This document shows, one piece after another, positions 1 to 64,000 of a stretch of 64,000 nt of DNA (positions are counted from its first letter, which is position 1; each line of letters opens with the position of its first letter). The translations under genes were made by a program, and so were the position numbers. This DNA comes from Conexibacter sp. SYSU D00693 (GTDB lineage: Bacteria > Actinomycetota > Thermoleophilia > Solirubrobacterales > Solirubrobacteraceae). The stretch spans positions 1,116,001 to 1,180,000 of the forward strand of contig NZ_CP070950.1 of NCBI RefSeq assembly GCF_017084525.1, read 5' to 3'. The notes under the pieces were generated by a model. It was not told the origin of the DNA. It did not search any database and worked only from the letters and a program-made list of their open reading frames with translations.

Positions 1-1220
1 TGGCCACAGAGCAGGACCGCCGCGATGGCGTAGAACGTCGGGCGGAACATCGGCGCGCGGCGTGCCGCCCAGCGCACCGCCTCGACCGCGAAGTACGCGC
101 CGAGCAGGCAGACGATCGGGAAGACCGGCATGAGCCAGCGCCCGAAGAAGCGCTCCTGCGAGCCCATGAACAGCACGAAGAGCAGCGGCGCCGGGGCCAG
201 GACGTAGACCAGGCGGCGCTCGTCGCGGAACAGGGCCACGACGCCGGCGACCGCCGCGATCAGCGGCACGTAGCCCAGGCCCCACGTGAAGGTCCACAGG
301 TAGTAGCGGACGCCGTTCTCCTCGGTCAGGCCGAGCTTGCCCAGCGCGTCGTCGGCCACCGTCGTCTGGTGGTTGAGGCCGTCCATGAACGCGTCCCAGT
401 CCAGGACGGCGTACGGGTTGGCCACGACGAAGGCCAGGACGGAGCACGCGCCCGCGACGACCAGGCCGCGCAGCGCCGGGCGGTGGCCCTCCGGCGCGAG
501 GAACTGCGCGAGCGTCGCGCCCAGCAGCGGCAGCAGGACGATGCCGCCCGTGTACTTCGTCGCGCAGGCCAGGCCGATGCCGAGGCCGGCCACGGCGTAG
601 TCGCCGAGGCGCCCCATCCGCAGCACCCCGGCGACGCCCCACAGCGCCAGGGAGATCGGCGCGAGCGTCGGGACGTCGTTGAGCGCGAGGTGCGAGTAGA
701 AGGTCGGCAGGAACGCGACGCCCAGCAGCGCCGCCCCGAGCAGGCCGACCCGGCGGTCGAAGAGCCGTGCGCCGGCGAGGTACAGCAGCCACACCGCGAG
801 CGTCCCGCACGCTGCCGCCGCCACGCGCGCGACGACGAAGACCTCGGTGGGGTCCGAGGCGTACTGGGCCGAGACGCCCTCACGGCCGCCGAACCACACG
901 TCGAAGACGATGTGCAGCAGGTACGTGTAGGCGGGCGGGTTGACGAAGTAGTCCGGGTTCCACCCGTGCCCGAAGAGCCCGATCGCCTTCGGGACGAAGT
1001 GCGCGTTCTCGTCGGCGTTGAACGCGTAGGGCATGCCGTGGTCGGCGCCCCAGACGCGCAGGACGAACGTCCCGACGAGCAGGACCCCGACCGCGAGGCC
1101 CCAGCGCCAGCTCCAGCCGGCGGCGGCCCGGCGCACGGCCGCGGCGGCGCGGTTGGGCGCCGGCGGCTGCGCGCGCGCCGGTGCGGCCTCGTCGCGCAGC
1201 GAACGGACGTCAACCGCCAC
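1..1220 (-). CDS. GT-C membrane glycosyltransferase, ArnT/PMT-like (partial, C-terminus off left edge)
   Basis: The open frame runs from a GTG at 1218-1220 off the left edge, giving about 406 residues with no stop. An Arg/Ala-rich cytosolic N-terminus (about 1-40) precedes a first membrane segment (about 40-55). The following loop carries NADENAHF (about 68-75), like the acidic Asp-Glu motif that binds metal or substrate in ArnT/PMT-type enzymes. Many hydrophobic helices follow. These enzymes transfer sugars from polyprenyl-phosphate donors at the outer face of the membrane. The start overlaps the stop of the upstream gene by 11 bp, so the two are probably co-transcribed. Acceptor and sugar are unknown. 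Confidence 0.75.
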   Translation of the reverse strand, partial: MAVDVRSLRDEAAPARAQPPAPNRAAAAVRRAAAGWSWRWGLAVGVLLVGTFVLRVWGADHGMPYAFNADENAHFVPKAIGLFGHGWNPDYFVNPPAYTYLLHIVFDVWFGGREGVSAQYASDPTEVFVVARVAAAACGTLAVWLLYLAGARLFDRRVGLLGAALLGVAFLPTFYSHLALNDVPTLAPISLALWGVAGVLRMGRLGDYAVAGLGIGLACATKYTGGIVLLPLLGATLAQFLAPEGHRPALRGLVVAGACSVLAFVVANPYAVLDWDAFMDGLNHQTTVADDALGKLGLTEENGVRYYLWTFTWGLGYVPLIAAVAGVVALFRDERRLVYVLAPAPLLFVLFMGSQERFFGRWLMPVFPIVCLLGAYFAVEAVRWAARRAPMFRPTFYAIAAVLLCG

Positions 1221-2784
1221 CCGCGGTCCCTCCCCCACAGGCGACGTAGGCCCCGTAGTGGCGGGAAGCGCCCACGAACCGGAATCCTGCCATGGGGATG
1301 TTGTCGAAGACGTCGTCCGACCGCTCGACGAGCGCCTGGCGCAGCAGGGCGCTGCGCTCGGTGACGTAGAGGGCCACGCCGCGACGCTCCGTGCGGTCCT
1401 GCTCGGGGTCGCTGCGGGCGATGACGCCGGACTCGGGCGCGTCGAGGACCCAGCGGACCTCGGGCACGAGCTTGTGGTTGGGCACGGAGACCGGCCCGCA
1501 CGCCCGGCCGTCCTGCACCGCCGGGCGGTCCAGCAGCGCGACGAGCGAGCTGTGGGTGGCGCCGCGCAGGTCCAGCTCGCGGTCGAAGGAGCCGAACTGC
1601 ACGTGGGTCGCGGTGAAGATCGCCCCGTAGGCCACGACGACGACCGACAGCCCCATCCACGCCCGCCGCACCAGGCCGGCTCGACCGTCGCTGCGCAGCA
1701 TCGTCCACCCCGCCAGCGCGACCGCCGCGAAGAGCATCGTCATGAGCGCGGGGACCAGCAGGTAGCGGTCGATGACCGACAGCCCCGCGACGCCGACCAT
1801 GACGAACGTCAGGGTCCCGATGAGCCACAGCGCCAGCGGCATCGCCAGCCGCCGTGGGGCGAACCACAGCGCCAGCCCGAAGCCCACGATCCCGCCGTAG
1901 ACCACCGGGGCCTTGGCGAGGTTGAAGAAGAAGTCCTGCATCGCGCCGGGGACCTCGGAGAGGCCCTTCGTGCGCCCGAGCTCCTCGGCCAGGCCGGTGG
2001 TGTGGGTGAGCGAGAACACGGGGTCGCCCGTGGCGATGAAGTCCGTGAGCGCCCACGTCACCGGGCCGACGCCAGCGAGGACGGCGTAGCGCACGCGCTC
2101 GGGCCAGGTGGCCCGCAGCGACAGCCACAGGAAGTAGATGCCGCACAGCAGCCACGCCTCGGGGCGCAGGAGCGCGGCGCAGATGAGCAGGACCCACACG
2201 ATCCCGCCGCGGCGCGGGCGCTCGGCCTCGAGCGCGGCCGCCCACAGCAGGAAGGCGAGGTACGGGACGTCGATGTACGCGCGTGCCGCGAGGAACGGGA
2301 AGTCGAAGCGGGTGCACAGCAGCGCCGCGGCGGCGAGGCCGACGAGCGGCGTGAAGACCGTGCGGCCCAGCCGGTACACGCCGGCGCACAGCACGACGAA
2401 CGACGCCAGGGTGCACCAGACCATGACCCGGTCGGCGTCCTGGCCGATGAGCGAGAGCAGGGCGCCGAAGGCGACCGCGAGCGGGTGCTGCGTCGGCGCG
2501 CGGTACGCGTCGAAGCTCGGCAGGTGGCCGTCGAGCACCTCCCGGCCCCACAGCAGCGAGTAGTAGCTGTCGTAGTTCGGGAAGGTCGGGTAGACGATCG
2601 CGCCGACCAGCGTGGCGATCGCCAGGGCGGCCAGGCAGAGCGCCGGCCACGGCAGGCCGCGCACGAACGTCACCGCGCCGCCGCCGCGCCGGGGGGCGGC
2701 GGGCTGGGCGGACGCCGCGTCGTCGCGCACCGCCACGACCTTCGTCGCGGCGCCGGCCGCTGTCGCCGACTCAGCAGGACGCAT
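1210..2784 (-). CDS. polytopic GT-C-like membrane protein (tandem paralogue 1)
   Basis: A 524-residue polytopic membrane protein. After a disordered N-terminus (1-45) and one membrane helix, the first loop has NYDSYYSLLWGREV (about 70-83) followed by a HPLAVA segment. This matches the placement of the catalytic acidic loop in GT-C sugar transferases. About ten more hydrophobic segments and a soluble C-terminal domain (about 400-524) with Cys pairs follow. The next gene encodes a clear paralogue with the same motif order. The ATG overlaps the end of that gene by 14 bp. Likely role: adding a sugar to an envelope glycan or glycolipid. Substrate unknown. Confidence 0.7.
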   Translation of the reverse strand: MRPAESATAAGAATKVVAVRDDAASAQPAAPRRGGGAVTFVRGLPWPALCLAALAIATLVGAIVYPTFPNYDSYYSLLWGREVLDGHLPSFDAYRAPTQHPLAVAFGALLSLIGQDADRVMVWCTLASFVVLCAGVYRLGRTVFTPLVGLAAAALLCTRFDFPFLAARAYIDVPYLAFLLWAAALEAERPRRGGIVWVLLICAALLRPEAWLLCGIYFLWLSLRATWPERVRYAVLAGVGPVTWALTDFIATGDPVFSLTHTTGLAEELGRTKGLSEVPGAMQDFFFNLAKAPVVYGGIVGFGLALWFAPRRLAMPLALWLIGTLTFVMVGVAGLSVIDRYLLVPALMTMLFAAVALAGWTMLRSDGRAGLVRRAWMGLSVVVVAYGAIFTATHVQFGSFDRELDLRGATHSSLVALLDRPAVQDGRACGPVSVPNHKLVPEVRWVLDAPESGVIARSDPEQDRTERRGVALYVTERSALLRQALVERSDDVFDNIPMAGFRFVGASRHYGAYVACGGGTAGGG

Positions 2785-4288
2785 ACGCCGTGAAGCCCTC
2801 CGTGCGCGCGATGACCCGGGCGTCCGGGCCCGGGACGAGGATGAGCGGCGGCTCCTGCTTCCAGGAGTCGAAGGGCCCGTACGCCGTGTTGCGCAGCATC
2901 GCCTCGCCGTGGAGGTGGACGTGCACGCCCTTCGTGTGCCGCCCGAAGTCGCGCAGCTGGTTGCGCGCGAGGACGTCGCGCTCGGCGGCGTCGAGGATCC
3001 AGCGGGTGTCGGGCAGGAGCTTGTGGGTCGGCACGGTCACGGGCCCGCAGGCGCGGGCGCGCTGCACCGCGGGGTCCTGCAGGATGCCCTCCAGCTGCCG
3101 TCGGACGTCCGCTCGCTGCTCGAGCTCCCACGTCACGCGGTCCAGCGAGAGGTGCGTGACGGTCCATCCGCCGCCGCCGAGGACGGCGACCGCGGCGGCC
3201 GCGGCCCAGGGCGCGCGCCAGCGGTGGCCCCGGGGCAGCCGGGTCCACCCGGCGACCGCGAAGGCGGCGAAGAGCAGCAGGCCGAGGGCCGAGATCGCGA
3301 GGTAGCGGTCGATGACCGCGAGGCCCGCGACGGCGATGGCGCCGAAGGTCAGGACGCCCGAGGCGGTGAGCACCAGCGGCACCGCGGCCCGCTCGCGCGC
3401 CATCCGCCACGCGAGGACGATGCCGATGACCGAGGCGGCGAGCACGGGCCACTTCGTGAGCTTCTCGAGGTAGTGGACGAGGAGCTCGGGGGCCTCGCTC
3501 GCGCGCTTCTGGCGACCGAGCTCGGCGGCGAGGTCGTTCGTGTGGTGCTGGCTGAACAGCGGGTCGCCGGTGACGATCCAGTCCGTGGCGACCCACAGCA
3601 GCGGCGCCACCGCCGTCAGGACGGCCAGCCGCACGCGCCCGGGCCAGTCCGCCGCGGGGTCCGTCGCCAGCCACAGCCAGTAGGCGCCCGCGAGCAGCCA
3701 CGCCTCGGGACGCAGGAGCCCGGCGAACGCCAGGAGCACGAGGACCGGCACGGGCCGCTGGGCCGCGCGGCCCCCGGCGCCCGTGACCAGCACCGCCGCC
3801 CACACCACGAGCGCGAGGTAGGGCACGTCGATGTAGCCCCGCGCGGCGAGGAAGCCGTAGTCCAGGCGCGAGAGCAGCAGGAGCGCCGCCACGAACGCCA
3901 CGGCGGGGCCGAAGGCGACGCGCGCGAGCCGGTGCACCCCCGCGACGAGGACGACGAACGCCACGACGGTCAGCGCGAGCCAGACGCGCGGCGCGAGCTC
4001 GGTCCCCAGCGGCGCCAGGACCGTCCCCACCGCGACGGCGAGCGGGTGCTCGGTCGGCGCGCGGAACGCGTCGAAGCTCGGCAGCGCCCCGTCGACGACC
4101 TCCCGGCCCCAGACCAGTGAGTAGGCCGAGTCGTAGTTCGGCCAGGTCGGGTACAGCGCGAAGCCCACCGCGGCGCCGACGGCGAGGAGGACGAGCCCCG
4201 CGCGCTCCCAGGCGGCGAGGGGCACGGCTCGCGCGCGGGCCCACGGCGCTGCGCCCGGCCGCGGCCGGGTGATGGTCGCGCTCTCCAT
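2771..4288 (-). CDS. polytopic GT-C-like membrane protein (tandem paralogue 2)
   Basis: A 505-residue membrane protein closely resembling its downstream neighbour. NYDSAYSLVWGREV (about 51-64), the FDAFRAPTEHPLAVA stretch, LLRPEAWLL and the C-terminal CGPV/HKL segments all have direct counterparts there. I chose the ATG at 4286-4288 because the product then begins about 30 residues before the first membrane helix. An in-frame extension to 4399 would add a sequence with no family resemblance. The divergent GT2 gene at 4474 probably makes the lipid-linked donor sugar. The tandem copies imply duplication, perhaps for two successive residues of one glycan. Confidence 0.7.
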   Translation of the reverse strand: MESATITRPRPGAAPWARARAVPLAAWERAGLVLLAVGAAVGFALYPTWPNYDSAYSLVWGREVVDGALPSFDAFRAPTEHPLAVAVGTVLAPLGTELAPRVWLALTVVAFVVLVAGVHRLARVAFGPAVAFVAALLLLSRLDYGFLAARGYIDVPYLALVVWAAVLVTGAGGRAAQRPVPVLVLLAFAGLLRPEAWLLAGAYWLWLATDPAADWPGRVRLAVLTAVAPLLWVATDWIVTGDPLFSQHHTNDLAAELGRQKRASEAPELLVHYLEKLTKWPVLAASVIGIVLAWRMARERAAVPLVLTASGVLTFGAIAVAGLAVIDRYLAISALGLLLFAAFAVAGWTRLPRGHRWRAPWAAAAAVAVLGGGGWTVTHLSLDRVTWELEQRADVRRQLEGILQDPAVQRARACGPVTVPTHKLLPDTRWILDAAERDVLARNQLRDFGRHTKGVHVHLHGEAMLRNTAYGPFDSWKQEPPLILVPGPDARVIARTEGFTAYASC

Positions 4289-4473
4289 GCAGTGGCTGGC
4301 TCGGACGGTCTCGGGGAGGGAGCGGGGACGGCTCCATGGCGCCCTCTCCGGACCCGTGCGATGATGCCCGGACGAGTGTACGGCAAGGGCTGGCCGCATC
4401 CGGCCCCCACGCGACGCCGTCCACCCAGGCCCCGCGGGCCCCAGCAGGTCCGCGCCGCCGACCCGCCGACGCC

Positions 4474-5523
4474 ATGAAGCTCATCATCCAGATCCCCTGC
4501 CTCAACGAGGAGGAGCACCTCCCCGGCACGCTGGCCGACCTCCCCCGCGAGGTCGCCGGCTTCGACGTCGTCGAGTGGCTGGTGATCGACGACGGGTCGA
4601 CGGACCGGACGATCGACGTCGCCCGGGCCAACGGCGTGGACCACATCGTCAAGCTGACGAACAACAAGGGCCTGGCCGCCGGGTTCCAGGCGGGCCTCGA
4701 CGCCTGCCTCAAGCTCGGCGCCGACGTCATCGTCAACACCGACGCCGACAACCAGTACGACGGCGCCGACATCCCGAAGCTCGTCGGGCCGATCCTCGAG
4801 GGCCGCGCGGACATGGTCGTCGGCGACCGCGAGACCGACAGCATCGAGCACTTCTCGCCGCTGAAGAAGCGCCTCCAGAAGCTCGGCTCCTGGGTCGTGC
4901 GCCAGGCCTCCAGCACGGAGATCCCGGACACGACCTCCGGCTTCCGCGCCTACAACCGCGAGGCCGCCATCCAGATGGCGGTCGTCTCGAAGTACACGTA
5001 CACGCTCGAGACGCTGATCCAGGCGGGCAAGCTCCTCGTCGCCACGGACCACGTCCAGATCCGGACCAACCCGAAGACGCGCGAGTCGCGCCTGTTCCCG
5101 TCGATGTGGGCCTACGTGCGGCGCAACGCCGTCGCGATCACCCGCATCTACGCGCAGTACGAGCCGCTCAAGGTCTTCATGACGCTCGCGGCGGTGCTCT
5201 TCCTCGCCGCCTGCGTGCCGTTCACGCGCTTCACCGTCGCCTACATCGGCGGCGACGGCGCCGGCCACGTCCAGTCGCTGATCTTCGGCGCCGTGCTGTT
5301 CAACGCCTCGGTCGTGCTCGCCGCGCTCGGCGTCATCGGCGACCTGCTCTACGGGCAGCGGATCATGACCCAGCGCATCTTCGAGCGCGTGCGGCGCATC
5401 GAGCTCCAGCTCGACGTCCCGCCGTCGCACTACGAGCCCGGCGCCAAGCCCACCGGCCAGGCGCCGACGACCGGCGCGCACGCCGGTCCCCACACCGAGG
5501 AGCGGGAGGCGATCCAGCTGTGA
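4474..5523 (+). CDS. GT2 glycosyltransferase, dolichyl-phosphate-mannose synthase-like, with C-terminal membrane segments
   Basis: A 349-residue protein. The N-terminal GT-A domain shows the IIQIPCLNEEE start, VIDDGSTD (about 37-44) for nucleotide binding, and NTDADNQYDG (about 88-97), whose Asp residues bind the metal and sugar nucleotide. TTSGFRAYNR is typical of polyprenyl-phosphate glycosyltransferases. Two hydrophobic segments (about 230-250 and 265-290) anchor the C-terminus. Such enzymes load a sugar onto polyprenyl phosphate, the donor used by GT-C enzymes such as those encoded next door. I chose ATG 4474 because the family N-terminus starts there. The stop overlaps the next GTG. Confidence 0.85.
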   Translation: MKLIIQIPCLNEEEHLPGTLADLPREVAGFDVVEWLVIDDGSTDRTIDVARANGVDHIVKLTNNKGLAAGFQAGLDACLKLGADVIVNTDADNQYDGADIPKLVGPILEGRADMVVGDRETDSIEHFSPLKKRLQKLGSWVVRQASSTEIPDTTSGFRAYNREAAIQMAVVSKYTYTLETLIQAGKLLVATDHVQIRTNPKTRESRLFPSMWAYVRRNAVAITRIYAQYEPLKVFMTLAAVLFLAACVPFTRFTVAYIGGDGAGHVQSLIFGAVLFNASVVLAALGVIGDLLYGQRIMTQRIFERVRRIELQLDVPPSHYEPGAKPTGQAPTTGAHAGPHTEEREAIQL

Positions 5524-6149
5524 GCTCGCAGGTCACCGTCGACGCCGAGGGCACCGTCACCGGCAACACCTACGACAAGTACGGCTCGACCAACCCGGTC
5601 GTCCGCCGGCTCATGGCGGGCTTCGAGCGCACGCTCGAGGAGCTGTTCCGCAAGGCCGCGCCGTCGACGCTGCTCGACGTGGGCTGCGGCGAGGGCGTGC
5701 TCACCCACCAGTGGGCCCAGAAGCCGGGCATCCGCCGCATCGTCGGCATCGACCTCGAGGACGCGACGCTCCAGGCCGCGTGGCAGGAGCGCCAGGCGCC
5801 GAACCTCGAGTACCAGGTCATGAAGGCCGAGAACCTGCCGTTCGCCGACGGCGAGTTCGAGCTGGCCTCCGCCATCGAGGTGCTCGAGCACGTCCCGGAC
5901 CCCGAGCACACCGTGGCCGAGATGGCGCGCGTGGCGTCCGACCACCTCCTGGTCTCGGTCCCGCGCGAGCCGCTGTGGCGCATGCTCAACATGGCCCGCG
6001 GCGCCTACCTCAAGGACCTGGGCAACACCCCGGGCCACCTGAACCACTGGTCCAAGCGCTCGTTCGTCGAGCTGCTGTCCCGGCACGGCCGCGTCGTCGA
6101 GGCGCGCTCGCCGTTCCCGTGGACGATGCTGCTCGTCGAGCTGCGCTAG
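5520..6149 (+). CDS. class I SAM-dependent methyltransferase
   Basis: A 209-residue protein starting at GTG 5520, whose last two bases lie in the previous gene's stop (GTGA overlap). Motif I, LLDVGCGEG (about 51-59), binds S-adenosylmethionine. VGIDLEDATL is motif II, and the EVLEHVPDPEHT stretch is typical of Methyltransf_11-like enzymes. The protein is soluble, with no signal peptide. Between a lipid-linked sugar synthase and a flippase it probably methylates a sugar or lipid intermediate, but the substrate cannot be told from sequence. Confidence 0.8.
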   Translation: MSSQVTVDAEGTVTGNTYDKYGSTNPVVRRLMAGFERTLEELFRKAAPSTLLDVGCGEGVLTHQWAQKPGIRRIVGIDLEDATLQAAWQERQAPNLEYQVMKAENLPFADGEFELASAIEVLEHVPDPEHTVAEMARVASDHLLVSVPREPLWRMLNMARGAYLKDLGNTPGHLNHWSKRSFVELLSRHGRVVEARSPFPWTMLLVELR

Positions 6150-7426
6150 TGGCGAGCGCGCCGGCGGGCGGCGGCGAGGACGCCGCCCAGCCCGACGCCT
6201 ACGCGCGCGGCGCGCGCATCCTGTCGGTCGGCATCGCGACGACCGGCGTCTTCACCTTCGCGTACTTCGCGGTGGGCTCGCACGTCCTCTCCAAGGCCGA
6301 CTACGACCCCGTCGCGCAGCTGTGGACCGTGCTGTTCCTGGTCATGTCGGTCATCTACCGGCCGGTCGAGCAGCTGCTGTCGCGCACGATCGCCGCACGC
6401 CGGGCCCAGGGTCTGGACGCCGGCTCGCTGCGCACGCCGATCACGATCCAGGCGGCGTTCGCGGCGCTGTTCCTCGTCGCGGCGCTCGCCCTGCGCGGCC
6501 CGATCGAGGACGACCTGCTCGACGGCTCCTCGGCGCTGTACTGGGTGCTCGTCGTCGCCGCCCTGGCCTACGCGGCCTCGTACTTCGCCCGCGGCTACGT
6601 CGCGGGCCACCAGTGGTTCGGGCTCTACGGCGGGCTCGTGCTCTTCGAGTCGCTCTCGCGCTTCGCGTTCCCGGTGGCGGTGGCGGTCGGCATCGCCTCC
6701 GGCCAGACGGCCGTCGCCCTGGGCATCGCGGCCGCGCCGCTGGCCTCGCTGGTGGTCATCCCGTGGGCGTTCGCGCGCCGGGGCGGTGGCGGCGCGGCGG
6801 CGGCGCGCGAGCGCGGCGACCTGCGCGAGGGCGCGGGCTTCGCGGGGTCGGTGGCCGTCATCCAGGCCGCCGAGCAGACGCTGGTCAACGCCGGCGTCCT
6901 GCTCGTGGGCTCCACCGTCGGCCTCGCCGGCGCGGTGTTCAACGCGTTCATGATCACCCGGGCGCCCCTCCAGCTCTTCCAGGTCGTGCAGACCTCGCTG
7001 CTGCCCCACCTCGCGGGGATGGACGCCACCGCCGACCGCGGCGCGTTCGACAAGGCCATCCGCCAGACCGTCCTGCTCGTCGTCGCGTTCGCGGGCTCCA
7101 TCGCGGTCGGGCTGCTCGCCGTCGGGCCGTGGGCGATGGACCTGCTGTTCGGCGAGGGCTACGACTACGGCCGCGGCGGCCTGGCGCTCGTCGCCGTCGG
7201 CATGGGCCTGCACCTCACCGCCGGAACCCTCAACCAGGCGGCGCTGGCCCGCGGGCGCGCGGCGCAGGCCGCGGGCATCTGGGCGCTGGCGGCGGTCGTC
7301 TTCGTGGTGTGGATGCTCGTCGGCGTGATCGACGACGAGGTCCTGCGCGCGGAGGCCGGCTACCCCGTGGCAGCCGGCCTGCTGTGCGCGCTGCTGTGGC
7401 GGCTGGACCGCCGCGCCTACTCGTAG
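6149..7426 (+). CDS. polysaccharide/lipid flippase of the MOP (Wzx-like) superfamily
   Basis: A 425-residue polytopic protein with about 12 hydrophobic helices and few charges, as in O-antigen or lipid-linked oligosaccharide flippases. The GTG start shares its first G with the TAG of the methyltransferase. Helix 1 is at about 22-42. The central linker (about 210-230) is Gly/Arg-rich and splits the protein into two halves. It is the last gene of the plus-strand trio (sugar-lipid synthesis, methylation, export). Its stop overlaps the convergent ABC permease gene by 10 bp. Transported lipid unknown. Confidence 0.75.
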   Translation: MASAPAGGGEDAAQPDAYARGARILSVGIATTGVFTFAYFAVGSHVLSKADYDPVAQLWTVLFLVMSVIYRPVEQLLSRTIAARRAQGLDAGSLRTPITIQAAFAALFLVAALALRGPIEDDLLDGSSALYWVLVVAALAYAASYFARGYVAGHQWFGLYGGLVLFESLSRFAFPVAVAVGIASGQTAVALGIAAAPLASLVVIPWAFARRGGGGAAAARERGDLREGAGFAGSVAVIQAAEQTLVNAGVLLVGSTVGLAGAVFNAFMITRAPLQLFQVVQTSLLPHLAGMDATADRGAFDKAIRQTVLLVVAFAGSIAVGLLAVGPWAMDLLFGEGYDYGRGGLALVAVGMGLHLTAGTLNQAALARGRAAQAAGIWALAAVVFVVWMLVGVIDDEVLRAEAGYPVAAGLLCALLWRLDRRAYS

Positions 7427-9948
7427 GCCAGGGCGTCGAGCACGTCGAGCCTGGCGGCGCGGCGGGCGGGCCACGCCGCGGCGGCCACACCGGCCAGGCC
7501 ACCCACGACGAGGACGACGACCATCGTCGCGACCGGGATCGTGAGGGGCAGGTCGTCGACGGCGCGGCTGACGAGGAGCGCGAGCACGCCGCCGACCACG
7601 AGGCCGAGCACCGAGCCGATGAGCGCGGTGATCACCGCCTCGGCGCGGACCATCCGCTTGACCTGGCGGCGCGTCGTGCCCACCGCGCGCAGGAGCCCGA
7701 GCTCCCGCGTGCGCTCGGTGATCGACAGGTACAGCGTGTTCACGATCCCGAAGAGCGAGACGATGATCGCCAGGCTCAGCAGGGCGTAGACCATGTACAG
7801 CAGCTGGTCGATCTGGCCGGCCTGGTCGTCCTTGAACTCGTCGGTGGTCAGCGCCTCCGCGATCGGGAAGCGGTCCTCGAGCAGCCGGTCGACCTGCGGC
7901 TTGGGGTCGGCGCCCGGGGCGTAGTCGACGAGGACGAACGAGTCCTTCGTCGTCGCCCAGCCGCGCTCCACCGTCGCGTTGGGCACGACGACGTCGCCGA
8001 GCAGGGACGTGGCGTCGTCGTGGATGCCCTCGACGCGCAGGGTGACGCGCTGGTCGCTCTCGGTGCGCAGGGTCAGCGGGCTGCCGACCCGGAGGTCGTG
8101 GTCCTCGGCGTAGCCCTTGGAGACGATGGCCCCAGAGCTGCCGAGCCTCGTCAGCAGGGCGTCGTCGCCCTGGTCCCACTCGACGTTGAAGGCCTCCGAG
8201 AACGTCCGCGGGTCGATGCCCGTGACGTCGGTCTCCGTCCCGTCGAGCTCGGCGTTGACGAAGCGCACCGGCGAGACCTGGGCCACGCCGTCGACCTGCG
8301 CCACCGCCTCGGTGGCCTGGTGGGTGAAGGGCGAGAAGCCGTCGCCGTTCTGGATGACCGCCTGGGCCTTGGAGCCCGTGTCGATCGAGTCGGCGATGTA
8401 GGACTTGAACGAGCCCGCGAAGATCGACGCGAAGGTCACGAGGGCCACGCCGATCATGAGCGCCGCGGCGGTCACCGCGGTGCGCCCGGGCTGGCGGGTC
8501 GCGTTCTCGCGGGCCAGGCGGCCCGGCATGCCGAGCGCGAGCATCGGGCGCCCCACGACCTGCGACAGCGGCGGCACGAGGCGCGGGGAGAGCAGGGCGA
8601 CGCCGATGAACGCGGCGGCGGCGCCGGCGCCCATGAGGCTGAGCGCGCCGGTCTCGTCCTCCACCGCGAACAGGCCGACCGCCAGCAGCGCGGTGCCCAG
8701 GACGGCCAGCACGGCCCCCGCGATCGGCGCGACGCGCGAGCGCCGGGCCTCGATCGTCACGCCCTCGCGCAGGGCCGCGACGGGCGGCACGCGGGTGGCG
8801 CGCAGCGCCGGGGCCAGGGTGGCCGCGAGCGTCACGAGCAGGCCGACGACGAGCGAGACGACGATCGTCCGGGTCTCGATGACGCTGCCGGTCGACGGCA
8901 GGTCGGCGCCGACGGCCTTGAACAGCGCCTGCAGCGCCTTGGCGGTCAGCACCCCGAGCGCCAGGCCGATGGCCGAGCCCAGGACCCCGAGGAGCAGGCC
9001 CTCGGCCAGGACGGAGCCCAGCACCTGGCGGCGCGAGGCGCCGAGCGTGCGCAGGAGCGCGAACTCCCGCGTGCGCTGGGCGACGGTGATCGAGAAGGTG
9101 TTGAAGATCAGGAACGCCCCGACGAACAGCGAGATCCCGGCGAAGGCCAGCAGGGCCGTGCGCAGGAACGAGAAGTCGTCGCGGATGTCCTCGGTCTGGG
9201 CGTTGGCCTCCGCCGCGCCGGTGCGGGCGACGGCGCGGTCCCCCACTCGGGCCTGGACGGCGCGGGCCAGGGCGTCGGCGTTCGTGCCGTCGGCGGCCTG
9301 CACGTCGATCTCGTTGAACGCGTCCCCGCGCCCGGCGATCGCCTGCGCCTGCGGCATGGTCACCGCCAGCAGCGAAGCGCCGCCGTAGTTGTCGACGCCG
9401 GCGAAGCGCACGATGCCGGTCAGGCGGATCGGCGTGCGCGGGCCGTCGCCCTGGGCCGAGATGCGGTCGCCGACCTCGAAGCCCTTGCGGTCGGCCGTGC
9501 CCTTGTCGATCACGCCCTCCCCCATGGCGCTCGGCAGGCGGCCCTCGACCGGGGTCAGGGTGTTGAACGCCTTGACCGTCGAGACGGAGGAGATGAACGA
9601 CGGCGGGCCGGCGCTCGTGAGGCGCTTGCCCTCGCCGTCGAGGATCACGCCCTGGGTGAAGATGGCGCCCTCGACCTGGGCGACGCCCGGGACGGCGCGG
9701 ATCTGGCGGACGAGGGCCGCGGGCAGCGGCGGGCCCTCGTCCGTGTCGCTCTCGACGCCCTCGGGCGGCGTGACGGCGACGTCGATGCCGGCGTACGAGT
9801 TGGAGAAGATCTTGTCGAAGGACCGGTCGATCGTGTCGGTGAACACGTAGGTCCCGGCGATGAGGGTCACGCCGAGCGCGACCGCGGCGGCGGTCAGCGC
9901 CAGGCGCACGCGGCGGGCCAGCAGCCCGCGGAGGGCGACCTTGAGCAT
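7417..9948 (-). CDS. ABC transporter permease, MacB/FtsX (LolCDE-like) family
   Basis: An 843-residue permease with a membrane segment at about 15-35 and a MacB-type periplasmic domain (about 40-250). It also has an FtsX domain (about 265-400, including NTFSITVAQRTREFALLRTLG), a second extracellular domain, and a second FtsX domain near the C-terminus (NTLYLSITERTRELGLLRAVG). This double-FtsX layout is typical of Gram-positive LolCDE/MacB-like exporters that work with a separate ATPase. It follows its ATPase gene by 2 bp. Likely cargo is lipid, lipoprotein or an antimicrobial. Which one cannot be read from sequence. Confidence 0.9.
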   Translation of the reverse strand: MLKVALRGLLARRVRLALTAAAVALGVTLIAGTYVFTDTIDRSFDKIFSNSYAGIDVAVTPPEGVESDTDEGPPLPAALVRQIRAVPGVAQVEGAIFTQGVILDGEGKRLTSAGPPSFISSVSTVKAFNTLTPVEGRLPSAMGEGVIDKGTADRKGFEVGDRISAQGDGPRTPIRLTGIVRFAGVDNYGGASLLAVTMPQAQAIAGRGDAFNEIDVQAADGTNADALARAVQARVGDRAVARTGAAEANAQTEDIRDDFSFLRTALLAFAGISLFVGAFLIFNTFSITVAQRTREFALLRTLGASRRQVLGSVLAEGLLLGVLGSAIGLALGVLTAKALQALFKAVGADLPSTGSVIETRTIVVSLVVGLLVTLAATLAPALRATRVPPVAALREGVTIEARRSRVAPIAGAVLAVLGTALLAVGLFAVEDETGALSLMGAGAAAAFIGVALLSPRLVPPLSQVVGRPMLALGMPGRLARENATRQPGRTAVTAAALMIGVALVTFASIFAGSFKSYIADSIDTGSKAQAVIQNGDGFSPFTHQATEAVAQVDGVAQVSPVRFVNAELDGTETDVTGIDPRTFSEAFNVEWDQGDDALLTRLGSSGAIVSKGYAEDHDLRVGSPLTLRTESDQRVTLRVEGIHDDATSLLGDVVVPNATVERGWATTKDSFVLVDYAPGADPKPQVDRLLEDRFPIAEALTTDEFKDDQAGQIDQLLYMVYALLSLAIIVSLFGIVNTLYLSITERTRELGLLRAVGTTRRQVKRMVRAEAVITALIGSVLGLVVGGVLALLVSRAVDDLPLTIPVATMVVVLVVGGLAGVAAAAWPARRAARLDVLDALAYE

Positions 9949-9950
9949 GG

Positions 9951-10676
9951 CTAGGCGACGGCCTTCATGTGGTCGAGGACCTGGTCGGCCGTCCCGGCCT
10001 CGCCGTCGTGGACGACGCGGCCGTCGGCGAGCACGACCAGCCGGTCGGCGTGCGAGGCGGCCTGCGCGTCGTGGGTGACCATGACGACGGTCTGGCCGAA
10101 CTCGTCGACCGACCGGCGCAGGAGGCCGAGGATCTCCGCGGAGGTCTTCGAGTCGAGGTTGCCGGTGGGCTCGTCGGCGAACACCACGGCGGGCCGGGTG
10201 GCCAGGGCGCGGGCGACGGCGACGCGCTGCTGCTGGCCGCCGCTCATCTCCGCGGGGCGGTGGTGCAGGCGGTCGCGCAGGCCGACGGTGTCGATGAGCC
10301 GGTCCACCCACGCCTTGTCGGGCTGGGTGCCGCCGATGCGCAGCGGCAGGACGATGTTCTCCTCCGCGCTGAGCACCGGCAGGAGGTTGAACTGCTGGAA
10401 GACGAAGCCGACCTTCGTGCGGCGCAGCTCGGTGAGGCGCTTGTCGTCGAGCCCGCCGAGGTCGACGCCGTCGATCGTCACCTGGCCGCCGGTCGGGCGG
10501 TCCAGGCCGGCGAGGCAGTGCATCAGCGTCGACTTGCCGGAGCCCGACGGGCCCATGATGGCCGTGAAGGCGCCGGCCGGGAAGTCGATCGTGACGCCCG
10601 CGAGGGCCTTCACGGCGGCTTCGCCCGTGCCGTAGGTGCGCTCGAGGTCCTGCGCGGAGACGATGGGGGTGGACAT
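9951..10676 (-). CDS. ABC transporter ATP-binding protein, LolD/MacB type
   Basis: A 241-residue ATPase. It shows Walker A GPSGSGKST (about 42-50), a Q-loop (about 94), the signature SGGQQQR (about 145-151), Walker B VVFADEP (about 164-170) followed by TGNLDS, and the switch His in VMVTHD. TGNLDSKTS is characteristic of the LolD/MacB/FtsE branch. I chose ATG 10676 rather than an in-frame upstream start at 10745, because the family begins a few residues before the first strand. A 7-bp-arm hairpin lies 8 bp upstream. Confidence 0.93.
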   Translation of the reverse strand: MSTPIVSAQDLERTYGTGEAAVKALAGVTIDFPAGAFTAIMGPSGSGKSTLMHCLAGLDRPTGGQVTIDGVDLGGLDDKRLTELRRTKVGFVFQQFNLLPVLSAEENIVLPLRIGGTQPDKAWVDRLIDTVGLRDRLHHRPAEMSGGQQQRVAVARALATRPAVVFADEPTGNLDSKTSAEILGLLRRSVDEFGQTVVMVTHDAQAASHADRLVVLADGRVVHDGEAGTADQVLDHMKAVA

Positions 10677-10683
10677 GCCCGGC

Positions 10684-10699
10684 ACGCTCGCACGAGCGT
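10684..10699. promoter_or_regulatory. small inverted repeat upstream of the ABC exporter operon
   Basis: The sequence ACGCTCG-CA-CGAGCGT is a perfect 7-bp inverted repeat just upstream of the ATPase start. It could be an operator or a 5' leader hairpin. Position and symmetry are the only evidence. The rest of 10677-10797 holds another palindrome (CCCCTAGGGG at 10734-10743) and no gene. Confidence 0.3.
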
Positions 10700-10797
10700 C
10701 CACGGCGGAGGGTGCGGCTGCCCGTACCCGGTCCCCTAGGGGCACGTCCGGGGCCGACCCTCATCCGGCGTCCGGGTCGCGGGCGCCCGGGTGCGCG

Positions 10798-12135
10798 CTA
10801 GCGCTTGGCTCGCGAGTGCCTGCGGTTGGCGATCGACCCGCGGAGCTTCTCGCAGTTGCGGATCTCGTCCCGGAAGTCGGCCACGACCAGGTCGATGCCC
10901 GGGCCGCAGTCGATCCGGTCGCGTCCGCCTCCGACGGCCTTGATCACGTCGTTGCCCGACCCACCGCGCAGGACGTCGGGGTCGAAGCCGCCGTTGAGCC
11001 GGTCGTTGCCGGGGCCGCCGTCGAGGCGGTCCTTGCCGCGGCCGCCCTCGAGCTGATCGTGGCCCTCCTCGCCCAGCACGAGGTCCTTGCCCGTGCGGCC
11101 GTAGAGCGCGTCGTTGCCCACGCCCCCGGCGAGCATGTCGTTGCCGGCCTCGCCCTCGAGGTGGTCGTCGCCGCTTCGGCCGAAGAGCTTGTCGTTGCCG
11201 TCCTTGCCGAGCAGGAGGTCGGCGTCGGGCAGGACGCCGCGCGGCGCGTCGACGCCCTCGAGGACGTCGTCGCCCGGCGTGCCGGACTGCTTGAGCTGGA
11301 CGGCCTGGCCGATCGAGCCCGCCTCGGCGCGCTCCTTGCCGCCCAGGACGAAGCCCGCGACCTCGGGCGGCGGCAGCGCCGGCGCCAGGTGCAGGTCGGT
11401 GACGTGGCGCTCGCAGTTGACGGGCTGCTCGGCGGCGCCGTAGAGCACGTCGTCGCCGTCGCCGCAGTCGACGAAGCCCAGCGGGACGGCCGAGCGGATG
11501 ACGTCGTCGCCGGGGCCGCCCAGGATGTGGTCGCGCTTGGCGTCGTAGCCGAGCTCGGACCGCGGGTCGTCCACGACGATCGTGTCGTTGCCGTCGCCGC
11601 CCTCGACGATGTCGGCGCCCTCGCCCCCGTTCAGCCAGTCCTGCCCCGGGCCGCCCAGCAGCCGGTCGCTGCCCGACCCGCCGAGCAGGACGTCGTCGCC
11701 CTCGCCGCCGTTGACCAGGCGGTCGCTGCCGCGGTTGCCGTCGAGGTAGTCGTCGCCCTGGCCGCCGTCGAGCAGGAGGTCGTTGCCGAAGGCCGACTCG
11801 ACGATGAAGTCGCTGCCGGGGCCGCCGTAGACGACGTCGTCGCCGTCGCCGCCGTCGAGGATGTCGCCGCCGTGCTCGCCCTCGAGGCGGTCGTTGCCGC
11901 TGCCACCGTCGAGCGTGTCGTCGCCGAAGCCGCCCTCGACGCGGTCGTTGGCCGAGCCGCCGAGGAGGTCGTCGTCGGCCCCCACGCCGATGACGCGGTC
12001 GGCGCCGAAGCCACCGACGAGGCGGTCGGGCCCGTCGGTGCCGCGCAGGACCTGCCCGTAGTCGGCCCCCGCGGAGACCGCGCAGACGGAGACCGTCGCG
12101 AGCACCGCAGCCACCGTGCCGACGACCCGCCGCAT
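10798..12135 (-). CDS. secreted RTX-type calcium-binding repeat protein
   Basis: A 445-residue protein. The first 24 residues form a signal peptide (MRRVV..., a hydrophobic Ala/Val core, then SAGAD). Nearly all the rest is nonapeptide repeats of the GGxGxDxLx type (for example GGSGNDRLEG, GGPGNDRLNGG). I count more than 20, in two blocks separated by a linker (about 250-300). Such repeats bind Ca2+ and fold as a parallel beta-roll outside the cell. No enzymatic domain is visible, so this may be a structural or adhesive surface protein. I took ATG 12135 for its signal peptide. An upstream in-frame start at 12240 would bury it. Confidence 0.85.
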   Translation of the reverse strand: MRRVVGTVAAVLATVSVCAVSAGADYGQVLRGTDGPDRLVGGFGADRVIGVGADDDLLGGSANDRVEGGFGDDTLDGGSGNDRLEGEHGGDILDGGDGDDVVYGGPGSDFIVESAFGNDLLLDGGQGDDYLDGNRGSDRLVNGGEGDDVLLGGSGSDRLLGGPGQDWLNGGEGADIVEGGDGNDTIVVDDPRSELGYDAKRDHILGGPGDDVIRSAVPLGFVDCGDGDDVLYGAAEQPVNCERHVTDLHLAPALPPPEVAGFVLGGKERAEAGSIGQAVQLKQSGTPGDDVLEGVDAPRGVLPDADLLLGKDGNDKLFGRSGDDHLEGEAGNDMLAGGVGNDALYGRTGKDLVLGEEGHDQLEGGRGKDRLDGGPGNDRLNGGFDPDVLRGGSGNDVIKAVGGGRDRIDCGPGIDLVVADFRDEIRNCEKLRGSIANRRHSRAKR

Positions 12136-12271
12136 GACCGCCGCTGATCTTGCACGACCGTGCCAGGCGTGTCGAGCGGGAACGGACACGTTCACGACGG
12201 GCGGCGCGGCGGGCGTCGCCGGGCGGCGGAAGCGGCGCACGGTCCGGGGGCGCGCTGGCAGGATCGACGGC

Positions 12272-12733
12272 GTGGGATGGATCGGTCAGCGAGCGCTGCG
12301 CCCCCCGGTGCGCGCGGCCGGCGGGATGGTCGCCCTGGGCCTCGTCCTGAGCGCCTGCGCCGCCGACGACCAGGCCGGTAGGACGGGCGGCACCGGCGCC
12401 ATCGCCGGCACCCAGACCGCCGTCCTGCCCACCGCCCCCACCCGCGAGGACGCCGCCCGCCGCGTCGCGCGCCGCTACGTGCGCGCCCTGCGCCGCGGCG
12501 ACGCCTCCGACGTGTGCGCCACGAGCTCCCGCGCCGCCCGCGGCAAGGCCGGCGGCCCGTGCGACCTGCGCCGGATGGAGCCCCTCACCGGCCCCGTCCC
12601 GAAGGTCGGCGTCCCGCAGGTCGACGGCCGCACCGCCTACGTCGCGGTCGACCGTGGCGCGGCCCCGATGCTCCGGCTCACGTTGGTGCGTGAGCAGGGG
12701 CGGTGGGGCGTGGACGCGGTGCTAGGGCGGTAG
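12272..12733 (+). CDS. small lipoprotein, function unknown
   Basis: A 153-residue protein from GTG 12272. Arginines at the N-terminus are followed by a hydrophobic stretch (MVALGLVL) and the lipobox LSAC (Cys about 29), so it should be lipid-modified and anchored on the outer face of the membrane. The mature part has a Thr/Pro-rich linker, then REDAARRVARRYVRALRRGD and one Cys pair. The layout is reminiscent of NTF2-like lipoprotein domains, but I cannot assign a family. It is divergent from the RTX gene. The stop is followed directly by the repeat-rich region at 12734. Confidence 0.7.
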   Translation: MGWIGQRALRPPVRAAGGMVALGLVLSACAADDQAGRTGGTGAIAGTQTAVLPTAPTREDAARRVARRYVRALRRGDASDVCATSSRAARGKAGGPCDLRRMEPLTGPVPKVGVPQVDGRTAYVAVDRGAAPMLRLTLVREQGRWGVDAVLGR

Positions 12734-12782
12734 GGCGTCCTCGGGCGCTGCGGCTGCGGCTGCGGCTGCGGCTAGCGCGGTT

Positions 12783-13114
12783 GGCGTCCCGCTCGGGCGT
12801 CGTCCGGGTTCGACGCGTTCGCTGTTCGGCACTGAGGGCGTCGCCGCCCGCGGTCGCGTCCTCCGCGGGCGGTCGTGTGGGTTCGAGCGTCGTGACCCTG
12901 TCGATTCCGGCGTGGGACGCCGGGATCGACAGGGTCACGATGGCGCGCGCTCCAACTGCGGACCCGCTCGCAGTTCGTCGCGCCTCGTGTGACGATCCAT
13001 CGTTGGCAGCAGAGCCTCAACGACACGCGCACCACCACGAACGCCGGCCGGTCCCTCTCTCTCGGTGAAGACCAGCGAGCGCGCCGCACCCAGCGGCCGC
13101 CCGAGCGGGACGCC
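12783..13114. mobile_element. 332-bp MITE-like palindromic element with 17-bp terminal inverted repeats (family copy a)
   Basis: The sequence GGCGTCCCGCTCGGGCG at 12783-12799 recurs perfectly inverted at 13098-13114. The right copy ends on the first base of the response regulator's stop codon. Between the ends lie a near-perfect 21-bp-arm hairpin (12892-12938) and a second 7-bp stem (AACTGCG...CGCAGTT). No gene is plausible here. Just left of the element (12747-12770) is a (GCTGCG)4 run, and a TIR-like GGCGTCCTCGGGCG directly follows the lipoprotein stop at 12734. Parts of the element recur at 33.3-33.9 kb and 49.0 kb. Calling it mobile is inference. I see no target-site duplication. Confidence 0.6.
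12892..12938. repeat. conserved core hairpin of the repeat family, copy a
   Basis: The 21-bp arms GTGACCCTGTCGATTCCGGCG (12892-12912) and 12918-12938 pair with one mismatch around the 5-nt loop TGGGA. The same left arm occurs at 33470, 33783 and 49085. It could act as a bidirectional terminator between the convergent genes on either side. Confidence 0.8.
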
Positions 13115-13776
13115 TACGACGCCGCGCCGCCGCCCGACCCGAGGAACCGCAGGACCGCCAGCACGCGCCGGTGGTCCTCCACGGTCGGCGGGAGGTCGAG
13201 CTTCGAGAAGATCGAGGTGACGTGCTTCTCGACCGCGCGCTCGGTGACGACGAGCGTCTCGGCGATCGCGTGGTTGGACTTGCCCTCGGCCATGAGGCCC
13301 AGGACCTCACGCTCTCGCGGGGAGAGGACGTCGAGCGGGTCCTCGCGGCGGCGGCGGCCCAGGAGGCGGGCGACGACCTCGGGGTCCAGGGCGCTGCCGC
13401 CCTCGGCGACGCGCTTGACGGCCTCCACGAAGCGGTCGACGTCGCCGACGCGGTCCTTGAGGAGGTAGCCGATGCCGGAGGCGTCGTCGGAGAGGAGCTC
13501 CATGGCCGAGGACTCCTCGATGTAGGCGCTCAGGACGAGCACGCCGACGCCGGGGTGGCGCTCGCGCAGCTCGAGGGCGGCCTTGAGGCCCTCGTCGGTC
13601 TGGGTCGGCGGCATGCGAACGTCGACGACCGCGACGTCGGGCTTGTGGGCGCCCACCTTGCGCAGGAGGTCCTCGGCGTCGCCCGCCTGGGCGACGACCT
13701 CCATCCCCTGCTCCTCGAGCAGGCGCGCGAGCCCCTCGCGCAGCAGCACAGAATCATCAGCGAGAACGACGCGCAT
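13114..13776 (-). CDS. NarL/LuxR-family response regulator
   Basis: A 220-residue protein with a receiver domain (1-120) and a LuxR-type helix-turn-helix (about 145-205). The receiver has paired acidic residues in VVLADDS, the phospho-acceptor Asp in VAVVDVRMP and the conserved Lys in YLLKD. The DNA-binding domain shows LSPREREVLGLMAEGKSN and AVEKHV. I chose ATG 13776. An upstream in-frame start (13800) only adds METGETG-like residues. It directly follows the histidine kinase gene and is its likely output regulator. It ends inside the right terminal repeat of the 332-bp element. Confidence 0.92.
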   Translation of the reverse strand: MRVVLADDSVLLREGLARLLEEQGMEVVAQAGDAEDLLRKVGAHKPDVAVVDVRMPPTQTDEGLKAALELRERHPGVGVLVLSAYIEESSAMELLSDDASGIGYLLKDRVGDVDRFVEAVKRVAEGGSALDPEVVARLLGRRRREDPLDVLSPREREVLGLMAEGKSNHAIAETLVVTERAVEKHVTSIFSKLDLPPTVEDHRRVLAVLRFLGSGGGAAS

Positions 13777-13801
13777 CCCTGTCTCCCCAGTCTCCCCCAC
13801 C

Positions 13802-15559
13802 TCAGAACGGCAGCACGGCCCTCACGAGCGTGCCCTCACCGGGCGGCGACACCACGTCCAGGCGACCGTCGAGCGCGGCGACGCGATCGGCGAGCCCACG
13901 CAGGCCGGAGCCCGCCGAAGGATCGGCGCCGCCCCTGCCGTCGTCCTGGACCTCCACCACGAGCTGTGCATCCTGGCGGATCGCCCGGACCGATGCGCCT
14001 CCGGCGTCGGCGTACTTGGCGAGGTTCGTCAGCGACTCGGCCACCACGAAGTAGGCCGCCGCCTCGACCGCGACGGGCAGGCGCTCCATCGGGACGGCCT
14101 CCACCTCGACCGGCACGGGCGCCCGGCCGGCCAGCATCTCCAGCGCCGGGCCGAGGCCGCGGTCGGTGAGGATCGCCGGGTGGATGCCGCGCGCGAGCTC
14201 GCGCAGCTCCTCGAGCGCGGCGGCCAGCTCCTCGCGCGCGGCGTCGAGCAGCTGCTCTGCCGCATCGGGGTCCTTGCGGACCTTGCCCTTGGCCAGGCCG
14301 AGCTGGAGCGAGAGGGCGACGAGGCGCTGCTGGGCGCCGTCGTGGAGGTTGCGCTCGAGCGCGCGGCGCTCGTGCATCCCGACCTCGATGAGCTTGCGCC
14401 GGGACGTCTGGAGCTCGGCGACGCGGGCGCGCAGCTCGGCCTCCAGGCGCTCGTTCTCGAGGGCGAGCGCCGCCGCCGCGCCCGCGGCGCGGACGATCCC
14501 GGGCTCGTCGCCCAGCGCCGTGTCGTGGACGATCGCCGCAATCGGGTGGGTGTCCTCCGTCGCGCCTGGGGCGCGGACCTCGGTGAGCATCCGCCCGCGG
14601 CCCGGCGGCAGCGGCACGGGCCGGCCGTCGCCGTCGACGTAGCGCTCCTGCTGGCGCGACCAGTAGACGAGCTGCAGCGAGCGGTCGCCCAGGGCGCGCG
14701 CCAGCGCGTCGCGCAGGTGCTCGACCGTCGCGCCCTCGTTCAACCGCTCGACGAGCTCCGAGACCGCCCCGGCGCGCGTGTAGCGGCTGCGCGCGAGTCC
14801 GAGCAGGAAGGCGAAGGGCAGGAACGCGAAGGCGATGAGCGCGGTCAGCCCCGGGAAGGTCTGAGCGACGTTGCCCGTCCCCACCAGGTCGCCGGTCAGC
14901 GTCGCCGTGAGGATCAGCGCGAGCACGAGGCCCGTCCACAGCACCGGCGCCATCGCGCGACGCTGGGGCGGCGAGGCCAGCTGGCGCTTGCGCACGAGCA
15001 GGACGAAGAGCGCGGCCACCAGGCCGGCGCCCACGAGCTGGGCGACCGACTCGAAGATCGCCGCCGCGTCGGGCTCGTCCCAGATCGCGAACGCGTTGTC
15101 CGGCGCGCCCGGGACCGCGTCGAAGCGCCCGCCCAGCACGTAGTACGGGACGAGCAGGACGAGGACGTTGAGGTAGCCCGTCGCGACGACCGCGCGCCCC
15201 GCCGTGGTGCTGATGCGCCCCGTCGGGAACGCGATGAGCATGTGCCCGAGCAGGACGATGTACAGCGGGCTCAGGTACGAGCCGAGCGAGAAGACCAGCG
15301 CGTCGTCGCTGTAGGTCAGCCCGGCGGCGAGCCAGGCGAAGCCGACGCCCGTCATGAGGGCGCCGAAGCGGCTGGTGGGCCGGCGGGCCCACGCGAAGAG
15401 GCCCGTGCCGACGAAGGCGACGCCGATGAACGGCCCGAGGACCGCCGTGACGACGTCGTCGTCCTCGTGCCCGCTGGTGGCGATGAGCACCGCGTCGACC
15501 GCGGCGAACCCGACGGCCAGGACGGCCAGGCCCACCAGCGCCCGGCGCAGCGAGCTCAT
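13802..15559 (-). CDS. membrane sensor histidine kinase, HisKA_3 (NarL-partner) family
   Basis: A 585-residue kinase. About eight hydrophobic helices (1-265) form the input domain, followed by a GAF-like linker (about 270-385) ending in a coiled coil. The dimerisation segment carries the phospho-acceptor His in RNLHDGAQQRL (about His 406). The ATPase domain has the N-box ESLTNLAKYA (about 508-517) and the G-box GLRGLADRV. Pairing with the adjacent NarL regulator is expected for this class. The ATG overlaps the stop of a stand-alone receiver gene by 4 bp, giving one operon with two receivers. The signal sensed is unknown. Confidence 0.9.
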   Translation of the reverse strand: MSSLRRALVGLAVLAVGFAAVDAVLIATSGHEDDDVVTAVLGPFIGVAFVGTGLFAWARRPTSRFGALMTGVGFAWLAAGLTYSDDALVFSLGSYLSPLYIVLLGHMLIAFPTGRISTTAGRAVVATGYLNVLVLLVPYYVLGGRFDAVPGAPDNAFAIWDEPDAAAIFESVAQLVGAGLVAALFVLLVRKRQLASPPQRRAMAPVLWTGLVLALILTATLTGDLVGTGNVAQTFPGLTALIAFAFLPFAFLLGLARSRYTRAGAVSELVERLNEGATVEHLRDALARALGDRSLQLVYWSRQQERYVDGDGRPVPLPPGRGRMLTEVRAPGATEDTHPIAAIVHDTALGDEPGIVRAAGAAAALALENERLEAELRARVAELQTSRRKLIEVGMHERRALERNLHDGAQQRLVALSLQLGLAKGKVRKDPDAAEQLLDAAREELAAALEELRELARGIHPAILTDRGLGPALEMLAGRAPVPVEVEAVPMERLPVAVEAAAYFVVAESLTNLAKYADAGGASVRAIRQDAQLVVEVQDDGRGGADPSAGSGLRGLADRVAALDGRLDVVSPPGEGTLVRAVLPF

Positions 15560-15909
15560 CGCAGGAGGGCCGTCAGCGCCTCCCCGGAGAGCTCGCCCTT
15601 CGGGATGAACCCGCGGGCGCCGCTGCGGCCCACGAGCGGGCCGAAGTCCGAGGGGTCGCGGCTCGACACCATGATCACCGTCGGCGAGTCGTCGCGGCCC
15701 GTGATGCGGGAGGCGACGTCGAAGCCGTCGATGTCCGGCAGGTTGACGTCGAGGAGCACCAGGTCGGGGTGCAGCTCGCCGCAACGCTCGATCGCGCTCA
15801 TGCCGTCGGGCGCCTCGCCGATCACGTCGAAGCCCTCCATCTCCAGCAGGAGGCGGGCGGTCGAGCGGAACGACGGGTGGTCGTCGACGATGAGGACGGT
15901 GTGAGCCAC
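15556..15909 (-). CDS. stand-alone receiver-domain response regulator
   Basis: A 117-residue single receiver domain starting at GTG. VLIVDDHPSF carries the acidic pair, LVLLDVNLP the phospho-Asp (about 54) and FIPKGE the conserved Lys. There is no DNA-binding domain, so output must come through protein contacts or phospho-transfer. It is first in the operon with the kinase and the NarL regulator (ATGA overlap). It may act as a phosphate sink or an adaptor for the same kinase. Confidence 0.9.
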   Translation of the reverse strand: MAHTVLIVDDHPSFRSTARLLLEMEGFDVIGEAPDGMSAIERCGELHPDLVLLDVNLPDIDGFDVASRITGRDDSPTVIMVSSRDPSDFGPLVGRSGARGFIPKGELSGEALTALLR

Positions 15910-15957
15910 TGATCTAGAGGATCGCCGCTGGGACAGGCCTACTTGGTACGGCTTGCC

Positions 15958-16614
15958 CTACCCCGCGCCTGTGGCGGCGGCGATGGTCCGCAGGGCGTCA
16001 CCCGGGCTGCCGGCCCCGAACACGGCCGACCCGGCGACGAAGAGGCTGGCGCCCGCGTCAGCGCACGGACCGGCCGTCTGCGCGTCGACCCCGCCGTCGA
16101 CCTCGACCTCCTTGTCGGGGCCGACGATCGCCCGCAGGCGCTCGAGCCGGCCCAGCGACGCCGGGATGAAGCGCTGGCCGCCCCACCCCGGGTTGACGGT
16201 CATCAGCAGCGCGAGGTCGACCTCGACCTCCTCGAAGACCGTGAGCGGCGTGGCGGGGTTCACCGCCAGGCCGGCGCGGCAGCCGTGCTCGCGGACGAGG
16301 TCGAGCGTGCGGTGCACGTGCGCGGTGGCCTCGGCGTGGAAGGTGATGCCGCTCGCCCCGGCGCTCGCGAACGCCTCCACCTGGCGCTCCGGGTCGGCGA
16401 TCATCAGGTGCACGTCGAGGTCGACGTCGGCGAAGCGCCCGCGCAGCGCCTCGACGACGAGCGGGCCCATGGTGATCGGCGGCACGAAGCGGCCGTCCAT
16501 GACGTCGACGTGGATGACGCTCGCGCCCGCGTCGACGACCTCCTGGACCTGCTCGCCCAGGCGGGCGAAGTCGGCGGACAGGATGCTCGGGGCGATGCGG
16601 CGTGTCGGCGGCAA
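15958..16614 (-). CDS. rpe: ribulose-phosphate 3-epimerase
   Basis: A 218-residue TIM-barrel enzyme that interconverts ribulose 5-phosphate and xylulose 5-phosphate in the pentose phosphate pathway. Family signatures are IAPSILSADFARL near the N-terminus, HVDVMDGRFVPPITMG (metal-binding His and catalytic Asp), HLMI, MTVNPGWGGQRFI and the second catalytic Asp in EVDGGVD. The start is TTG (16612-16614), which gives the usual family N-terminus. Length is typical. It is the last gene of the run priA, def, fmt, rsmB, zinc ribbon, rpe. Confidence 0.95.
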   Translation of the reverse strand: MPPTRRIAPSILSADFARLGEQVQEVVDAGASVIHVDVMDGRFVPPITMGPLVVEALRGRFADVDLDVHLMIADPERQVEAFASAGASGITFHAEATAHVHRTLDLVREHGCRAGLAVNPATPLTVFEEVEVDLALLMTVNPGWGGQRFIPASLGRLERLRAIVGPDKEVEVDGGVDAQTAGPCADAGASLFVAGSAVFGAGSPGDALRTIAAATGAG

Positions 16615-16633
16615 GGGCGCGGGAGCCTAGCCG

Positions 16634-16855
16634 TCAGACCGCGATGAGCATCGAGCCGCCGCAGTGGTTGCAGACGGTCGTCGCGGTCGAGGCCATCCGG
16701 ACGATGGTCGAGTGCTCGCCGCACTCGGGGCAGACGGAGCGCAGCTCGAAGCGGTGCAGGCAGTTCACGCACCGGTAGCGCCCCGGCAGGGTCGTCGGGC
16801 GAAGCCAGGGCTCACCGCAGCCCGGACAGCGCAAGCTGACCTTCTCAGGCAGCAT
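16634..16855 (-). CDS. small four-CxxC zinc-ribbon protein
   Basis: A 73-residue protein with four CxxC knuckles (RCPGCGE, RCVNCLH, VCPECGE, VCNHCGG), enough for two zinc sites. The first two and last two pairs could each form a zinc ribbon. The start overlaps the end of rsmB by 11 bp, so it is translationally linked to an rRNA methyltransferase. Small zinc ribbons often bind RNA or act as assembly factors. Function is not known. Confidence 0.75.
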   Translation of the reverse strand: MLPEKVSLRCPGCGEPWLRPTTLPGRYRCVNCLHRFELRSVCPECGEHSTIVRMASTATTVCNHCGGSMLIAV

Positions 16856-18026
16856 CGCGGGCAGTGTAGAAGCCGTCGGTGTCGTCCTCGGACGGCAGCG
16901 TGCGCCAGTGCTCCGCGCCGGCGACGCGCTCCTCCTGCGGGGAGAGCGTGCAGACCGAGTACACGAGCGTCCCGCCGGGCTTGAGCGCCTCGCGGGCGCG
17001 GGCGACGACCTCCTCCTGGATGCCGACGAGCCGCTCGATCGCCTCGGGCGTCACGCGCCAGCGCAGGTCCGGGTGCGTGCGCAGGGTCCCGAGGCCGCTG
17101 CACGGCGGGTCGCAGAGGACGCGGTCGTACGGGCCGCCGGCGATCGGGTCGCGGGCGTCCTGCTCGAGGACCCGGACGCATGTCGCGTGCAGGCGCTGGG
17201 CGTTGGCGCGCAGCGCCTTGGCGCGCTGCGGATGGACCTCGACCGCGACGACCTCCCCGCGGTCCTGCATGAGCGCCGCGAGGTGCGTCGTCTTGCCGCC
17301 GGGCGCGGCGCAGAGGTCCAGGACGCGCTCGCCGGGCTGGGGGTCGACGGTGCGCGCCACCCGCTGGGAGGCGCGCGACTGGGGCGTGATCGCGCCGGCG
17401 CGGTAGAGCGGGTGGGCCAGGACGTCCATCGGGCCGTCGACGACGAGCGCGTCGTCCTCGCGGCGGCCGTCGAGGTCGACGGGCGTGCCGGCGAGCGGGT
17501 TGACCCGCAGGGCGAGCTCGGCGGGCTCGTTGTCGGCGGCCAGCAGGGCGCGGGTGCGCGCAGCTCCGAGCCAGTCCCACCACAGCTCGACGAGCCAGCG
17601 CGGGTGGCTGTGGCGGATCGCGGCGCCGGCCGGGGTGTCGTCGGCCGGGAGCCCGAGGCCCTCGCGCTGGACGCGACGCAGGACGGCGTTGACGAGCTTG
17701 GCCCCGGGCGAGGGCTTGGCGAGCTCGACGGACTCGGCGACCGCGGCGTGCGGCGCCACCTCGGTGAACAGCAGCTGGTAGAGGCCGAGGTGCAGCGCGG
17801 CGCGCACCGGCGGGTCGAGCTTGCGGTTGGCGAGGCGGTCGACCGCCCAGTCCAGGGTGCCGCGGCGCTGGACGGCGCCGAAGGCCAGGCGCTTGGCCAG
17901 CGCCCGCTCGCGCGGGTCCAGGCCCTGCGCCTCGCCGTGCAGCGCGCGATCGGCGAAGGCGCCGTCCTGGAGGGTGCGGCGCACCACCGCGTGGGCGGCG
18001 CGGCGGGCGGGGGTCGCGGCAGGCAC
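16845..18026 (-). CDS. rsmB: 16S rRNA m5C967 methyltransferase
   Basis: A 393-residue protein. A NusB-like RNA-binding domain (about 1-130) precedes the SAM-dependent RNA m5C methyltransferase domain. LCAAPGGKTTHLA is motif I. DPPCSGLGTLR contains the release cysteine and YSVCTLSP the nucleophilic cysteine. I chose GTG 18026, which gives the usual VPAxTPARRAA-like start and leaves space for the divergent gene at 18073. An in-frame extension to 18143 would overlap that gene. It sits in the usual def-fmt-rsmB context. Confidence 0.93.
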   Translation of the reverse strand: MPAATPARRAAHAVVRRTLQDGAFADRALHGEAQGLDPRERALAKRLAFGAVQRRGTLDWAVDRLANRKLDPPVRAALHLGLYQLLFTEVAPHAAVAESVELAKPSPGAKLVNAVLRRVQREGLGLPADDTPAGAAIRHSHPRWLVELWWDWLGAARTRALLAADNEPAELALRVNPLAGTPVDLDGRREDDALVVDGPMDVLAHPLYRAGAITPQSRASQRVARTVDPQPGERVLDLCAAPGGKTTHLAALMQDRGEVVAVEVHPQRAKALRANAQRLHATCVRVLEQDARDPIAGGPYDRVLCDPPCSGLGTLRTHPDLRWRVTPEAIERLVGIQEEVVARAREALKPGGTLVYSVCTLSPQEERVAGAEHWRTLPSEDDTDGFYTARDAA

Positions 18027-18072
18027 GTCAGACCGATGGTAGGTGCGTCGGGATCGCGGGAACACGACGGCC

Positions 18073-18306
18073 ATGGCCCAGCGCTCCTCCATGGCCCTCG
18101 TCACGGCGCTCACCGCCCTCGTGGCGGCGATGGTGCTCGTCACCGGGGTCGAGGGGACCTCCCCCGTCTTCCTGGCCGGGTCGGTGGTCCTGCTCGTGCT
18201 CCTGGCGCTCGTCCTGGGCGACCTGCGCCGGGAGGAGCGCGAGCGGCGCGAGGCGCACCACGCCCGCCGGCGCGAGGCGCAGAACCGCCGGCTGGCGGCG
18301 AGCTAG
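18073..18306 (+). CDS. small two-helix membrane protein, unknown
   Basis: A 77-residue protein with two hydrophobic segments (about 6-28 and 33-52) and a highly charged Arg/Glu-rich tail (EERERREAHHARRREAQ). I chose ATG 18073, close to the first helix. An upstream in-frame start at 18043 is possible. It lies on the opposite strand between rsmB and fmt, which are normally adjacent. Its TAG overlaps the fmt stop on the other strand (shared CTAG). No family recognised. Confidence 0.6.
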   Translation: MAQRSSMALVTALTALVAAMVLVTGVEGTSPVFLAGSVVLLVLLALVLGDLRREERERREAHHARRREAQNRRLAAS

Positions 18307-19163
18307 GCGGCGGGCGCCAGGGCGCCCGCGGCGGGCTGGGCCTCGCCGCGCCCACGGACGTAGTCGGCGTAGGCCATCGGGCGGCCCCCGGGCGGCTGGA
18401 CCTCGAGCAGGCGCAGGCGGCCGTCGCCGGCCACCTCGGCGCGCTGGACGCCCAGCTTCGTGCCGTCGGCGAGCTCGAGGCGGGCGCCCACGTGCGGGTG
18501 CAGCGCACGGACCACGTCCACGAGCTCCCGGGCGGGCCTGGCGAGGTCGAGGTCGCGATCGGCCGCGGTGACCTTCTCCGCGTAGGTCACGCCGTCCTCG
18601 GGCTGCTCGGCGAACGGCGGGCGCTCGTCGAGGGCCTGGAGCAGCAGCCGGGCGCTGAGCGCCTCGAGCCGCTGGGACAGCGAGGCGAAGTCGTCGTCGG
18701 GGAGGATCGGCTCGCGCTCCTGCAGGCAGACCGGGCCGCTGTCCAGCCCGGCCGTCACCCGCATGATCGAGACGCCGGTCTGCGCGTCGCCGGCCATGAT
18801 CGCCCGCTCCACCGGCGCCGCGCCGCGCCAGCGCGGCAGCAGCGACGGGTGGACGTTGAGCAGCTCGTGCTCGGAGAGCAGCGGCTCCTTGAGCAGCGCG
18901 CCGAACGCGCAGACGACCACGGCCTCGGGCCGCTGCGCGGCGATGCGGGCGCGGGCGTCGTCGTCGTTGACCGACGCGGGCTGGAAGACCTCGATGCCGA
19001 GCTCCCGCGCGGTGTCGGCGACCGGCGGCGGCGCGAGCTTGCGTCCGCGGCCCTTGGGCGCGTCGGGCCGGGTCACGACGAGCGACGGGCGATGCGGGCT
19101 CCCGGCCAGCCGGCGCAGGACGGCCGCGGCGAAGTCGCTCGTGCCGAGGTAGACCGTCGCCAA
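18303..19163 (-). CDS. fmt: methionyl-tRNA formyltransferase
   Basis: A 286-residue enzyme that formylates initiator Met-tRNA. The N-terminal formyltransferase domain has VYLGTSDFA, the catalytic LLNVHPSLLPRWRGAAP (Asn and His) and GLDSGPV (Asp). The C-terminal OB-like domain starts at about 200. The start codon is TTG 19161-19163. It lies 6 bp after def, the enzyme that later removes the formyl group. Confidence 0.95.
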   Translation of the reverse strand: MATVYLGTSDFAAAVLRRLAGSPHRPSLVVTRPDAPKGRGRKLAPPPVADTARELGIEVFQPASVNDDDARARIAAQRPEAVVVCAFGALLKEPLLSEHELLNVHPSLLPRWRGAAPVERAIMAGDAQTGVSIMRVTAGLDSGPVCLQEREPILPDDDFASLSQRLEALSARLLLQALDERPPFAEQPEDGVTYAEKVTAADRDLDLARPARELVDVVRALHPHVGARLELADGTKLGVQRAEVAGDGRLRLLEVQPPGGRPMAYADYVRGRGEAQPAAGALAPAA

Positions 19164-19169
19164 GGCGGG

Positions 19170-19766
19170 CTAGGCGGCCTGGCCGTCGAGCGCTGCGCGC
19201 AGGACGCGCATGGCCTGCTTGCGCTGGTCGCGCGGCGTGCGGTCGAGGATGAGGACGCCGTCGAGGTGGTCCATCTCGTGCTGGATCACCCGGGCCTCGA
19301 GGCCGCTGGCCTCGATGAGCAGCGGGGCGCCCGTCGGGTCCTGCGCACGGACGCGGACGTAGACCGGGCGCTCGACGTCGACCTGCACCCCGGGCAGCGA
19401 GAGGCAGCCCTCCTCGGCCCACTCCTCCTCCTTGGAGGACCACTCGAGGACCGGGTTGACCAGCGCGTTGATGGGGCTGTCGTGCTCGACGCGGTAGACG
19501 AGGAGGCGATGCGGGATGCCGACCTGGGTGGCGGCCAGGCCGATGCCCAGCGCGTCGTGCATGAGGCCCCCCATGCGGGCGACCTCGTCGCGCAGCGCCT
19601 GGTCGAAGTGCTCGACCTCGCGCGCCCTGGTCTTCAGGACCGGGTCGCCGAACTGGCGCACGTGCGCGAGCGCGGCGCGGCGGCGCGCCGCGACCTCGGG
19701 GTCCAGGCGCGGGGCCTCGGCCTCCTCGTCGGGGGCGACCTCGACGGTGTCGGGCTGGTCGGCCAT
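19170..19766 (-). CDS. def: peptide deformylase
   Basis: A 198-residue metallohydrolase that removes the N-formyl group from new proteins. All three motifs are present: GIGLAATQ (motif 1), EEGCLSL (motif 2, metal-binding Cys) and HEMDH (motif 3, two metal-binding His and the catalytic Glu). The acidic N-terminal extension (about 1-35, DTVEVAPDEEAEAP) is longer than usual. I chose ATG 19766. It is separated from priA by the frameshifted SDR gene and a palindrome. Confidence 0.95.
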   Translation of the reverse strand: MADQPDTVEVAPDEEAEAPRLDPEVAARRRAALAHVRQFGDPVLKTRAREVEHFDQALRDEVARMGGLMHDALGIGLAATQVGIPHRLLVYRVEHDSPINALVNPVLEWSSKEEEWAEEGCLSLPGVQVDVERPVYVRVRAQDPTGAPLLIEASGLEARVIQHEMDHLDGVLILDRTPRDQRKQAMRVLRAALDGQAA

Positions 19767-19803
19767 CGCCCCCCAGGGTATCCGCGTCCCTAGGTTCGAC
19801 GGC

Positions 19804-20558
19804 ATGAGCTTCGACACGACGTACGCCGGTCGCCGCGCCGTGGTGGTCGGCGGCACGCACGGCATCGGCCTGGCCATCGCCCAGCGGCTCGTCGACGGTG
19901 CAGCAGAGGTCCTCGTCACCGGCCGCGACGCCGCGAAGGTGGCCGAGGCGGCCGCCGCGCTGGGGCCGGCGGCGACGGGGCTGGCCGGCGACGTGACCTC
20001 CGAGGACCACCGCAGCGCCCTGGCCGAGCGGGCGGGCGAGGTCGACGCCGTCTTCGTGAACGTGGGCATCGCGGAGGTCGAGCCGTTCGCCGAGGTCAGC
20101 GAGGCCTCGGGGACCGCCAGTTCGACGTGAACGCCAAGGGCGCGTTCTTCACCGCCCAGCGGCTCGTCGGGCAGGTCCGGCCCGGCGGCGGGATCGTCTT
20201 CACCACCCTCATGGCCCGCACGGCGGCGCCCGGCGACGCGGTCTACAGCGCCACGAAGGCCGCGGTCCGCGCGTTCGCGTTCTCGCTGGCCGCCGAGCTC
20301 GTCGGCGACGCCATCCGGGTGAACACCGTCGCGCCGGGGTTCATCGACACGCCGACCTTCGGCGTCGCCGGGATGACCGACGAGGAGCGCGCCGCGGCGT
20401 ACGAGGAGGGCCGCGCGGCCACCCCGATGGGCCGCCTCGGCGACGCCGACGAGGTCGCCCGCGCCGCCGTCTTCCTCGCGCTCGAGGCCACCTTCACCAC
20501 CGGGACGGAGCTGGTCGTCGACGGCGGCGTGTCGACCGTCGCCGTCCCCGCCGCATGA
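19804..20558 (+). pseudogene. short-chain dehydrogenase/reductase, interrupted by a one-base frameshift
   Basis: The first part (ATG 19804 to a TGA at 20128-20130) has the NAD(P)-binding [12 protein letters not shown]. The second part (20127-20558, possible GTG start overlapping that TGA) has the catalytic YSATK and [12 protein letters not shown]. Restoring one T next to 20109 turns TCG-GGG-ACC into TCG-TGG-GAC. That reads through as [12 protein letters not shown], the expected SDR sequence, so one base has been lost (or mis-sequenced). The residue 13 before the catalytic Tyr is Thr instead of the usual Ser. The gene lies in reverse orientation between priA and def. A TAGGTT box 7 bp before the ATG may be a -10 for a leaderless transcript. 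Confidence 0.8.
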
Positions 20559-20578
20559 ACGGTGCCAGGCACCGTTCA
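20556..20578. repeat. REP-like perfect palindrome holding both flanking stop codons
   Basis: The sequence TGAACGGTGCC-A-GGCACCGTTCA has perfect 11-bp arms around one base. Its left end (TGA, 20556-20558) is the stop of the SDR gene. Its right end (TCA, 20576-20578) is the stop of priA on the other strand. GGTGCCTGGCACC-type palindromes recur as dispersed repeats in many bacteria. It may also serve as a bidirectional terminator. Confidence 0.8.
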
Positions 20579-22618
20579 CTGGGGGTCGACGTCGACGCTG
20601 AAGGACGCGCGCTTGTGCTCCCGGCCGCCGGCGACGGCGCGCACGGCGGCGTCGACCGCCGCGATGGCCGGGGCGCGGTCGGGCGCCTTCACGACGACCT
20701 GGGCGCGCTCGCGGCCGCGCAGGCGGAACAGCGGGGCCGGGCCGAGCGCCGGGACCCCGTCGAGGTGGTCCTTGACCGCCTGGGCGGCCGCGAGCGGGAC
20801 GCCGGCGTCCGGGCTGGAGCAGACGATCCGGATGAGCGTGCTGAACGGCGGGTAGCGCAGGGCGCGCCGGCGCTCGAGCTCGCCGCGCAGGAAGCCGTCG
20901 CTGTCGTGCTGGGCGGCGAAGGCGATGGCGGGCGCGTCCGGGTCGATCGTCTGGACGAGCACCCTGCCCCGGCCGCCGCGCCCGGCCCGGCCGGCGAGCT
21001 GCGTGACGAGGGCGAAGGTCCGCTCCTCGGCGCGGAAGTCCGGGAAGCGCAGCGTGCTGTCGGCGTCGACGACGACGCCGAGATCGACGTCCGGGAAGTC
21101 GTGGCCCTTGGCGACGAGCTGCGTGCCGACGAGGACGGCGCGGGGTGCGGCCTGGAAGGCGGCGAGCGTCCGGGCGGCGTCGGCCGTGGCGGCGTCGAGG
21201 CGGAAGACCGGGCGGTCGAGCGCGGCGAGCTCGGCCTCGAGGCGCTCGGTGCCCGTGCCGTGGCGGGCGATGGACACCGACCCGCACGCGGTGCACGCCT
21301 GCGGGATGCGCTCGCGGTGGCCGCAGTGGTGGCAGGCCAGCAGCCCGTCGTGGCGGTGCAGGACCAGCGCGACGTCGCACTGCGGGCACTGCCAGACGTG
21401 GCCGCAGGACCGGCAGGTGAGGAAGTTCGACCACCCCCGGCGGTTGAGCAGCACGATCGCCTTGCGCGCGTCGACGAGCGCCTCGTGCGTGCGCCGGTGC
21501 AGCAGGCCGCCCGCCTCGGTGAGGTCGACGACCTCGACGGGCGGCAGCGGCGCGCCGTCGGCGCGGCGGTCGAGCCGGATCCGGGTGAGCGTCGCCAGCG
21601 ACTCGGGCCGCGGCGTGGCGCTGCCGCACACCAGGACGGCGCCGTGGGCGCGGGCCCGGTGCTCGGCGACGAGCCGCGCGTCGTAGCGCGGGTCGCCCTC
21701 GTGCTTGTAGGAGCCGTCGTGCTCCTCGTCGACGACGACGAGCCCGAGGTCGGCCATCGGCGCGAACACCGCCGAGCGCGGCCCGACGCAGACGCGCGCC
21801 TCGCCGCTGCGCAGCCGCCGCCACTCGTCGTAGCGCTCGCCGGGGGACAGCTGGGAGTGCAGGACCGCCACGGTGTCGCCGAAGCGCTCGACGACGCGCG
21901 AGACCATCTGCGGCGTCAGCCCGATCTCGGGGACCAGGACCAGCACTGCCCGCCCCTCGGCCAGGGTCGTGGCCGCCGCGCGCAGGTAGACCTCGGTCTT
22001 GCCCGAGCCGGTGATGCCGTGCAGCAGCAGCCGCTCCCCGGGCCGTGCGCCCTCGATGCGCCGGAGCGCCGCCGCCTGGTCGGCGTTGAGCGCCGGCGGC
22101 TCGCGCCGCGTGCCGACCGCGACGTGCTCGGGCGCGCGGCGCACGCCGCGCGGCGCGATCTCCACCAGCCCGCGGCCCTCGAGCCGGCGCAGCGCCTGCA
22201 GGTCCTTGCCCGTCGGCCGCGGCAGCGTCGCCAGGAGCGCCCGCTGGTTGTCGGTGAGCCGCTCGCCCTCCTCGGGCGCGCGGGCGGCGTGGGCCCACAG
22301 CTCGGTGCGCTCCTTGACCCCCCGCGGCGGCAGGACGAGGCCGAGGCCGCGCGCCGGCGTCGAGCAGTACTCGCGCGCCATCCACAGCGCGAGGTCGACG
22401 AGGTCCGGCGGGACCCGGTCGGGCAGCACCCGGATGGGCTGCGCGAGGTCGTGCTCGGAGCGGTCGGCGAGCTCGGTGACCACGGCCCGCAGCGTCTGGT
22501 GGCCGAACGGGACCTCGAGCACCGTGCCGACCTGCGCCCCGTCCGGGCGCGCGTAGTCGAACGGCCCGCGCAGCGCCCGAGCCGTCGTCAGCGGCTCGAC
22601 ACGGACCACGGACGTCAC
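20576..22618 (-). CDS. priA: primosomal replication-restart protein PriA
   Basis: A 680-residue protein from GTG 22618. The N-terminal 3'-DNA-binding domain (about 1-100) precedes a winged-helix region. The helicase part has LLHGITGSGKTEVY (Walker A), VVVDEEHDGSYK (DEEH box) and GSATPRPES. Cysteine knuckles form the zinc-binding region (CRSCGHVWQCPQC, CHHCGHRERIPQACTAC). Motifs V/VI follow (LVGTQLVAKGHDFPDVDL, QLAGRAGRGGRGR). It is full length, and Walker A is intact, unlike in some actinobacterial PriA proteins reported as inactive helicases. It restarts stalled replication forks. It ends inside the palindrome at 20556-20578. Confidence 0.93.
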   Translation of the reverse strand: MTSVVRVEPLTTARALRGPFDYARPDGAQVGTVLEVPFGHQTLRAVVTELADRSEHDLAQPIRVLPDRVPPDLVDLALWMAREYCSTPARGLGLVLPPRGVKERTELWAHAARAPEEGERLTDNQRALLATLPRPTGKDLQALRRLEGRGLVEIAPRGVRRAPEHVAVGTRREPPALNADQAAALRRIEGARPGERLLLHGITGSGKTEVYLRAAATTLAEGRAVLVLVPEIGLTPQMVSRVVERFGDTVAVLHSQLSPGERYDEWRRLRSGEARVCVGPRSAVFAPMADLGLVVVDEEHDGSYKHEGDPRYDARLVAEHRARAHGAVLVCGSATPRPESLATLTRIRLDRRADGAPLPPVEVVDLTEAGGLLHRRTHEALVDARKAIVLLNRRGWSNFLTCRSCGHVWQCPQCDVALVLHRHDGLLACHHCGHRERIPQACTACGSVSIARHGTGTERLEAELAALDRPVFRLDAATADAARTLAAFQAAPRAVLVGTQLVAKGHDFPDVDLGVVVDADSTLRFPDFRAEERTFALVTQLAGRAGRGGRGRVLVQTIDPDAPAIAFAAQHDSDGFLRGELERRRALRYPPFSTLIRIVCSSPDAGVPLAAAQAVKDHLDGVPALGPAPLFRLRGRERAQVVVKAPDRAPAIAAVDAAVRAVAGGREHKRASFSVDVDPQ

Positions 22619-22643
22619 CGGGCCAGGGTAGGGTCGGGAGGCG

Positions 22644-23123
22644 ATGGACCTCCACGCGGGCGAGACCGTCGTCTTCGACGGCCATCCGAGCTGGCGCTCG
22701 ACCATGGGCTTCTACCTCAAGGGCCTGGCCCTGGTGCTCGTCGTCGGCGCGATCGTCTTCGTCGCCGTCGACGAGGTCGCCGGCGGCGTCGCCGCCTTCG
22801 TCCTCTTCGACACGGTGGTCCTCCTCGGCCTGCTCAAGCGCGCCGCGACGCGCTACGTCATCACGACCGAGCGCCTGCACATCCGCCGCGGCATCCTCAG
22901 CCGCGCGACGCAGGAGACCCGCATCGAGCGCGTGCAGAACGTCAACACGCAGCAGTCGATCCTCGAGCGCCTCCTGCAGGTCGGCACCGTCGACTTCGAC
23001 ACCGCCGGCACCGACGACTCCGAGTTCCGCTTCACCGGTGTCGCCGACCCCGAGGACGTGGTGCGCGCCGTCGACCGCGCCCAGCGCGAGGGGTCGGCGG
23101 GGACGCCGGCCCCGACCGCCTGA
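22644..23123 (+). CDS. PH-domain membrane protein (YdbS/bPH2-like)
   Basis: A 159-residue protein. Two hydrophobic segments (about 22-60) are followed by a bacterial PH domain with TRYVITTERLHIRRGILSR and IERVQNVNTQQSILERLL, signatures of the bPH_2 family. These are membrane proteins of poorly known role, sometimes linked to envelope stress or antimicrobial resistance. A TAGGGT box 9 bp before the ATG and a GGGAGG Shine-Dalgarno-like stretch precede the start. It is divergent from priA with only 25 bp between. Confidence 0.85.
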   Translation: MDLHAGETVVFDGHPSWRSTMGFYLKGLALVLVVGAIVFVAVDEVAGGVAAFVLFDTVVLLGLLKRAATRYVITTERLHIRRGILSRATQETRIERVQNVNTQQSILERLLQVGTVDFDTAGTDDSEFRFTGVADPEDVVRAVDRAQREGSAGTPAPTA

Positions 23124-23133
23124 GGACGACGAA

Positions 23134-23153
23134 GGGCGGCCCGCCGGCCGCCC
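23134..23153. terminator. bidirectional terminator hairpin between the PH-domain gene and metK
   Basis: The arms GGGCGGCC and GGCCGCCC (8 bp, perfect) enclose the 4-nt loop CGCC, midway between two convergent stop codons. No clear U-tract follows, as is common in GC-rich genomes. Confidence 0.65.
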
Positions 23154-23183
23154 CTCGCACGACGTCTGGTGTGTCCGGCGGCG

Positions 23184-24413
23184 CTAGGCGCTGGCCGGCG
23201 CGGAGAGGCCCGCGGCCTCGGCGAGGACCGCGGCCTTGTCGGTGCGCTCCCAGGTGAAGTCCGAGTCCTCGCGGCCGAAGTGGCCGTAGGCGGCGGTCTT
23301 CTGGTAGATCGGGCGGTGGAGCTTGAGCTCCTCGCGGAAGGCGCCCGGGCGCAGGTCGAAGTGCTCGTCGACGAGCTGGGCGATCGTGCCGCGGCCGACC
23401 TTCTCGGTGCCGAACGTCTCGACCATGACCGAGACGGGGTGCGCGACGCCGATGGCGTAGGCGACCTGGACCTCCGCGCGGTCGGCGAGGCCGGCGGCGA
23501 CGAGGTTCTTGGCGACCCAGCGCGCCGCGTAGGCGGCCGAGCGGTCGACCTTCGACGGGTCCTTGCCCGAGAACGCGCCGCCGCCGTGGCGGGCCATGCC
23601 GCCGTAGGTGTCGACGATGATCTTGCGGCCGGTCAGGCCCGCGTCGCCGACGGGGCCACCGATGACGAAGCGGCCGGTCGGGTTCACGAGGAACGACTTG
23701 CGCAGCTTGCCCGCGTCGTAGAGGTCCTTGGGCAGGACCGGCTCGACGACGTGCTCCCAGAGGTCGTCCGGGATGAGGGACTCGGCGCCCTCCTTGTGCT
23801 GCGTGGAGATCAGGAGCTTCTCGATCTCGACCGGCTTGCCGTCGCGGTAGCGGACGGAGACCTGGGTCTTGCCGTCGGGACGCAGGTACGGGACGACCTC
23901 GGCCTTGCGGACGTCGGCGAGGCGCTTGGCCAGGCGGTGGGCCAGCGAGATCGGCAGCGGCATGAGCTCCGACGTCTCGTTGGAGGCGTAGCCGAACATC
24001 ATGCCCTGGTCGCCGGCGCCGGCGATGTCGAGCTCGTCGTCGTCGCCGGGCTGCGTGCGCTTCTCGAGCGCGGTGTCCACGCCCTGGGCGATGTCGGCCG
24101 ACTGCTTGTCGATCGCGTTGAGGACCGCGCAGGAGTCGGCGCTGAAGCCGAGGTCGGCGTCGGTGTAGCCGATCTTGCGGATCGTCTCGCGGGCGATCTC
24201 CTGGATGTCGACGTACGTCGACGTGGAGATCTCGCCCGAGACGACGACGAGACCCGTGTTCACGAGGGTCTCACAGGCCACGCGGCCCAGCGGGTCCTCG
24301 GCGAGGACCGCGTCGAGCACGCCGTCGGAGATCTGGTCGGCCACCTTGTCCGGGTGGCCCTCCGTCACCGACTCGGAGGTGAAGAGGTACTCGTTGTCGC
24401 CGTAAGAGGTCAT
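23184..24413 (-). CDS. metK: S-adenosylmethionine synthetase
   Basis: A 409-residue enzyme making SAM from ATP and methionine. Signatures are [16 protein letters not shown] near the N-terminus, the catalytic-loop region [12 protein letters not shown], and [19 protein letters not shown], the P-loop-like family signature. Length is typical. A TAATCT box (minus strand, 24424-24429) overlaps the der stop and may be a -10 for metK itself. SAM made here supplies the methyltransferases in the window. No SAM riboswitch fits in the 13-bp gap. Confidence 0.96.
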
Positions 24414-24426
24414 TGGTCGGTCGAGA

Positions 24427-25755
24427 TTAGCGGTCTTCGACCTCGCGACGACGCGATCCGCGTTCGTTGAAGTCGATGATCACGGGGACGCCGTCCATCC
24501 CGAACCTGGCACGCAGGCGGTTCTCGACGAAGTACGCGTAGTCGCGGGTGACGCGGTTGCGCGAGTTGACGGTGATGGCGAAGCGCGGCGGCCGGGTCGA
24601 GACCTGCGCCATGTAGAGCAGGCGCAGGCGCGAGCCCTGCTTGGCCGGCGGCTGGCGCTGCTGGACGACCTCGGACAGGAAGCGGTTGAGCTCGGGAGTC
24701 GGGATGCGCACCTTCATGCGGTCCGCGAGGCCGACCGCCTCGCTCACCAGCCGCTCCACCCCGCGCCCGGTGAGCGCGCTCATCGTCAGGACCTTGGGCC
24801 GCAGCCGCAGCTTGCTGGCCATGCGCGCGCGCTCGTGCAGGAGGTCCTCCTCGGCCATCGGCGAGGCGTCCCACTTGTTCAGGACCAGCGCGGTCGCGCA
24901 GCCCTCCTTCATCGCGAGCTCGGCGATGCGCAGGTCCTGGGCCGTGATGCCCTCCCCCGCGTCGCAGACCACGAGCGCCACGTCGGCGCGCTCGACCGCC
25001 CGCTGGGACCGCAGCGCCGTGTAGTACTCGACCTGGTCGTCGACGCGCGCCTGCCGGCGGATGCCCGCGGTGTCGACCAGGACGACCTCGCGGCCGCCGA
25101 CCTCCAGGCGCAGGTCGATCGCGTCGCGCGTGGTGCCCGCGACGTCGGAGACGATCATCCGCGTCTGGCCCGCCAGCCGGTTGACGAGCGTCGACTTGCC
25201 GACGTTCGGCCGGCCGATGACGGCCAGGCGCACCGTCTCGTCGTCCTGCTCGGGGGCGTCGCCCTCGTCGGGCAGGAGCTCGACGACGCGGTCCAGCAGG
25301 TCGCCCGTGCCGAGGCCCTGGGCGGCGGAGACCGGCTGCGGGTCGCCGAGACCGAGGCGGTGGAAGTCGGCGGCCAGCGCCAGGTCCTTCACCGAGTCGA
25401 TCTTGTTGGCCGCGACGACCACCGGCTCGGGGCGCCGGCGCAGGAGGTCGGCGAGCTCCTCGTCGCCGGGGCGCACGCCCGCCTGGGCGTCGACGACGAA
25501 GACCGCGACCTCGGCGTCCTCGAGCGCGGCGATCGCCTGCTCGCGGATCGAGCCCTGCATCGGGTCCTCGTCGGCCGTGTCCATGCCGCCGGTGTCGATG
25601 AGCGTGAACCGCCGGCCGTTCCACTCGCAGTCGACCTCGTGGCGGTCGCGGGTCACGCCCGAGCGCTCGTGGACGACGGCCTGGCGCGTCCCGCTCAGGC
25701 GGTTGACCAGCGAGCTCTTGCCCACGTTGGGGTAGCCGACGACCGCGACCTTCAT
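24427..25755 (-). CDS. der: ribosome-assembly GTPase Der (EngA)
   Basis: A 442-residue protein with tandem GTPase domains. The first has [10 protein letters not shown] (about 7-16), DTGGMD and NKID. The second has [10 protein letters not shown] (about 180), DTAGIRR and NKWD. A C-terminal KH-like domain (about 355-442) follows. Der matures the 50S subunit. It overlaps cmk by 4 bp (ATGA), a widely conserved cmk-der pairing. Confidence 0.96.
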
Positions 25756-26333
25756 CGCGCCGCCCCGTGCTCGCGGGCCAGGGAGGCGATCCGCTCGACC
25801 ACCTCGTCGATCGTCAGACCCGTCGTGTCCACGTCCACCGCGTCGTCTGCCCGGCGCAGCGGCGCGTGCTCGCGCTCCTCGTCGCGGCGGTCGCGCTCCA
25901 CGACCTCCTCGACGGGGACCTCGCGGCGGCGTGCGCGCTCGGCCGGGTCGGCGGTGAGGAAGACCTTCAGCCCCGCGTCGGGCGCCACGACGGTCCCGAC
26001 GTCGCGCCCCTCGGCGACCCAGTCGCCCGCGGCCAGCAGCGCCTGCTGCCGGGCCAGGAGCGCGGCGCGCACCGCCGGCTCGGTCGCCCGGCGCGAGGCC
26101 TCCTGGGCGACCTCGGGCGTGCGGATGTCGACCGACACGTCACGGCCGTCGAGCAGGACGGCGTCGCCGTCGAAGGCGATGTCGAGCGTCGCCGGGTCGC
26201 GACCGGGCCCGGCCAGCGCGACGCAGCGGAACATCGCCCCGGTGTCGAGGTACGTGAAGCCGAGGGCCTGCGCGACCGCCCGGGCGACGGTCGACTTGCC
26301 GGCCCCGGCGGGGCCGTCGATGGCGACGATCAT
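25752..26333 (-). CDS. cmk: cytidylate kinase
   Basis: A 193-residue NMP kinase that phosphorylates CMP and dCMP. The P-loop GPAGAGKST (about 7-15) is intact, the LDTGAMFR segment contacts the nucleotide, and [12 protein letters not shown] is a family signature. It is shorter than the usual 220-230 residues. The stretch around [17 protein letters not shown] seems shortened next to the LID. The stop overlaps der (ATGA) and the start overlaps the aroA stop. Confidence 0.93.
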
Positions 26334-27634
26334 GCGCTCGCCAGTGTGGCGAAGTCGTCGGTGAAGCCGGGGTACGAGACCGCCGCGGCGTCCATCCCCT
26401 CGACGGTCACGCCCTCGCGGGAGGCCATGCCGGCCACCGCGCCGAGCATCGCCAGGCGGTGGTCGCCGTGCGAGGAGATCGTCCCGCCGCGCAGCTCGCC
26501 GGTGCCCTGGACGACGAAGCCGTCGTCGGTGGCCTCGATCGAGGCGCCGAGGCCGCGCAGCCCGTCGACGACGGCGGTGATGCGGTCGGACTCCTTGAGC
26601 TTGAGCTCCTGCGCCCCGCGCACGACGGTCTCGCCCTCGGCGAAGACGCCGAGCAGCGCGACGAGCGGCAGCTCGTCGATCGCCAGCGGGACCTCGTCGG
26701 CCTCGACCGTCGTGCCGACGAGCGGGCCGGCGGCGACGTCGAGGTCGCTCACGGGCTCGCCCGCGCGGACGTCGTCGCCCGGGTCCTCCTCGAGGTCGCC
26801 CACGACGATCCCCCCCATGCGCTGCACGATGCGGTGGAAGCCCGTGCGCGTCCAGTTGGTCCCGGTGGCGCGGATGACGATCCGCGAGCCCCGCACGAGC
26901 ACCCCCGCCGCGATCCAGAACGCGGCCGACGACGGGTCTCCGGGCACGACGAGGTCCTCGAGCAGCAGCTCGTCGACGTTCGTGACGCAGAGCTGGTCGC
27001 CCGTGCGCCGCAGCGTCACGCCGGAGGCGGCGAGCATCCGCTCGGTGTGGTCGCGGCTGGGCTTGGGCTCGGTGATCGTCGTCGCCCCGTCGGCGGTGAG
27101 GCCGGCGATGAGGACGCACGACTTCACCTGGGCGCTGGCCACCGGCAGCGTGTAGTCGATGGCGTGCAGCCGGCGGCCGTGGACGGCGAAGGGCGGGAAG
27201 CGCCCGTCGGTCGCCTCGATCCCGGCGCCCATCAGCCGCAGCGGCTCGGCGATGCGGTCGACGGGCCGGCGGCGGATCGAGCTGTCGCCGTCGAGGTGGT
27301 AGGTCCGGCCCGGCTGCGCCGCGAGCCAGCCGGGCAGCAGCCGCATGAGCGTCCCCGCGTTGCCGACGTCGATCGGCGCGTCGGGGACCTGCGCCTCGCG
27401 CAGGCCCGAGCCGCGGACGACGACCTCGTCGGCGTGGACCTCGACGATCGCGCCGAGCGCGCGCATGGCGTCGAGCGTCGACGTCGTGTCGGCCGCGTGC
27501 AGGTAGCCGCGGATGCGCACCGGGTCGGCGGCCATCGCGCCGAAGATCGCGGCGCGGTGCGAGATCGACTTGTCGGTGGGCGGGGTGACCTCGCCGCGCA
27601 GGGCGTCCACGGGGTCGAAGCGGGCGGTGGTCAC
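26330..27634 (-). CDS. aroA: 3-phosphoshikimate 1-carboxyvinyltransferase (EPSP synthase)
   Basis: A 434-residue two-domain enzyme adding enolpyruvate to shikimate 3-phosphate. Signatures are DKSISHRAAI (about 21-30), GNAGTLMRLL, LKLKESDRI and SSHGDHRLAM. The GTG start (27632-27634) overlaps the tyrA stop as GTGA. It is part of the aroF-tyrA-aroA run for aromatic amino acids. Whether it is class I or II with respect to glyphosate was not judged. Confidence 0.95.
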   Translation of the reverse strand: MTTARFDPVDALRGEVTPPTDKSISHRAAIFGAMAADPVRIRGYLHAADTTSTLDAMRALGAIVEVHADEVVVRGSGLREAQVPDAPIDVGNAGTLMRLLPGWLAAQPGRTYHLDGDSSIRRRPVDRIAEPLRLMGAGIEATDGRFPPFAVHGRRLHAIDYTLPVASAQVKSCVLIAGLTADGATTITEPKPSRDHTERMLAASGVTLRRTGDQLCVTNVDELLLEDLVVPGDPSSAAFWIAAGVLVRGSRIVIRATGTNWTRTGFHRIVQRMGGIVVGDLEEDPGDDVRAGEPVSDLDVAAGPLVGTTVEADEVPLAIDELPLVALLGVFAEGETVVRGAQELKLKESDRITAVVDGLRGLGASIEATDDGFVVQGTGELRGGTISSHGDHRLAMLGAVAGMASREGVTVEGMDAAAVSYPGFTDDFATLASA

Positions 27635-28698
27635 GTGACGGCGAACCCCAGGTCGGCGACGAGCCCGTGCGCGCGCGCCGCGGCGTCCTGGGCGACCCAG
27701 AGCGCGACGACCCCGCTGGTCCCGTCGGGCGACGGGCTGAGGCTCATGTCGGAGATGTTGATGCCCGCGCGGGCGAGCGTGAGGGCGAGGTCGGCGACGA
27801 CCCCGGGGCGGTTGGGCACGGCGACGCGCAGCTCCGTGCGTGGGCCTCCGGTGAGCCCGACCTCGAGCAGCGCGCGGCGGTGCTCGCCGGCGGCGGCCTG
27901 CCAGGCCTCGAGGCTCTCGCCCGCCGCGAGCTGGTCGCGGACGTCGCGCAGGCGCCCGAGCGCGTCGTCCAGGCGCTCGACCAGCGCGTCGCGGTTGCCG
28001 GCGTAGATCTGCGCCCACAGCGCCGGGTTGGCGCCTGCGACCCGGGTGGCGTCGCGGAACGACGGGCCGGTCGGCGGCAGGCGCTCGCCGCCCAGCGCCT
28101 CGGCGACCTGCGCGACGAGGACGTTGGCCACGACGTGCGGCAGGTGCGAGACGGCGGCCATGAGGCGGTCGTGCTCGGCGGGATCGACGTGCGTGGGCAC
28201 CGCGCCCAGCGCGGCGGTGAAGCGGTGGACGCGCTCGAGCAGCAGGCCGGAGGTCGCCGAGGTCGGCGTGAGGTACCAGGTCGCGTCCTCGAAGAGGTCG
28301 GCCCGGGCGTGGCGCACGCCGGTGGCCTCGGCGCCGGCCAGCGGGTGGCCGCCGACGAAGCGCTCGTCGACGCTCGCGGCCACGATGGCGGACTTCGTCG
28401 ACCCCACGTCGGTGACCGCCGTCTCGGGCCCGGCGGCGGCCAGCGCGGTGGCGACCATGGCGGGCAGGGCCGCCACGGGCGCGGCGACCACGACGAGGTC
28501 GGCCCCGGCGACGGCCTCGGCGGGCTCGCGTGCCGCGGCGTCCACGACCCTGGCCTCCAGCGCCTCCGCGAGCGCCGCGCCGTCGGGGTCCCACCCCGTC
28601 ACGTGCGCGCCCGCGCGCAGGCGCGCGGCGAGCGCGACCGAGCCGCCGATGAGCCCGACGCCGAGGACGGCGACGCGGCTGGCGGGCGGGGCGGTCAT
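27631..28698 (-). CDS. tyrA: prephenate dehydrogenase with C-terminal ACT domain
   Basis: A 355-residue protein. A Rossmann domain (VAVLGVGLIGGSVALA, about 9-24) precedes the helical dehydrogenase domain, which has GGHPLAGAE with the catalytic His. A C-terminal ACT domain (about 280-355, VAVPNRPGVVADLALTLARAGINI) is likely the tyrosine feedback site. It converts prephenate to 4-hydroxyphenylpyruvate. It lies 45 bp after aroF and overlaps aroA. Confidence 0.94.
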   Translation of the reverse strand: MTAPPASRVAVLGVGLIGGSVALAARLRAGAHVTGWDPDGAALAEALEARVVDAAAREPAEAVAGADLVVVAAPVAALPAMVATALAAAGPETAVTDVGSTKSAIVAASVDERFVGGHPLAGAEATGVRHARADLFEDATWYLTPTSATSGLLLERVHRFTAALGAVPTHVDPAEHDRLMAAVSHLPHVVANVLVAQVAEALGGERLPPTGPSFRDATRVAGANPALWAQIYAGNRDALVERLDDALGRLRDVRDQLAAGESLEAWQAAAGEHRRALLEVGLTGGPRTELRVAVPNRPGVVADLALTLARAGINISDMSLSPSPDGTSGVVALWVAQDAAARAHGLVADLGFAVT

Positions 28699-28743
28699 GC
28701 GCTCCGCATCCTGGCAGAGCGCAGGGCCGCCCCTCCCTGACGT

Positions 28744-29787
28744 CTAGGCGACCGCCGGCGCGCTCTCGCGCAGCGGCAGCTTGCCGGCGAGCATCGCCGC
28801 CTGCTCGACCTTCGCGGCGTAGGCCGCGAACTCGGACGCGACGAGCGCCTGGGGGCCGTCGCAGACCGCCTGCTCGGGGTCCGGGTGGGTCTCGACGATG
28901 ATGCCGTCGGCCCCCACCGCGGCCGCGGCGAGCGACAGCGGCTCGACGAGGTCGCGCCGGCCCGCGGCGTGCGAGGGGTCGACGACGACGGGCAGGTGCG
29001 TCATCTCCTTGAGCACCGGGACCGCCATGAGGTCCAGCGTGAAGCGGTAGGCCGTCTCGAAGGTCCGGATGCCGCGTTCGCACAGCAGGACGTGCTCGTT
29101 GCCCTCCTTGAGGACGTACTCCGCCGCCATCAGCAGCTCCTCCAGCGTGCTGGACAGCCCGCGCTTGAGCAGCACGGGCCGGCCGGCGCGGCCGAGCTCG
29201 GTGAGCAGCGTGTAGTTCTGCATGTTGCGCGCGCCGACCTGGATGACGTCGGCGACCTCGAGGACCGGCTCGAGGTCCCGGACGTCCATCAGCTCGGTGA
29301 CGATCGGCAGGCCGGTGCGGTCCTTGGCCTCGCCGAGCAGGCGCAGGCCGGCCTCGCCGAGGCCCTGGAAGGAGTAGGGCGAGGTGCGGGGCTTGTAGGC
29401 GCCCCCGCGGAACATCGAGGCGCCCGCCGAGAGGCAGACGTCGGCGGTGTCGAGCACCTGCTCGCGCGACTCGACGGTGCACGGGCCGGCGATCAGGGCG
29501 AAGTGCTCGCCGCCGATCTTCGCGCCGCCGATGTCGAAGACGGAGCGCTCGCCGCCGCGCAGCTGCGTCGAGGCGAGCTTGTAGGGCTTGAGGATCGGCA
29601 CGACCTTGTCGACGCCGGGCGCGCCCTCGAGGCCGAGGCGGGCGACGTGCTCGCGGTCGCCGATGGCGCCGATCACGGTCACCTCCTCGCCGCGGCTGGG
29701 GTGGGCGGTGGCGCCGACCGACCGGATCCGGTCGATCACGTGGTCGACCTGCTCCTCGGTGGCCGACGACTTCATCACGATCATCAT
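28744..29787 (-). CDS. aroF: 3-deoxy-7-phosphoheptulonate (DAHP) synthase, AroF type with ferredoxin-like N-terminal domain
   Basis: A 347-residue enzyme for the first step of the shikimate pathway. It has a small N-terminal ferredoxin-like domain (about 1-75), which in Thermotoga-type enzymes mediates Phe/Tyr feedback. The TIM barrel shows IAGPCTVES, FRGGAYKPRTSPYSFQG and the metal-site DPSHAAGRRDLV. I chose ATG 29785-29787. The in-frame open stretch up to 29925 has no family similarity. A 243-bp spacer with an 11-bp stem precedes the gene and may hold its promoter and leader. Confidence 0.95.
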   Translation of the reverse strand: MMIVMKSSATEEQVDHVIDRIRSVGATAHPSRGEEVTVIGAIGDREHVARLGLEGAPGVDKVVPILKPYKLASTQLRGGERSVFDIGGAKIGGEHFALIAGPCTVESREQVLDTADVCLSAGASMFRGGAYKPRTSPYSFQGLGEAGLRLLGEAKDRTGLPIVTELMDVRDLEPVLEVADVIQVGARNMQNYTLLTELGRAGRPVLLKRGLSSTLEELLMAAEYVLKEGNEHVLLCERGIRTFETAYRFTLDLMAVPVLKEMTHLPVVVDPSHAAGRRDLVEPLSLAAAAVGADGIIVETHPDPEQAVCDGPQALVASEFAAYAAKVEQAAMLAGKLPLRESAPAVA

Positions 29788-29841
29788 GGTGCTGCGGGCT
29801 CCTGCTTCTGGCGAGACGGACGGGACGTACTGCGTCGAGGC

Positions 29842-29900
29842 GGCGCTCGGTCTCGCGGACCAGTGGTGCGGGAAGCTGCGCGGGCAGCCGACCGAGCGCC
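29842..29900 (-). promoter_or_regulatory. long stem-loop in the aroF leader region
   Basis: GGCGCTCGGTC at 29842-29852 pairs perfectly with GACCGAGCGCC at 29890-29900 (11 bp) across a 37-nt loop. It lies 55 bp before the aroF ATG in a 243-bp spacer that otherwise shows no gene. It could be an attenuator or an operator. I see no convincing T-box, no leader peptide rich in aromatic codons and no clear antiterminator. Confidence 0.35.
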
Positions 29901-30030
29901 TAGCTAAATCGCCAGGGCCAGGCATACGACGGGCGGCCGAAGGAGAGGGCGTAGATGTCGACCGCGCGACGCATCTGACGCGGTCAGTGTTGCAAACCGC
30001 GTGCCGACCGCCAAGCGGGCGGCGGACGGG

Positions 30031-31134
30031 CTAGCGCCCGAGCAGGTCGCCCAGCTCGCGCAGGAAGCGCGCGTTCTGGGCGGGGGTGCCGTAGGTGACG
30101 CGCAGCGCGCCGGGCTTGCCGAGCGCCGTCCCGGAGCGCACGAGCACGCCGCGCTCGGCCAGCGCCCGGACGATCCCCTGCTCGTGCTCGCCGGCGTCCT
30201 GGCCGTCGGGCGTGGGCAGGTCGAACCAGGCGAAGTTCGCGTGCGACTGGGCGGGGGTGATGCCGAGGTCGTCCAGGCCGTCCTCGAGCTCGACCCGCGC
30301 GACGACCGCGCGCTCGACGCGGGCGGCGACCGCGTCCTGGTGCTTGAGCGCCTCGATGGCCGCGGCCTGGGCGGCGGCGTTGCAGAAGAAGGGCTGGCGG
30401 ACCTGGTTGACGGCCGTCACGAACGCCTCGTCGGCGGCCAGGCCGTAGCCCACGCGCAGGCCGCAGAGCCCGTAGACCTTCGAGAAGGTGCGCAGCAGCA
30501 CGAGGTTGCCGAACTGCCCGAGGAGGTCGAGCGACGCGTCGGGGTCGTCGAGCGTCGAGAACTCGCAGTAGGCCTCGTCGAGGATGACGCAGACGTGCGA
30601 GGGGACCTGCTCGAGGAACCGCGCGACCTGCTCGGTGGAGAGCGCGGTGCTGGTGGGGTTGTTCGGGTTGCAGACCAGGACCAGGCGCGTGGCGGCGGTG
30701 ACCTCGCGCGCCATCGCGTCGAGGTCGTGCTCCTCGCGGTCGTTGAGCGGGACCGCGACGGCGCGGGCGCCCGTCGCGGCGGCGAGGTGCGGGTAGACGC
30801 TGAACGACGGCCACGCGTAGACGACCTCCGCCCCGGGCTCGAGCAGCGCGTCGCCGGCGGCGAGCAGGACGTCGCAGGAGCCGTTGCCGATCGCGATGCG
30901 CTGGGCCGGGACGCCGGTGCGGTCGCTCAGCGCGCGGCGCAGGGCGGCGTTCGTCGGGTCCGGGTAGCGGTTGAGCCCCCCGAGGACGCTCGTGATCGCC
31001 TCGACGACCTCCGGCAGCGGCGGCTCGGGCGACTCGTTGGAGGCCAGGAGCGCGACGTCCTCGGGCAGCGCGTACGCGCTCGCCGCGGGGTAGACGGGGA
31101 TGCGGCGGACCGCCTCGGCGAACTCCAGGGCCAT
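30031..31134 (-). CDS. hisC: histidinol-phosphate/aromatic aminotransferase (class I/II PLP)
   Basis: A 367-residue aminotransferase. LLASNESPEPP is near the N-terminus, NGSCDVLL lies at the phosphate site, and NPNNPTS and ILDEAYCEF follow. The PLP lysine is in RTFSKVYGLCGLRVGY. HisC-type enzymes act on histidinol phosphate. Many also transaminate prephenate or phenylpyruvate, and the position between aroH and aroF suggests an aromatic role here. It starts 10 bp after aroH. Confidence 0.9.
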   Translation of the reverse strand: MALEFAEAVRRIPVYPAASAYALPEDVALLASNESPEPPLPEVVEAITSVLGGLNRYPDPTNAALRRALSDRTGVPAQRIAIGNGSCDVLLAAGDALLEPGAEVVYAWPSFSVYPHLAAATGARAVAVPLNDREEHDLDAMAREVTAATRLVLVCNPNNPTSTALSTEQVARFLEQVPSHVCVILDEAYCEFSTLDDPDASLDLLGQFGNLVLLRTFSKVYGLCGLRVGYGLAADEAFVTAVNQVRQPFFCNAAAQAAAIEALKHQDAVAARVERAVVARVELEDGLDDLGITPAQSHANFAWFDLPTPDGQDAGEHEQGIVRALAERGVLVRSGTALGKPGALRVTYGTPAQNARFLRELGDLLGR

Positions 31135-31144
31135 GGGCTCGAGG

Positions 31145-31510
31145 CTACTGCGCGGCCTCGAGGTCCGACCGCAGGGCGCGGGCCTCGCGGAGGTACACGT
31201 GCCGGGCCTCGTGGTCCTCGGGCGCGTGGTAGTGCAGCAGCAGCCGGATGACCCGCGGCAGCGACCCGGGGACAGGGATCTCGCGGCTGCACAGCAGCGG
31301 CACCTTGTCGAAGCCCAGGCGCCGCGCCGCGACCGCGGGGAACTGGGCGGTCAGGTCCTCGGTGCAGGTGAAGATCGCCGAGACGCAGTCGTCCGGGCCG
31401 ATCGTGTTGCGCTCCATGACCTCGCGCAGGAGCTCCTCGGTGGCCTCGAGGATCTGGTCGGCGTCGTCGGCCTCGACGGTGACGGCGCCGCGGAGCGCGA
31501 AGAGCTGCAC
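31145..31510 (-). CDS. aroH: monofunctional chorismate mutase, AroH type
   Basis: A 121-residue protein from GTG 31510, resembling the trimeric Bacillus AroH (about 127 residues). FALRGAVTVEADD holds the conserved Arg at about 7. LCSREIPVPGSLPRVIRLLLHY holds the active-site Glu and Arg positions of the family. It turns chorismate into prephenate, the substrate of the tyrA product three genes downstream. It is closely packed between rluB and hisC. Confidence 0.92.
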   Translation of the reverse strand: MQLFALRGAVTVEADDADQILEATEELLREVMERNTIGPDDCVSAIFTCTEDLTAQFPAVAARRLGFDKVPLLCSREIPVPGSLPRVIRLLLHYHAPEDHEARHVYLREARALRSDLEAAQ

Positions 31511-31521
31511 GGGCCGGGACG

Positions 31522-32253
31522 CTAGCGAGCCGGCGGGCGGCGGCGCCGCTGCGCCTTGGGAGCCGCGCGCAGCGCGCGCTCCTCGTCGGGCGTGAGCTCG
31601 CGGCTGTCGCCGACCTTGAGGCGTCCCAGGCGCAGCGGGCCGATCGCGACGCGCTGGAGCTCCTGCACCGGATGGCCGACCTCCTCGCACATCCGGCGCA
31701 CCTGGCGCTTGCGGCCCTCGGTGATCTGGAGCTCGATCGCGTGCGGGGTGAGGCGGCGCACCTTCGCGGGCAGCGTCGGGCCGTCGTCGAGCTCGACGCC
31801 CTGGCGCAGGCGGCGCAGCGCCTTGTCGTGCACCGGCGGGCCGCCCACCTTCGCGACGTAGGTCTTCGGGACCTCGTAGCGCGGGTGCGTCAGGCGCTCG
31901 GCCAGCTCGCCGTCGTCGGTGAGGAGGATGAGGCCGGTGGTGTCGGCGTCGAGGCGACCGACCGGGTACAGCCGGCGCTCGCCGGCCTCGACGAGGTCGA
32001 CGACGGTCGGGCGGCCGTGGGTGTCCTGCGCGGTCGACACGACGCCCTTGGGCTTGTGGAGCATGACCACGGCGTGGCGGCCCTGGGGGCGCACGAGCCG
32101 CCCGTCGACCTCGACGTTCGAGTGCTCGTCGACCGGCGTGGCGGGGTCCAGGACGACGTCGCCGTCGACGGCCACGCGGCCGGCGCGGACCACGTCCTCG
32201 GAGTGGCGCCGCGAGGCGACCCCCGCGTGCGCCAGGTACTTGCCCAGCCGCAC
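31522..32253 (-). CDS. rluB: 23S rRNA pseudouridine synthase, RluB/RsuA family
   Basis: A 243-residue protein from GTG 32253. An N-terminal S4 RNA-binding domain (RLGKYLAHAGVASRRHSEDVV, in which the S4 fold starts at residue 2) precedes the synthase domain. That domain has the catalytic Asp in YPVGRLDADTTGLILLT, LHKPKGVVST and EGRKRQVRRMCEEVGHPV. The tail is basic. scpA-scpB-rluB is a common order, but here scpB lies 5 kb away across an accessory block. Confidence 0.93.
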   Translation of the reverse strand: MRLGKYLAHAGVASRRHSEDVVRAGRVAVDGDVVLDPATPVDEHSNVEVDGRLVRPQGRHAVVMLHKPKGVVSTAQDTHGRPTVVDLVEAGERRLYPVGRLDADTTGLILLTDDGELAERLTHPRYEVPKTYVAKVGGPPVHDKALRRLRQGVELDDGPTLPAKVRRLTPHAIELQITEGRKRQVRRMCEEVGHPVQELQRVAIGPLRLGRLKVGDSRELTPDEERALRAAPKAQRRRRPPAR

Positions 32254-32294
32254 GGCCCGGGACCGTAGCCGCGAGCGGCCTACGATGGTGTCCC

Positions 32295-33278
32295 GTGGAC
32301 CTCGACCTCCTCCAGCGCACGCTCGACGAGCTGGGCCAGCCGCGCTTCCGCGCCAAGCAGGTGTGGGAGTGGGCCGCCCGCGGCGCCGCGGGCTACGACG
32401 CCATGACCAACGTCCCGGCCGCGCTGCGCGAGGAGCTCGCCGCGCGCGTGCCGTTCTCGACGCTCGAGGTCGAGCGCGAGGCGCTGGCCAAGGACGGGAC
32501 GCTCAAGGTCCTGTTCCGCACCGCCGACGGTCGCCCGATCGAGGCCGTGCTCATGCGCTACCGCGACGGCCGGCGCTCGATCTGCGTCTCCTCGCAGTCC
32601 GGCTGCCCCCTGACCTGCACCTTCTGCGCGACGGGGACGATGAAGTTCGGCCGCAACCTCACGGCGAGCGAGGTCCTCGACCAGGTCCTGCACTTCCGCC
32701 GCATCGAGCCGGTCGACCACCTCGTCTTCATGGGCATGGGCGAGCCGCTCATGAACCTCGACCACGTCCTGGCCGCCGTCGAGCGGCTGCCGGACGTCGG
32801 CATCACGAACCGCCGCACGGGCATCAGCACCGTCGGCTGGGTCCCGGGCATCGACCGCCTCGCCGCGTCGCCCTTCCCCGTCCGCCTGGCCCTCTCGCTC
32901 CACGCGCCCGAGGACGCCCTGCGCTCCCAGATCATGCCGGTGAACGACCGGTACTCGATCGAGGAGGTCCTCGCCGCCTGCGAGCGCTTCTACGAGGCCA
33001 AGCGCCGCCAGGTCTTCGTGGAGTACGTGATGCTCAAGGGCGTCAACGACCACCACGCCCACGCGGTCGGCCTCGCCCAGCTCCTCGACCCGCGGATCTA
33101 CAAGCTCAACCTCATCCCGTACAACCCGACGGGCTCCTACGACGGCTCGTCGCGCGACGCGATCGCCGCGTTCCGCGCGGTGCTCGAGGAGCACGGGCTC
33201 ACCGCCACGGTGCGGTTGACGCGCGGGCAGGACATCGACGCCGCGTGCGGGCAGCTGGCGGCGAAGGCGCCGGCGTAG
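32295..33278 (+). CDS. rlmN: dual-specificity 23S rRNA m2A2503 / tRNA m2A37 methyltransferase
   Basis: A 327-residue radical-SAM enzyme. The [4Fe-4S] motif CxxxCxxC appears as GCPLTCTFCATG (about 103-114). FMGMGEPLMN binds SAM. An N-terminal helical RNA-binding domain (about 1-70) is present, and LKGVNDHHAHA and NLIPYNP are RlmN signatures. The C-terminal part lies where the second catalytic Cys is expected (DIDAACGQL). The start is GTG 32295. TACGAT at 32281-32286 is a good -10 only 8 bp before it, so the mRNA may be leaderless. A repeat region begins right after the stop. Confidence 0.93.
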   Translation: MDLDLLQRTLDELGQPRFRAKQVWEWAARGAAGYDAMTNVPAALREELAARVPFSTLEVEREALAKDGTLKVLFRTADGRPIEAVLMRYRDGRRSICVSSQSGCPLTCTFCATGTMKFGRNLTASEVLDQVLHFRRIEPVDHLVFMGMGEPLMNLDHVLAAVERLPDVGITNRRTGISTVGWVPGIDRLAASPFPVRLALSLHAPEDALRSQIMPVNDRYSIEEVLAACERFYEAKRRQVFVEYVMLKGVNDHHAHAVGLAQLLDPRIYKLNLIPYNPTGSYDGSSRDAIAAFRAVLEEHGLTATVRLTRGQDIDAACGQLAAKAPA

Positions 33279-33408
33279 GGCTGCGGCTGCGGCCGGCGCG
33301 TTGCGCTCGGGCGCTTGCGTGGCCTGAGGCGGTCGCTGGTCAGCAGCGAGGAGGGGGAGCACGGCGCGGCCGCGTCCTCCGCGGGCGGTCGTGCGGGTTC
33401 GAGCGCGG

Positions 33409-33453
33409 TGCGTGACGCCTCGTGCATGCATCACATGCACGAGGCGTCACGCA
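33409..33453. repeat. hairpin A, unit 1 (perfect 20-bp arms)
   Basis: The left arm TGCGTGACGCCTCGTGCATG and its exact complement at 33434-33453 flank the 5-nt loop CATCA. Hairpin A is absent from copies a and d, where the flanking element sequence runs on without it. It therefore looks like a nested insertion. Confidence 0.9.
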
Positions 33454-33469
33454 GGACGACCACGCTCCC

Positions 33470-33514
33470 TGACCCTGTCGATTCCGGTCTGGCACGCCGG
33501 AGATGACAGGGTCA
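33470..33514. repeat. core hairpin B, unit 1
   Basis: TGACCCTGTC and GACAGGGTCA form a 10-bp outer stem. After a symmetric 3-nt internal loop (GAT opposite GAT), TCCGG and CCGGA form an inner stem. Copy a has the same left arm but a nearly unbroken stem. Confidence 0.85.
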
Positions 33515-33721
33515 CGGTCGATCGGGGCCGGATGGACCGCCCGCACGCCTCGCGCACCACCGCAACCGCCGGCTCCCTGCCCTCCCTCACTGCCCAACAG
33601 CGACGAACCCGACCTCCACCCGCGCGTCTGCGCGAGCGCGCGGCGGCGGCTGGTCGGCACCGAGGAGGGGGGCACGTCGCGTCCGCGTCCTCCGCGGGCG
33701 GTCGTGCGGGTTCGAGCGCGG

Positions 33722-33766
33722 TGCGTGACGCCTCGTGCATGCATCACATGCACGAGGCGTCACGCA
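33722..33766. repeat. hairpin A, unit 2
   Basis: Identical to the hairpin at 33409-33453, with 20-bp perfect arms and the loop CATCA. Confidence 0.9.
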
Positions 33767-33782
33767 GGACGACCACGCTCCC

Positions 33783-33827
33783 TGACCCTGTCGATTCCGG
33801 TCTGGCACGCCGGAGATGACAGGGTCA
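33783..33827. repeat. core hairpin B, unit 2
   Basis: Identical to the hairpin at 33470-33514, with the same 10-bp outer stem, GAT/GAT internal loop and 5-bp inner stem. Confidence 0.85.
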
Positions 33828-34003
33828 CGGTCGATCGGGGCCGGATGGACCGCCCGCACGCCTCGCGCACCACCGCAACCGCCGGCTCCCTGCCCTCCCT
33901 CACTGCCCGACAGCGACGAACCCGACCTCCACCCGCGGCGGGACGGCGCTCACCCACGGCCGCGCCCGGCCGGGGCTCGCCCCGACGGCGCCGCGGGAGG
34001 CCT

Positions 34004-35053
34004 CTACCGCGTCGTCGCGAAGTGCTGCTCCTGCTCCTCGGCCACCGGGGGCAGCTCGTCGGGCAGGTCCCCGCCCGGGAACTGCTGCCAGGCGTGCTTG
34101 CCGCGGCGCTTGCGCAGCCAGTAGTCGACGCGCCCGTGGTTGTTCATCACGTGCCAGGCGGCGATGTGGGTCGAGATGCTCATCGCCGGGATCCAGAAGC
34201 GGTCGGCGAGCTCGTCGAGCGGGGCGACGGAGCCGGGCGTGACCTCGGCGGCGACGTGGCCGGCGCCCTCGGCGAGGGTGCGGCGCGCCAGGACGGTGCC
34301 GTCGGCGGCGCAGATCTGGGTGTCGCCGAGCGACTGCGTCCTCCACGGGATGAACGGCGCCGCGGGGAAGACGGCGTCGACGGGCCCGACGTGGGCGGCG
34401 TAGACGACCGGGGCACCGACGAGGCGGGCGACCTGGGCGGGCAGCTCGCGGTTCTGGCGGACCCAGAGGTCGTGCTCGCGCGCCGCCCACTGCTTGAGGC
34501 CGGGCACCTGCCAGTTGCTCGGGAACGACGGCCAGCACATGCCGCCGAGGACGAGGTCGACGCCGCGCAGGCGCTTGGCCGTCCGGTGGCGGCCCCACTC
34601 CCAGCCGGAGGCCAGGCCGACGTCGAGGCCGAGCGCGCGGCAGTGGACCTTGCCGTCGTCGTCGCCGCCGCGGTAGTAGTGGTTCTCCCACGCCGACGGG
34701 ATGTCCTTGTCGTGCAGGTGCGCGCCGCCGTCGGGCTCGGCCATGACGTACGTGCCGTAGGCGTCGTCGCCCCGCCGGGCGAGGAAGCCGCCGCAGACGA
34801 CGACGTCGAGCTCGCGCGCCAGCCGCGTGAGCAGCTGGAAGGGCGCGCCGTCGACCGGGCGCGTCACGTCGGCCATCCTCGGGCTGTAGACGTTGGGCGA
34901 GGTCATCGCCTCGGGGACGACCACGACGTCCGGGCCGTGCTCGCGATGGGCGTCGCGGACGAGGTCCTCGATGCGCTCGAGGTTCGCCTCCACCGCGCCG
35001 ACCTCGAGCTGGGCCTGGACGGCCGCGACGACGACCGGCTTGCGCGGGCTCAC
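34004..35053 (-). CDS. nitrilase-superfamily (carbon-nitrogen hydrolase fold) protein, usual catalytic Cys replaced
   Basis: A 349-residue protein from GTG 35053. VVVPEAMTSP supplies the catalytic Glu and HLHDKDIP the catalytic Lys. At the usual nucleophile (ICWE/ICYD-type motif) the sequence reads GLASGWEWGR, with Gly where Cys is expected by aligning the WE. A Cys occurs about 23 residues later in GGMCWPSFP. Either it uses a different nucleophile or it is not an amidase. The start overlaps the FAD oxidoreductase stop (GTGA), so the two are co-expressed. Substrate unknown. Confidence 0.75.
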   Translation of the reverse strand: MSPRKPVVVAAVQAQLEVGAVEANLERIEDLVRDAHREHGPDVVVVPEAMTSPNVYSPRMADVTRPVDGAPFQLLTRLARELDVVVCGGFLARRGDDAYGTYVMAEPDGGAHLHDKDIPSAWENHYYRGGDDDGKVHCRALGLDVGLASGWEWGRHRTAKRLRGVDLVLGGMCWPSFPSNWQVPGLKQWAAREHDLWVRQNRELPAQVARLVGAPVVYAAHVGPVDAVFPAAPFIPWRTQSLGDTQICAADGTVLARRTLAEGAGHVAAEVTPGSVAPLDELADRFWIPAMSISTHIAAWHVMNNHGRVDYWLRKRRGKHAWQQFPGGDLPDELPPVAEEQEQHFATTR

Positions 35054-36570
35054 GCGACCACCGCCTCGCGCTCGGCGCTCGCTGTCCCGTCGCACGCGGC
35101 GACGGCCGGCTCGGGCATCGCCGCCCGGACGGCGGCCGCCGGCCTGGCGGCCACCTCGGGCCGTCGCGGCGCGTCGGGCCACGCCACGCCCGGATGCTCC
35201 GAGCCCTCGACGAGCCGGGTCGAGCGGAACCGCCGGGCGCGGATCTCGGCCCGGACCCGCACGTCGACCGCGAGGTCCGCCGCCGCGCTGCGCAGCGTGG
35301 CCGGCAGCGCCCCCGGGCGGTGGCGCAGGTCGTGGGCGACCGCGAGGCGCAGCCCGCGGGCCAGCCGCCCGAGCGGCAGGACGTCCTGCTGGTCGCGCAC
35401 CCGCTGGAAGACGTCGGAGAGGTCCGGCGAGGGCATCTCCCGTCGCCCGAGGTCGCGCGCCAGCGCGATGAGCACGGGCGACTGGCGCTGGATGCGCGTC
35501 TCGCCGTTGGCGAAGTGGTAGGCCGACAGGCACTCCTCGTCGCGCTCCTGCTCGTAGCGGCGCAGGGTCACGTCGAGCGTCCCCGGGTCGTCGAGCACGT
35601 CGGCGGCCATGGTCGCGAGCCGGTGGCCCATCCACATCGCGTCGCGCTGGCCCTGGCCGATGACGGGGTCCTTGAAGTGCCCCGCGTCCCCGGCGAGCGC
35701 CCAGCCCGGGCCGCTCGACGGGCGGAAGAACGCCGGGACGTCGCCGGTCGAGCGCAGCTTGGAGAGGTTCGTGGCGCCCTCGATGCGCGCCGCCCAGCCC
35801 GGATGGCGGCGCAGGAACTCCTGCCACGTCCCCTCGGGGTCCTTGCGCGCCCGGGCCACGTCGGCCGCCGGGCCCATGCACAGCGCGATCATGCGCGGTC
35901 GCGGGGCGCTGGGGAACGTCATGCAGAAGGAGGTGCCGTCACGCCACTGGTGCAGGCGCTCGGCGTCCGGCGTGCCCGCACGCGGGTCGTCGAGGTAGCG
36001 GAAGACGAGGCCGCGGCCGTTCTTCGAGGCGCGGTAGGGCTTCCACGCCCCGACCCGGGCGGCGATCGTCGACCGGCGCCCGTCCGCACCGACGACGAGC
36101 TTGGCTCGCAGCTCGTGCACCTCGCCGTCGGGGTCCTTGGCCACGACGCCCACGACGCGCCCGGCGCGCCAGAGGACGTCGAGGACCTCCCACCCCTCGC
36201 GCACGTCGGCGCCGTGCTCGCGCGCGGTCTCGACGAGCGCGGCGTCCTGCATCGGCCGCGGGATGCACCACACGTAGTTCGAGGTGCCGCCGTCCGCGGC
36301 GTTCCACGGCTCGCGGATGTGGACCTCGCCGTCGAAGGTGAGGTCGAGCTCGCGGGCGTAGGACGGGTCCTGGGCGGCGATCTTCTCGTAGGCGCCGATG
36401 TCCTTGAGGACGTCGATGCCGCCGCCGAAGAGCACGTGCGTCGAGAGCGTGTCGGACGGGAAGGTCGCGCGGTCCAGGACCACCACGTCGCGGCCGGCTC
36501 TGGCGAACACGGCAGCTGCGGTGGCCCCGGCGCAGCGGGATCCGACGATGACGACGTCGTGGCGGGACAT
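35050..36570 (-). CDS. FAD-dependent oxidoreductase, geranylgeranyl-reductase/monooxygenase-like
   Basis: A 506-residue flavoprotein. The N-terminal dinucleotide fold VIVGSRCAGATAAAVFARAG binds FAD. LVVGADGRRSTIA (about 150-162) is the DG motif and LAGDAGHFKDPVIGQG (about 290) is the second FAD motif. A tail of about 130 residues (from about 375, basic and Ala-rich) is unusual. ATG 36570 places the fold at residue 5. It is divergent from the TetR gene, its likely regulator, and overlaps the nitrilase-fold gene. The trio looks like a small catabolic or resistance unit. Substrate unknown. Confidence 0.85.
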   Translation of the reverse strand: MSRHDVVIVGSRCAGATAAAVFARAGRDVVVLDRATFPSDTLSTHVLFGGGIDVLKDIGAYEKIAAQDPSYARELDLTFDGEVHIREPWNAADGGTSNYVWCIPRPMQDAALVETAREHGADVREGWEVLDVLWRAGRVVGVVAKDPDGEVHELRAKLVVGADGRRSTIAARVGAWKPYRASKNGRGLVFRYLDDPRAGTPDAERLHQWRDGTSFCMTFPSAPRPRMIALCMGPAADVARARKDPEGTWQEFLRRHPGWAARIEGATNLSKLRSTGDVPAFFRPSSGPGWALAGDAGHFKDPVIGQGQRDAMWMGHRLATMAADVLDDPGTLDVTLRRYEQERDEECLSAYHFANGETRIQRQSPVLIALARDLGRREMPSPDLSDVFQRVRDQQDVLPLGRLARGLRLAVAHDLRHRPGALPATLRSAAADLAVDVRVRAEIRARRFRSTRLVEGSEHPGVAWPDAPRRPEVAARPAAAVRAAMPEPAVAACDGTASAEREAVVA

Positions 36571-36618
36571 GCCCCGACGGTAACCAGGTCTGCAGTATGA
36601 TTGCAAGCAGGTTCAAAG
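36571..36618. promoter_or_regulatory. divergent promoter/operator between the FAD oxidoreductase and tetR
   Basis: This 48-bp spacer is clearly richer in A/T than its surroundings. On the plus strand TATGAT (36596-36601) is a near-consensus -10 for tetR. On the minus strand TTGCAA and TACCGT, 18 bp apart, could serve the oxidoreductase. TGCA repeats 7 bp apart (TGCAGTATGATTGCA) and the outer AACC...GGTT form an imperfect palindrome that could be the TetR operator. Confidence 0.5.
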
Positions 36619-37344
36619 ATGAACGTGCCTCCAAACAGCGCTCTGGCGCCTCCCCCCACCCGCGGTGCGCGCCGGGTGGCGCGCACCCGCGCCGCGATCC
36701 TCGACGCCGCCGAGGCGGCCTTCCGCGAGGGCGGCTACCGCGCCACGCGCATGGAGGACGTCGCCGAGGCCGCGGACGTCGCCGTCGGCTCGATCTACAA
36801 CCACTTCGGCGACAAGGACGGCCTCTACCACGCGCTGGCCGAGCGGGCCGTCGAGCTCTTCGCCCGCTACATGGAGGCCGCCTACGCGGCGGGCGAGACG
36901 CCGCTGGAGCAGGTCCTGGCCGGTGGCGACGCCTACCTGCGCTTCCACCTCGAGCACCCGGGCGCCTTCCGCTTCCTGGCCTTCGACGGCGTCGAGACCG
37001 GCCTCCCGCTGGCCGACGCCGCACTGGCCGCGCGGGTCACCACCGCGATGGAGGAGATCCTCGACACCTTCGAGGCCACGATCCAGGCCGCCATCGACGC
37101 CGGCGAGGTGCGGGCGACGCTCGACGCCCGGCAGACCTGCCGCTTCCTGTGGGGCGCCTGGAACGGCGTCGTGGCGCTCGGCCTGCGCGGCGACCGCCTC
37201 GGCCTCACCGACGCGACGATCGAGGCGACGATCATGACGGGCCGCCACCTCGTCCTCGAGGGGCTCGTGGACCCCGCGGCGCGCGACGCGCACGGCAACG
37301 CGCGGGCGCGGCTCGTGCGGGTGACGAGCCCCGCGGACGCCTAG
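36619..37344 (+). CDS. TetR-family transcriptional regulator
   Basis: A 241-residue protein. The N-terminal helix-turn-helix (about 25-70) reads TRMEDVAEAADVAVGSIYNHFGDKDGLY, with the typical xxYNHFxxKxxL end, and is followed by an all-helical ligand-binding domain. I chose ATG 36619. A TTG at 36601 is in frame but would overlap the -10 box. It probably represses the divergent oxidoreductase/nitrilase-fold pair and itself. Its TAG overlaps the scpB stop (CTAG). Confidence 0.88.
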   Translation: MNVPPNSALAPPPTRGARRVARTRAAILDAAEAAFREGGYRATRMEDVAEAADVAVGSIYNHFGDKDGLYHALAERAVELFARYMEAAYAAGETPLEQVLAGGDAYLRFHLEHPGAFRFLAFDGVETGLPLADAALAARVTTAMEEILDTFEATIQAAIDAGEVRATLDARQTCRFLWGAWNGVVALGLRGDRLGLTDATIEATIMTGRHLVLEGLVDPAARDAHGNARARLVRVTSPADA

Positions 37345-38042
37345 GCCGGCTCGTCGGCCGGGCCCACGTCGGGCACCGGCGCGGGCTCGGGCGGCTCGCC
37401 GCCCGGCGCCTCGACGGCCACCGGACCGCTCGAGGCGACGACCTCCGGGCCCGCGCCCAGCGGGGCCGGACCGCCCGCGCGGGCCTCGCCGGCGCGCAGG
37501 AGGCGGTCGCGCAGGTCGGCCTCCTCCTCGGGCGTCGGGTCCCAGCGGGCCGGGTCGGGCAGCTCGTCGAGGGACTTCATCCCGAAGAGCTTCAGGAACA
37601 GCGCGGTCGTGCGGTACAGCGCGGCGCCGAACTGCGAGCGGCCGGACTCCTCGATCAGCCCGCGCTCGAGCAGGGTGGCCACCGCCGAGTCGGCGCTCAC
37701 GCCGCGGATGCGGGCCACCTCGGGCCGGGAGACCGGCTGGAGGTAGGCGACGATGGACAGCGTCTCGGCCTGCGCCGGGGTCAGCGGCGGGGTCCGCGGC
37801 TTGGCCAGCAGGCGCCGGGCGGCGGCCTCCGCGTCGGGCGAGGTGGCGAGCGTGAAGCCGCCGGCCAGCTCGCGCAGCTCGATCCCGCGCTCGCCGCGCG
37901 CCAGCACCCGGCCGAGCTCGTCGATCGCGTCCTGCAGCTCGTCGTCGTCGACCTCGCAGGCCTCGCGCAGCTCGACGAACGTCACGGGCTCGGAGGACAG
38001 GAACAGCAGGGCCTCGACGGTCCGGGTCAGCTCGCCGCTCAC
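37341..38042 (-). CDS. scpB: segregation and condensation protein B
   Basis: A 233-residue protein from GTG 38042. Two winged helices (about 1-80 and 85-165) include VEALLFLSSEPVT and LSIVAYLQPVSRPEVARIRGV, characteristic of ScpB. A Pro/Gly-rich tail (about 190-233) is disordered. With ScpA it binds SMC and helps chromosome segregation. It overlaps scpA by GTGA. Confidence 0.93.
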   Translation of the reverse strand: MSGELTRTVEALLFLSSEPVTFVELREACEVDDDELQDAIDELGRVLARGERGIELRELAGGFTLATSPDAEAAARRLLAKPRTPPLTPAQAETLSIVAYLQPVSRPEVARIRGVSADSAVATLLERGLIEESGRSQFGAALYRTTALFLKLFGMKSLDELPDPARWDPTPEEEADLRDRLLRAGEARAGGPAPLGAGPEVVASSGPVAVEAPGGEPPEPAPVPDVGPADEPA

Positions 38043-38827
38043 GACAGGGCCTCCTGGGCGGCGACGTCGGCGGGGGTCGGGACCTCCCACGTCGGGCGGT
38101 CGAGCCTCTCGATGGCGATGTCGCCGAACGGCTCGTCCTGGCGCCAGAGCGCCTCGCCCTGCTTGTAGAGCTCGAGCAACGCGAACAGCGTGACCGCCAC
38201 CGTCACCCGGTCGGCGCCGCGCACGGCCTCGTCGAACGACGTCGTCCCGCGCCGCAGCAGCGATCGCAGGTGCGCGAGGCGCTCGGCGACCGAGACCCGC
38301 GGCACCGTGAGGTGGCGGATCGAGACCTCCTCGGGCAGGCGCAGCAGCGTCCCGATCGCCTCCCCCAGCCGGTCGGGCGCGTAGACCGACTCGACCGCCG
38401 ACCAGTCGACCCGGCGCAGCTCCTTGGGCAGCGGCGCGCTGCGGAAGCGCACGCCGTCCTCGCGCCCGAGGCGCTCGCGCAGGTGCTCGGCCGCCGAGCG
38501 GAAGCGCTTGGCCTCGAGCATCCGCTGCAGCAGCTCCTCCGCCGCGACCTCCGCGTCGACGTCGAGCAGCTCCTCGTCCTCGCGCGGCAGCATGAGCCGC
38601 GACTTGAGCTCGAGCAGCGCCGCGATGAGCACGAGGAACTCCGTGGCGAGCTCGAGGTCGAGCTCCCCGCGAGCCTCGAGCACGTCGAGGTAGCTGAGGA
38701 CGACGTCGGCCAGCTCGACCTCCAGGAGGTCGACCTCCTCCTTGAGGACGAGCGTCAGCAGCAGGTCGAACGGCCCGCTGAAGACCTCCAGGTCGAGCTC
38801 GAGCTCGGCGACCAGGGCGGACGGCAT
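38039..38827 (-). CDS. scpA: segregation and condensation protein A (SMC kleisin)
   Basis: A 262-residue kleisin. The N-terminal FSGPFDLLLTLVLKEEVDLLEVELADVV is the classical ScpA signature. ATEFLVLIAALLELKSRLMLP follows, and the C-terminal winged helix (about 180-250) includes TVAVTLFALLELYKQG. It bridges the SMC heads with ScpB. It is transcribed after trpS with a 12-bp gap. Confidence 0.94.
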   Translation of the reverse strand: MPSALVAELELDLEVFSGPFDLLLTLVLKEEVDLLEVELADVVLSYLDVLEARGELDLELATEFLVLIAALLELKSRLMLPREDEELLDVDAEVAAEELLQRMLEAKRFRSAAEHLRERLGREDGVRFRSAPLPKELRRVDWSAVESVYAPDRLGEAIGTLLRLPEEVSIRHLTVPRVSVAERLAHLRSLLRRGTTSFDEAVRGADRVTVAVTLFALLELYKQGEALWRQDEPFGDIAIERLDRPTWEVPTPADVAAQEALS

Positions 38828-38839
38828 GCAGCGCGCAGG

Positions 38840-39874
38840 CTACGCGCGGGCGCGGACGTTCGGGCCCACGCCCATCAGCGCGCGGACCTCCGCGAGCGTC
38901 TGCGCCGCGATCGCCCGCGCCTTCGCGGCGCCCGCCGCGAGGACGTCCTCCAGCGCGTCCTCGTCGGCGCGGATCGCCCCGTAGCGCTCGCGCACCGGCG
39001 TCAGGAGCTCGACGACCGCGTCGGCCGTCGCCTTCTTGAGGTCCCCGTAGCCGCGGGCGTCGGCCAGCGACGCCACGACCTCGTCGATCGACGTCCCGCG
39101 GGCGACCGCCAGGAGCTCCAGCAGGTTCGAGACGCCCGGCTTGGCCCCCCGGTCGTGGACGATCCGCGGCGGGTCCTCGGAGTCCGTGACCGCCCGCTTG
39201 AGCTTCTTCTCGACGACCTTGGCCTCGTCGAGGACGTAGACGCGGCCCTCGTCCGTCCCGCTCGTCGTGGACATCTTCCGCGTCGGCTCCTGGAGGTCCA
39301 TGATCCGCGCGCCCACCTCGGGGATCCGCGCCTCGGGCACGACGAGCACCTCGCGGTCGCCGGCGAAGCGCGCGTTGAAGCGCTGGGCGACGTCGCGCAT
39401 GAGCTCGAGGTGCTGGCGCTGGTCCTCGCCGACCGGGACCTCCGTGGCCTTGTAGGCGAGCACGTCGGCGGCCATGAGCACCGGGTAGAGGAACAGCCCG
39501 GCGGACACGAGCTCGCGCTGCTGGGCGCTCTTGTCCTTGAACTGCGTCATCCGGTTGAGGTCGCCGTGCGCCGTGACCGCCGTCAGCAGCCACATCAGCT
39601 CGGTGTGCTCGACGACGTCGCCCTGGCGGAAGAGGATGCAGCGCTCCGGGTCCAGGCCGGCCGCCAGCAGGATCGCCGCCGTGTCGTAGACGCGCTCGCG
39701 CAGCTCGGCCGGGTCGTAGGGCACCGTCGTCGCGTGGAGGTCGACGATGCAGAAGATCGAGTCGCCGCCCGCGGCCTGCGCGCGCTCCTGGGACTCGACG
39801 TACTGGCGGATCGCCCCGATGTAGTTGCCGAGGTGCTTGCGACCGGTGGGCTGGATGCCGGAGAAGACGCGCAT
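38840..39874 (-). CDS. trpS: tryptophanyl-tRNA synthetase
   Basis: A 344-residue class I synthetase. The HIGH-type motif appears as PTGRKHLGNYIGA (about 7-19), and the KMSKS-type loop as RKMSTTSGTDEG (about 196-207). GEDQRQHLELMRDVAQRFN is typical of bacterial TrpS. The KMSTT variant departs from the consensus in its last two positions, with Lys-Met-Ser kept. It is followed closely by scpA. Confidence 0.94.
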   Translation of the reverse strand: MRVFSGIQPTGRKHLGNYIGAIRQYVESQERAQAAGGDSIFCIVDLHATTVPYDPAELRERVYDTAAILLAAGLDPERCILFRQGDVVEHTELMWLLTAVTAHGDLNRMTQFKDKSAQQRELVSAGLFLYPVLMAADVLAYKATEVPVGEDQRQHLELMRDVAQRFNARFAGDREVLVVPEARIPEVGARIMDLQEPTRKMSTTSGTDEGRVYVLDEAKVVEKKLKRAVTDSEDPPRIVHDRGAKPGVSNLLELLAVARGTSIDEVVASLADARGYGDLKKATADAVVELLTPVRERYGAIRADEDALEDVLAAGAAKARAIAAQTLAEVRALMGVGPNVRARA

Positions 39875-39922
39875 GAGCGGCGCCGGAGGCTAGTGCGTCG
39901 AACGCCCAGCCCGCCCGGTGCA

Positions 39923-41395
39923 TCAGCGCGGGCGCACGACGTACACCGCGCCCGAGTTGCGCCCCGTGGTGTCCGCGTAGCCCGTGCCCGTGAGCACCTC
40001 GGCCCGCTTGTCGCCGTCCACGTCGGCGACCTCGAGCCCGTAGCCGCTCTGGTCCTGCCGGCGACCGCCGAGGATGCGCGTCGCCCCGGGCGGCAGCAGC
40101 CGCGCGTCGAGGCGCTCGCCGGGCAGCGGCGCCGGCACGACGTACGTCGTCCCCGCGTCCGGCCGGCCCTTCGTCCCCGCCAGGAACGCCCCGACCACCA
40201 GGTCGGGCCCCCCGCCGCCCCCCCGGCCGCCGCGGGCGCCCCGCCCCCCCCCCGGGCGCCCCCCCGCCGCCGCGCCGACCACCACACCGGCGCGGTCGGC
40301 GGGCAGCGGGAACGGCACGTCCGAGAAGTCCTTGGTCAGCCGCAGCACCCAGACCGCACCGACCCGGCGGCCGCGGACGCTCCCGGCGACCGGGTCGCTG
40401 ATCGCGAGGTCGACCACGCCGTCGCCGTCCACGTCGCCCACGCCCGCCAGGACGTTGCCGAAGCCGCTGGCCGGCCGCGAGGTCGCGCCGATGAGCTGGA
40501 CGCCCGCCTCCTGGCCGTCCTCGGCGCCGAGCACGCCGCCGGTGCGCCGGCCGCGGATGAGGTGGACGAGGTTGTCGCCGCCCAGGGCGATCTCGTCCAG
40601 CCCGTCGCCGTCGACGTCGCCCACCGCGGTCATGCCGCCGCCCGAGGCCAGGCCGAAGGAGCTGCCGTAGTCGATCTGGAGCCCGTCGGCGGGCGTGAAG
40701 GCGTGGAGGTCGAGCGCGCGCGGCCAGGACCGGCGGCCGAAGACGACCCACGCCCCCGTCTCCTCGTCGCCCAGCAGGAGGTCGGCGATCGCGTCGCCGT
40801 TGACGTCACCCGCGGCCGTGACCTGCCCCAGGAACGTCTCGTCGCCCTCGCCGAGGATCCGCACGATGCCCTTCGGCGGCCGGCGCAGGTCGATCCGCGA
40901 GCGCCCCGCGGTCCCGAGCACGAGGTAGGCGACACCCGCCTTGTCGCGGTCTCCCGCGTCGGCGCTGTCGGCCACCGCCACCCAGTCGGCGCGCCCGTCG
41001 GCGTTGACGTCGCCGACGCCCGCCACCGACGCGCCCAGGCGGTCGCCGCGCTGCGCGCCCTCGAGGCGCACGACGTCGCGGGCCCGGTCCAGGCGCAGGA
41101 CGCGGTCGCGCCGGCCCTCGACGAGGAAGGCCGCGCCGGCGTCGCGCCGGTCGCGCGGGTCGGCCCCGTAGGCACCGACCACGACCTCGTCGTCGCCGTC
41201 CTTGTCGAGGTCGGCCACGCGGGAGACGCGATCGCCGGCGACCCAGCCCTCCGGCCCGTCCCAGCGGTGGCGCACGTCGGCGCGGTCGCGCAGGTCGAGC
41301 TGCCGCGGCCCCTGGGCCTCGGCGAGCGCGGGCGTCGCCGCGACGAGCGCCAGGGCGGCGGCCACGAGGGCGCGATGGCGGTGCTGGCCGGTCAT
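39923..41395 (-). CDS. secreted FG-GAP/integrin-like beta-propeller protein
   Basis: A 490-residue protein with a signal peptide (about 1-24, MTGQHRHRALVAAALALVA then ALAEAQG). About seven FG-GAP blades carry Ca2+-binding DxDxDGxxD loops (DLDKDGDDEVVVG, DVNADGRADWVAV, DVDGDGLDEIALG, DVDGDGVVDLAIS, DVDGDKRAEVLTG). It probably forms an extracellular propeller that binds proteins or carbohydrates. Residues about 395-415 are nearly pure Gly/Arg, encoded by C runs up to 10 long (40200-40275). That may be low-complexity DNA or a place of hidden indels. I chose ATG 41395 for the signal peptide. Confidence 0.85.
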   Translation of the reverse strand: MTGQHRHRALVAAALALVAATPALAEAQGPRQLDLRDRADVRHRWDGPEGWVAGDRVSRVADLDKDGDDEVVVGAYGADPRDRRDAGAAFLVEGRRDRVLRLDRARDVVRLEGAQRGDRLGASVAGVGDVNADGRADWVAVADSADAGDRDKAGVAYLVLGTAGRSRIDLRRPPKGIVRILGEGDETFLGQVTAAGDVNGDAIADLLLGDEETGAWVVFGRRSWPRALDLHAFTPADGLQIDYGSSFGLASGGGMTAVGDVDGDGLDEIALGGDNLVHLIRGRRTGGVLGAEDGQEAGVQLIGATSRPASGFGNVLAGVGDVDGDGVVDLAISDPVAGSVRGRRVGAVWVLRLTKDFSDVPFPLPADRAGVVVGAAAGGRPGGGRGARGGRGGGGGPDLVVGAFLAGTKGRPDAGTTYVVPAPLPGERLDARLLPPGATRILGGRRQDQSGYGLEVADVDGDKRAEVLTGTGYADTTGRNSGAVYVVRPR

Positions 41396-41428
41396 GGGCA
41401 GACCGTACGTCCGCGGATCCGGCGCGCC

Positions 41429-41446
41429 ATCAGGGGTGACCCTGAT
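41429..41446. promoter_or_regulatory. palindrome in the divergent FG-GAP / DUF1360-like spacer
   Basis: ATCAGGG-GTGA-CCCTGAT is a perfect 7-bp inverted repeat in the 76-bp gap between two divergent genes. It could be an operator for either one. No other support. Confidence 0.3.
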
Positions 41447-41471
41447 CCCACCGGCGGGTAGCGGACATCCC

Positions 41472-42014
41472 GTGGAGCCCGTCAGCAAGACGCCGACCAA
41501 GCCGCAGGACTACGCCGCGCTGAGCGCGACGTACTCCGCCCTCGCCGGCGGGCTGCTGCTCGCCGCGCGGGACAAGGGCGAGCACCCGGTCCGCCAGGCC
41601 GAGCTGCCGACCCTCGGCCTCGCGACCTTCGCGCTCACCAAGCTCATCACCAAGGAGAAGGTGGAGACGTGGATGCGCGAGCCGTTCCTCGAGGAGACCC
41701 CCGACGGCCAGCGCCGGCCCAAGGGGCGGCGCATGCGCTACGCCGTCGGCGAGCTGCTGTCGTGCTCGCGCTGCATGGGCGCCTGGACCTCGCTGGGCAT
41801 CGTCGGCCTGCGCGTCCTGCGCCCCCGCGAGGCGCGCGTGGTCACCACGGTGCTGGCCACGAGCGCGGTCAACGACTGGCTGCAGACCGGCTTCACGAAG
41901 CTCTGCGCGACGGCGAACGTCGCCCAGCAGGAGGCCGACGCCCCGCCGCCCGAGGCGGGCGACGGGAAGGTCGTCGTCGAGGGGCGCTTCAGCCGCGAGG
42001 CCGACCGCGGCTAG
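41472..42014 (+). CDS. DUF1360-like small membrane protein
   Basis: A 180-residue protein from GTG 41472. Hydrophobic stretches at about 15-30 and 40-55 are followed by VGELLSCSRCMGAWTSLGIVGLRVLRPREAR, the Cys-x-x-Cys-containing signature of DUF1360 (Bacillus YjcM-type) proteins. A third hydrophobic stretch (VVTTVLATSAVNDWLQ) closes the domain. Function in this family is unclear. The stop shares CTAG with gcvPB on the other strand. Confidence 0.8.
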   Translation: MEPVSKTPTKPQDYAALSATYSALAGGLLLAARDKGEHPVRQAELPTLGLATFALTKLITKEKVETWMREPFLEETPDGQRRPKGRRMRYAVGELLSCSRCMGAWTSLGIVGLRVLRPREARVVTTVLATSAVNDWLQTGFTKLCATANVAQQEADAPPPEAGDGKVVVEGRFSREADRG

Positions 42015-43531
42015 GCCGCGGCCGCCTCGTCCAGCGCCTGGCGGATGACCGGGCGCTTGGCGGCGCCGGCCTCGTCGAGGCGGCGCACCGGCGTGGAGTA
42101 CGGCGCGTTGCGCGCGATCTCGGGGTCCTCGGCGGCCTCGCGGAGGATCGCCGCGAGCGCCTCCGCGAACGCGTCGAGCGTCTCCTTGGTCTCCGTCTCG
42201 GTCGGCTCGACCATGAGGGCCTCGTCGACCAGGAGCGGGAAGTAGACCGTCGGCGGGTGGAAGCCGTGGTCGAGCAGCCGCTTGGCCAGGTCCAGCGTGC
42301 GGATCCCCAGGTCGCGCTTCATCGGCGCGCCCGAGAGCACGAACTCGTGCATGCAGTGCTCGCCGAAGGCCAGCGGCAGGTGCTCGGTCACCCCGAGCTC
42401 GCGCAGCTTGGCCAGGAGGTAGTTCGCGTTGAGCACCGCGACCTCCGAGGCGTCCTTGAGGCCCTCGGCGCCCAGCGAGCGGATGTAGGCGTAGGAGCGC
42501 ACGAAGGTGCCGTAGTTGCCCTGGAAGCCACGCAGGCGGCCGATCGACTTCTCGCCCTCGAAGTCGAGGTCGAAGCGCTCGCCGTCCTTGACGACCTTCG
42601 GGACCGTGAGGTACGGCGCGATGCGGTCGGAGACCGCGATGGGGCCGGAGCCCGGACCGCCGCCGCCGTGGGGCTGGGTGAAGGACTTGTGCAGGTTGAA
42701 GTGCACGATGTCGAAGCCCATGTCGCCCGGGCGCGAGATGCCCATGACGGCGTTGAGGTTCGCGCCGTCGTAGTAGAGCGTCGCCCCCACGCCGTGGACG
42801 ATCGAGGCGATCTCCTCGATGCTCGGGTCGAACACGCCGAGCGTGTTCGGGTTGGTGAGCATGAGGCAGGCGACCTCCTCGGTCGCCTTGGCGCGCAGGT
42901 CGTCGAGGTCGACGCCGCCGTCCTCGTTCGTCGCGACCTTCACGACCTCGAAGCCCGCGAGCGTCACCGTCGCGGGGTTCGTCCCGTGGGCGGTGTCGGG
43001 CGTCAGGACCTTCGGCCGGGTCTCCCCGCGGTCCTCGTGGTAGGCGCGGGTGAGCAGGAGGCCGGCGAGCTCGCCGTGCGAGCCGGCGCTGGGCTGCAGC
43101 GAGACGTGCGGCAGGCCGGAGACCTCGCTGAGCGCCCGCTCGAGGTTCCACATGAGCTCGAGTGCGCCCTGGGCGTGCTCGGGGTCCTGCAGCGGGTGCA
43201 GCCGGGCGTGGCCCGCCATGCCCGCGACGCGCTCGTGCAGGCGCGGGTTGTGCTTCATCGTGCAGGAGCCGAGCGGGTAGAAGCCCGAGTCCAGGTCGAA
43301 GTTGCGCTTCGACAGGTTCACGTAGTGGCGGACGATCTCCGGCTCGGAGACCTCCGGCAGGCGGGCCTCGGTGGTCCGCCGGAACTGCGCGGGCAGCAGC
43401 TCCTCGGCCGGGCGCTCGGGGACGTCGAGCTCCGGGCAGCTGAAGGCCTGGCGGCCCGCCTTGCCCTTCTCGAAGATCGTGCGCGTCTCGTCCTGCGGGC
43501 GCGACACGACGTGGGTGGCGGCGGTGGTCAC
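42011..43531 (-). CDS. gcvPB: glycine dehydrogenase (decarboxylating) subunit 2
   Basis: A 506-residue PLP subunit of the glycine cleavage P-protein. The PLP lysine is in NLHKSFTQPHGGGGPGSGP, the hallmark of GcvP. GFYPLGSCTMKHNPR is an N-terminal signature. The GTG start (43531) overlaps the gcvPA stop as GTGA. P-protein split into two subunits is common in Gram-positives and archaea. It decarboxylates glycine and passes aminomethyl to GcvH. Confidence 0.95.
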   Translation of the reverse strand: MTTAATHVVSRPQDETRTIFEKGKAGRQAFSCPELDVPERPAEELLPAQFRRTTEARLPEVSEPEIVRHYVNLSKRNFDLDSGFYPLGSCTMKHNPRLHERVAGMAGHARLHPLQDPEHAQGALELMWNLERALSEVSGLPHVSLQPSAGSHGELAGLLLTRAYHEDRGETRPKVLTPDTAHGTNPATVTLAGFEVVKVATNEDGGVDLDDLRAKATEEVACLMLTNPNTLGVFDPSIEEIASIVHGVGATLYYDGANLNAVMGISRPGDMGFDIVHFNLHKSFTQPHGGGGPGSGPIAVSDRIAPYLTVPKVVKDGERFDLDFEGEKSIGRLRGFQGNYGTFVRSYAYIRSLGAEGLKDASEVAVLNANYLLAKLRELGVTEHLPLAFGEHCMHEFVLSGAPMKRDLGIRTLDLAKRLLDHGFHPPTVYFPLLVDEALMVEPTETETKETLDAFAEALAAILREAAEDPEIARNAPYSTPVRRLDEAGAAKRPVIRQALDEAAAA

Positions 43532-44919
43532 GCGGCCACCTCGGTGCCCTGGCGCTCGGCGGCGACGGCGGCGCCGAGCACGTCGGCCAGGCGATCGATG
43601 TCGGCCTTGGTGCGCTGCTCGGTGAGCGCGACGAGCAGGGCCGCCGGGTGCTCCTCGAGCTCGCGGCCGACCGCGAAGCCCGGGTTGACGCCCTGCTCCT
43701 GGCAGCGGCGGATGACGCGACGCACGCCCTCCACCCCGTCGACGGCGAGGTCGACCGCGAACTCGCGGACGACCGGCTGCTCGTGGGTCGCGGTCACGCC
43801 GTCGAGCGCCGTGAGCGCGTCGCGGGCGTAGGCCGTGCGCTGCAGCAGCAGCTCGGCGAGCGCCACGAACCCCTTGCGGCCCAGCCAGGTGAGGTAGACC
43901 ACGCCGCCCAGCGCGTTGAGCGCCTGCGAGGTGCAGATGTTCGACGTCGCCTTCTCGCGGCGGATGTGCTGCTCGCGCGTCTGGAGCGTCAGCACGAAGC
44001 CGCGGCGGCCGTCGACGTCGGTCGTCTCGCCCGCGATCCGGCCCGGCATGCGCCGCAGGTAGGCCTCGGTGGCGGCGAAGAAGCCGAAGGAGGGGCCGCC
44101 GAAGTCCAGGCGGTTGCCCAGCGACTGGCCCTCGCCGACGGCGACGTCGACGCCGCACTCGCCGGGCGGCTTGAGGATCGCCAGCGGGATCGGGTCGTAC
44201 TGGCCGACGACGACCGCCGGGGACGCCTTGGCGGCGCCCGCGAGCGCCTCGGCGTCCTCGACGGCGCCGAGGAAGTTCGGCTGCTGGAAGACGACGGCGC
44301 TCGTCTCCATGTCGATCGCGGCGGCCCAGGCCTCCGGGTCGGTCACGCCGTCCTTGAGCGGGACCTCGACGACCTCGGCCCCGAAGCCGTGCGCGTAAGT
44401 CCTGAGCGTCTCGCGCGAGTGCGGGTGCACGCCGCGGGAGACGACGATCCGCCGCTTGCCGTTGGCGAGCTTCGCGAGGTAGCCGGCGGACGCGACGGCG
44501 CTCGGGCCCTCGTAGACCGAGGCGTTCGAGACGGGCAGGGCGGTCAGCTCGCTGATCGCGGTCTGGTACTCGAACATGACCTGCAGCCCGCCCTGGGAGA
44601 TCTCGGGCTGGTAGGGCGTGTACGGCGTCAGGAACTCCGAGCGGCTCATCAGCATGTCGATGAGCGCCGGGACGTAGTGGTCGTACATGCCCGCGCCGAG
44701 GAAGGTCAGCTCGTCCTCGGCGGAGGTGTTCCTGGCGGCGAGGTCGCGCAGGTGCGTGTAGACGTCCTGCTCGCCCATGCCGGGCGGCAGGTCCAGCGCG
44801 CGGCCGAGGCGCACGCCGGCCGGGACCTGCTTGTCGAAGAGCTCCTGGACGGACCCGACGCCGATGGCGTCGAGCATCTCGCGGAGCTCGGAGTCGGTGA
44901 CGGCGGTGTAGGTGCTCAA
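43528..44919 (-). CDS. gcvPA: glycine dehydrogenase (decarboxylating) subunit 1
   Basis: A 463-residue partner subunit, starting at TTG 44917-44919. Signatures are FLGAGMYDHYVPA near residue 70 and TPYQPEISQGGLQVMFEYQT, both conserved in GcvPA. It overlaps gcvH and gcvPB by 4 bp each, giving tight translational coupling. No glycine riboswitch is visible upstream of the operon. Confidence 0.95.
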   Translation of the reverse strand: MSTYTAVTDSELREMLDAIGVGSVQELFDKQVPAGVRLGRALDLPPGMGEQDVYTHLRDLAARNTSAEDELTFLGAGMYDHYVPALIDMLMSRSEFLTPYTPYQPEISQGGLQVMFEYQTAISELTALPVSNASVYEGPSAVASAGYLAKLANGKRRIVVSRGVHPHSRETLRTYAHGFGAEVVEVPLKDGVTDPEAWAAAIDMETSAVVFQQPNFLGAVEDAEALAGAAKASPAVVVGQYDPIPLAILKPPGECGVDVAVGEGQSLGNRLDFGGPSFGFFAATEAYLRRMPGRIAGETTDVDGRRGFVLTLQTREQHIRREKATSNICTSQALNALGGVVYLTWLGRKGFVALAELLLQRTAYARDALTALDGVTATHEQPVVREFAVDLAVDGVEGVRRVIRRCQEQGVNPGFAVGRELEEHPAALLVALTEQRTKADIDRLADVLGAAVAAERQGTEVAA

Positions 44920-45302
44920 GTGAGGGTCGCCTCGTAGGCCTCGCGGTCCAGCAGGTCGTCCTTCTGGCCGGGGTCGGACAGCTTGACCTTCACCATCCAG
45001 CCCTTGCCGTACGGGTCGTCGTTGACCGCCTCGGGGCTGTCGCCCAGCTCGGTGTTGACCTCGACGACCTCGCCCGAGAGGGGCGCGATGACGTCGGAGA
45101 CGGCCTTGACGGACTCCACCTCAGCGTAGGACTCGCCGGCGGTCACGGTGCTGCCGACGTCCGGCGGGTCGAAGAAGACGACCTCGCCCAGGGCGTCCTG
45201 GGCGAACCAGGTGATGCCGAAGGTCGCGACGTCGCCCTCGATGCGCGCCCAGTCGTGCTCCGGGTGGTAGAGGAGGTCGTCGGGGTAGCTCGCGTCGGCC
45301 AT
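44916..45302 (-). CDS. gcvH: glycine cleavage system H protein
   Basis: A 128-residue lipoyl carrier. The lipoylated lysine lies in YAEVESVKAVSDVIAPLSG (about Lys 64). LYHPEHDWARIEG starts the domain and ITWFAQDALGEVVFFDPPDVG is a family signature. It shuttles the aminomethyl group between the P and T proteins. It lies between gcvT and gcvPA. Confidence 0.95.
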   Translation of the reverse strand: MADASYPDDLLYHPEHDWARIEGDVATFGITWFAQDALGEVVFFDPPDVGSTVTAGESYAEVESVKAVSDVIAPLSGEVVEVNTELGDSPEAVNDDPYGKGWMVKVKLSDPGQKDDLLDREAYEATLT

Positions 45303-45335
45303 GGGCCGGGCAGGCTAGCGCCCGGACCGGGCTGT

Positions 45336-46412
45336 TCAACCGCCGCCCGGTCCAACGAGCGGCTTGCTCGCCACCACGGCCGGTCGCTCCTTGCCGCGGA
45401 CGTCGATCACCAGCTCGGTGCCCTCCGCGGCGCGGTCGGCGGGGACGTAGGCCATGCCGATCCCGACGCCCAGCATCGGCGAGTGCGTGCCGCTCGTGAC
45501 CTCGCCGCCGCCGACGACCGCGTTGCCCTGGCGGGCGATGCCGCCGCCGGTGAGCTTGAAGGGGACGAGCTTCTCGGTGGGGCCGGCCTCGCGGACGGCG
45601 CGCACGGCCTCGGACCCGATGAAGCCGGTGTCCTCCTTGCAGCACCAGCCCAGGCCCGCCTCGATCGGTCCCCGGGAGACCATGAGGTCGTTGCCGTACA
45701 GGTGGAAGCAGGCCTCGAGGCGCAAGGTGTCGCGCGCGGCGAGGCCGACGGGGGTGACGCCGCGGCGCAGGAGCTCGTCCCAGACGGCGGGCGCGTCCTC
45801 GGGCGCGAGCAGGAGCTCGACGCCGTCCTCCCCGGTGTAGCCCGTGCCGGCGACGAACATCCGGCGGCCGCAGACCGTGCGCTGGGCGACGGTGAAGCGC
45901 GGTGGCAGCGGGGCGTCGGCCATCGCCTGGACGACCTCGCGGGCGTTCGGGCCCTGGACGGCGAGCATGGCGAAGTCGTCCAGCGCGTCGGTGACCGTCG
46001 CGTCGAAGCCCTCCGCGTGCTGGCGCAACCAGGCCAGGTCCTGCTCGTGGTTGGCCGCGTTGGTGACCGTGAGCCAGCGGTCGGGCGCCAGGCGGTAGGT
46101 GAAGAGGTCGTCCAGGACGCCGCCCTCCTCGTTGCACAGCACGGAGTACTGCGCGCCGCCCACGGCGACCTTCGAGACGTCGTTGGACAGCAGCCGCTGG
46201 AGGAGCTCCGCGGCCTGCGGGCCCTCGGTGACGACCTGCCCCATGTGCGACACGTCGAAGACGCCCGACGCCGTGCGGGTCGCGCGGTGCTCGCCGAGGA
46301 CGCCCTCGTACTGCACCGGCATCTCCCAGCCGGCGAACGGCACGAGACGCGCCCCGGCGTCGACGTGGCGGTCGTAGAGCGGAGTGCGGCGGAGGTCGGT
46401 GGCAGCGCCCAT
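45336..46412 (-). CDS. gcvT: glycine cleavage system T protein (aminomethyltransferase)
   Basis: A 358-residue folate-dependent enzyme. TPLYDRHVDAGARLVPFAGWEMPVQY, GVFDVSHMGQV and GTGYTGEDGVELL are GcvT signatures. It moves the methylene group to tetrahydrofolate and releases ammonia. I chose ATG 46412, which places TPLYDRH at about residue 10. The open frame extends to 46436. It is the first clear gcv gene of the operon. Confidence 0.94.
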   Translation of the reverse strand: MGAATDLRRTPLYDRHVDAGARLVPFAGWEMPVQYEGVLGEHRATRTASGVFDVSHMGQVVTEGPQAAELLQRLLSNDVSKVAVGGAQYSVLCNEEGGVLDDLFTYRLAPDRWLTVTNAANHEQDLAWLRQHAEGFDATVTDALDDFAMLAVQGPNAREVVQAMADAPLPPRFTVAQRTVCGRRMFVAGTGYTGEDGVELLLAPEDAPAVWDELLRRGVTPVGLAARDTLRLEACFHLYGNDLMVSRGPIEAGLGWCCKEDTGFIGSEAVRAVREAGPTEKLVPFKLTGGGIARQGNAVVGGGEVTSGTHSPMLGVGIGMAYVPADRAAEGTELVIDVRGKERPAVVASKPLVGPGGG

Positions 46413-46454
46413 GTCCGGCACGCTACTCGCGCGCACCGGGAGGACGGGCGGTGC

Positions 46455-46589
46455 CTAGCTGTCCTGGGAGGTCTTCGTCGGCCAGGCCTGGACGAGGAAG
46501 TCCTTGAGCAGCTCGTCCTGGTCGGCCTGGGTGGCGACCTCGAGCTTCTCGATGTGGACCTCGAGGTCCTCGCGGCTGATGTCCTGCAT
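46455..46589 (-). CDS. 44-residue protein of unknown function between ftsZ and gcvT
   Basis: A short acidic protein beginning MQDISREDLEVHIEKLEVAT and ending PTKTSQDS, probably one amphipathic helix with a tail. I call it a gene because a strong Shine-Dalgarno sequence (AAGGAGT) lies 8 bp before the ATG at 46587-46589, unusually good for this window. It is 43 bp before gcvT and may share its transcript. The frame stays open upstream past the ribosome site, so a longer form cannot be excluded. No family recognised. Confidence 0.55.
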   Translation of the reverse strand: MQDISREDLEVHIEKLEVATQADQDELLKDFLVQAWPTKTSQDS

Positions 46590-46614
46590 GCGGAGACTCC
46601 TTGGATCTGCGACA

Positions 46615-46634
46615 GCCCGCTCCCTCAAGCGGGC
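46615..46634 (-). terminator. hairpin downstream of ftsZ
   Basis: GCCCGCT and AGCGGGC form a perfect 7-bp stem with a 6-nt loop, about 60 bp after the ftsZ stop and before the 44-residue gene. It probably ends the ftsZ transcript. No U-tract. The rest of 46590-46692 has only short stems. Confidence 0.55.
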
Positions 46635-46692
46635 CGCGGCATTGTGGCACCCCAAGGGGTCGTCACGCATCAGCTCATCGCTGAGCGGCGTG

Positions 46693-47799
46693 TCAGCGCA
46701 GGAACGGCGGGATGTCGATCTCGTCGTCGGAGATCTCGAGCGAGGAGCGCTCGCGGTCCGCGCGCGGGACGCGGTCCGGGCGGGGCGGGCGGGACGGATC
46801 GCGCGAGGGCTCGGACGCGCGCGCGGGCGCCGCGGCCGTGCGACCCCGGCCGCCGCGGCGGTCGAAGCCCGTGGCGATGACGGTGACGCGGACCTCGTCG
46901 CCCAGCGTGTCGTCGATGACCGAGCCGAAGATGATGTTCGCCGTCGCATCGGCGGCGCCCTGGACGATCTCGGCCGCCTCGTTGATCTCGAAGAGGCCGA
47001 TGTCCTTGCCGCCGGTGATGTTGAGCAGGATGCCGGTGGCGCCCTCGACGCTGGCCTCGAGCAGCGGGCTCGAGATCGCGGCGCGCGCGGCGTCGGCGGC
47101 GCGGCTCTCGCCGCCGCTCTGGCCGATGCCCATGAGCGCGCTGCCGGCGTCCTGCATGATCGTGCGGACGTCGGCGAAGTCGAGGTTGATGAGGCCCGGG
47201 ATCGTGATGAGGTCCGTGATGCCCTGGACGCCCTGGCGCAGGACGTTGTCGGCCTCGCGGAAGGCCTCGAGGATCGTCGTGCGGCGCTCGACGATCGACA
47301 GCAGCTTCTCGTTCGGGATGACGATGAGCGTGTCGACGACCTCGCGCAGGCGGGCGACGCCCTCCTCGGCCTGCTTCATGCGCTGCGTGCCCTCGAAGGA
47401 GAAGGGCTTGGTGACCACGCCGACGGTCAGCGCGCCGATCTCGTTCTTGGCGATCTCGGCGATGACGGGCGCGGCGCCCGTGCCGGTGCCGCCGCCCTCG
47501 CCGGCGGTGACGAAGACCATGTCGGCGCCCTTGAGCGCCTCCTTGATGTCGTCGCGCGACTCGGCGGCGGCGCCGAAGCCGGTCTCCGGGTTGGCGCCCG
47601 CCCCCAGCCCCTTCGTGAGCTCGTGGCCGATGTTGAGCTTGATGTCGGCGTCGCACATCTGCAGCGCCTGGGCGTCCGTGTTCGCGGCGATGAACTCCAC
47701 GCCGCGCAGGCCCGCGTCGACCATCCGGTTCACCGCGTTGGTGCCGCCGCCGCCGACGCCGACGACCTTGATGACCGCGAGGTAGCTGCCTGTGTCCAT
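46693..47799 (-). CDS. ftsZ: cell division GTPase FtsZ
   Basis: A 368-residue tubulin homologue. [14 protein letters not shown] starts the nucleotide domain, [18 protein letters not shown] is the tubulin signature G-box, and [15 protein letters not shown] is the T7 loop. A variable linker (about 315-350) precedes the conserved C-terminal peptide [11 protein letters not shown], which binds division partners. It forms the Z ring. No ftsA or sepF is adjacent. It has its own candidate promoter upstream, because the murB inversion separates ftsQ-ftsZ from the rest of the dcw cluster. Confidence 0.97.
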
Positions 47800-47823
47800 G
47801 AGAAGGGGAAGTCTTTCCGTCCG

Positions 47824-47848
47824 GACCCTCGACTACGGATCGAGGGTC
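47824..47848 (-). promoter_or_regulatory. hairpin in the ftsZ 5' leader, with CGAGGGTC repeats
   Basis: The arms GACCCTCGA and TCGAGGGTC (9 bp) enclose a 7-nt loop about 25 bp before the ftsZ start. TCGAGGGTC recurs at about 47969 and 48005, and another stem (CTCGACC-CGA-GGTCGAG, 47957-47973) lies upstream. This could control translation or be a regulator-binding array. Confidence 0.4.
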
Positions 47849-47883
47849 GTCTGTGGGCGCACTGGGGGTGCCCGGAGCACTGC

Positions 47884-47913
47884 ACGGTACGCACCGCTTC
47901 GCGCGAGTGTCAA
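47884..47913 (-). promoter_or_regulatory. ftsZ: candidate ftsZ promoter
   Basis: On the minus strand a perfect -35, TTGACA (47908-47913), is followed after 18 bp by TACCGT (47884-47889), a TAnnnT-type -10. Transcription would begin about 75-80 bp before the ftsZ ATG. The ftsQ-ftsZ gap (213 bp) is long for this operon, consistent with its own promoter. Confidence 0.6.
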
Positions 47914-48012
47914 CGAGCCGGACAGCACGCACGATACCTTGCAGCGTGCAGGGGTTCTCGACCCGAGGTCGAGGGTCGGGCGCCTCCGAAGGCTCGAGTG
48001 CAGGTCGAGGGT

Positions 48013-48828
48013 CTAGGGCGTGGTGGGCGCCGTCGGGGCGGCCGGCGTGGTGACGCCAGGCGTGGCCGCCGACTGCGCGTCGGCCTCCGGGTCGGTCTGG
48101 CTGAGCGGGTCCTCCAGGCCCCCGGCGGCGGGCCGCTCGGGGGAGCGCAGGTCGAGGTAGGTCGCGCCGCGCGAGCCCGCGTCGGCCAGCACGCGGGAGG
48201 CCGAGAGCCACTTCGCGGCGAGGCGGTCGGTGCCGCCGAAGCGCAGCGCCGGGCCGTCCTCGAGCTGGAGGGTCAGGCCGGCGGGGCCGAAGAAGGCGCG
48301 CGAGACCTTCGGGCGCAGCTGCGGGGGCGCGGCGGCCAGCGCGCGGATCGCGGCGCCGGCGCGCTGGTCGGTGATGCGGTCGCCGACCGGCGGGGTCTTG
48401 AGCGTCACGACCGCGAGCTCGCGGCGGGCGGCGCCGCGCAGCAGCGTGCCGTCGCCGGCGACGAGCGTCCTCTCGCTGCCCGACTGCACGGCGGCGACGG
48501 GCGTGCGCTCGTGCACGTCGATGCGCAGGCCGTGCGGGAAGTCCGTGGTGACCGTGAGGCCGTGCACCACCGAGTAGGGCTCGACGATCGACCGCAGCGC
48601 GCCCTCGTCGACGTGCAGCGTCGTCATCTCGCGCGCGGCGGCCTTGAGGTCCCGGGAGAGCCGGCCGGCCTCGGGCCCGGTCAGCCCGGTCACCTGCACG
48701 TCCTCCACGGCGACCAGCGACGAGTCGCGGACGACGAGGAACCCGCCGCCGAGGAGCCCGAGGGTCAGCGCGAGGCCGAGGAGCAGGCGGGGCTTGGCGA
48801 TCCGACGCACCGTCTCCCCGTTCGACAC
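48013..48828 (-). CDS. ftsQ: cell division protein FtsQ/DivIB
   Basis: A 271-residue bitopic protein. One membrane helix (about 14-30, LLLGLALTLGLLGGGFLVV) precedes the POTRA domain (about 36-105, VAVEDVQVTGLTG) and the FtsQ beta domain, with ERTPVAAV. The tail (about 240-271) is Pro/Thr/Ala-rich. I chose GTG 48828. The frame remains open upstream through the 45-bp repeats, which would add RRRGQSPASHAGP units and offer further GTG codons. With FtsL/FtsB partners it recruits septal synthases. Confidence 0.88.
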   Translation of the reverse strand: MSNGETVRRIAKPRLLLGLALTLGLLGGGFLVVRDSSLVAVEDVQVTGLTGPEAGRLSRDLKAAAREMTTLHVDEGALRSIVEPYSVVHGLTVTTDFPHGLRIDVHERTPVAAVQSGSERTLVAGDGTLLRGAARRELAVVTLKTPPVGDRITDQRAGAAIRALAAAPPQLRPKVSRAFFGPAGLTLQLEDGPALRFGGTDRLAAKWLSASRVLADAGSRGATYLDLRSPERPAAGGLEDPLSQTDPEADAQSAATPGVTTPAAPTAPTTP

Positions 48829-48840
48829 GCCGCCTGCCGG

Positions 48841-48966
48841 TCCTGCGTGCGAAGCGGGGGACTGTCCCCTTCTTCGCACTACGGGTCCTGCGTGCGAGGC
48901 GGGGGACTGTCCCCTTCTTCGCACTACGGGTGCCGCGTGCGAAGCGGGGGACTGTCCCCTTCATGG
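48841..48966. repeat. three-copy 45-bp tandem array, GGGGACTGTCCCC palindrome type
   Basis: Units begin at 48841, 48886 and 48931. The third is cut after its palindrome. Each contains GGGGACTGTCCCC nested within an outer stem GTGCGAAG...CTTCGCAC (for example 48847-48879). The array sits directly before ftsQ and stays in frame with it on the minus strand because 45 is a multiple of 3. The unit resembles REP-type hairpins dispersed in other genomes. Confidence 0.85.
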
Positions 48967-48973
48967 CGTCCGT

Positions 48974-49131
48974 GCGTCCCGCTCGGGCGTCGGGTCGGGC
49001 TCGGGCGGTGGCTGTCTTGCAGTGAGGAAGCGAGAGGACACGCGATTGCGGGGCTCGCGAGGCGGTCTCGCGGGTTCCAGCGCCGTGACCCTGTCGATTC
49101 CGGCGTCCCAGACCGGGGATGACAGGGTCAC
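48974..49131. repeat. partial copy d of the palindromic element family
   Basis: GCGTCCCGCTCGGGCG at 48974-48989 matches 16 of the 17 bases of the copy a terminal repeat. The segment leads to the core hairpin at 49085-49131, whose left arm GTGACCCTGTCGATTCCGG is identical to copy a and whose right arm matches the 33-kb type. I find no inverted terminal repeat on the right, so the copy may be truncated. 49132-49336 has no gene and no clear repeat that I can see. Confidence 0.7.
49085..49131. repeat. core hairpin, copy d
   Basis: GTGACCCTGTC pairs with GACAGGGTCAC (11 bp). After a 3-nt internal loop on each side, TCCGG faces CCGGG as an inner stem. Confidence 0.8.
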
Positions 49132-49336
49132 GCTCGCTCGGGCCCGAACGGCCGGCTTCAGGGACGGGGACCGCGCTACGCGGCACAACTCCGCGAGGTC
49201 GGCCGCGACCGCCCGCGGCGGGCCACGCAGCGGCCGGCCCCTTCTCCTCCTCGGTGCCGACCGGCGACCGCCCCGCACCACGCCCCCGCGAGAGCGGAGT
49301 TCCACGGCCTGCATCGCCCAGCACCTCGCGGCCTCC

Positions 49337-49473
49337 CGCCCCGACGGGGTCTGTCCCCATCACGGCGGCCGCAGCCCTCCGCGCCCCGACGGGGTCTGTC
49401 CCCATCACGGCGGCCGCAGCCCTTCCCGCCCCGACGGGGCCTGTCCCCACCATGGCGGCCGCAGCCTTCCGCG
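49337..49473. repeat. three-copy 45-bp tandem array, GGGGTCTGTCCCC type, leading into murB
   Basis: Units begin at 49337, 49382 and 49427. Each has CGCCCCGACGGGG, a GGGGTCTGTCCCC-like core and GGCGGCCGCAG. Copies 1 and 2 read CCCCATCACGG where copy 3 reads CCCCACCATGG. That change creates an in-frame ATG (49452) for murB. The sequence is unlike the array at 48841, but the period and copy number are the same. Confidence 0.85.
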
Positions 49474-49499
49474 CCGCCGGCCGCGGCTACGGTGTCCGC

Positions 49500-50554
<1,055 letters not shown>

Positions 50555-50558
<4 letters not shown>

Positions 50559-51814
50559 GTGGCGAGCTCGCGCGCGAACCGCGTGACGTCGCCGGCGCCC
50601 ATCACCAGCAGGACGTCGTCCTCGCGCAGCTCGCGCTCGAGCACCTCGCGCGCCGCCGCGAAGTCCGGCGCGAACGTCCCGCCGAGCAGGCGGCCGTCGA
50701 CGCCGGGGAAGTCCTCGGCGCGCTCGCGGGCCGGGTAGACGTCGAGCACGACCGCGAGGTCCGCCGTCGCCAGGGCGGCGGCGAACTCGCGGTGCAGCTC
50801 CTGGGTGCGGGAGAACAGGTGGGGCTGGAAGACGGCGAGGACCCGGCCCGCCTCGAGCGTGCGGGCGGCGGCGATCGTCGCCGCGACCTCCGTCGGGTGG
50901 TGGGCGTAGTCGTCGACGACGAGCGCACCCGAGCGGTGGCGGCCGACGCGCTCGAAGCGCCGCCCCGCGCCGGTGAACGACGCCAGCGCCGCGGCCGCCG
51001 CCTCCGGGTCGGCCCCGGCGTGCGCGGCGGCCTCCAGGGCGAGGGCGGCGTTGGCGGCGTTGTGCGCCCCGGGGACCTCGAGCGCCACCGGCACCCCGCG
51101 CCAGGTGAAGCGGCTGCCGCCCGGGACCAGCTCGACGTCCGCGGGGGCCACGACCTCCCCGTCGAGCGCCACGCCCGGCGAGAGGACGACGCGCTGCGCG
51201 CCGGCGGCGAACGCGGCGTAGACGGCCTCGAGCTCGGCTAGCGAGCCGTAGGTCGCGTGGTGGTCGAGCTCGACGTTGAGCACCGCGGCGAGCTCGACCT
51301 GCAGGCGCAGCATCGAGCGGTCCGACTCGTCGGCCTCGACGACCAGCCACTCCCCCGTTCCCCAGTCGGCGTGCTGGCCCGTCGAGCGCAGGGCCCCGCC
51401 GATGAGGTAGCCCGGACCGAGCCCGCAGCCGAGCAGGACGTGCGCGGCCATCGACGTCGTCGTCGTCTTGCCGTGGGCGCCCGCGATCGCGATCGTGCGC
51501 TTGAGGCCGCTGAGCTCGTGCAGGAGCTCGGCCCGCGGCACCGCGCCCGGGACCCGCTCGGGGTTGTCGGCCGGGACGGCGCTCGAGAAGACGACGTCGG
51601 CGCCGTCGGGGACGTTCTCGCGCGCATGGCCGACGTGGACCTCGACCCCGAGCGCGCGCAGGCCGTCCAGGGCCGGCGAGGGCGCGCGGTCCGAGCCCGA
51701 GACGGTCGCGCCGAGCTGGACCGCGACGCGCGCGTAGCCCGACATGCCGGCGCCGCCGACGCCGACGAAGTGGATCCGCCGCCCCGCCCACGGGCGATCC
51801 GCCGGAGCGCTCAT
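50555..51814 (-). CDS. murC: UDP-N-acetylmuramate--L-alanine ligase
   Basis: A 419-residue Mur ligase. IHFVGVGGAGMSGYA is the N-terminal UDP-binding signature, GAHGKTTTTSM the P-loop, VEADESD the Mg site, and DDYAHHPTEV a MurC hallmark. It adds the first amino acid of the stem peptide. The ATG overlaps the murG stop (ATGA). Confidence 0.96.
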
Positions 51815-52887
51815 CGCAGCCCCGCCGCGCGCAGCACCTCGCGGGCGATGTCGCGCGCCGCGTAGGGCCTGGCCAGGGCGCCGCTGGCGGCGCCCATCGC
51901 CAGCAGCCGCGCCGGATCGGCCAGGAGCGCCTCGACCTCGGTCCGCAGCCGCGCGGCGTCGAGCTCCGCGTCCGGCACCAGCACCGCCGCGCCCGCGTCG
52001 ACCATCCACCGCGCGTTGGCGGTCTGGTGGTCGGCCGTCGCGTGCGGGTACGGCACGAGCACCGCCGGCTTGGCGTGCGCCGCCACCTCGAAGATCGAAC
52101 CGCCGGCCCGGGCGACGACGAGGTCGCAGGCGGCCAGCGCGTCACCGAAGGGCGCGATGTAGTCGCGCAGGTCATAGCCCGCCGGCGGGGGGTCGCCCAG
52201 GCGCGAGCGCAGCAGCGCGAAGTCCCGCCTGCCACAGGCGTGCAGGACCTTGAAGTCGGCGCCGGCCAGGCCCTCGACCGCCGCCTCGTTGATCGAGCGC
52301 GCGCCCAGCGACCCGCCGAAGACCAGGACGCAGGTGTCGTCCGCAGCCAGGCCGAAGCGCGCGCGGGCCGCGCCCACGTCGGTCTGCGGCGCCGGGACCG
52401 GCCGGCCGAGCACCCGGAAGCGCTCGCCCTCCAGCCCCGCGATCGGGAAGGCGAGGCAGACCCGCCGCGCCCAGCGCGCCAGCAGCCGGTTCGAGACGCC
52501 CAGGTGCGAGTCGGCCTCCGTGAGCACGAGCGGCACGCGCCGGCGCACCGCCGCCGCCCCCGCCACGCCGGCGACGTAGCCGCCGCCGCCCATGACCGCC
52601 GCCGGCCGCAGCTCGCCCAGCAGCCGCGAGCAGGCCGCGACCGCGCCCCCGGCCCGCAGCACCGCCCGGGCCGCCTTCAGCGGGTTCGAGCGGCTGATGC
52701 CCTCGACGCGGACGCGCCGCAGCTCGTAGCCGGCCTCGGGGACGAGCTGCGCCTCGGCGCGCTCGCCGCCCACGAAGACGACGCGGACGTCCGCCTCAGC
52801 CCGCAGCGCGTCGGCCACCGCGAGGGCCGGCACGACGTGCCCCGCGGTCCCGCCTGCTGCGATCACGATCGTCGGCGTCTCGGTCAC
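51811..52887 (-). CDS. murG: undecaprenyl-PP-MurNAc-pentapeptide GlcNAc transferase
   Basis: A 358-residue GT-B enzyme forming lipid II. Signatures are AAGGTAGHVVPALAVA (N-terminal Gly loop), MGGGGYVAG, VLVFGGSLGARSIN and RAGGSIFEVAAHAKPAVLVPYPHAT. The GTG 52887 start gives the usual N-terminus. The start lies inside the ftsW frame, which runs on for 92 bp. Confidence 0.95.
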   Translation of the reverse strand: MTETPTIVIAAGGTAGHVVPALAVADALRAEADVRVVFVGGERAEAQLVPEAGYELRRVRVEGISRSNPLKAARAVLRAGGAVAACSRLLGELRPAAVMGGGGYVAGVAGAAAVRRRVPLVLTEADSHLGVSNRLLARWARRVCLAFPIAGLEGERFRVLGRPVPAPQTDVGAARARFGLAADDTCVLVFGGSLGARSINEAAVEGLAGADFKVLHACGRRDFALLRSRLGDPPPAGYDLRDYIAPFGDALAACDLVVARAGGSIFEVAAHAKPAVLVPYPHATADHQTANARWMVDAGAAVLVPDAELDAARLRTEVEALLADPARLLAMGAASGALARPYAARDIAREVLRAAGLR

Positions 52888-54037
52888 TGCGGCGGGATCC
52901 TTGCGGAACGACCTTGAGGTGCGCGTGCCCGCCGCGGGCGATGTTCAGCAGCACGCCCATGGACGCCAGCAGGACGATGAGGTTCGTCGAGCCGTAGGAG
53001 ATGAACGGCAGCGGCACGCCGGTGAGGGGCGCGAGGCCCAGGACGGTGAAGACGTTGAGCGTCGCCTGGCAGAGCACGAGCGACGTGAGGCCTGCGGCGA
53101 CGAGCTTCGCGTAGGTCCCGCGGGCCGCCTTGGCGACCCGCAGGCCGGCGTAGGCCAGCAGGCCGTAGAGGAACAGCAGCGCCAGGACGCCGACCACGCC
53201 GACCTCCTCGCCGACGATGGCGAGGATGAAGTCCGTGTGGGCCTCGGGCAGGAAGAGGTTCTTGGCCTGCGACTCGCCCAGGCCGCGCCCGAAGAAGCCG
53301 CCGGACCCCAGCGCGATCTGGCCCTGGACGGACTGGAAGCCCTCGTCGGCCGCGTGCGCCCACGGGTCGAGGAACGTCATGAGTCGGTCGCGCCGGTACG
53401 GCGCGCTCAGGGCGTAGAGCAGGACCGCGAAGGCCCCGGCGCCGGACGCCATGCCGAGGATCCGCAGCGGGACGCCGGCCGCCACGAGCAGCGCCATGGT
53501 GGTGAAGGCGATCACGAGCGCCGTCCCGAGGTCGGGCTGGGAGGCGATGAGGACCATCGCCATGCCCGCCACGACCGCCAGGGGCACGAGCTCGCGCGGG
53601 GTGCGCGCGCGCCGCGGCCGCTCGGCCAGGAGCTTGGCGCAGTAGAGGACGAGCGCGAGCTTCATGAGCTCGGAGGGCTGGAACTGCAGCGGTCCCGGCC
53701 CCATCCAGCGCCGCGCGCCGTTGATCTCGACGCCGATGCCCGGGACCTTCACGAGCACGAGCAGCGTGAAGGCCAGCGCCAGGAACATCCCGGTGAGCTT
53801 GGGCAGCAGCCGCAGGTCGAGCCGGGCGACGACGTACATCGCCGCGAGGCCGATCGTCCCGCGCAGGACGTACTGGACGAGGTAGTGGGTGCCGTCGCCC
53901 TGCTCGCTCAGCACGGAGCGCGCGCTCGAGGCGCTGAAGACCATCACCGCGCCGGCGGCGAGGAGGCACAGGATCGCCGTGAGCAGGATCCGTTCCTCGA
54001 CGGTCTGCTCGGCGGCGGGGCGGCGGCGGAACCCCAT
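52796..54037 (-). CDS. ftsW: peptidoglycan glycosyltransferase FtsW (SEDS family)
   Basis: A 413-residue protein with about ten membrane helices. LPEAHTDFILAIVGEEVG has the catalytic Asp region, and PFISYGSTNLIVLLASMGVLLNIAR is the SEDS C-terminal signature. It polymerises lipid II at the septum with FtsI. I chose ATG 54037, with TTG 54040 also possible. After NIARGGHAHLKVV the frame continues about 30 Arg/Asp-rich residues into murG, a 92-bp overlap unlike any other in this operon. A hairpin precedes the start at about 54043-54058. Confidence 0.92.
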   Translation of the reverse strand: MGFRRRPAAEQTVEERILLTAILCLLAAGAVMVFSASSARSVLSEQGDGTHYLVQYVLRGTIGLAAMYVVARLDLRLLPKLTGMFLALAFTLLVLVKVPGIGVEINGARRWMGPGPLQFQPSELMKLALVLYCAKLLAERPRRARTPRELVPLAVVAGMAMVLIASQPDLGTALVIAFTTMALLVAAGVPLRILGMASGAGAFAVLLYALSAPYRRDRLMTFLDPWAHAADEGFQSVQGQIALGSGGFFGRGLGESQAKNLFLPEAHTDFILAIVGEEVGVVGVLALLFLYGLLAYAGLRVAKAARGTYAKLVAAGLTSLVLCQATLNVFTVLGLAPLTGVPLPFISYGSTNLIVLLASMGVLLNIARGGHAHLKVVPQGSRRSDRDADDRDRSRRDRGARRAGPRGGRRAAG

Positions 54038-54042
54038 CAAGC

Positions 54043-54059
54043 CGGGGGTTCGACCCCCG
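54043..54059. other. hairpin between murD and ftsW
   Basis: CGGGGG-TTCGA-CCCCCG is a perfect 6-bp stem in the 42-bp gap between murD and ftsW. These genes would otherwise be expected to overlap, as their neighbours do. It may attenuate transcription or hide the ftsW ribosome site. It looks like a tRNA T-arm by chance only. Confidence 0.4.
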
Positions 54060-54079
54060 CCGCCGGAGTCCTCCCCTTC

Positions 54080-55354
54080 TTATGACAAGCCGGACACGAT
54101 GGCCCGGAACGCGTCGCCGCGGGCCTCGAAGTCGGCGAACTGGTCGAACGACGCGCAGGCCGGCGAGAGCAGGACGACCTCCCCCGGCCGGGCCGCCGCC
54201 CGCGCCGCCGCGACGGCGTGCTCGAGGTCGCCGCGCAGCTCGCCGGTGCCGATCGCCTCACGGATCAGCTCGGCGTCCTCGCCGATGAGGTGCACCGAGG
54301 CGCAGCCGGCCGTGGGCGCGCGCAGCGGGCCGAAGTCCTGGGCCTTGCCCTGCCCGCCCAGGACGAGGTGGACGGGCTCCTCGAAGGACTGCAGCGCCAC
54401 GAGCGTCGAGGCGACGTTCGTCGCCTTCGAGTCGTTGACGTAGACCACGCCGTCGACCCGGCCCACCTCCTCGAGGCGGTGCGGCACGCCCGCGAAGGTC
54501 CGCAGCGCCTCGCGGACGGCGTCGAGCTCGATCCCCCGCGCCAGCGACACCGCCGCCGCGGCCATCGCGTTGGCCAGGTTGTGGCCGCCTCGCAGGCGGA
54601 CCTCGTCCTCGCCCATGAGCCGCGCGCCGCGCCACCGCAGGTCGCCGTGCTCGTCGAGGCGCAGGTCGTCCTCGGCCTCCTCGCCCCACAGCACGACCTG
54701 CGCGCGGCCGCCGACCATGCCGACCAGCTCGCGCGGCACGACCGCGACGTCGCCGGGGCCCTGGTTGGCGAAGATCCGCGCCTTCGCGCCGCGGTAGTCC
54801 TCGAAGGTCCCGTGGCGGTCGAGGTGGTCGGGCTGCACGTTGAGGCACAGCGCCGCGTCGGGCGAGAAGTCGACGGTGTCCTCGAGCTGGAAGGACGAGC
54901 ACTCGACGACCGCCACGCCGTCCTCGGGCAGCGTGCCCACGACGTCGCTGAGCGCCGTCCCGACGTTGCCGGCGACGACGACCGGGATGCCCGCCGTGCG
55001 GTGGACGTGGCCGAGCAGCTCGACGGTCGTCGTCTTGCCGTTCGTGCCGGTGACCGCGACGACGGGACGTCCCAACGCCTTCCACGCGACCTCGAGCTCG
55101 CCGAGCACCGGGATCCCGCGCCGGCGCGCCTCCACGACCACCGGGGCCTCGCGCGGGACGCCGGGCGACTTGACCACGAGGTCGACGCGGTCCAACAGGG
55201 CGACGCCGTCGGTGGCGAGGTGCAGCTCGACGTCCGGGCCGAGGTCGACCTCCGGGGTGCCGCGGTCGGTGGCGAGCACGGTCTCGCCCTGCGAGCGCAG
55301 CAGCCGGGCCGCCGCGGCGCCCGACCGCGCGAGCCCGACCACCAGCGCGGTCAC
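54080..55354 (-). CDS. murD: UDP-N-acetylmuramoylalanine--D-glutamate ligase
   Basis: A 424-residue Mur ligase from GTG 55354. VVGLARSGAAAARLL is the UDP-binding start, VAVTGTNGKTTTVELL the P-loop, ECSSFQLE and NVQPDHLDRHG are the central signatures, and VNDSKATN is a MurD hallmark. It adds D-Glu to the stem peptide. It overlaps mraY as GTGA. Confidence 0.95.
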   Translation of the reverse strand: MTALVVGLARSGAAAARLLRSQGETVLATDRGTPEVDLGPDVELHLATDGVALLDRVDLVVKSPGVPREAPVVVEARRRGIPVLGELEVAWKALGRPVVAVTGTNGKTTTVELLGHVHRTAGIPVVVAGNVGTALSDVVGTLPEDGVAVVECSSFQLEDTVDFSPDAALCLNVQPDHLDRHGTFEDYRGAKARIFANQGPGDVAVVPRELVGMVGGRAQVVLWGEEAEDDLRLDEHGDLRWRGARLMGEDEVRLRGGHNLANAMAAAAVSLARGIELDAVREALRTFAGVPHRLEEVGRVDGVVYVNDSKATNVASTLVALQSFEEPVHLVLGGQGKAQDFGPLRAPTAGCASVHLIGEDAELIREAIGTGELRGDLEHAVAAARAAARPGEVVLLSPACASFDQFADFEARGDAFRAIVSGLS

Positions 55355-56319
55355 GTGATCGACTGCTGATAGATCGTGAACCCGCTCGCGGCGCAGATGC
55401 CGGCGAGGATCCAGAAGCGCAGGATGATCTTCGTCTCCGACCACCCGAGGATCTCGAAGTGGTGGTGGATCGGGGCCATCAGGAAGATCCGCTTGCGGAA
55501 GGTCTGGAAGCTGAAGACCTGGATGAGGACGCTCAGCGCCTCGACCACGAAGATCCCGCCGAGCAGCACGAGCAGCTCCTCGGTCTTCGTCATCACCGCG
55601 AGGCCGGCGATGACGCCGCCCAGGCCGAGCGACCCCGTGTCGCCCATGAAGATCGTCGCCGGGAACGCGTTGAACCACAGGAAGCCGACGCAGGCGCCGA
55701 TGACGCAGCCGGTCAGCAGGGCGAGGTCCTCCTGGCCCTGGGTGATCCACGTGATCCCGATGTAGGCGAACAGGACGATCGCCGCGCAGCCCGCCGCCAG
55801 GCCGTCGAGGCCGTCGGTGAGGTTCACCGCGTTCGTCGTCCCCGCGACCACGAGGTAGATGAACAGCGGGTAGAAGACGCCGAGGTCGATCGTCGCGTCG
55901 ATCGTGCGCAGGCGCAGCGTGTCGTCCAGGCCGGCCTGCTGCGTGGCGATCCACCACAGCCCGAGCGCGACCACGACCTGGCCCAGGAGCTTGTAGCGGC
56001 CGCTGAGGCCGAGCGAGCGGCGCCGGAAGATCTTCGTCGCGTCGTCGGCGAAGCCCAGCAGCGCGCAGGCGATCGCCGCCCCGAACACGCCCACGGACCG
56101 CCAGTCGTAGTCTGAGAGCAGCAGGAACGGGACCGAGATCGCCGTGAAGATGATGATCCCGCCCATCGTCGGCGTGCCGGCCTTCTCGTGGTGGCGCGCC
56201 GGGCCCTCCTCGCGGATGTGCTGGCCGAACTGGCGCACCCGCAGCGCCTCGATGAACTTCGGCGAGAGGAAGATGCAGATGAGCAGGGACGCCGTCCCGG
56301 CGATGAGGATCTCCCCCAT
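55351..56319 (-). CDS. mraY: phospho-N-acetylmuramoyl-pentapeptide transferase
   Basis: A 322-residue polytopic enzyme making lipid I. GFADDATKIFRRRS has the Asp pair, NAVNLTDGLDGLAAGCA the catalytic Asp signature, and MAPIHHHFEILGWSE the HHH motif. About ten membrane helices. It follows murF with a TGATG junction. Confidence 0.96.
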   Translation of the reverse strand: MGEILIAGTASLLICIFLSPKFIEALRVRQFGQHIREEGPARHHEKAGTPTMGGIIIFTAISVPFLLLSDYDWRSVGVFGAAIACALLGFADDATKIFRRRSLGLSGRYKLLGQVVVALGLWWIATQQAGLDDTLRLRTIDATIDLGVFYPLFIYLVVAGTTNAVNLTDGLDGLAAGCAAIVLFAYIGITWITQGQEDLALLTGCVIGACVGFLWFNAFPATIFMGDTGSLGLGGVIAGLAVMTKTEELLVLLGGIFVVEALSVLIQVFSFQTFRKRIFLMAPIHHHFEILGWSETKIILRFWILAGICAASGFTIYQQSIT

Positions 56320-57596
56320 CAGGCGATCGCCTCGACGACGGCCTCGAGGCCCACGCCGCGGGAGGCCTTGACCAGGACGGTGTCGCCCTCGCGCAGGAGC
56401 GTCGGGACCAGCCGGGCGGCCGCGGCGGCGTCGTCGACCTGGGCGTCGCCGCGCATGGCCGCGGCGCGCGGACCGACGGCGACGAGGACGTCGACGCCGA
56501 GCTCGCGGGCGTGGCGGCCGACCTCCTCGTGCAGGCGGCCCTCCTCGGGCCCGAGCTCGAGCATGTCGCCGAGCACCGCGACCTTGCGGCCCGGCGCGGT
56601 GGCGGCAAGGTCGTCCAGCGCGGCCCGCATCGACATCGGGTTGGCGTTGTAGCAGTCGTCCACGACGGTCACCCCGCCGCTGGTGGTCCGCCGCTGCCCG
56701 CGGCGGCCGCTCAGCGCGACCTCGAGGCGACCCGTCGGCTCGACGCCGACGGCGCGCGCGGCAGCCAGGGCGGCGAGGGCGTTCGTGCGCATGTGGGCGC
56801 TGGTGAAGCCGATGTCGAGGCCGTCCGGGAGGTCGCGGACGTCCCCCTCGGGACCGAACGTCGTCCAGACCACGTCGTCGCGCCGGTAGGGCTCGAGCAG
56901 CGCCTCGCCGTGCGGGACGACGGCCGTCCCGCCCGTTCGCAGGCCCCCGACCAGCTCGGCCTTCGTGCGGGCGATCGCCTCGATCGAGCCGAGCAGCTCG
57001 AGGTGGACCGGCCCGATGTTCGTGATGACGCCGACGTCGGGCTCGGCGATCGTCGCGAGCTCGGCGATCTGGCCGGCGCCGCGCATCGCCATCTCGAGGA
57101 CGAGGACCTCGGTCCCCGCGGGCGCGCCGAGGACGGTGAGCGGCAGGCCGATCTCCGTGTTGAGGTTCTGGGCGGTGGCCACGACGCTACGGCCCTGCGC
57201 GACCATCGCCGCCAGGAGGTCCTTCGTCGACGTCTTGCCCGTCGAGCCGGTGACGCCGACGACCCGCGCGCCCAGCGCCCGGCGCCAGGACGTCGCAAGC
57301 CGCTGGAGCGCGGCGAGCGGGTCCGGCGCGGCCAGGACGGCGCCGTCGCCCGGCGCGGCCGCCGCCGCCTCGGCGTGCGCGTCGCCGACCAGGACGCCCC
57401 ACGCGCCGGCCTCGAGCGCCTGCGGCGCGAACGCGCCGCCATCGACGTTGGCGCCCGGCAGGCCCGCGAAGAGCGCGCCGGCCGTGGCGTCGCGCGAGTC
57501 GATGGTCGCGCGGTCGGGCCCGCCGTCGCGCGCGCCGGCGCGGACCAGGCGGGCGCCGCCGGCCTCGGCGACCTGCTCAGGCGACCAGCCGCGCAC
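56319..57596 (-). CDS. murF: UDP-MurNAc-tripeptide--D-Ala-D-Ala ligase
   Basis: A 425-residue Mur ligase from GTG 57596. The P-loop is VVGVTGSTGKTSTKDLLAAMV. ITNIGPVHLELLGS and DDCYNANPMSMRAALD are MurF signatures. It adds the terminal dipeptide. The start overlaps the murE end by 20 bp. Confidence 0.95.
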   Translation of the reverse strand: MRGWSPEQVAEAGGARLVRAGARDGGPDRATIDSRDATAGALFAGLPGANVDGGAFAPQALEAGAWGVLVGDAHAEAAAAAPGDGAVLAAPDPLAALQRLATSWRRALGARVVGVTGSTGKTSTKDLLAAMVAQGRSVVATAQNLNTEIGLPLTVLGAPAGTEVLVLEMAMRGAGQIAELATIAEPDVGVITNIGPVHLELLGSIEAIARTKAELVGGLRTGGTAVVPHGEALLEPYRRDDVVWTTFGPEGDVRDLPDGLDIGFTSAHMRTNALAALAAARAVGVEPTGRLEVALSGRRGQRRTTSGGVTVVDDCYNANPMSMRAALDDLAATAPGRKVAVLGDMLELGPEEGRLHEEVGRHARELGVDVLVAVGPRAAAMRGDAQVDDAAAAARLVPTLLREGDTVLVKASRGVGLEAVVEAIA

Positions 57597-59004
57597 GCAG
57601 CGCCTCCCGGGCGACCTGGACGTCGTCGAAGGGGACCTTCACGCCGCCCGCGAGCTCCTGGCCCTGCTCGTGGCCCTTGCCGGCGACGACCACGACGTCG
57701 CCGTCGCGGGCGGCCGCGACGGCGTGGCCGATCGCCTCGCGGCGGTCCTCGACGGCCACGACCTCGCCGCGGGCGCCGGTCGTGCCGGCGAGGACCTCGT
57801 CGATGATCGCCCGCGGCTCCTCGCTGCGCGGGTTGTCGCTCGTGACGACGACCACGTCGGCGTGCGCCGCCGCCGCCGCGCCCATGAGCGGGCGCTTGGC
57901 GCGGTCGCGGTCGCCGCCGGCGCCGAAGACGACGAGCACGCGGCCGCTGGTGAGCTCCCGCGCGGCGACGAGGACGTTGTCCAGCGCCTCGGGGGTGTGG
58001 GCGTAGTCCACGAGCACCGCGAAGCGCTGCCCCTCGTCGACGGGCTCGAAGCGCCCGGGCGCGGTGCGGGCGGTCGGCAGCGCGGCGGCGATGGTGGCGT
58101 CGTCGACGCCGAGGGCGCGGGCGGCCGCGACGGCGCCGAGCGCGTTGAGCACGTTGAAGCGCCCGGGCAGCGGGACTCGCAGCTCCAGGCCGTCGACGTC
58201 GACGACGCTGCCGGCCGGACCGGCCTGGACGCGCGACGGGCGCAGGTCGGCGTCGGCGTCCAGGGCGACCGTGACGAGCGCCGGACCGTCGAGCTCGCGG
58301 GCCAGCCGCGCCCCGTGGCCGTCGTCGACGTTGACCACCGCGGTGCGCGGTCCCGCCTCGAACAGCCGGCGCTTGGCGCGGAAGTACGCCTCCATGTCCG
58401 GGTGGAAGTCGAGGTGGTCCTGGGACAGGTTGGTGAACACGGCGACGTCCCAGTCGATCGCGTCGGCGCGGTGCAGCTCCAGCGCGTGCGAGGAGACCTC
58501 CATGGCGCAGGCGCGGTCGCCGGCGTCGACCATCGCCCGGAACTGGCGCTGGAGGTCGATCGCCTCGGGCGTCGTGCGCACCGCGGCGGTCTCGACCCCG
58601 CCGACGACCTGGGTCACGGTGCCGAGCAGGCCCGTCCGCAGGCCGGCCGCCTCGAGCAGCGCGCGGACGAGGTAGGCCGTCGTCGTCTTGCCGTTGGTCC
58701 CGGTGACGCCGCACATGCGCAGCTCGCGCGTCGGGTCCCCCGCGAGCCGGGCCGCAGCCGCGGCCATCGCCACGCGGACGTCGTCGACCACGACCTCGGG
58801 CACCCCGAGCCCGAGCGGGCGCTGCACGAGCAGCGCGACCGCCCCCCGCGCGACCGCGTCGGACGCGAAGTCGTGGCCGTCGCGCATGAAGCCGGGGACG
58901 GCGCAGAAGACCGTCCCGGGGCCGACCTGGCGGTTGTCGTAGGCCAGCGCGGTGACCTCGGCGCCCGGGAGGCCCGGGTCGTCGAAGAGCTCGGCCAGCA
59001 GCAC
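57577..59004 (-). CDS. murE: UDP-MurNAc-tripeptide synthetase, meso-diaminopimelate type
   Basis: A 475-residue Mur ligase. CGVTGTNGKTTTAYLV is the P-loop and ACAMEVSSHALELHR a MurE signature. SDNPRSEEP carries the DNPR motif that selects meso-diaminopimelate (lysine enzymes differ here), predicting A1gamma-type or a related DAP peptidoglycan. It lies 37 bp after ftsI. Confidence 0.95.
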   Translation of the reverse strand: MLLAELFDDPGLPGAEVTALAYDNRQVGPGTVFCAVPGFMRDGHDFASDAVARGAVALLVQRPLGLGVPEVVVDDVRVAMAAAAARLAGDPTRELRMCGVTGTNGKTTTAYLVRALLEAAGLRTGLLGTVTQVVGGVETAAVRTTPEAIDLQRQFRAMVDAGDRACAMEVSSHALELHRADAIDWDVAVFTNLSQDHLDFHPDMEAYFRAKRRLFEAGPRTAVVNVDDGHGARLARELDGPALVTVALDADADLRPSRVQAGPAGSVVDVDGLELRVPLPGRFNVLNALGAVAAARALGVDDATIAAALPTARTAPGRFEPVDEGQRFAVLVDYAHTPEALDNVLVAARELTSGRVLVVFGAGGDRDRAKRPLMGAAAAAHADVVVVTSDNPRSEEPRAIIDEVLAGTTGARGEVVAVEDRREAIGHAVAAARDGDVVVVAGKGHEQGQELAGGVKVPFDDVQVAREALRARLVA

Positions 59005-59041
59005 GGGCGGGACGGTATCGGCCCCGCCTGCCGTCAGCGCG

Positions 59042-60700
59042 CTAGCGCGGCTCGATGCCCAGGTAGGGCAGCGCGAAGGCGGCGATCCGCCCGAACGCCG
59101 GGGCCGCGACCTCGCCGCCGTAGATCGCGCCGTGCGGCTCGTCGACCATGACGCTGATGAGCAGCTTCGGACGGTTCGTCGGCGCGAAGCCCACGAAGGA
59201 CGCGATGTAGTTGGCCTTCGAGTACTCGCCGGTGGCGGCGTCGACCTTGTTGGCCGTGCCGGTCTTGCCCGCGAGGTCGTAGCCCGGGATGTGGACCTCG
59301 GACGCGGTGCCGCCCGGGGCGAAGACGCCCTTGAGCATCCCGCGCAGGGCCGCGGCGGTGTTCTGGGAGATCACGCGCTTGCCGCGCGGCGCCGCGACGG
59401 GCTCGCCGCCGATCGAGCGGACCATCCGCGGCGTGCGCAGGACGCCGCCGTTGGCGATCGCCGCGTAGGCCTGGGCCATCTGCATCGGCGTGACCGACTG
59501 GCCCTGGCCGATCGGCAGGTTGCCCATGGTCGAGCCGGAGTAGTTCTTCAGCAGCGGCAGGATGCCCCGCTCCTCGCCGGGCAGCGCGACGCCGGTGGGC
59601 CTGCCGAAGCCGAACTTGCGCATCCAGTGGTCGAAGCGCTTGTCGCCGAGCGCCATGCCGACCTTGATCGCGCCGACGTTCGAGGACTGGGCGAGGATCT
59701 CGGCGGTCGACAGCGTCACGGGCCCGCGCGGGTGGGACTCCTCGATCGTGCGGTCGGCGACCTGGATCGACGGCGGGAGGTCGAACTCCGTGTCGGGCTT
59801 GACCACCCCCTCCTCGAGGGCGCCGGCGACGGTGATCGCCTTGAACGTCGAACCCGGCTCGTAGGTCGCCCCGACCGCGCGGTTCTGCGTCGCGTAGGGC
59901 GGGGCCGCCCCCGGCTTGTTGGCGTCGACCGCGGGCCAGTTGGCCAGCGCGAGGACCTCGCTGGTCTGCGGGTCCATGACGACGGCGGTCGCGCCCTTGG
60001 GCGAGTACGTGGCGCCGAGGCCCTTGAGGACCTCCTCGACCTTGTCCTGGATGTTGGCGTCGATGGTCAGGCGGACGGTCTGGCCGGGACGCGCCGGGAC
60101 GACGTCGCGCACGGAGACCGCGTCGCCGACGCCGTCGCGCACCCGCTGGCGCTTGCCGTCGTGGCCCTTGAGCAGCTTGTCGAAGCGGTACTCGAGGCCG
60201 CGCAGCCCGTCGCCGTCGAGCCCGACCGTGCCGAGGACCTGCGAGGCCAGCGAGTCGCGGGGGTAGGCGCGCGACTGGTTCGGCGTGACGTCGATGCCCT
60301 CGATCGCCAGCTCCTGGACCTTCTTGGCGCGCGACGCCGGCACCTGGCGGGCGAGGAAGACGAAGCCGGTGTCGCGGCGGGTGAGCAGCTCGAGGACCTC
60401 GTCGGGGTCCTTGAACAGCAGGGGCGCGAGCTTGCGCGCGACCGCGCCCGGGTCCTTGACGAGGTACGGCGTCGCCGAGATGTCGTCGGCGGGCTCGGAC
60501 ACGGCCAGCTCGACGCCGCGGCGGTCGACGATCGAGCCGCGGTCGGCCGGCACGACGTCCATGTGCATCTGCTGGCTCGTGGCGGCCTGGGCGTAGCGGT
60601 CGCCGCTGAGGACGCCGAGCTGGAGCGCCCGCAGGCCGGCGAGGCTCAGCAGGACGAGGAAGGCGGCGAAGAGGAGGCCGATGCGCCGCTGGACCAGCAC
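59042..60700 (-). CDS. ftsI: class B penicillin-binding protein, FtsI (PBP3) type
   Basis: A 552-residue transpeptidase from GTG 60700. One N-terminal membrane helix (about 8-28) and a pedestal domain (about 45-190, with RGSIVDRRGVELA) precede the transpeptidase domain. That domain has EPGSTFKAIT (catalytic Ser and Lys), SSNVGA and LAGKTGTANK. No PASTA domains. It crosslinks septal peptidoglycan with FtsW and starts 5 bp after the FtsL-like gene. Confidence 0.95.
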   Translation of the reverse strand: MLVQRRIGLLFAAFLVLLSLAGLRALQLGVLSGDRYAQAATSQQMHMDVVPADRGSIVDRRGVELAVSEPADDISATPYLVKDPGAVARKLAPLLFKDPDEVLELLTRRDTGFVFLARQVPASRAKKVQELAIEGIDVTPNQSRAYPRDSLASQVLGTVGLDGDGLRGLEYRFDKLLKGHDGKRQRVRDGVGDAVSVRDVVPARPGQTVRLTIDANIQDKVEEVLKGLGATYSPKGATAVVMDPQTSEVLALANWPAVDANKPGAAPPYATQNRAVGATYEPGSTFKAITVAGALEEGVVKPDTEFDLPPSIQVADRTIEESHPRGPVTLSTAEILAQSSNVGAIKVGMALGDKRFDHWMRKFGFGRPTGVALPGEERGILPLLKNYSGSTMGNLPIGQGQSVTPMQMAQAYAAIANGGVLRTPRMVRSIGGEPVAAPRGKRVISQNTAAALRGMLKGVFAPGGTASEVHIPGYDLAGKTGTANKVDAATGEYSKANYIASFVGFAPTNRPKLLISVMVDEPHGAIYGGEVAAPAFGRIAAFALPYLGIEPR

Positions 60701-60705
60701 GGCGC

Positions 60706-61494
60706 CTACCCCTGCGGCGCCGCGACGGCGCCCGTGGCCGCCGTGGTCGGGGCGGTCGGTGTCGCTGGCGGCGCCTGGGCCGCCGGGGCGGTCTGGGGCG
60801 TGGCGGTCGGGGTCGCGGCCGGCGCCGGGCCCTGGGCCTGCGTGGCGGTCGTCGCGGGTGGCGTGCTCGTCGTGGTCGCCGGCGTGGAGGTCGTCGTGCC
60901 GGCCGCCGGGGTGGTGGCGGTGGTCGTGGCCGCCTGGCTCCCCGGCTGCTGGGCCTGCGCGGCGGCGGTGCTGCTGCCGGGCTTGACCGGCGAGGGCGTG
61001 GTGATGCCCTTGGCGGCCGCGCGGGCGTCCGTGCGCTCGCCGCGGACGGTGACGTAGCGGAAGGAGCCGGCGGCGGGGACGACCATGCCCATGCGGCGGG
61101 CGGCGTTCGCGAGGCGCTCGCTGCTCTCGAGCTTCGAGACGTCGCTGCGCAGCGCGTCGTTCTGGCGCTCGAGCGTGGCGGAGGCCTCGACGGCGCGGCC
61201 GATGCCCGAGTTGAGCTTCAGCATCGAGACCTGCATGAAGACGATGCCCATGAGGCCGAGCGCGACCAGCGGCACCCAGCCGCTGCCGCGCAGCAGGCGG
61301 TCCAGGACGGGTGCGTCGGGCAGCGCACGCAGGCGGGCGACGGCCCGGGCGCCGAGCGTCGGCTGGGCCGCCGGCGGGCGGGCGGGCCGGCGGCGGCTCG
61401 GCGCGGGCGCGGCGGCGGGCTTGGAGCGGCGACGGCGGACGGCCGGCGCCGGCATGGTCCGCGTCCCGGCGTAGGTCCCTGCGGGCGGGGTCAC
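60706..61494 (-). CDS. ftsL: FtsL-like septum protein with long Thr/Ala/Pro/Gln-rich extracellular tail
   Basis: A 262-residue bitopic protein. The Arg/Pro-rich cytosolic N-terminus (about 1-75) precedes one membrane helix (about 76-98) and a coiled coil (about 100-140, RAVEASATLERQNDALRSD). Position (rsmH-x-ftsI) and topology match FtsL. About 100 residues of T/A/P/Q low complexity follow (for example TTSTPATTTSTPPATT), far longer than usual FtsL. GTG 61494 overlaps rsmH. ATG 61455 is an in-frame alternative. Confidence 0.8.
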   Translation of the reverse strand: MTPPAGTYAGTRTMPAPAVRRRRSKPAAAPAPSRRRPARPPAAQPTLGARAVARLRALPDAPVLDRLLRGSGWVPLVALGLMGIVFMQVSMLKLNSGIGRAVEASATLERQNDALRSDVSKLESSERLANAARRMGMVVPAAGSFRYVTVRGERTDARAAAKGITTPSPVKPGSSTAAAQAQQPGSQAATTTATTPAAGTTTSTPATTTSTPPATTATQAQGPAPAATPTATPQTAPAAQAPPATPTAPTTAATGAVAAPQG

Positions 61495-62465
61495 GCCGCC
61501 ACCTCGAGCTTGCGCGCGACGCGGAGCCTCGCGCTGGCGGAGCGGGGGTTGGCCGCGACCTCCCCCGGCGTCGGGGCGATCGAGCGGCGGGTGAGCAGCT
61601 CGGCCTCCGGCTCGTGGCCGCACCGGCACACCGGGAGCCCCGGCGGGCAGATGCACCCCTGCGCGCGGGCGGCCAGGAAGCGCTTCACGCGGCGGTCTTC
61701 GCCGGAGTGGAAGGAGATCCCTGCAAATCGGCCGGTTCCGGGACGCAGGAGCTCCCAGGCGAGCGGCAGCGCGGCGTCGAGCTGGCCGAGCTCGTCGTTG
61801 ACCGCCATGCGCAGCGCCTGGAAGGTCCGCTTGGCCGGGTGGCCGCCGGCGAAGCGCGCGGCCGCGGGGATCGCGCGCGTGATGACCTCGACGAGCTGGG
61901 CGGTCGTGTCGAGCGGACGGGCGGCGACGACGGCGCGGGCGATGCGCCCGGCGTGGCGCTCGTCGCCGAGGTCGCGCAGGACCCTGGCGAGGTCGCGCTC
62001 GTCCCAGGTGTTGACGAGCTCGCGGGCGTCGAGCTCCTGCTCGGGGTCCATCCGCATGTCCAGCGGCGCGTCGTAGGCGTAGGCGAAGCCGCGGCCCCAC
62101 GTGTCGACCTGCATCGAGCTCAGGCCGAGGTCCGCGTAGACCAGGTCGGCGGTCAGGCCCTCCTCGCCCAGGAGCTCGAGGCCCTCGGCGAACGACGCGC
62201 GCACGTAGCGCAGCTGGCAGTCGACCTCGGCGGCGAGCGCGTCGAAGTGCTTGCGGGTCGTCGGGTCGCGGTCGATGCAGACCAGGAGGCCGTGCGGGCC
62301 CAGGCGCTCGGCCACGAGCCGCGCGTGGCCGCCGGCGCCGAACGTGCAGTCGACAGCGACCTCCCCGGGCTGCGGGTCGGTGAGGTCGATCAACTCGCCG
62401 GCGAGGACCGGGACGTGCGACGCGGTCATGTCGTAGGGGATGGTGGCGACGGCGGTGGCGCTCAT
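61491..62465 (-). CDS. rsmH: 16S rRNA m4C1402 methyltransferase
   Basis: A 324-residue methyltransferase (former MraW). HVPVLAGELIDL starts the domain. DCTFGAGGHARLVAERLG is motif I, YADLGLSSMQVD and GFAYAYDAPLDMRMD are family signatures, and SFHSGEDRRVKRFL is near the C-terminus. The insert carries CICPPGLPVCRCG, a four-Cys patch common in RsmH. It overlaps mraZ (ATGA) and the ftsL-like gene (GTGA). Confidence 0.96.
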   Translation of the reverse strand: MSATAVATIPYDMTASHVPVLAGELIDLTDPQPGEVAVDCTFGAGGHARLVAERLGPHGLLVCIDRDPTTRKHFDALAAEVDCQLRYVRASFAEGLELLGEEGLTADLVYADLGLSSMQVDTWGRGFAYAYDAPLDMRMDPEQELDARELVNTWDERDLARVLRDLGDERHAGRIARAVVAARPLDTTAQLVEVITRAIPAAARFAGGHPAKRTFQALRMAVNDELGQLDAALPLAWELLRPGTGRFAGISFHSGEDRRVKRFLAARAQGCICPPGLPVCRCGHEPEAELLTRRSIAPTPGEVAANPRSASARLRVARKLEVAA

Positions 62466-62899
62466 GCGTCCACCCCGTCGAAGCTCTGGCTGATCGCGAG
62501 GACGTCCGCGGTCAGGCTCTCGTTGTAGTCGGTCCAGGCCTTGCGGTCCCAGACCTCGAGGTGGTCGTCCGCGCCGATCACCGTGACCTCCTTGCCGAGG
62601 TTGGCGTGGTCCATCAGGAACTGCGGCACGCCGACGCGCCCGGCCGAGTCGAGGTCGGTGGGCTGCGAGTTGGCGGCGAAGAAGCGCTTGAGCTTGGTGG
62701 CGTTCTGGCTCATCGGGTGGACCCCCTCGAGGGCGGCGCGCCGGTAGCTGTCGTAGCCGGCCTTCGGCCAGATCGCGACGCAGGGCTCGGTGGCCTTGGC
62801 GAGCACGACGCCGTCCTGGAGGAGCTCGCGGAAGCGGGCGGGCACGGTCAGGCGGTTCTTGGCGTCGAGGGAGTAGTCGGCGGTGCCGTCGAAGGCCAT
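62462..62899 (-). CDS. mraZ: transcriptional regulator/division protein MraZ
   Basis: A 145-residue protein with two SpoVT/AbrB-like swapped-hairpin domains: DAKNRLTVPARFRELL (about 12-27) and a second DSAGRVGVPQFLMDHA (about 90-105). It is first in the dcw cluster and typically represses it. I chose ATG 62899 for the usual MAFDGTADYSLD start. The frame extends to 62989 but over the promoter. Confidence 0.95.
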   Translation of the reverse strand: MAFDGTADYSLDAKNRLTVPARFRELLQDGVVLAKATEPCVAIWPKAGYDSYRRAALEGVHPMSQNATKLKRFFAANSQPTDLDSAGRVGVPQFLMDHANLGKEVTVIGADDHLEVWDRKAWTDYNESLTADVLAISQSFDGVDA

Positions 62900-62977
62900 G
62901 TCGCGAGGCCGGGAGGGAGTGCCGGGCCGAGGTGGAGGAGTGGGAGGAGCCCCTCCACCCCGGTCCAGCTGTCGGCA

Positions 62978-63006
62978 CTTGTACCCCACTTCCTCCCACT
63001 AGGCAA
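62978..63006 (-). promoter_or_regulatory. mraZ: candidate dcw/mraZ promoter
   Basis: On the minus strand TTGCCT (63001-63006) is followed after 17 bp by TACAAG (62978-62983). Transcription would start about 70 bp before the mraZ ATG. TGGG boxes fall inside the spacer, so MraZ binding would block the promoter. Confidence 0.5.
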
Positions 63007-63012
63007 CCCCAC
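62985..63012 (-). promoter_or_regulatory. candidate MraZ operator (three TGGG boxes)
   Basis: On the minus strand AGTGGGG/AGTGGGA occurs three times, with TGGG cores complementary to CCCA at 62985, 62995 and 63008 (spacings 10 and 13 bp). Known MraZ sites are repeated GTG/TGGG boxes about one helical turn apart. A fourth TGGGGG lies 18 bp further upstream. Confidence 0.55.
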
Positions 63013-63231
63013 TTGCACACTTTCCCCCACCGACGCCTCTCAGCGGTCGGCGTGGGTGGACGAATGGCCGATGGATGCAGGGCTTTCGCGCGGTGGGAGA
63101 CGGTGGTGGCCGGAGGTCCGCCGGAGCGCCAGCCGCGTTGCAGAACGCGCCCACGCACGGCGTCTTGCACGCGATCGGCCGTTCCGTCCGCCGGAGGTGC
63201 CCTCGGGTGGGGCGTCGTGGGAGACCGGCGG

Positions 63232-63268
63232 GCGTCCGACACCTGCCGGAGCGGCAGGGGTCAGACGC
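63232..63268. terminator. hairpin downstream of the nicotinate phosphoribosyltransferase gene
   Basis: CCTGCC-GGAGC-GGCAGG (63242-63258) is the core of a longer imperfect stem ending GCGTC...GACGC. It lies just after the minus-strand gene's stop and is a likely terminator. The remaining 63013-63231 shows no gene. Confidence 0.5.
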
Positions 63269-63274
63269 CTGCGG

Positions 63275-64000
63275 TCAGGTGACGCGCTGGAGGCGGGGGT
63301 TCGGGCGCTCGCCGCGCCCGACCTTCGCGCAGGGGCGGCCGTCGACGCGGACGATGTCGGCGGTGAAGTCGTTGGCCCCGCGCACGAGCGACGAGCCGAC
63401 GCCGTAGGAGTCCACGGGCGCGCCGGCCTCTTCGAAGTGGCGGATCTTGTCGACGGTGAAGCCGCCGGACGCGACGATCTTCACGTGGCCGTGGCCCGCC
63501 TCGTCGAGGGCGGCGCGCACGCGGCGGGCCAGCTCGACGTTCACGCCGCGGGGCGCATCGTCGCCCAGGTCCCGCAGCGACTCGTCGACGAGCGACTCGC
63601 TGGTGTCCAGCCGCACGCCCCAGAGCTGGTCGCCGAGCGCGTCGGCGACCGCGACGGCCGTGCGCGGCGAGTGGTTCTCCCAGTCGACGAGGACCGTGAC
63701 GTTCATCTCGCGCGCGTAGCGCCCGGCGAACGCCCGGGCCGCCGCGACGGTGTCGCCGCCGTAGGCCGCGATGAGCGCGTGCGGGACCGTCCCGATGCCG
63801 CGTCCTCCCCACCACGAGGCCTGGGCGTCGGTCGAGACGCCGATCGCGCCGGCGATGTGCGCGGCCCAGCCGTCGCCGGTCTGCACGAGCCAGTGGTCGT
63901 GGCGGGCGGGGAAGAACAGGATCGGCTTGCCCTGCGCCGCGGCGACGACGTCGCGGACGTTGCGCATGACGAGCGAGCGGCGGGCCAGGCAGCCGAGGTA
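63275..64000 (-). CDS. pncB: nicotinate phosphoribosyltransferase (partial, N-terminus off right edge)
   Basis: The C-terminal 241 residues are present, and the frame is open to the window edge. YLGCLARRSLVMRNVRDVVAAA and GKPILFFPARHDHW, followed by LDTSESLVDESLRDLG and KIVASGGFTVDKIRHFEEAGAPVDSYGVG, match NAPRTase. The last contains the substrate-phosphate loop of the type II PRT barrel. It makes nicotinate mononucleotide for NAD salvage. The preceding 63012-63260 region separates it from the dcw promoter. Confidence 0.92.
   Translation of the reverse strand, partial: YLGCLARRSLVMRNVRDVVAAAQGKPILFFPARHDHWLVQTGDGWAAHIAGAIGVSTDAQASWWGGRGIGTVPHALIAAYGGDTVAAARAFAGRYAREMNVTVLVDWENHSPRTAVAVADALGDQLWGVRLDTSESLVDESLRDLGDDAPRGVNVELARRVRAALDEAGHGHVKIVASGGFTVDKIRHFEEAGAPVDSYGVGSSLVRGANDFTADIVRVDGRPCAKVGRGERPNPRLQRVT

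What the first reader, a model, noticed from the sequence alone, without database searches (positions are those of the whole stretch)
33370..33937. Near-identical 255-bp direct repeat with a 313-bp period
Units 33370-33624 and 33683-33937 differ at one position by my reading, yet identity stops sharply at both ends. The units carry two strong hairpins each and belong to the same family as the 12.8-kb element. This implies very recent tandem duplication or ongoing gene conversion, and predicts copy-number variation.
Basis: seen in the sequence. Interest (0 to 1): 0.65.

Follow-up and report, generated by a model that had tools for sequence, protein, structure and literature searches.

The report
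Homogenised pair of palindromic intergenic repeats
Two nearly identical 255-270-base units sit side by side between two genes that face each other; they belong to an old, species-restricted family of hairpin-rich repeats scattered between genes of this bacterium, and only neighbouring copies are kept identical by local copying, so it is a clear but fairly ordinary example of bacterial repeat evolution.

Summary
The pair fills the gap between rlmN (+) and a carbon-nitrogen hydrolase gene (-), which converge, in a Solirubrobacteraceae genome. Each unit is a complete, old element: inverted outer arms (shared motif GCTGKTCGGCASYGAGGGAGGG) around palindromes A (GTGACGCCTCGTGCATG) and B (GTGACCCTGTCATCTCCGG). 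Genome-wide there are about 38 arm-motif sites (control 0), 19 A palindromes and about 25 B loci; 60 relatives show no match to A or B. Elements with arms lie between convergent genes in 20 of 28 cases (background 14 of 178, p = 8e-13). The closest non-local copies are only about 75-85% alike, so the pair is not a recent transposition. The two left arms resemble arms elsewhere as much as each other, so a single fresh tandem duplication does not explain the pair; local gene conversion or partial duplication does. Four other loci show a similar pattern. Tandem clusters of this kind are known for REPINs, and modular variation for BOX elements; no linked transposase or target duplication was found. 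Copy-number variation could not be tested.

The parts
32295..33278 (+). rlmN-like gene (Radical_SAM + RlmN_N), left convergent neighbour
33293..33369 (+). left arm of unit 1: outer end module (..GCGTTGCGCTCGGGCG..), motif T at 33335-33356
   Evidence: the exact outer boundary is inferred from the alignment of arms
33354..33624 (+). unit 1, 271-nt near-identical tract (255 nt with one mismatch from 33370)
33371..33405 (+). module H (GCGTCCTCCGCGGGCGGTCGTGCGGGTTCGAGC), shared with the 12.8-kb element
33409..33453 (.). palindrome A of unit 1
33467..33517 (.). palindrome B of unit 1
33580..33601 (-). motif T of the right arm of unit 1
33625..33682 (+). spacer: truncated left arm of unit 2, diverged from the left arm of unit 1; motif T at 33649-33670
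33667..33937 (+). unit 2, 271-nt near-identical tract
33722..33766 (.). palindrome A of unit 2
33780..33830 (.). palindrome B of unit 2
33893..33955 (-). right arm of unit 2 (motif T 33893-33914 plus outer end module)
34004..35053 (-). carbon-nitrogen hydrolase gene, right convergent neighbour
12780..13113 (.). single element of the same family (T 12821, H 12856, palindrome B 12890-12940, T 13055) between convergent genes 12326-12733(+) and 13114-13749(-)
49011..49265 (.). third, more decayed member of the family (palindrome B 49087-49129 and arm motifs at 49011, 49131 and 49244 with 6 mismatches) in the gap between 48013-48828(-) and 49452-50558(+)

Best explanation
The locus holds two adjacent copies of a non-coding, hairpin-rich dispersed repeat of the MITE/REP kind: inverted outer arms of roughly 100 nt flank interchangeable palindromes of about 40-50 bp. 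Shown: the family is diverged (hence old), lies mostly downstream of stop codons and above all between convergent genes, and is confined to this species among the genomes held; adjacent copies, unlike dispersed ones, are nearly identical over sharply bounded tracts while their outer arms are not. Inferred: two neighbouring elements (or one that was partly duplicated long ago) were recently made identical by local gene conversion, or by a partial duplication/template switch, helped by palindromes that stall replication or are cut when extruded. Inferred and unproven: the elements are tolerated in, or serve, 3' regions, where the palindromes could stop or protect converging transcripts.
For: Near-identity is local only: unit 2 scores 461 bits at 99%, the next best place in the genome 86 bits at 75%. 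The left arms are no closer to each other than to arms elsewhere, while the adjoining 255 nt have one mismatch. A similar pattern occurs at other loci: L030 (about 76 nt identical, then abrupt divergence), L044 (about 98 nt), L021 (about 66 nt), L039 (about 97% over some 210 nt). Dispersed family: about 38 arm motifs against 0 in the reversed-pattern control, A half-sites almost always in inverted pairs, B. 20 of 28 elements with arms lie in convergent gaps against 14 of 178 background gaps of at least 40 bp, p = 8e-13; only 1 of 28 in divergent gaps. Several stand-alone A palindromes start 9-12 nt after a stop codon. Species restriction. The unit folds far better than shuffles (z = -7.85).
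Against: No reads or sister strains were available, so conversion is inferred from one genome. A partial duplication into an existing array would leave the same trace. The mismatch contrast is modest in base counts (Fisher p about 8e-4 without gaps). Tract edges lie near palindrome edges in about four arrays, but a rough estimate says that is not beyond chance. Left and right arms of one element do not co-vary (permutation p = 0.55), so the arms give no sign of selection as an RNA helix.
Confidence: 0.72

Rival explanations
1. Simple recent tandem duplication of a 313-bp segment by slippage or unequal crossing over; the spacer and left arm then diverged.
For: Tandem, same orientation, 99.6% identical cores; L039 looks like such an event, with about 97% identity through the left arm.
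Against: The left arm and spacer (5 mismatches in 56 plus 16 gap columns) cannot share the age of cores with 1 mismatch in 255, and the unit-1 left arm has closer relatives at other loci than at unit 2.
Confidence: 0.15
2. Two independent recent insertions of a currently active mobile element, the second beside the first.
For: Dispersed family with inverted arms; three Y1-transposase genes are present in the genome.
Against: No other place carries a near-identical copy (next best 75-84%); no target-site duplication in the 11 elements examined; each Y1_Tnp gene is flanked by a different REP sequence, not by A, B or T; the left arms of the two units differ.
Confidence: 0.07
3. Functional bidirectional transcription terminator or 3'-end stabiliser kept identical by selection.
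For: Strong enrichment in convergent gaps and closeness to stop codons; strong hairpins; A arms conserved with variable 5-nt loops.
Against: Selection on hairpins does not explain identity of the non-palindromic right arm, which is only about 75% alike elsewhere; no U-tract follows palindrome A; avoidance of promoter regions alone would give the same distribution.
Confidence: 0.12
4. Assembly artefact (one real unit, duplicated in the assembly).
For: Not checkable without reads.
Against: Four differences between units and a unique 42-58 nt spacer; four other loci show similar local pairs; the genome is one contig.
Confidence: 0.04

Closest known systems
REPIN tandem clusters of Pseudomonas fluorescens SBW25 (PMC3116915)
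   Same: Palindromic intergenic repeats; [quoted passage not shown]
   Different: REPIN types there have a cluster beside a matching RAYT gene; here the three Y1_Tnp genes carry other REPs. Arms and palindromes are longer here, and sequences differ.
BOX elements of Streptococcus pneumoniae (PMC3049150)
   Same: Modular, inverted ends with variable inner modules, over-represented between convergent genes, modules vary in number.
   Different: BOX has TIRs and target-site duplications according to that paper; no duplication seen here; no sequence relation shown.
GTAG/CGTC-tagged REPs (PMC3733652)
   Same: Located mostly between convergent or co-directional genes, often less than 20 bp from the 3' end of the upstream ORF.
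   Different: Those have 5-13 bp stems and an unpaired GTAG or CGTC tag; palindrome A has arms of 16-20 bp and no constant unpaired tag in the listed flanks.
MITEs in general
   Same: Short, non-coding, inverted terminal arms, many copies.
   Different: No transposase with the same ends and no target duplication found.

Membership tests
REPIN / RAYT-associated REP | same palindrome flanks a RAYT (Y1_Tnp) gene in the genome | tested here: not met
   Three Y1_Tnp genes found; their flanks hold GGGGACTGTCCCC, CGGGGTCTGACCCCG and GGAAAGTGCCTGGCACTTTCC repeats, none of A, B or T.
REPIN / RAYT-associated REP | palindromic, intergenic, multi-copy, rare in divergent gaps | tested here: met
GTAG/CGTC-tagged REP | constant unpaired GTAG or CGTC tetranucleotide at one end | tested here: not met
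   Flanks of 19 A palindromes read by eye show no constant unpaired tag.
MITE | inverted terminal arms | tested here: met
   Arms aligned at both ends of about 11 elements.
MITE | target-site duplication | tested here: not met
   No direct repeat at the element edges of 11 elements; edges are fuzzy, so a very short duplication could be missed.
MITE | autonomous element with the same ends | tested here: inconclusive
   No coding gene between paired T motifs in the loci read; no scan for all transposase families was made.
Intrinsic transcription terminator | GC-rich hairpin followed by U-tract | tested here: not met
   No T-run after palindrome A in any copy listed; U-less terminators are not excluded.
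DNA uptake sequence | many single (unpaired) copies genome-wide | tested here: not met
   A half-sites with at most one mismatch are nearly all in inverted pairs.
Structured ncRNA known to Rfam | match at gathering score | tested here: not met
   No match in the window.
BOX element | boxA/boxB/boxC sequence | not tested
   Compared by architecture only.

The most novel reading that the evidence does not exclude
A distinct class of modular 3'-end repeat in Solirubrobacteraceae: interchangeable palindrome cassettes within long inverted arms occupy whole gaps between convergent genes, act as two-way transcription barriers, and change number and content by palindrome-triggered local copying with no transposase; sister species carry unrelated families of similar layout (one such family was seen in the sister genome G001).
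Probability: 0.12. Interest if true: 0.6.

Novelty: new variant of a known kind. Interest (0 to 1): 0.33.

Why it matters
It shows concerted evolution inside single intergenic gaps: dispersed copies drift while neighbouring copies stay identical, with tract borders that can be mapped. That gives marked test loci for palindrome-driven gene conversion in an understudied actinobacterial family, possible strain-typing markers, and a caution that tandem near-identity need not mean a fresh duplication.

Tried and rejected
RAYT mobilisation: rejected, the three Y1_Tnp genes carry other REPs. Uptake sequence: rejected, half-sites are paired. Known RNA family: none. Phage or plasmid origin: no exact A arm in viral contigs, no match in plasmids. 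RNA helix between the arms: no co-variation. Within-palindrome co-variation of the B/C group (8.15 against 5.32 matches) mixes subfamilies and was not used. Target-site duplication: none. Same locus in relatives: L062 (79% RlmN identity) and L064 have no such element after rlmN; for the minus-strand same-genus hits my script read the wrong side, so those were not used. Tract edges at palindrome edges: suggestive only. Literature: no paper on such repeats in Solirubrobacter found.

Full report
What is there. The repeat is real: 33354-33624 and 33667-33937 match at 99% with period 313. The pair fills the 725-bp gap between an rlmN-like gene (32295-33278, +) and a carbon-nitrogen hydrolase gene (34004-35053, -), called with a codon-usage gene finder that I trained on this genome and identified by Pfam. 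The window lies at 1116001-1180000 of a single 4.43-Mb contig. The organism is a member of the Solirubrobacteraceae or near it, judged from the nearest RlmN relatives.

Anatomy of a unit. Each unit has a left arm, module H, palindrome A (33409-33453; 20-bp perfect arms, 5-nt loop), palindrome B (33467-33517) and a right arm that is the inverse of the left. The arms carry the motif GCTGKTCGGCASYGAGGGAGGG and, about 40 nt further out, an end module like GGCGTTCCGCTCGGGCG or GGAGCTCCG. The RNA of one unit folds as a closed multi-branch structure with z = -7.85 against shuffles, but left and right arms of one element are no more complementary to each other than to arms of other elements (permutation p = 0.55), so the arms look like ends of an element and not like a selected RNA helix.

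A dispersed family. A search of the whole genome with one unit gave 80 matches. Counts by pattern: the arm motif 38 sites with at most 3 mismatches, control 0; palindrome A 19 distinct copies in the loci read, always 16-nt core arms and a 5-nt loop, with the loop variable; half-sites of A almost always in inverted pairs; palindrome B at about 25 loci. Other palindromes occupy the same place in other elements. The element at 12.8 kb is a single copy of the family, and a third, more decayed one lies near 49.0-49.3 kb.

Restriction. In 60 relatives there was no match to palindrome A or B, only marginal matches to arm regions. The arm motif with at most 2 mismatches occurs 20 times in this genome and not at all in six same-genus genomes; across the other 139 genomes of the family it occurs 0-2 times each, which is at or near chance level. 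A sister genome (G001) has its own, unrelated repeat family of similar layout in at least five gaps.

Place in the genome. Of 28 gaps with an arm motif, 20 lie between convergent genes, 7 between co-directional and 1 between divergent genes; the background of gaps of 40 bp or more is 14, 99 and 65 (p = 8e-13 for convergent). Palindromes A or B without arms often start 9-12 nt after a stop codon, and three A palindromes (L008, L024, L181) fill convergent gaps of 44-62 bp. Reported REPs and BOX elements show a similar preference (PMC3733652; PMC3049150). The preference fits a role at 3' ends but also mere tolerance away from promoters.

How the pair arose. Three observations matter. First, near-identity is local: the next best place in the genome after the two units scores 86 bits at 75%, so recent transposition is unlikely. 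Second, the sequence just left of the identical tract is an element arm in both units, but these two arms differ by 5 mismatches in 56 and 16 gap columns, and the first is closer to arms at L040, L007 and L178 than to the second. A single 313-bp duplication would have made the arms as alike as the cores. Third, other loci show the same kind of thing: L030, L044 and L021 have identical tracts of about 66-98 nt within diverged surroundings, and L039 about 210 nt at 97%. I therefore favour local gene conversion, or partial duplication by template switching, within an old array. The palindromes are plausible triggers, but that step is inference.

Relation to known systems. The closest parallel is the tandem REPIN cluster of P. 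[quoted passage not shown] By test it is not a RAYT-linked REP, it lacks the unpaired tag of GTAG/CGTC REPs, and no target-site duplication was found. It works like a modular REP, BOX or MITE family without being shown to belong to any of them.

Limits. No reads, no second strain of the species and no metagenome scan were available. My gene calls are mechanical. Loci were gathered by similarity to one unit and to motif T, so counts are lower bounds and lean towards this subfamily. In one search the minus-strand loci were read on the wrong side and were not used.

Noticed in passing
48839-48962 and 49332-49475: Two arrays of 45-bp tandem repeats with GGGGACTGTCCCC / GGTCTGTCCCC cores, like the REPs around the Y1_Tnp gene at L048; a member of the present family lies between them.
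   Followed up: partly
48013-50558: An ftsQ-like gene (-) and a murB-like gene (+) stand back to back across this repeat-filled gap; from general knowledge they are usually co-directional, so a local inversion is possible.
   Followed up: no
10801-12135 (-): 445-aa protein with nine stretches of RTX calcium-binding nonapeptide repeats.
   Followed up: no
L047, L048, L049: Three Y1_Tnp (RAYT-like) genes, each flanked by its own REP type.
   Followed up: partly
L206, L208, L218 (sister genome G001): A different family of about 130-bp imperfect inverted repeats, in both convergent and co-directional gaps.
   Followed up: partly
L034:2016-2110: A palindrome-B copy that falls inside a predicted gene (907-2929); may be a gene-calling error.
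   Followed up: no
40204-40273: Very C-rich 29-bp tandem repeat.
   Followed up: no
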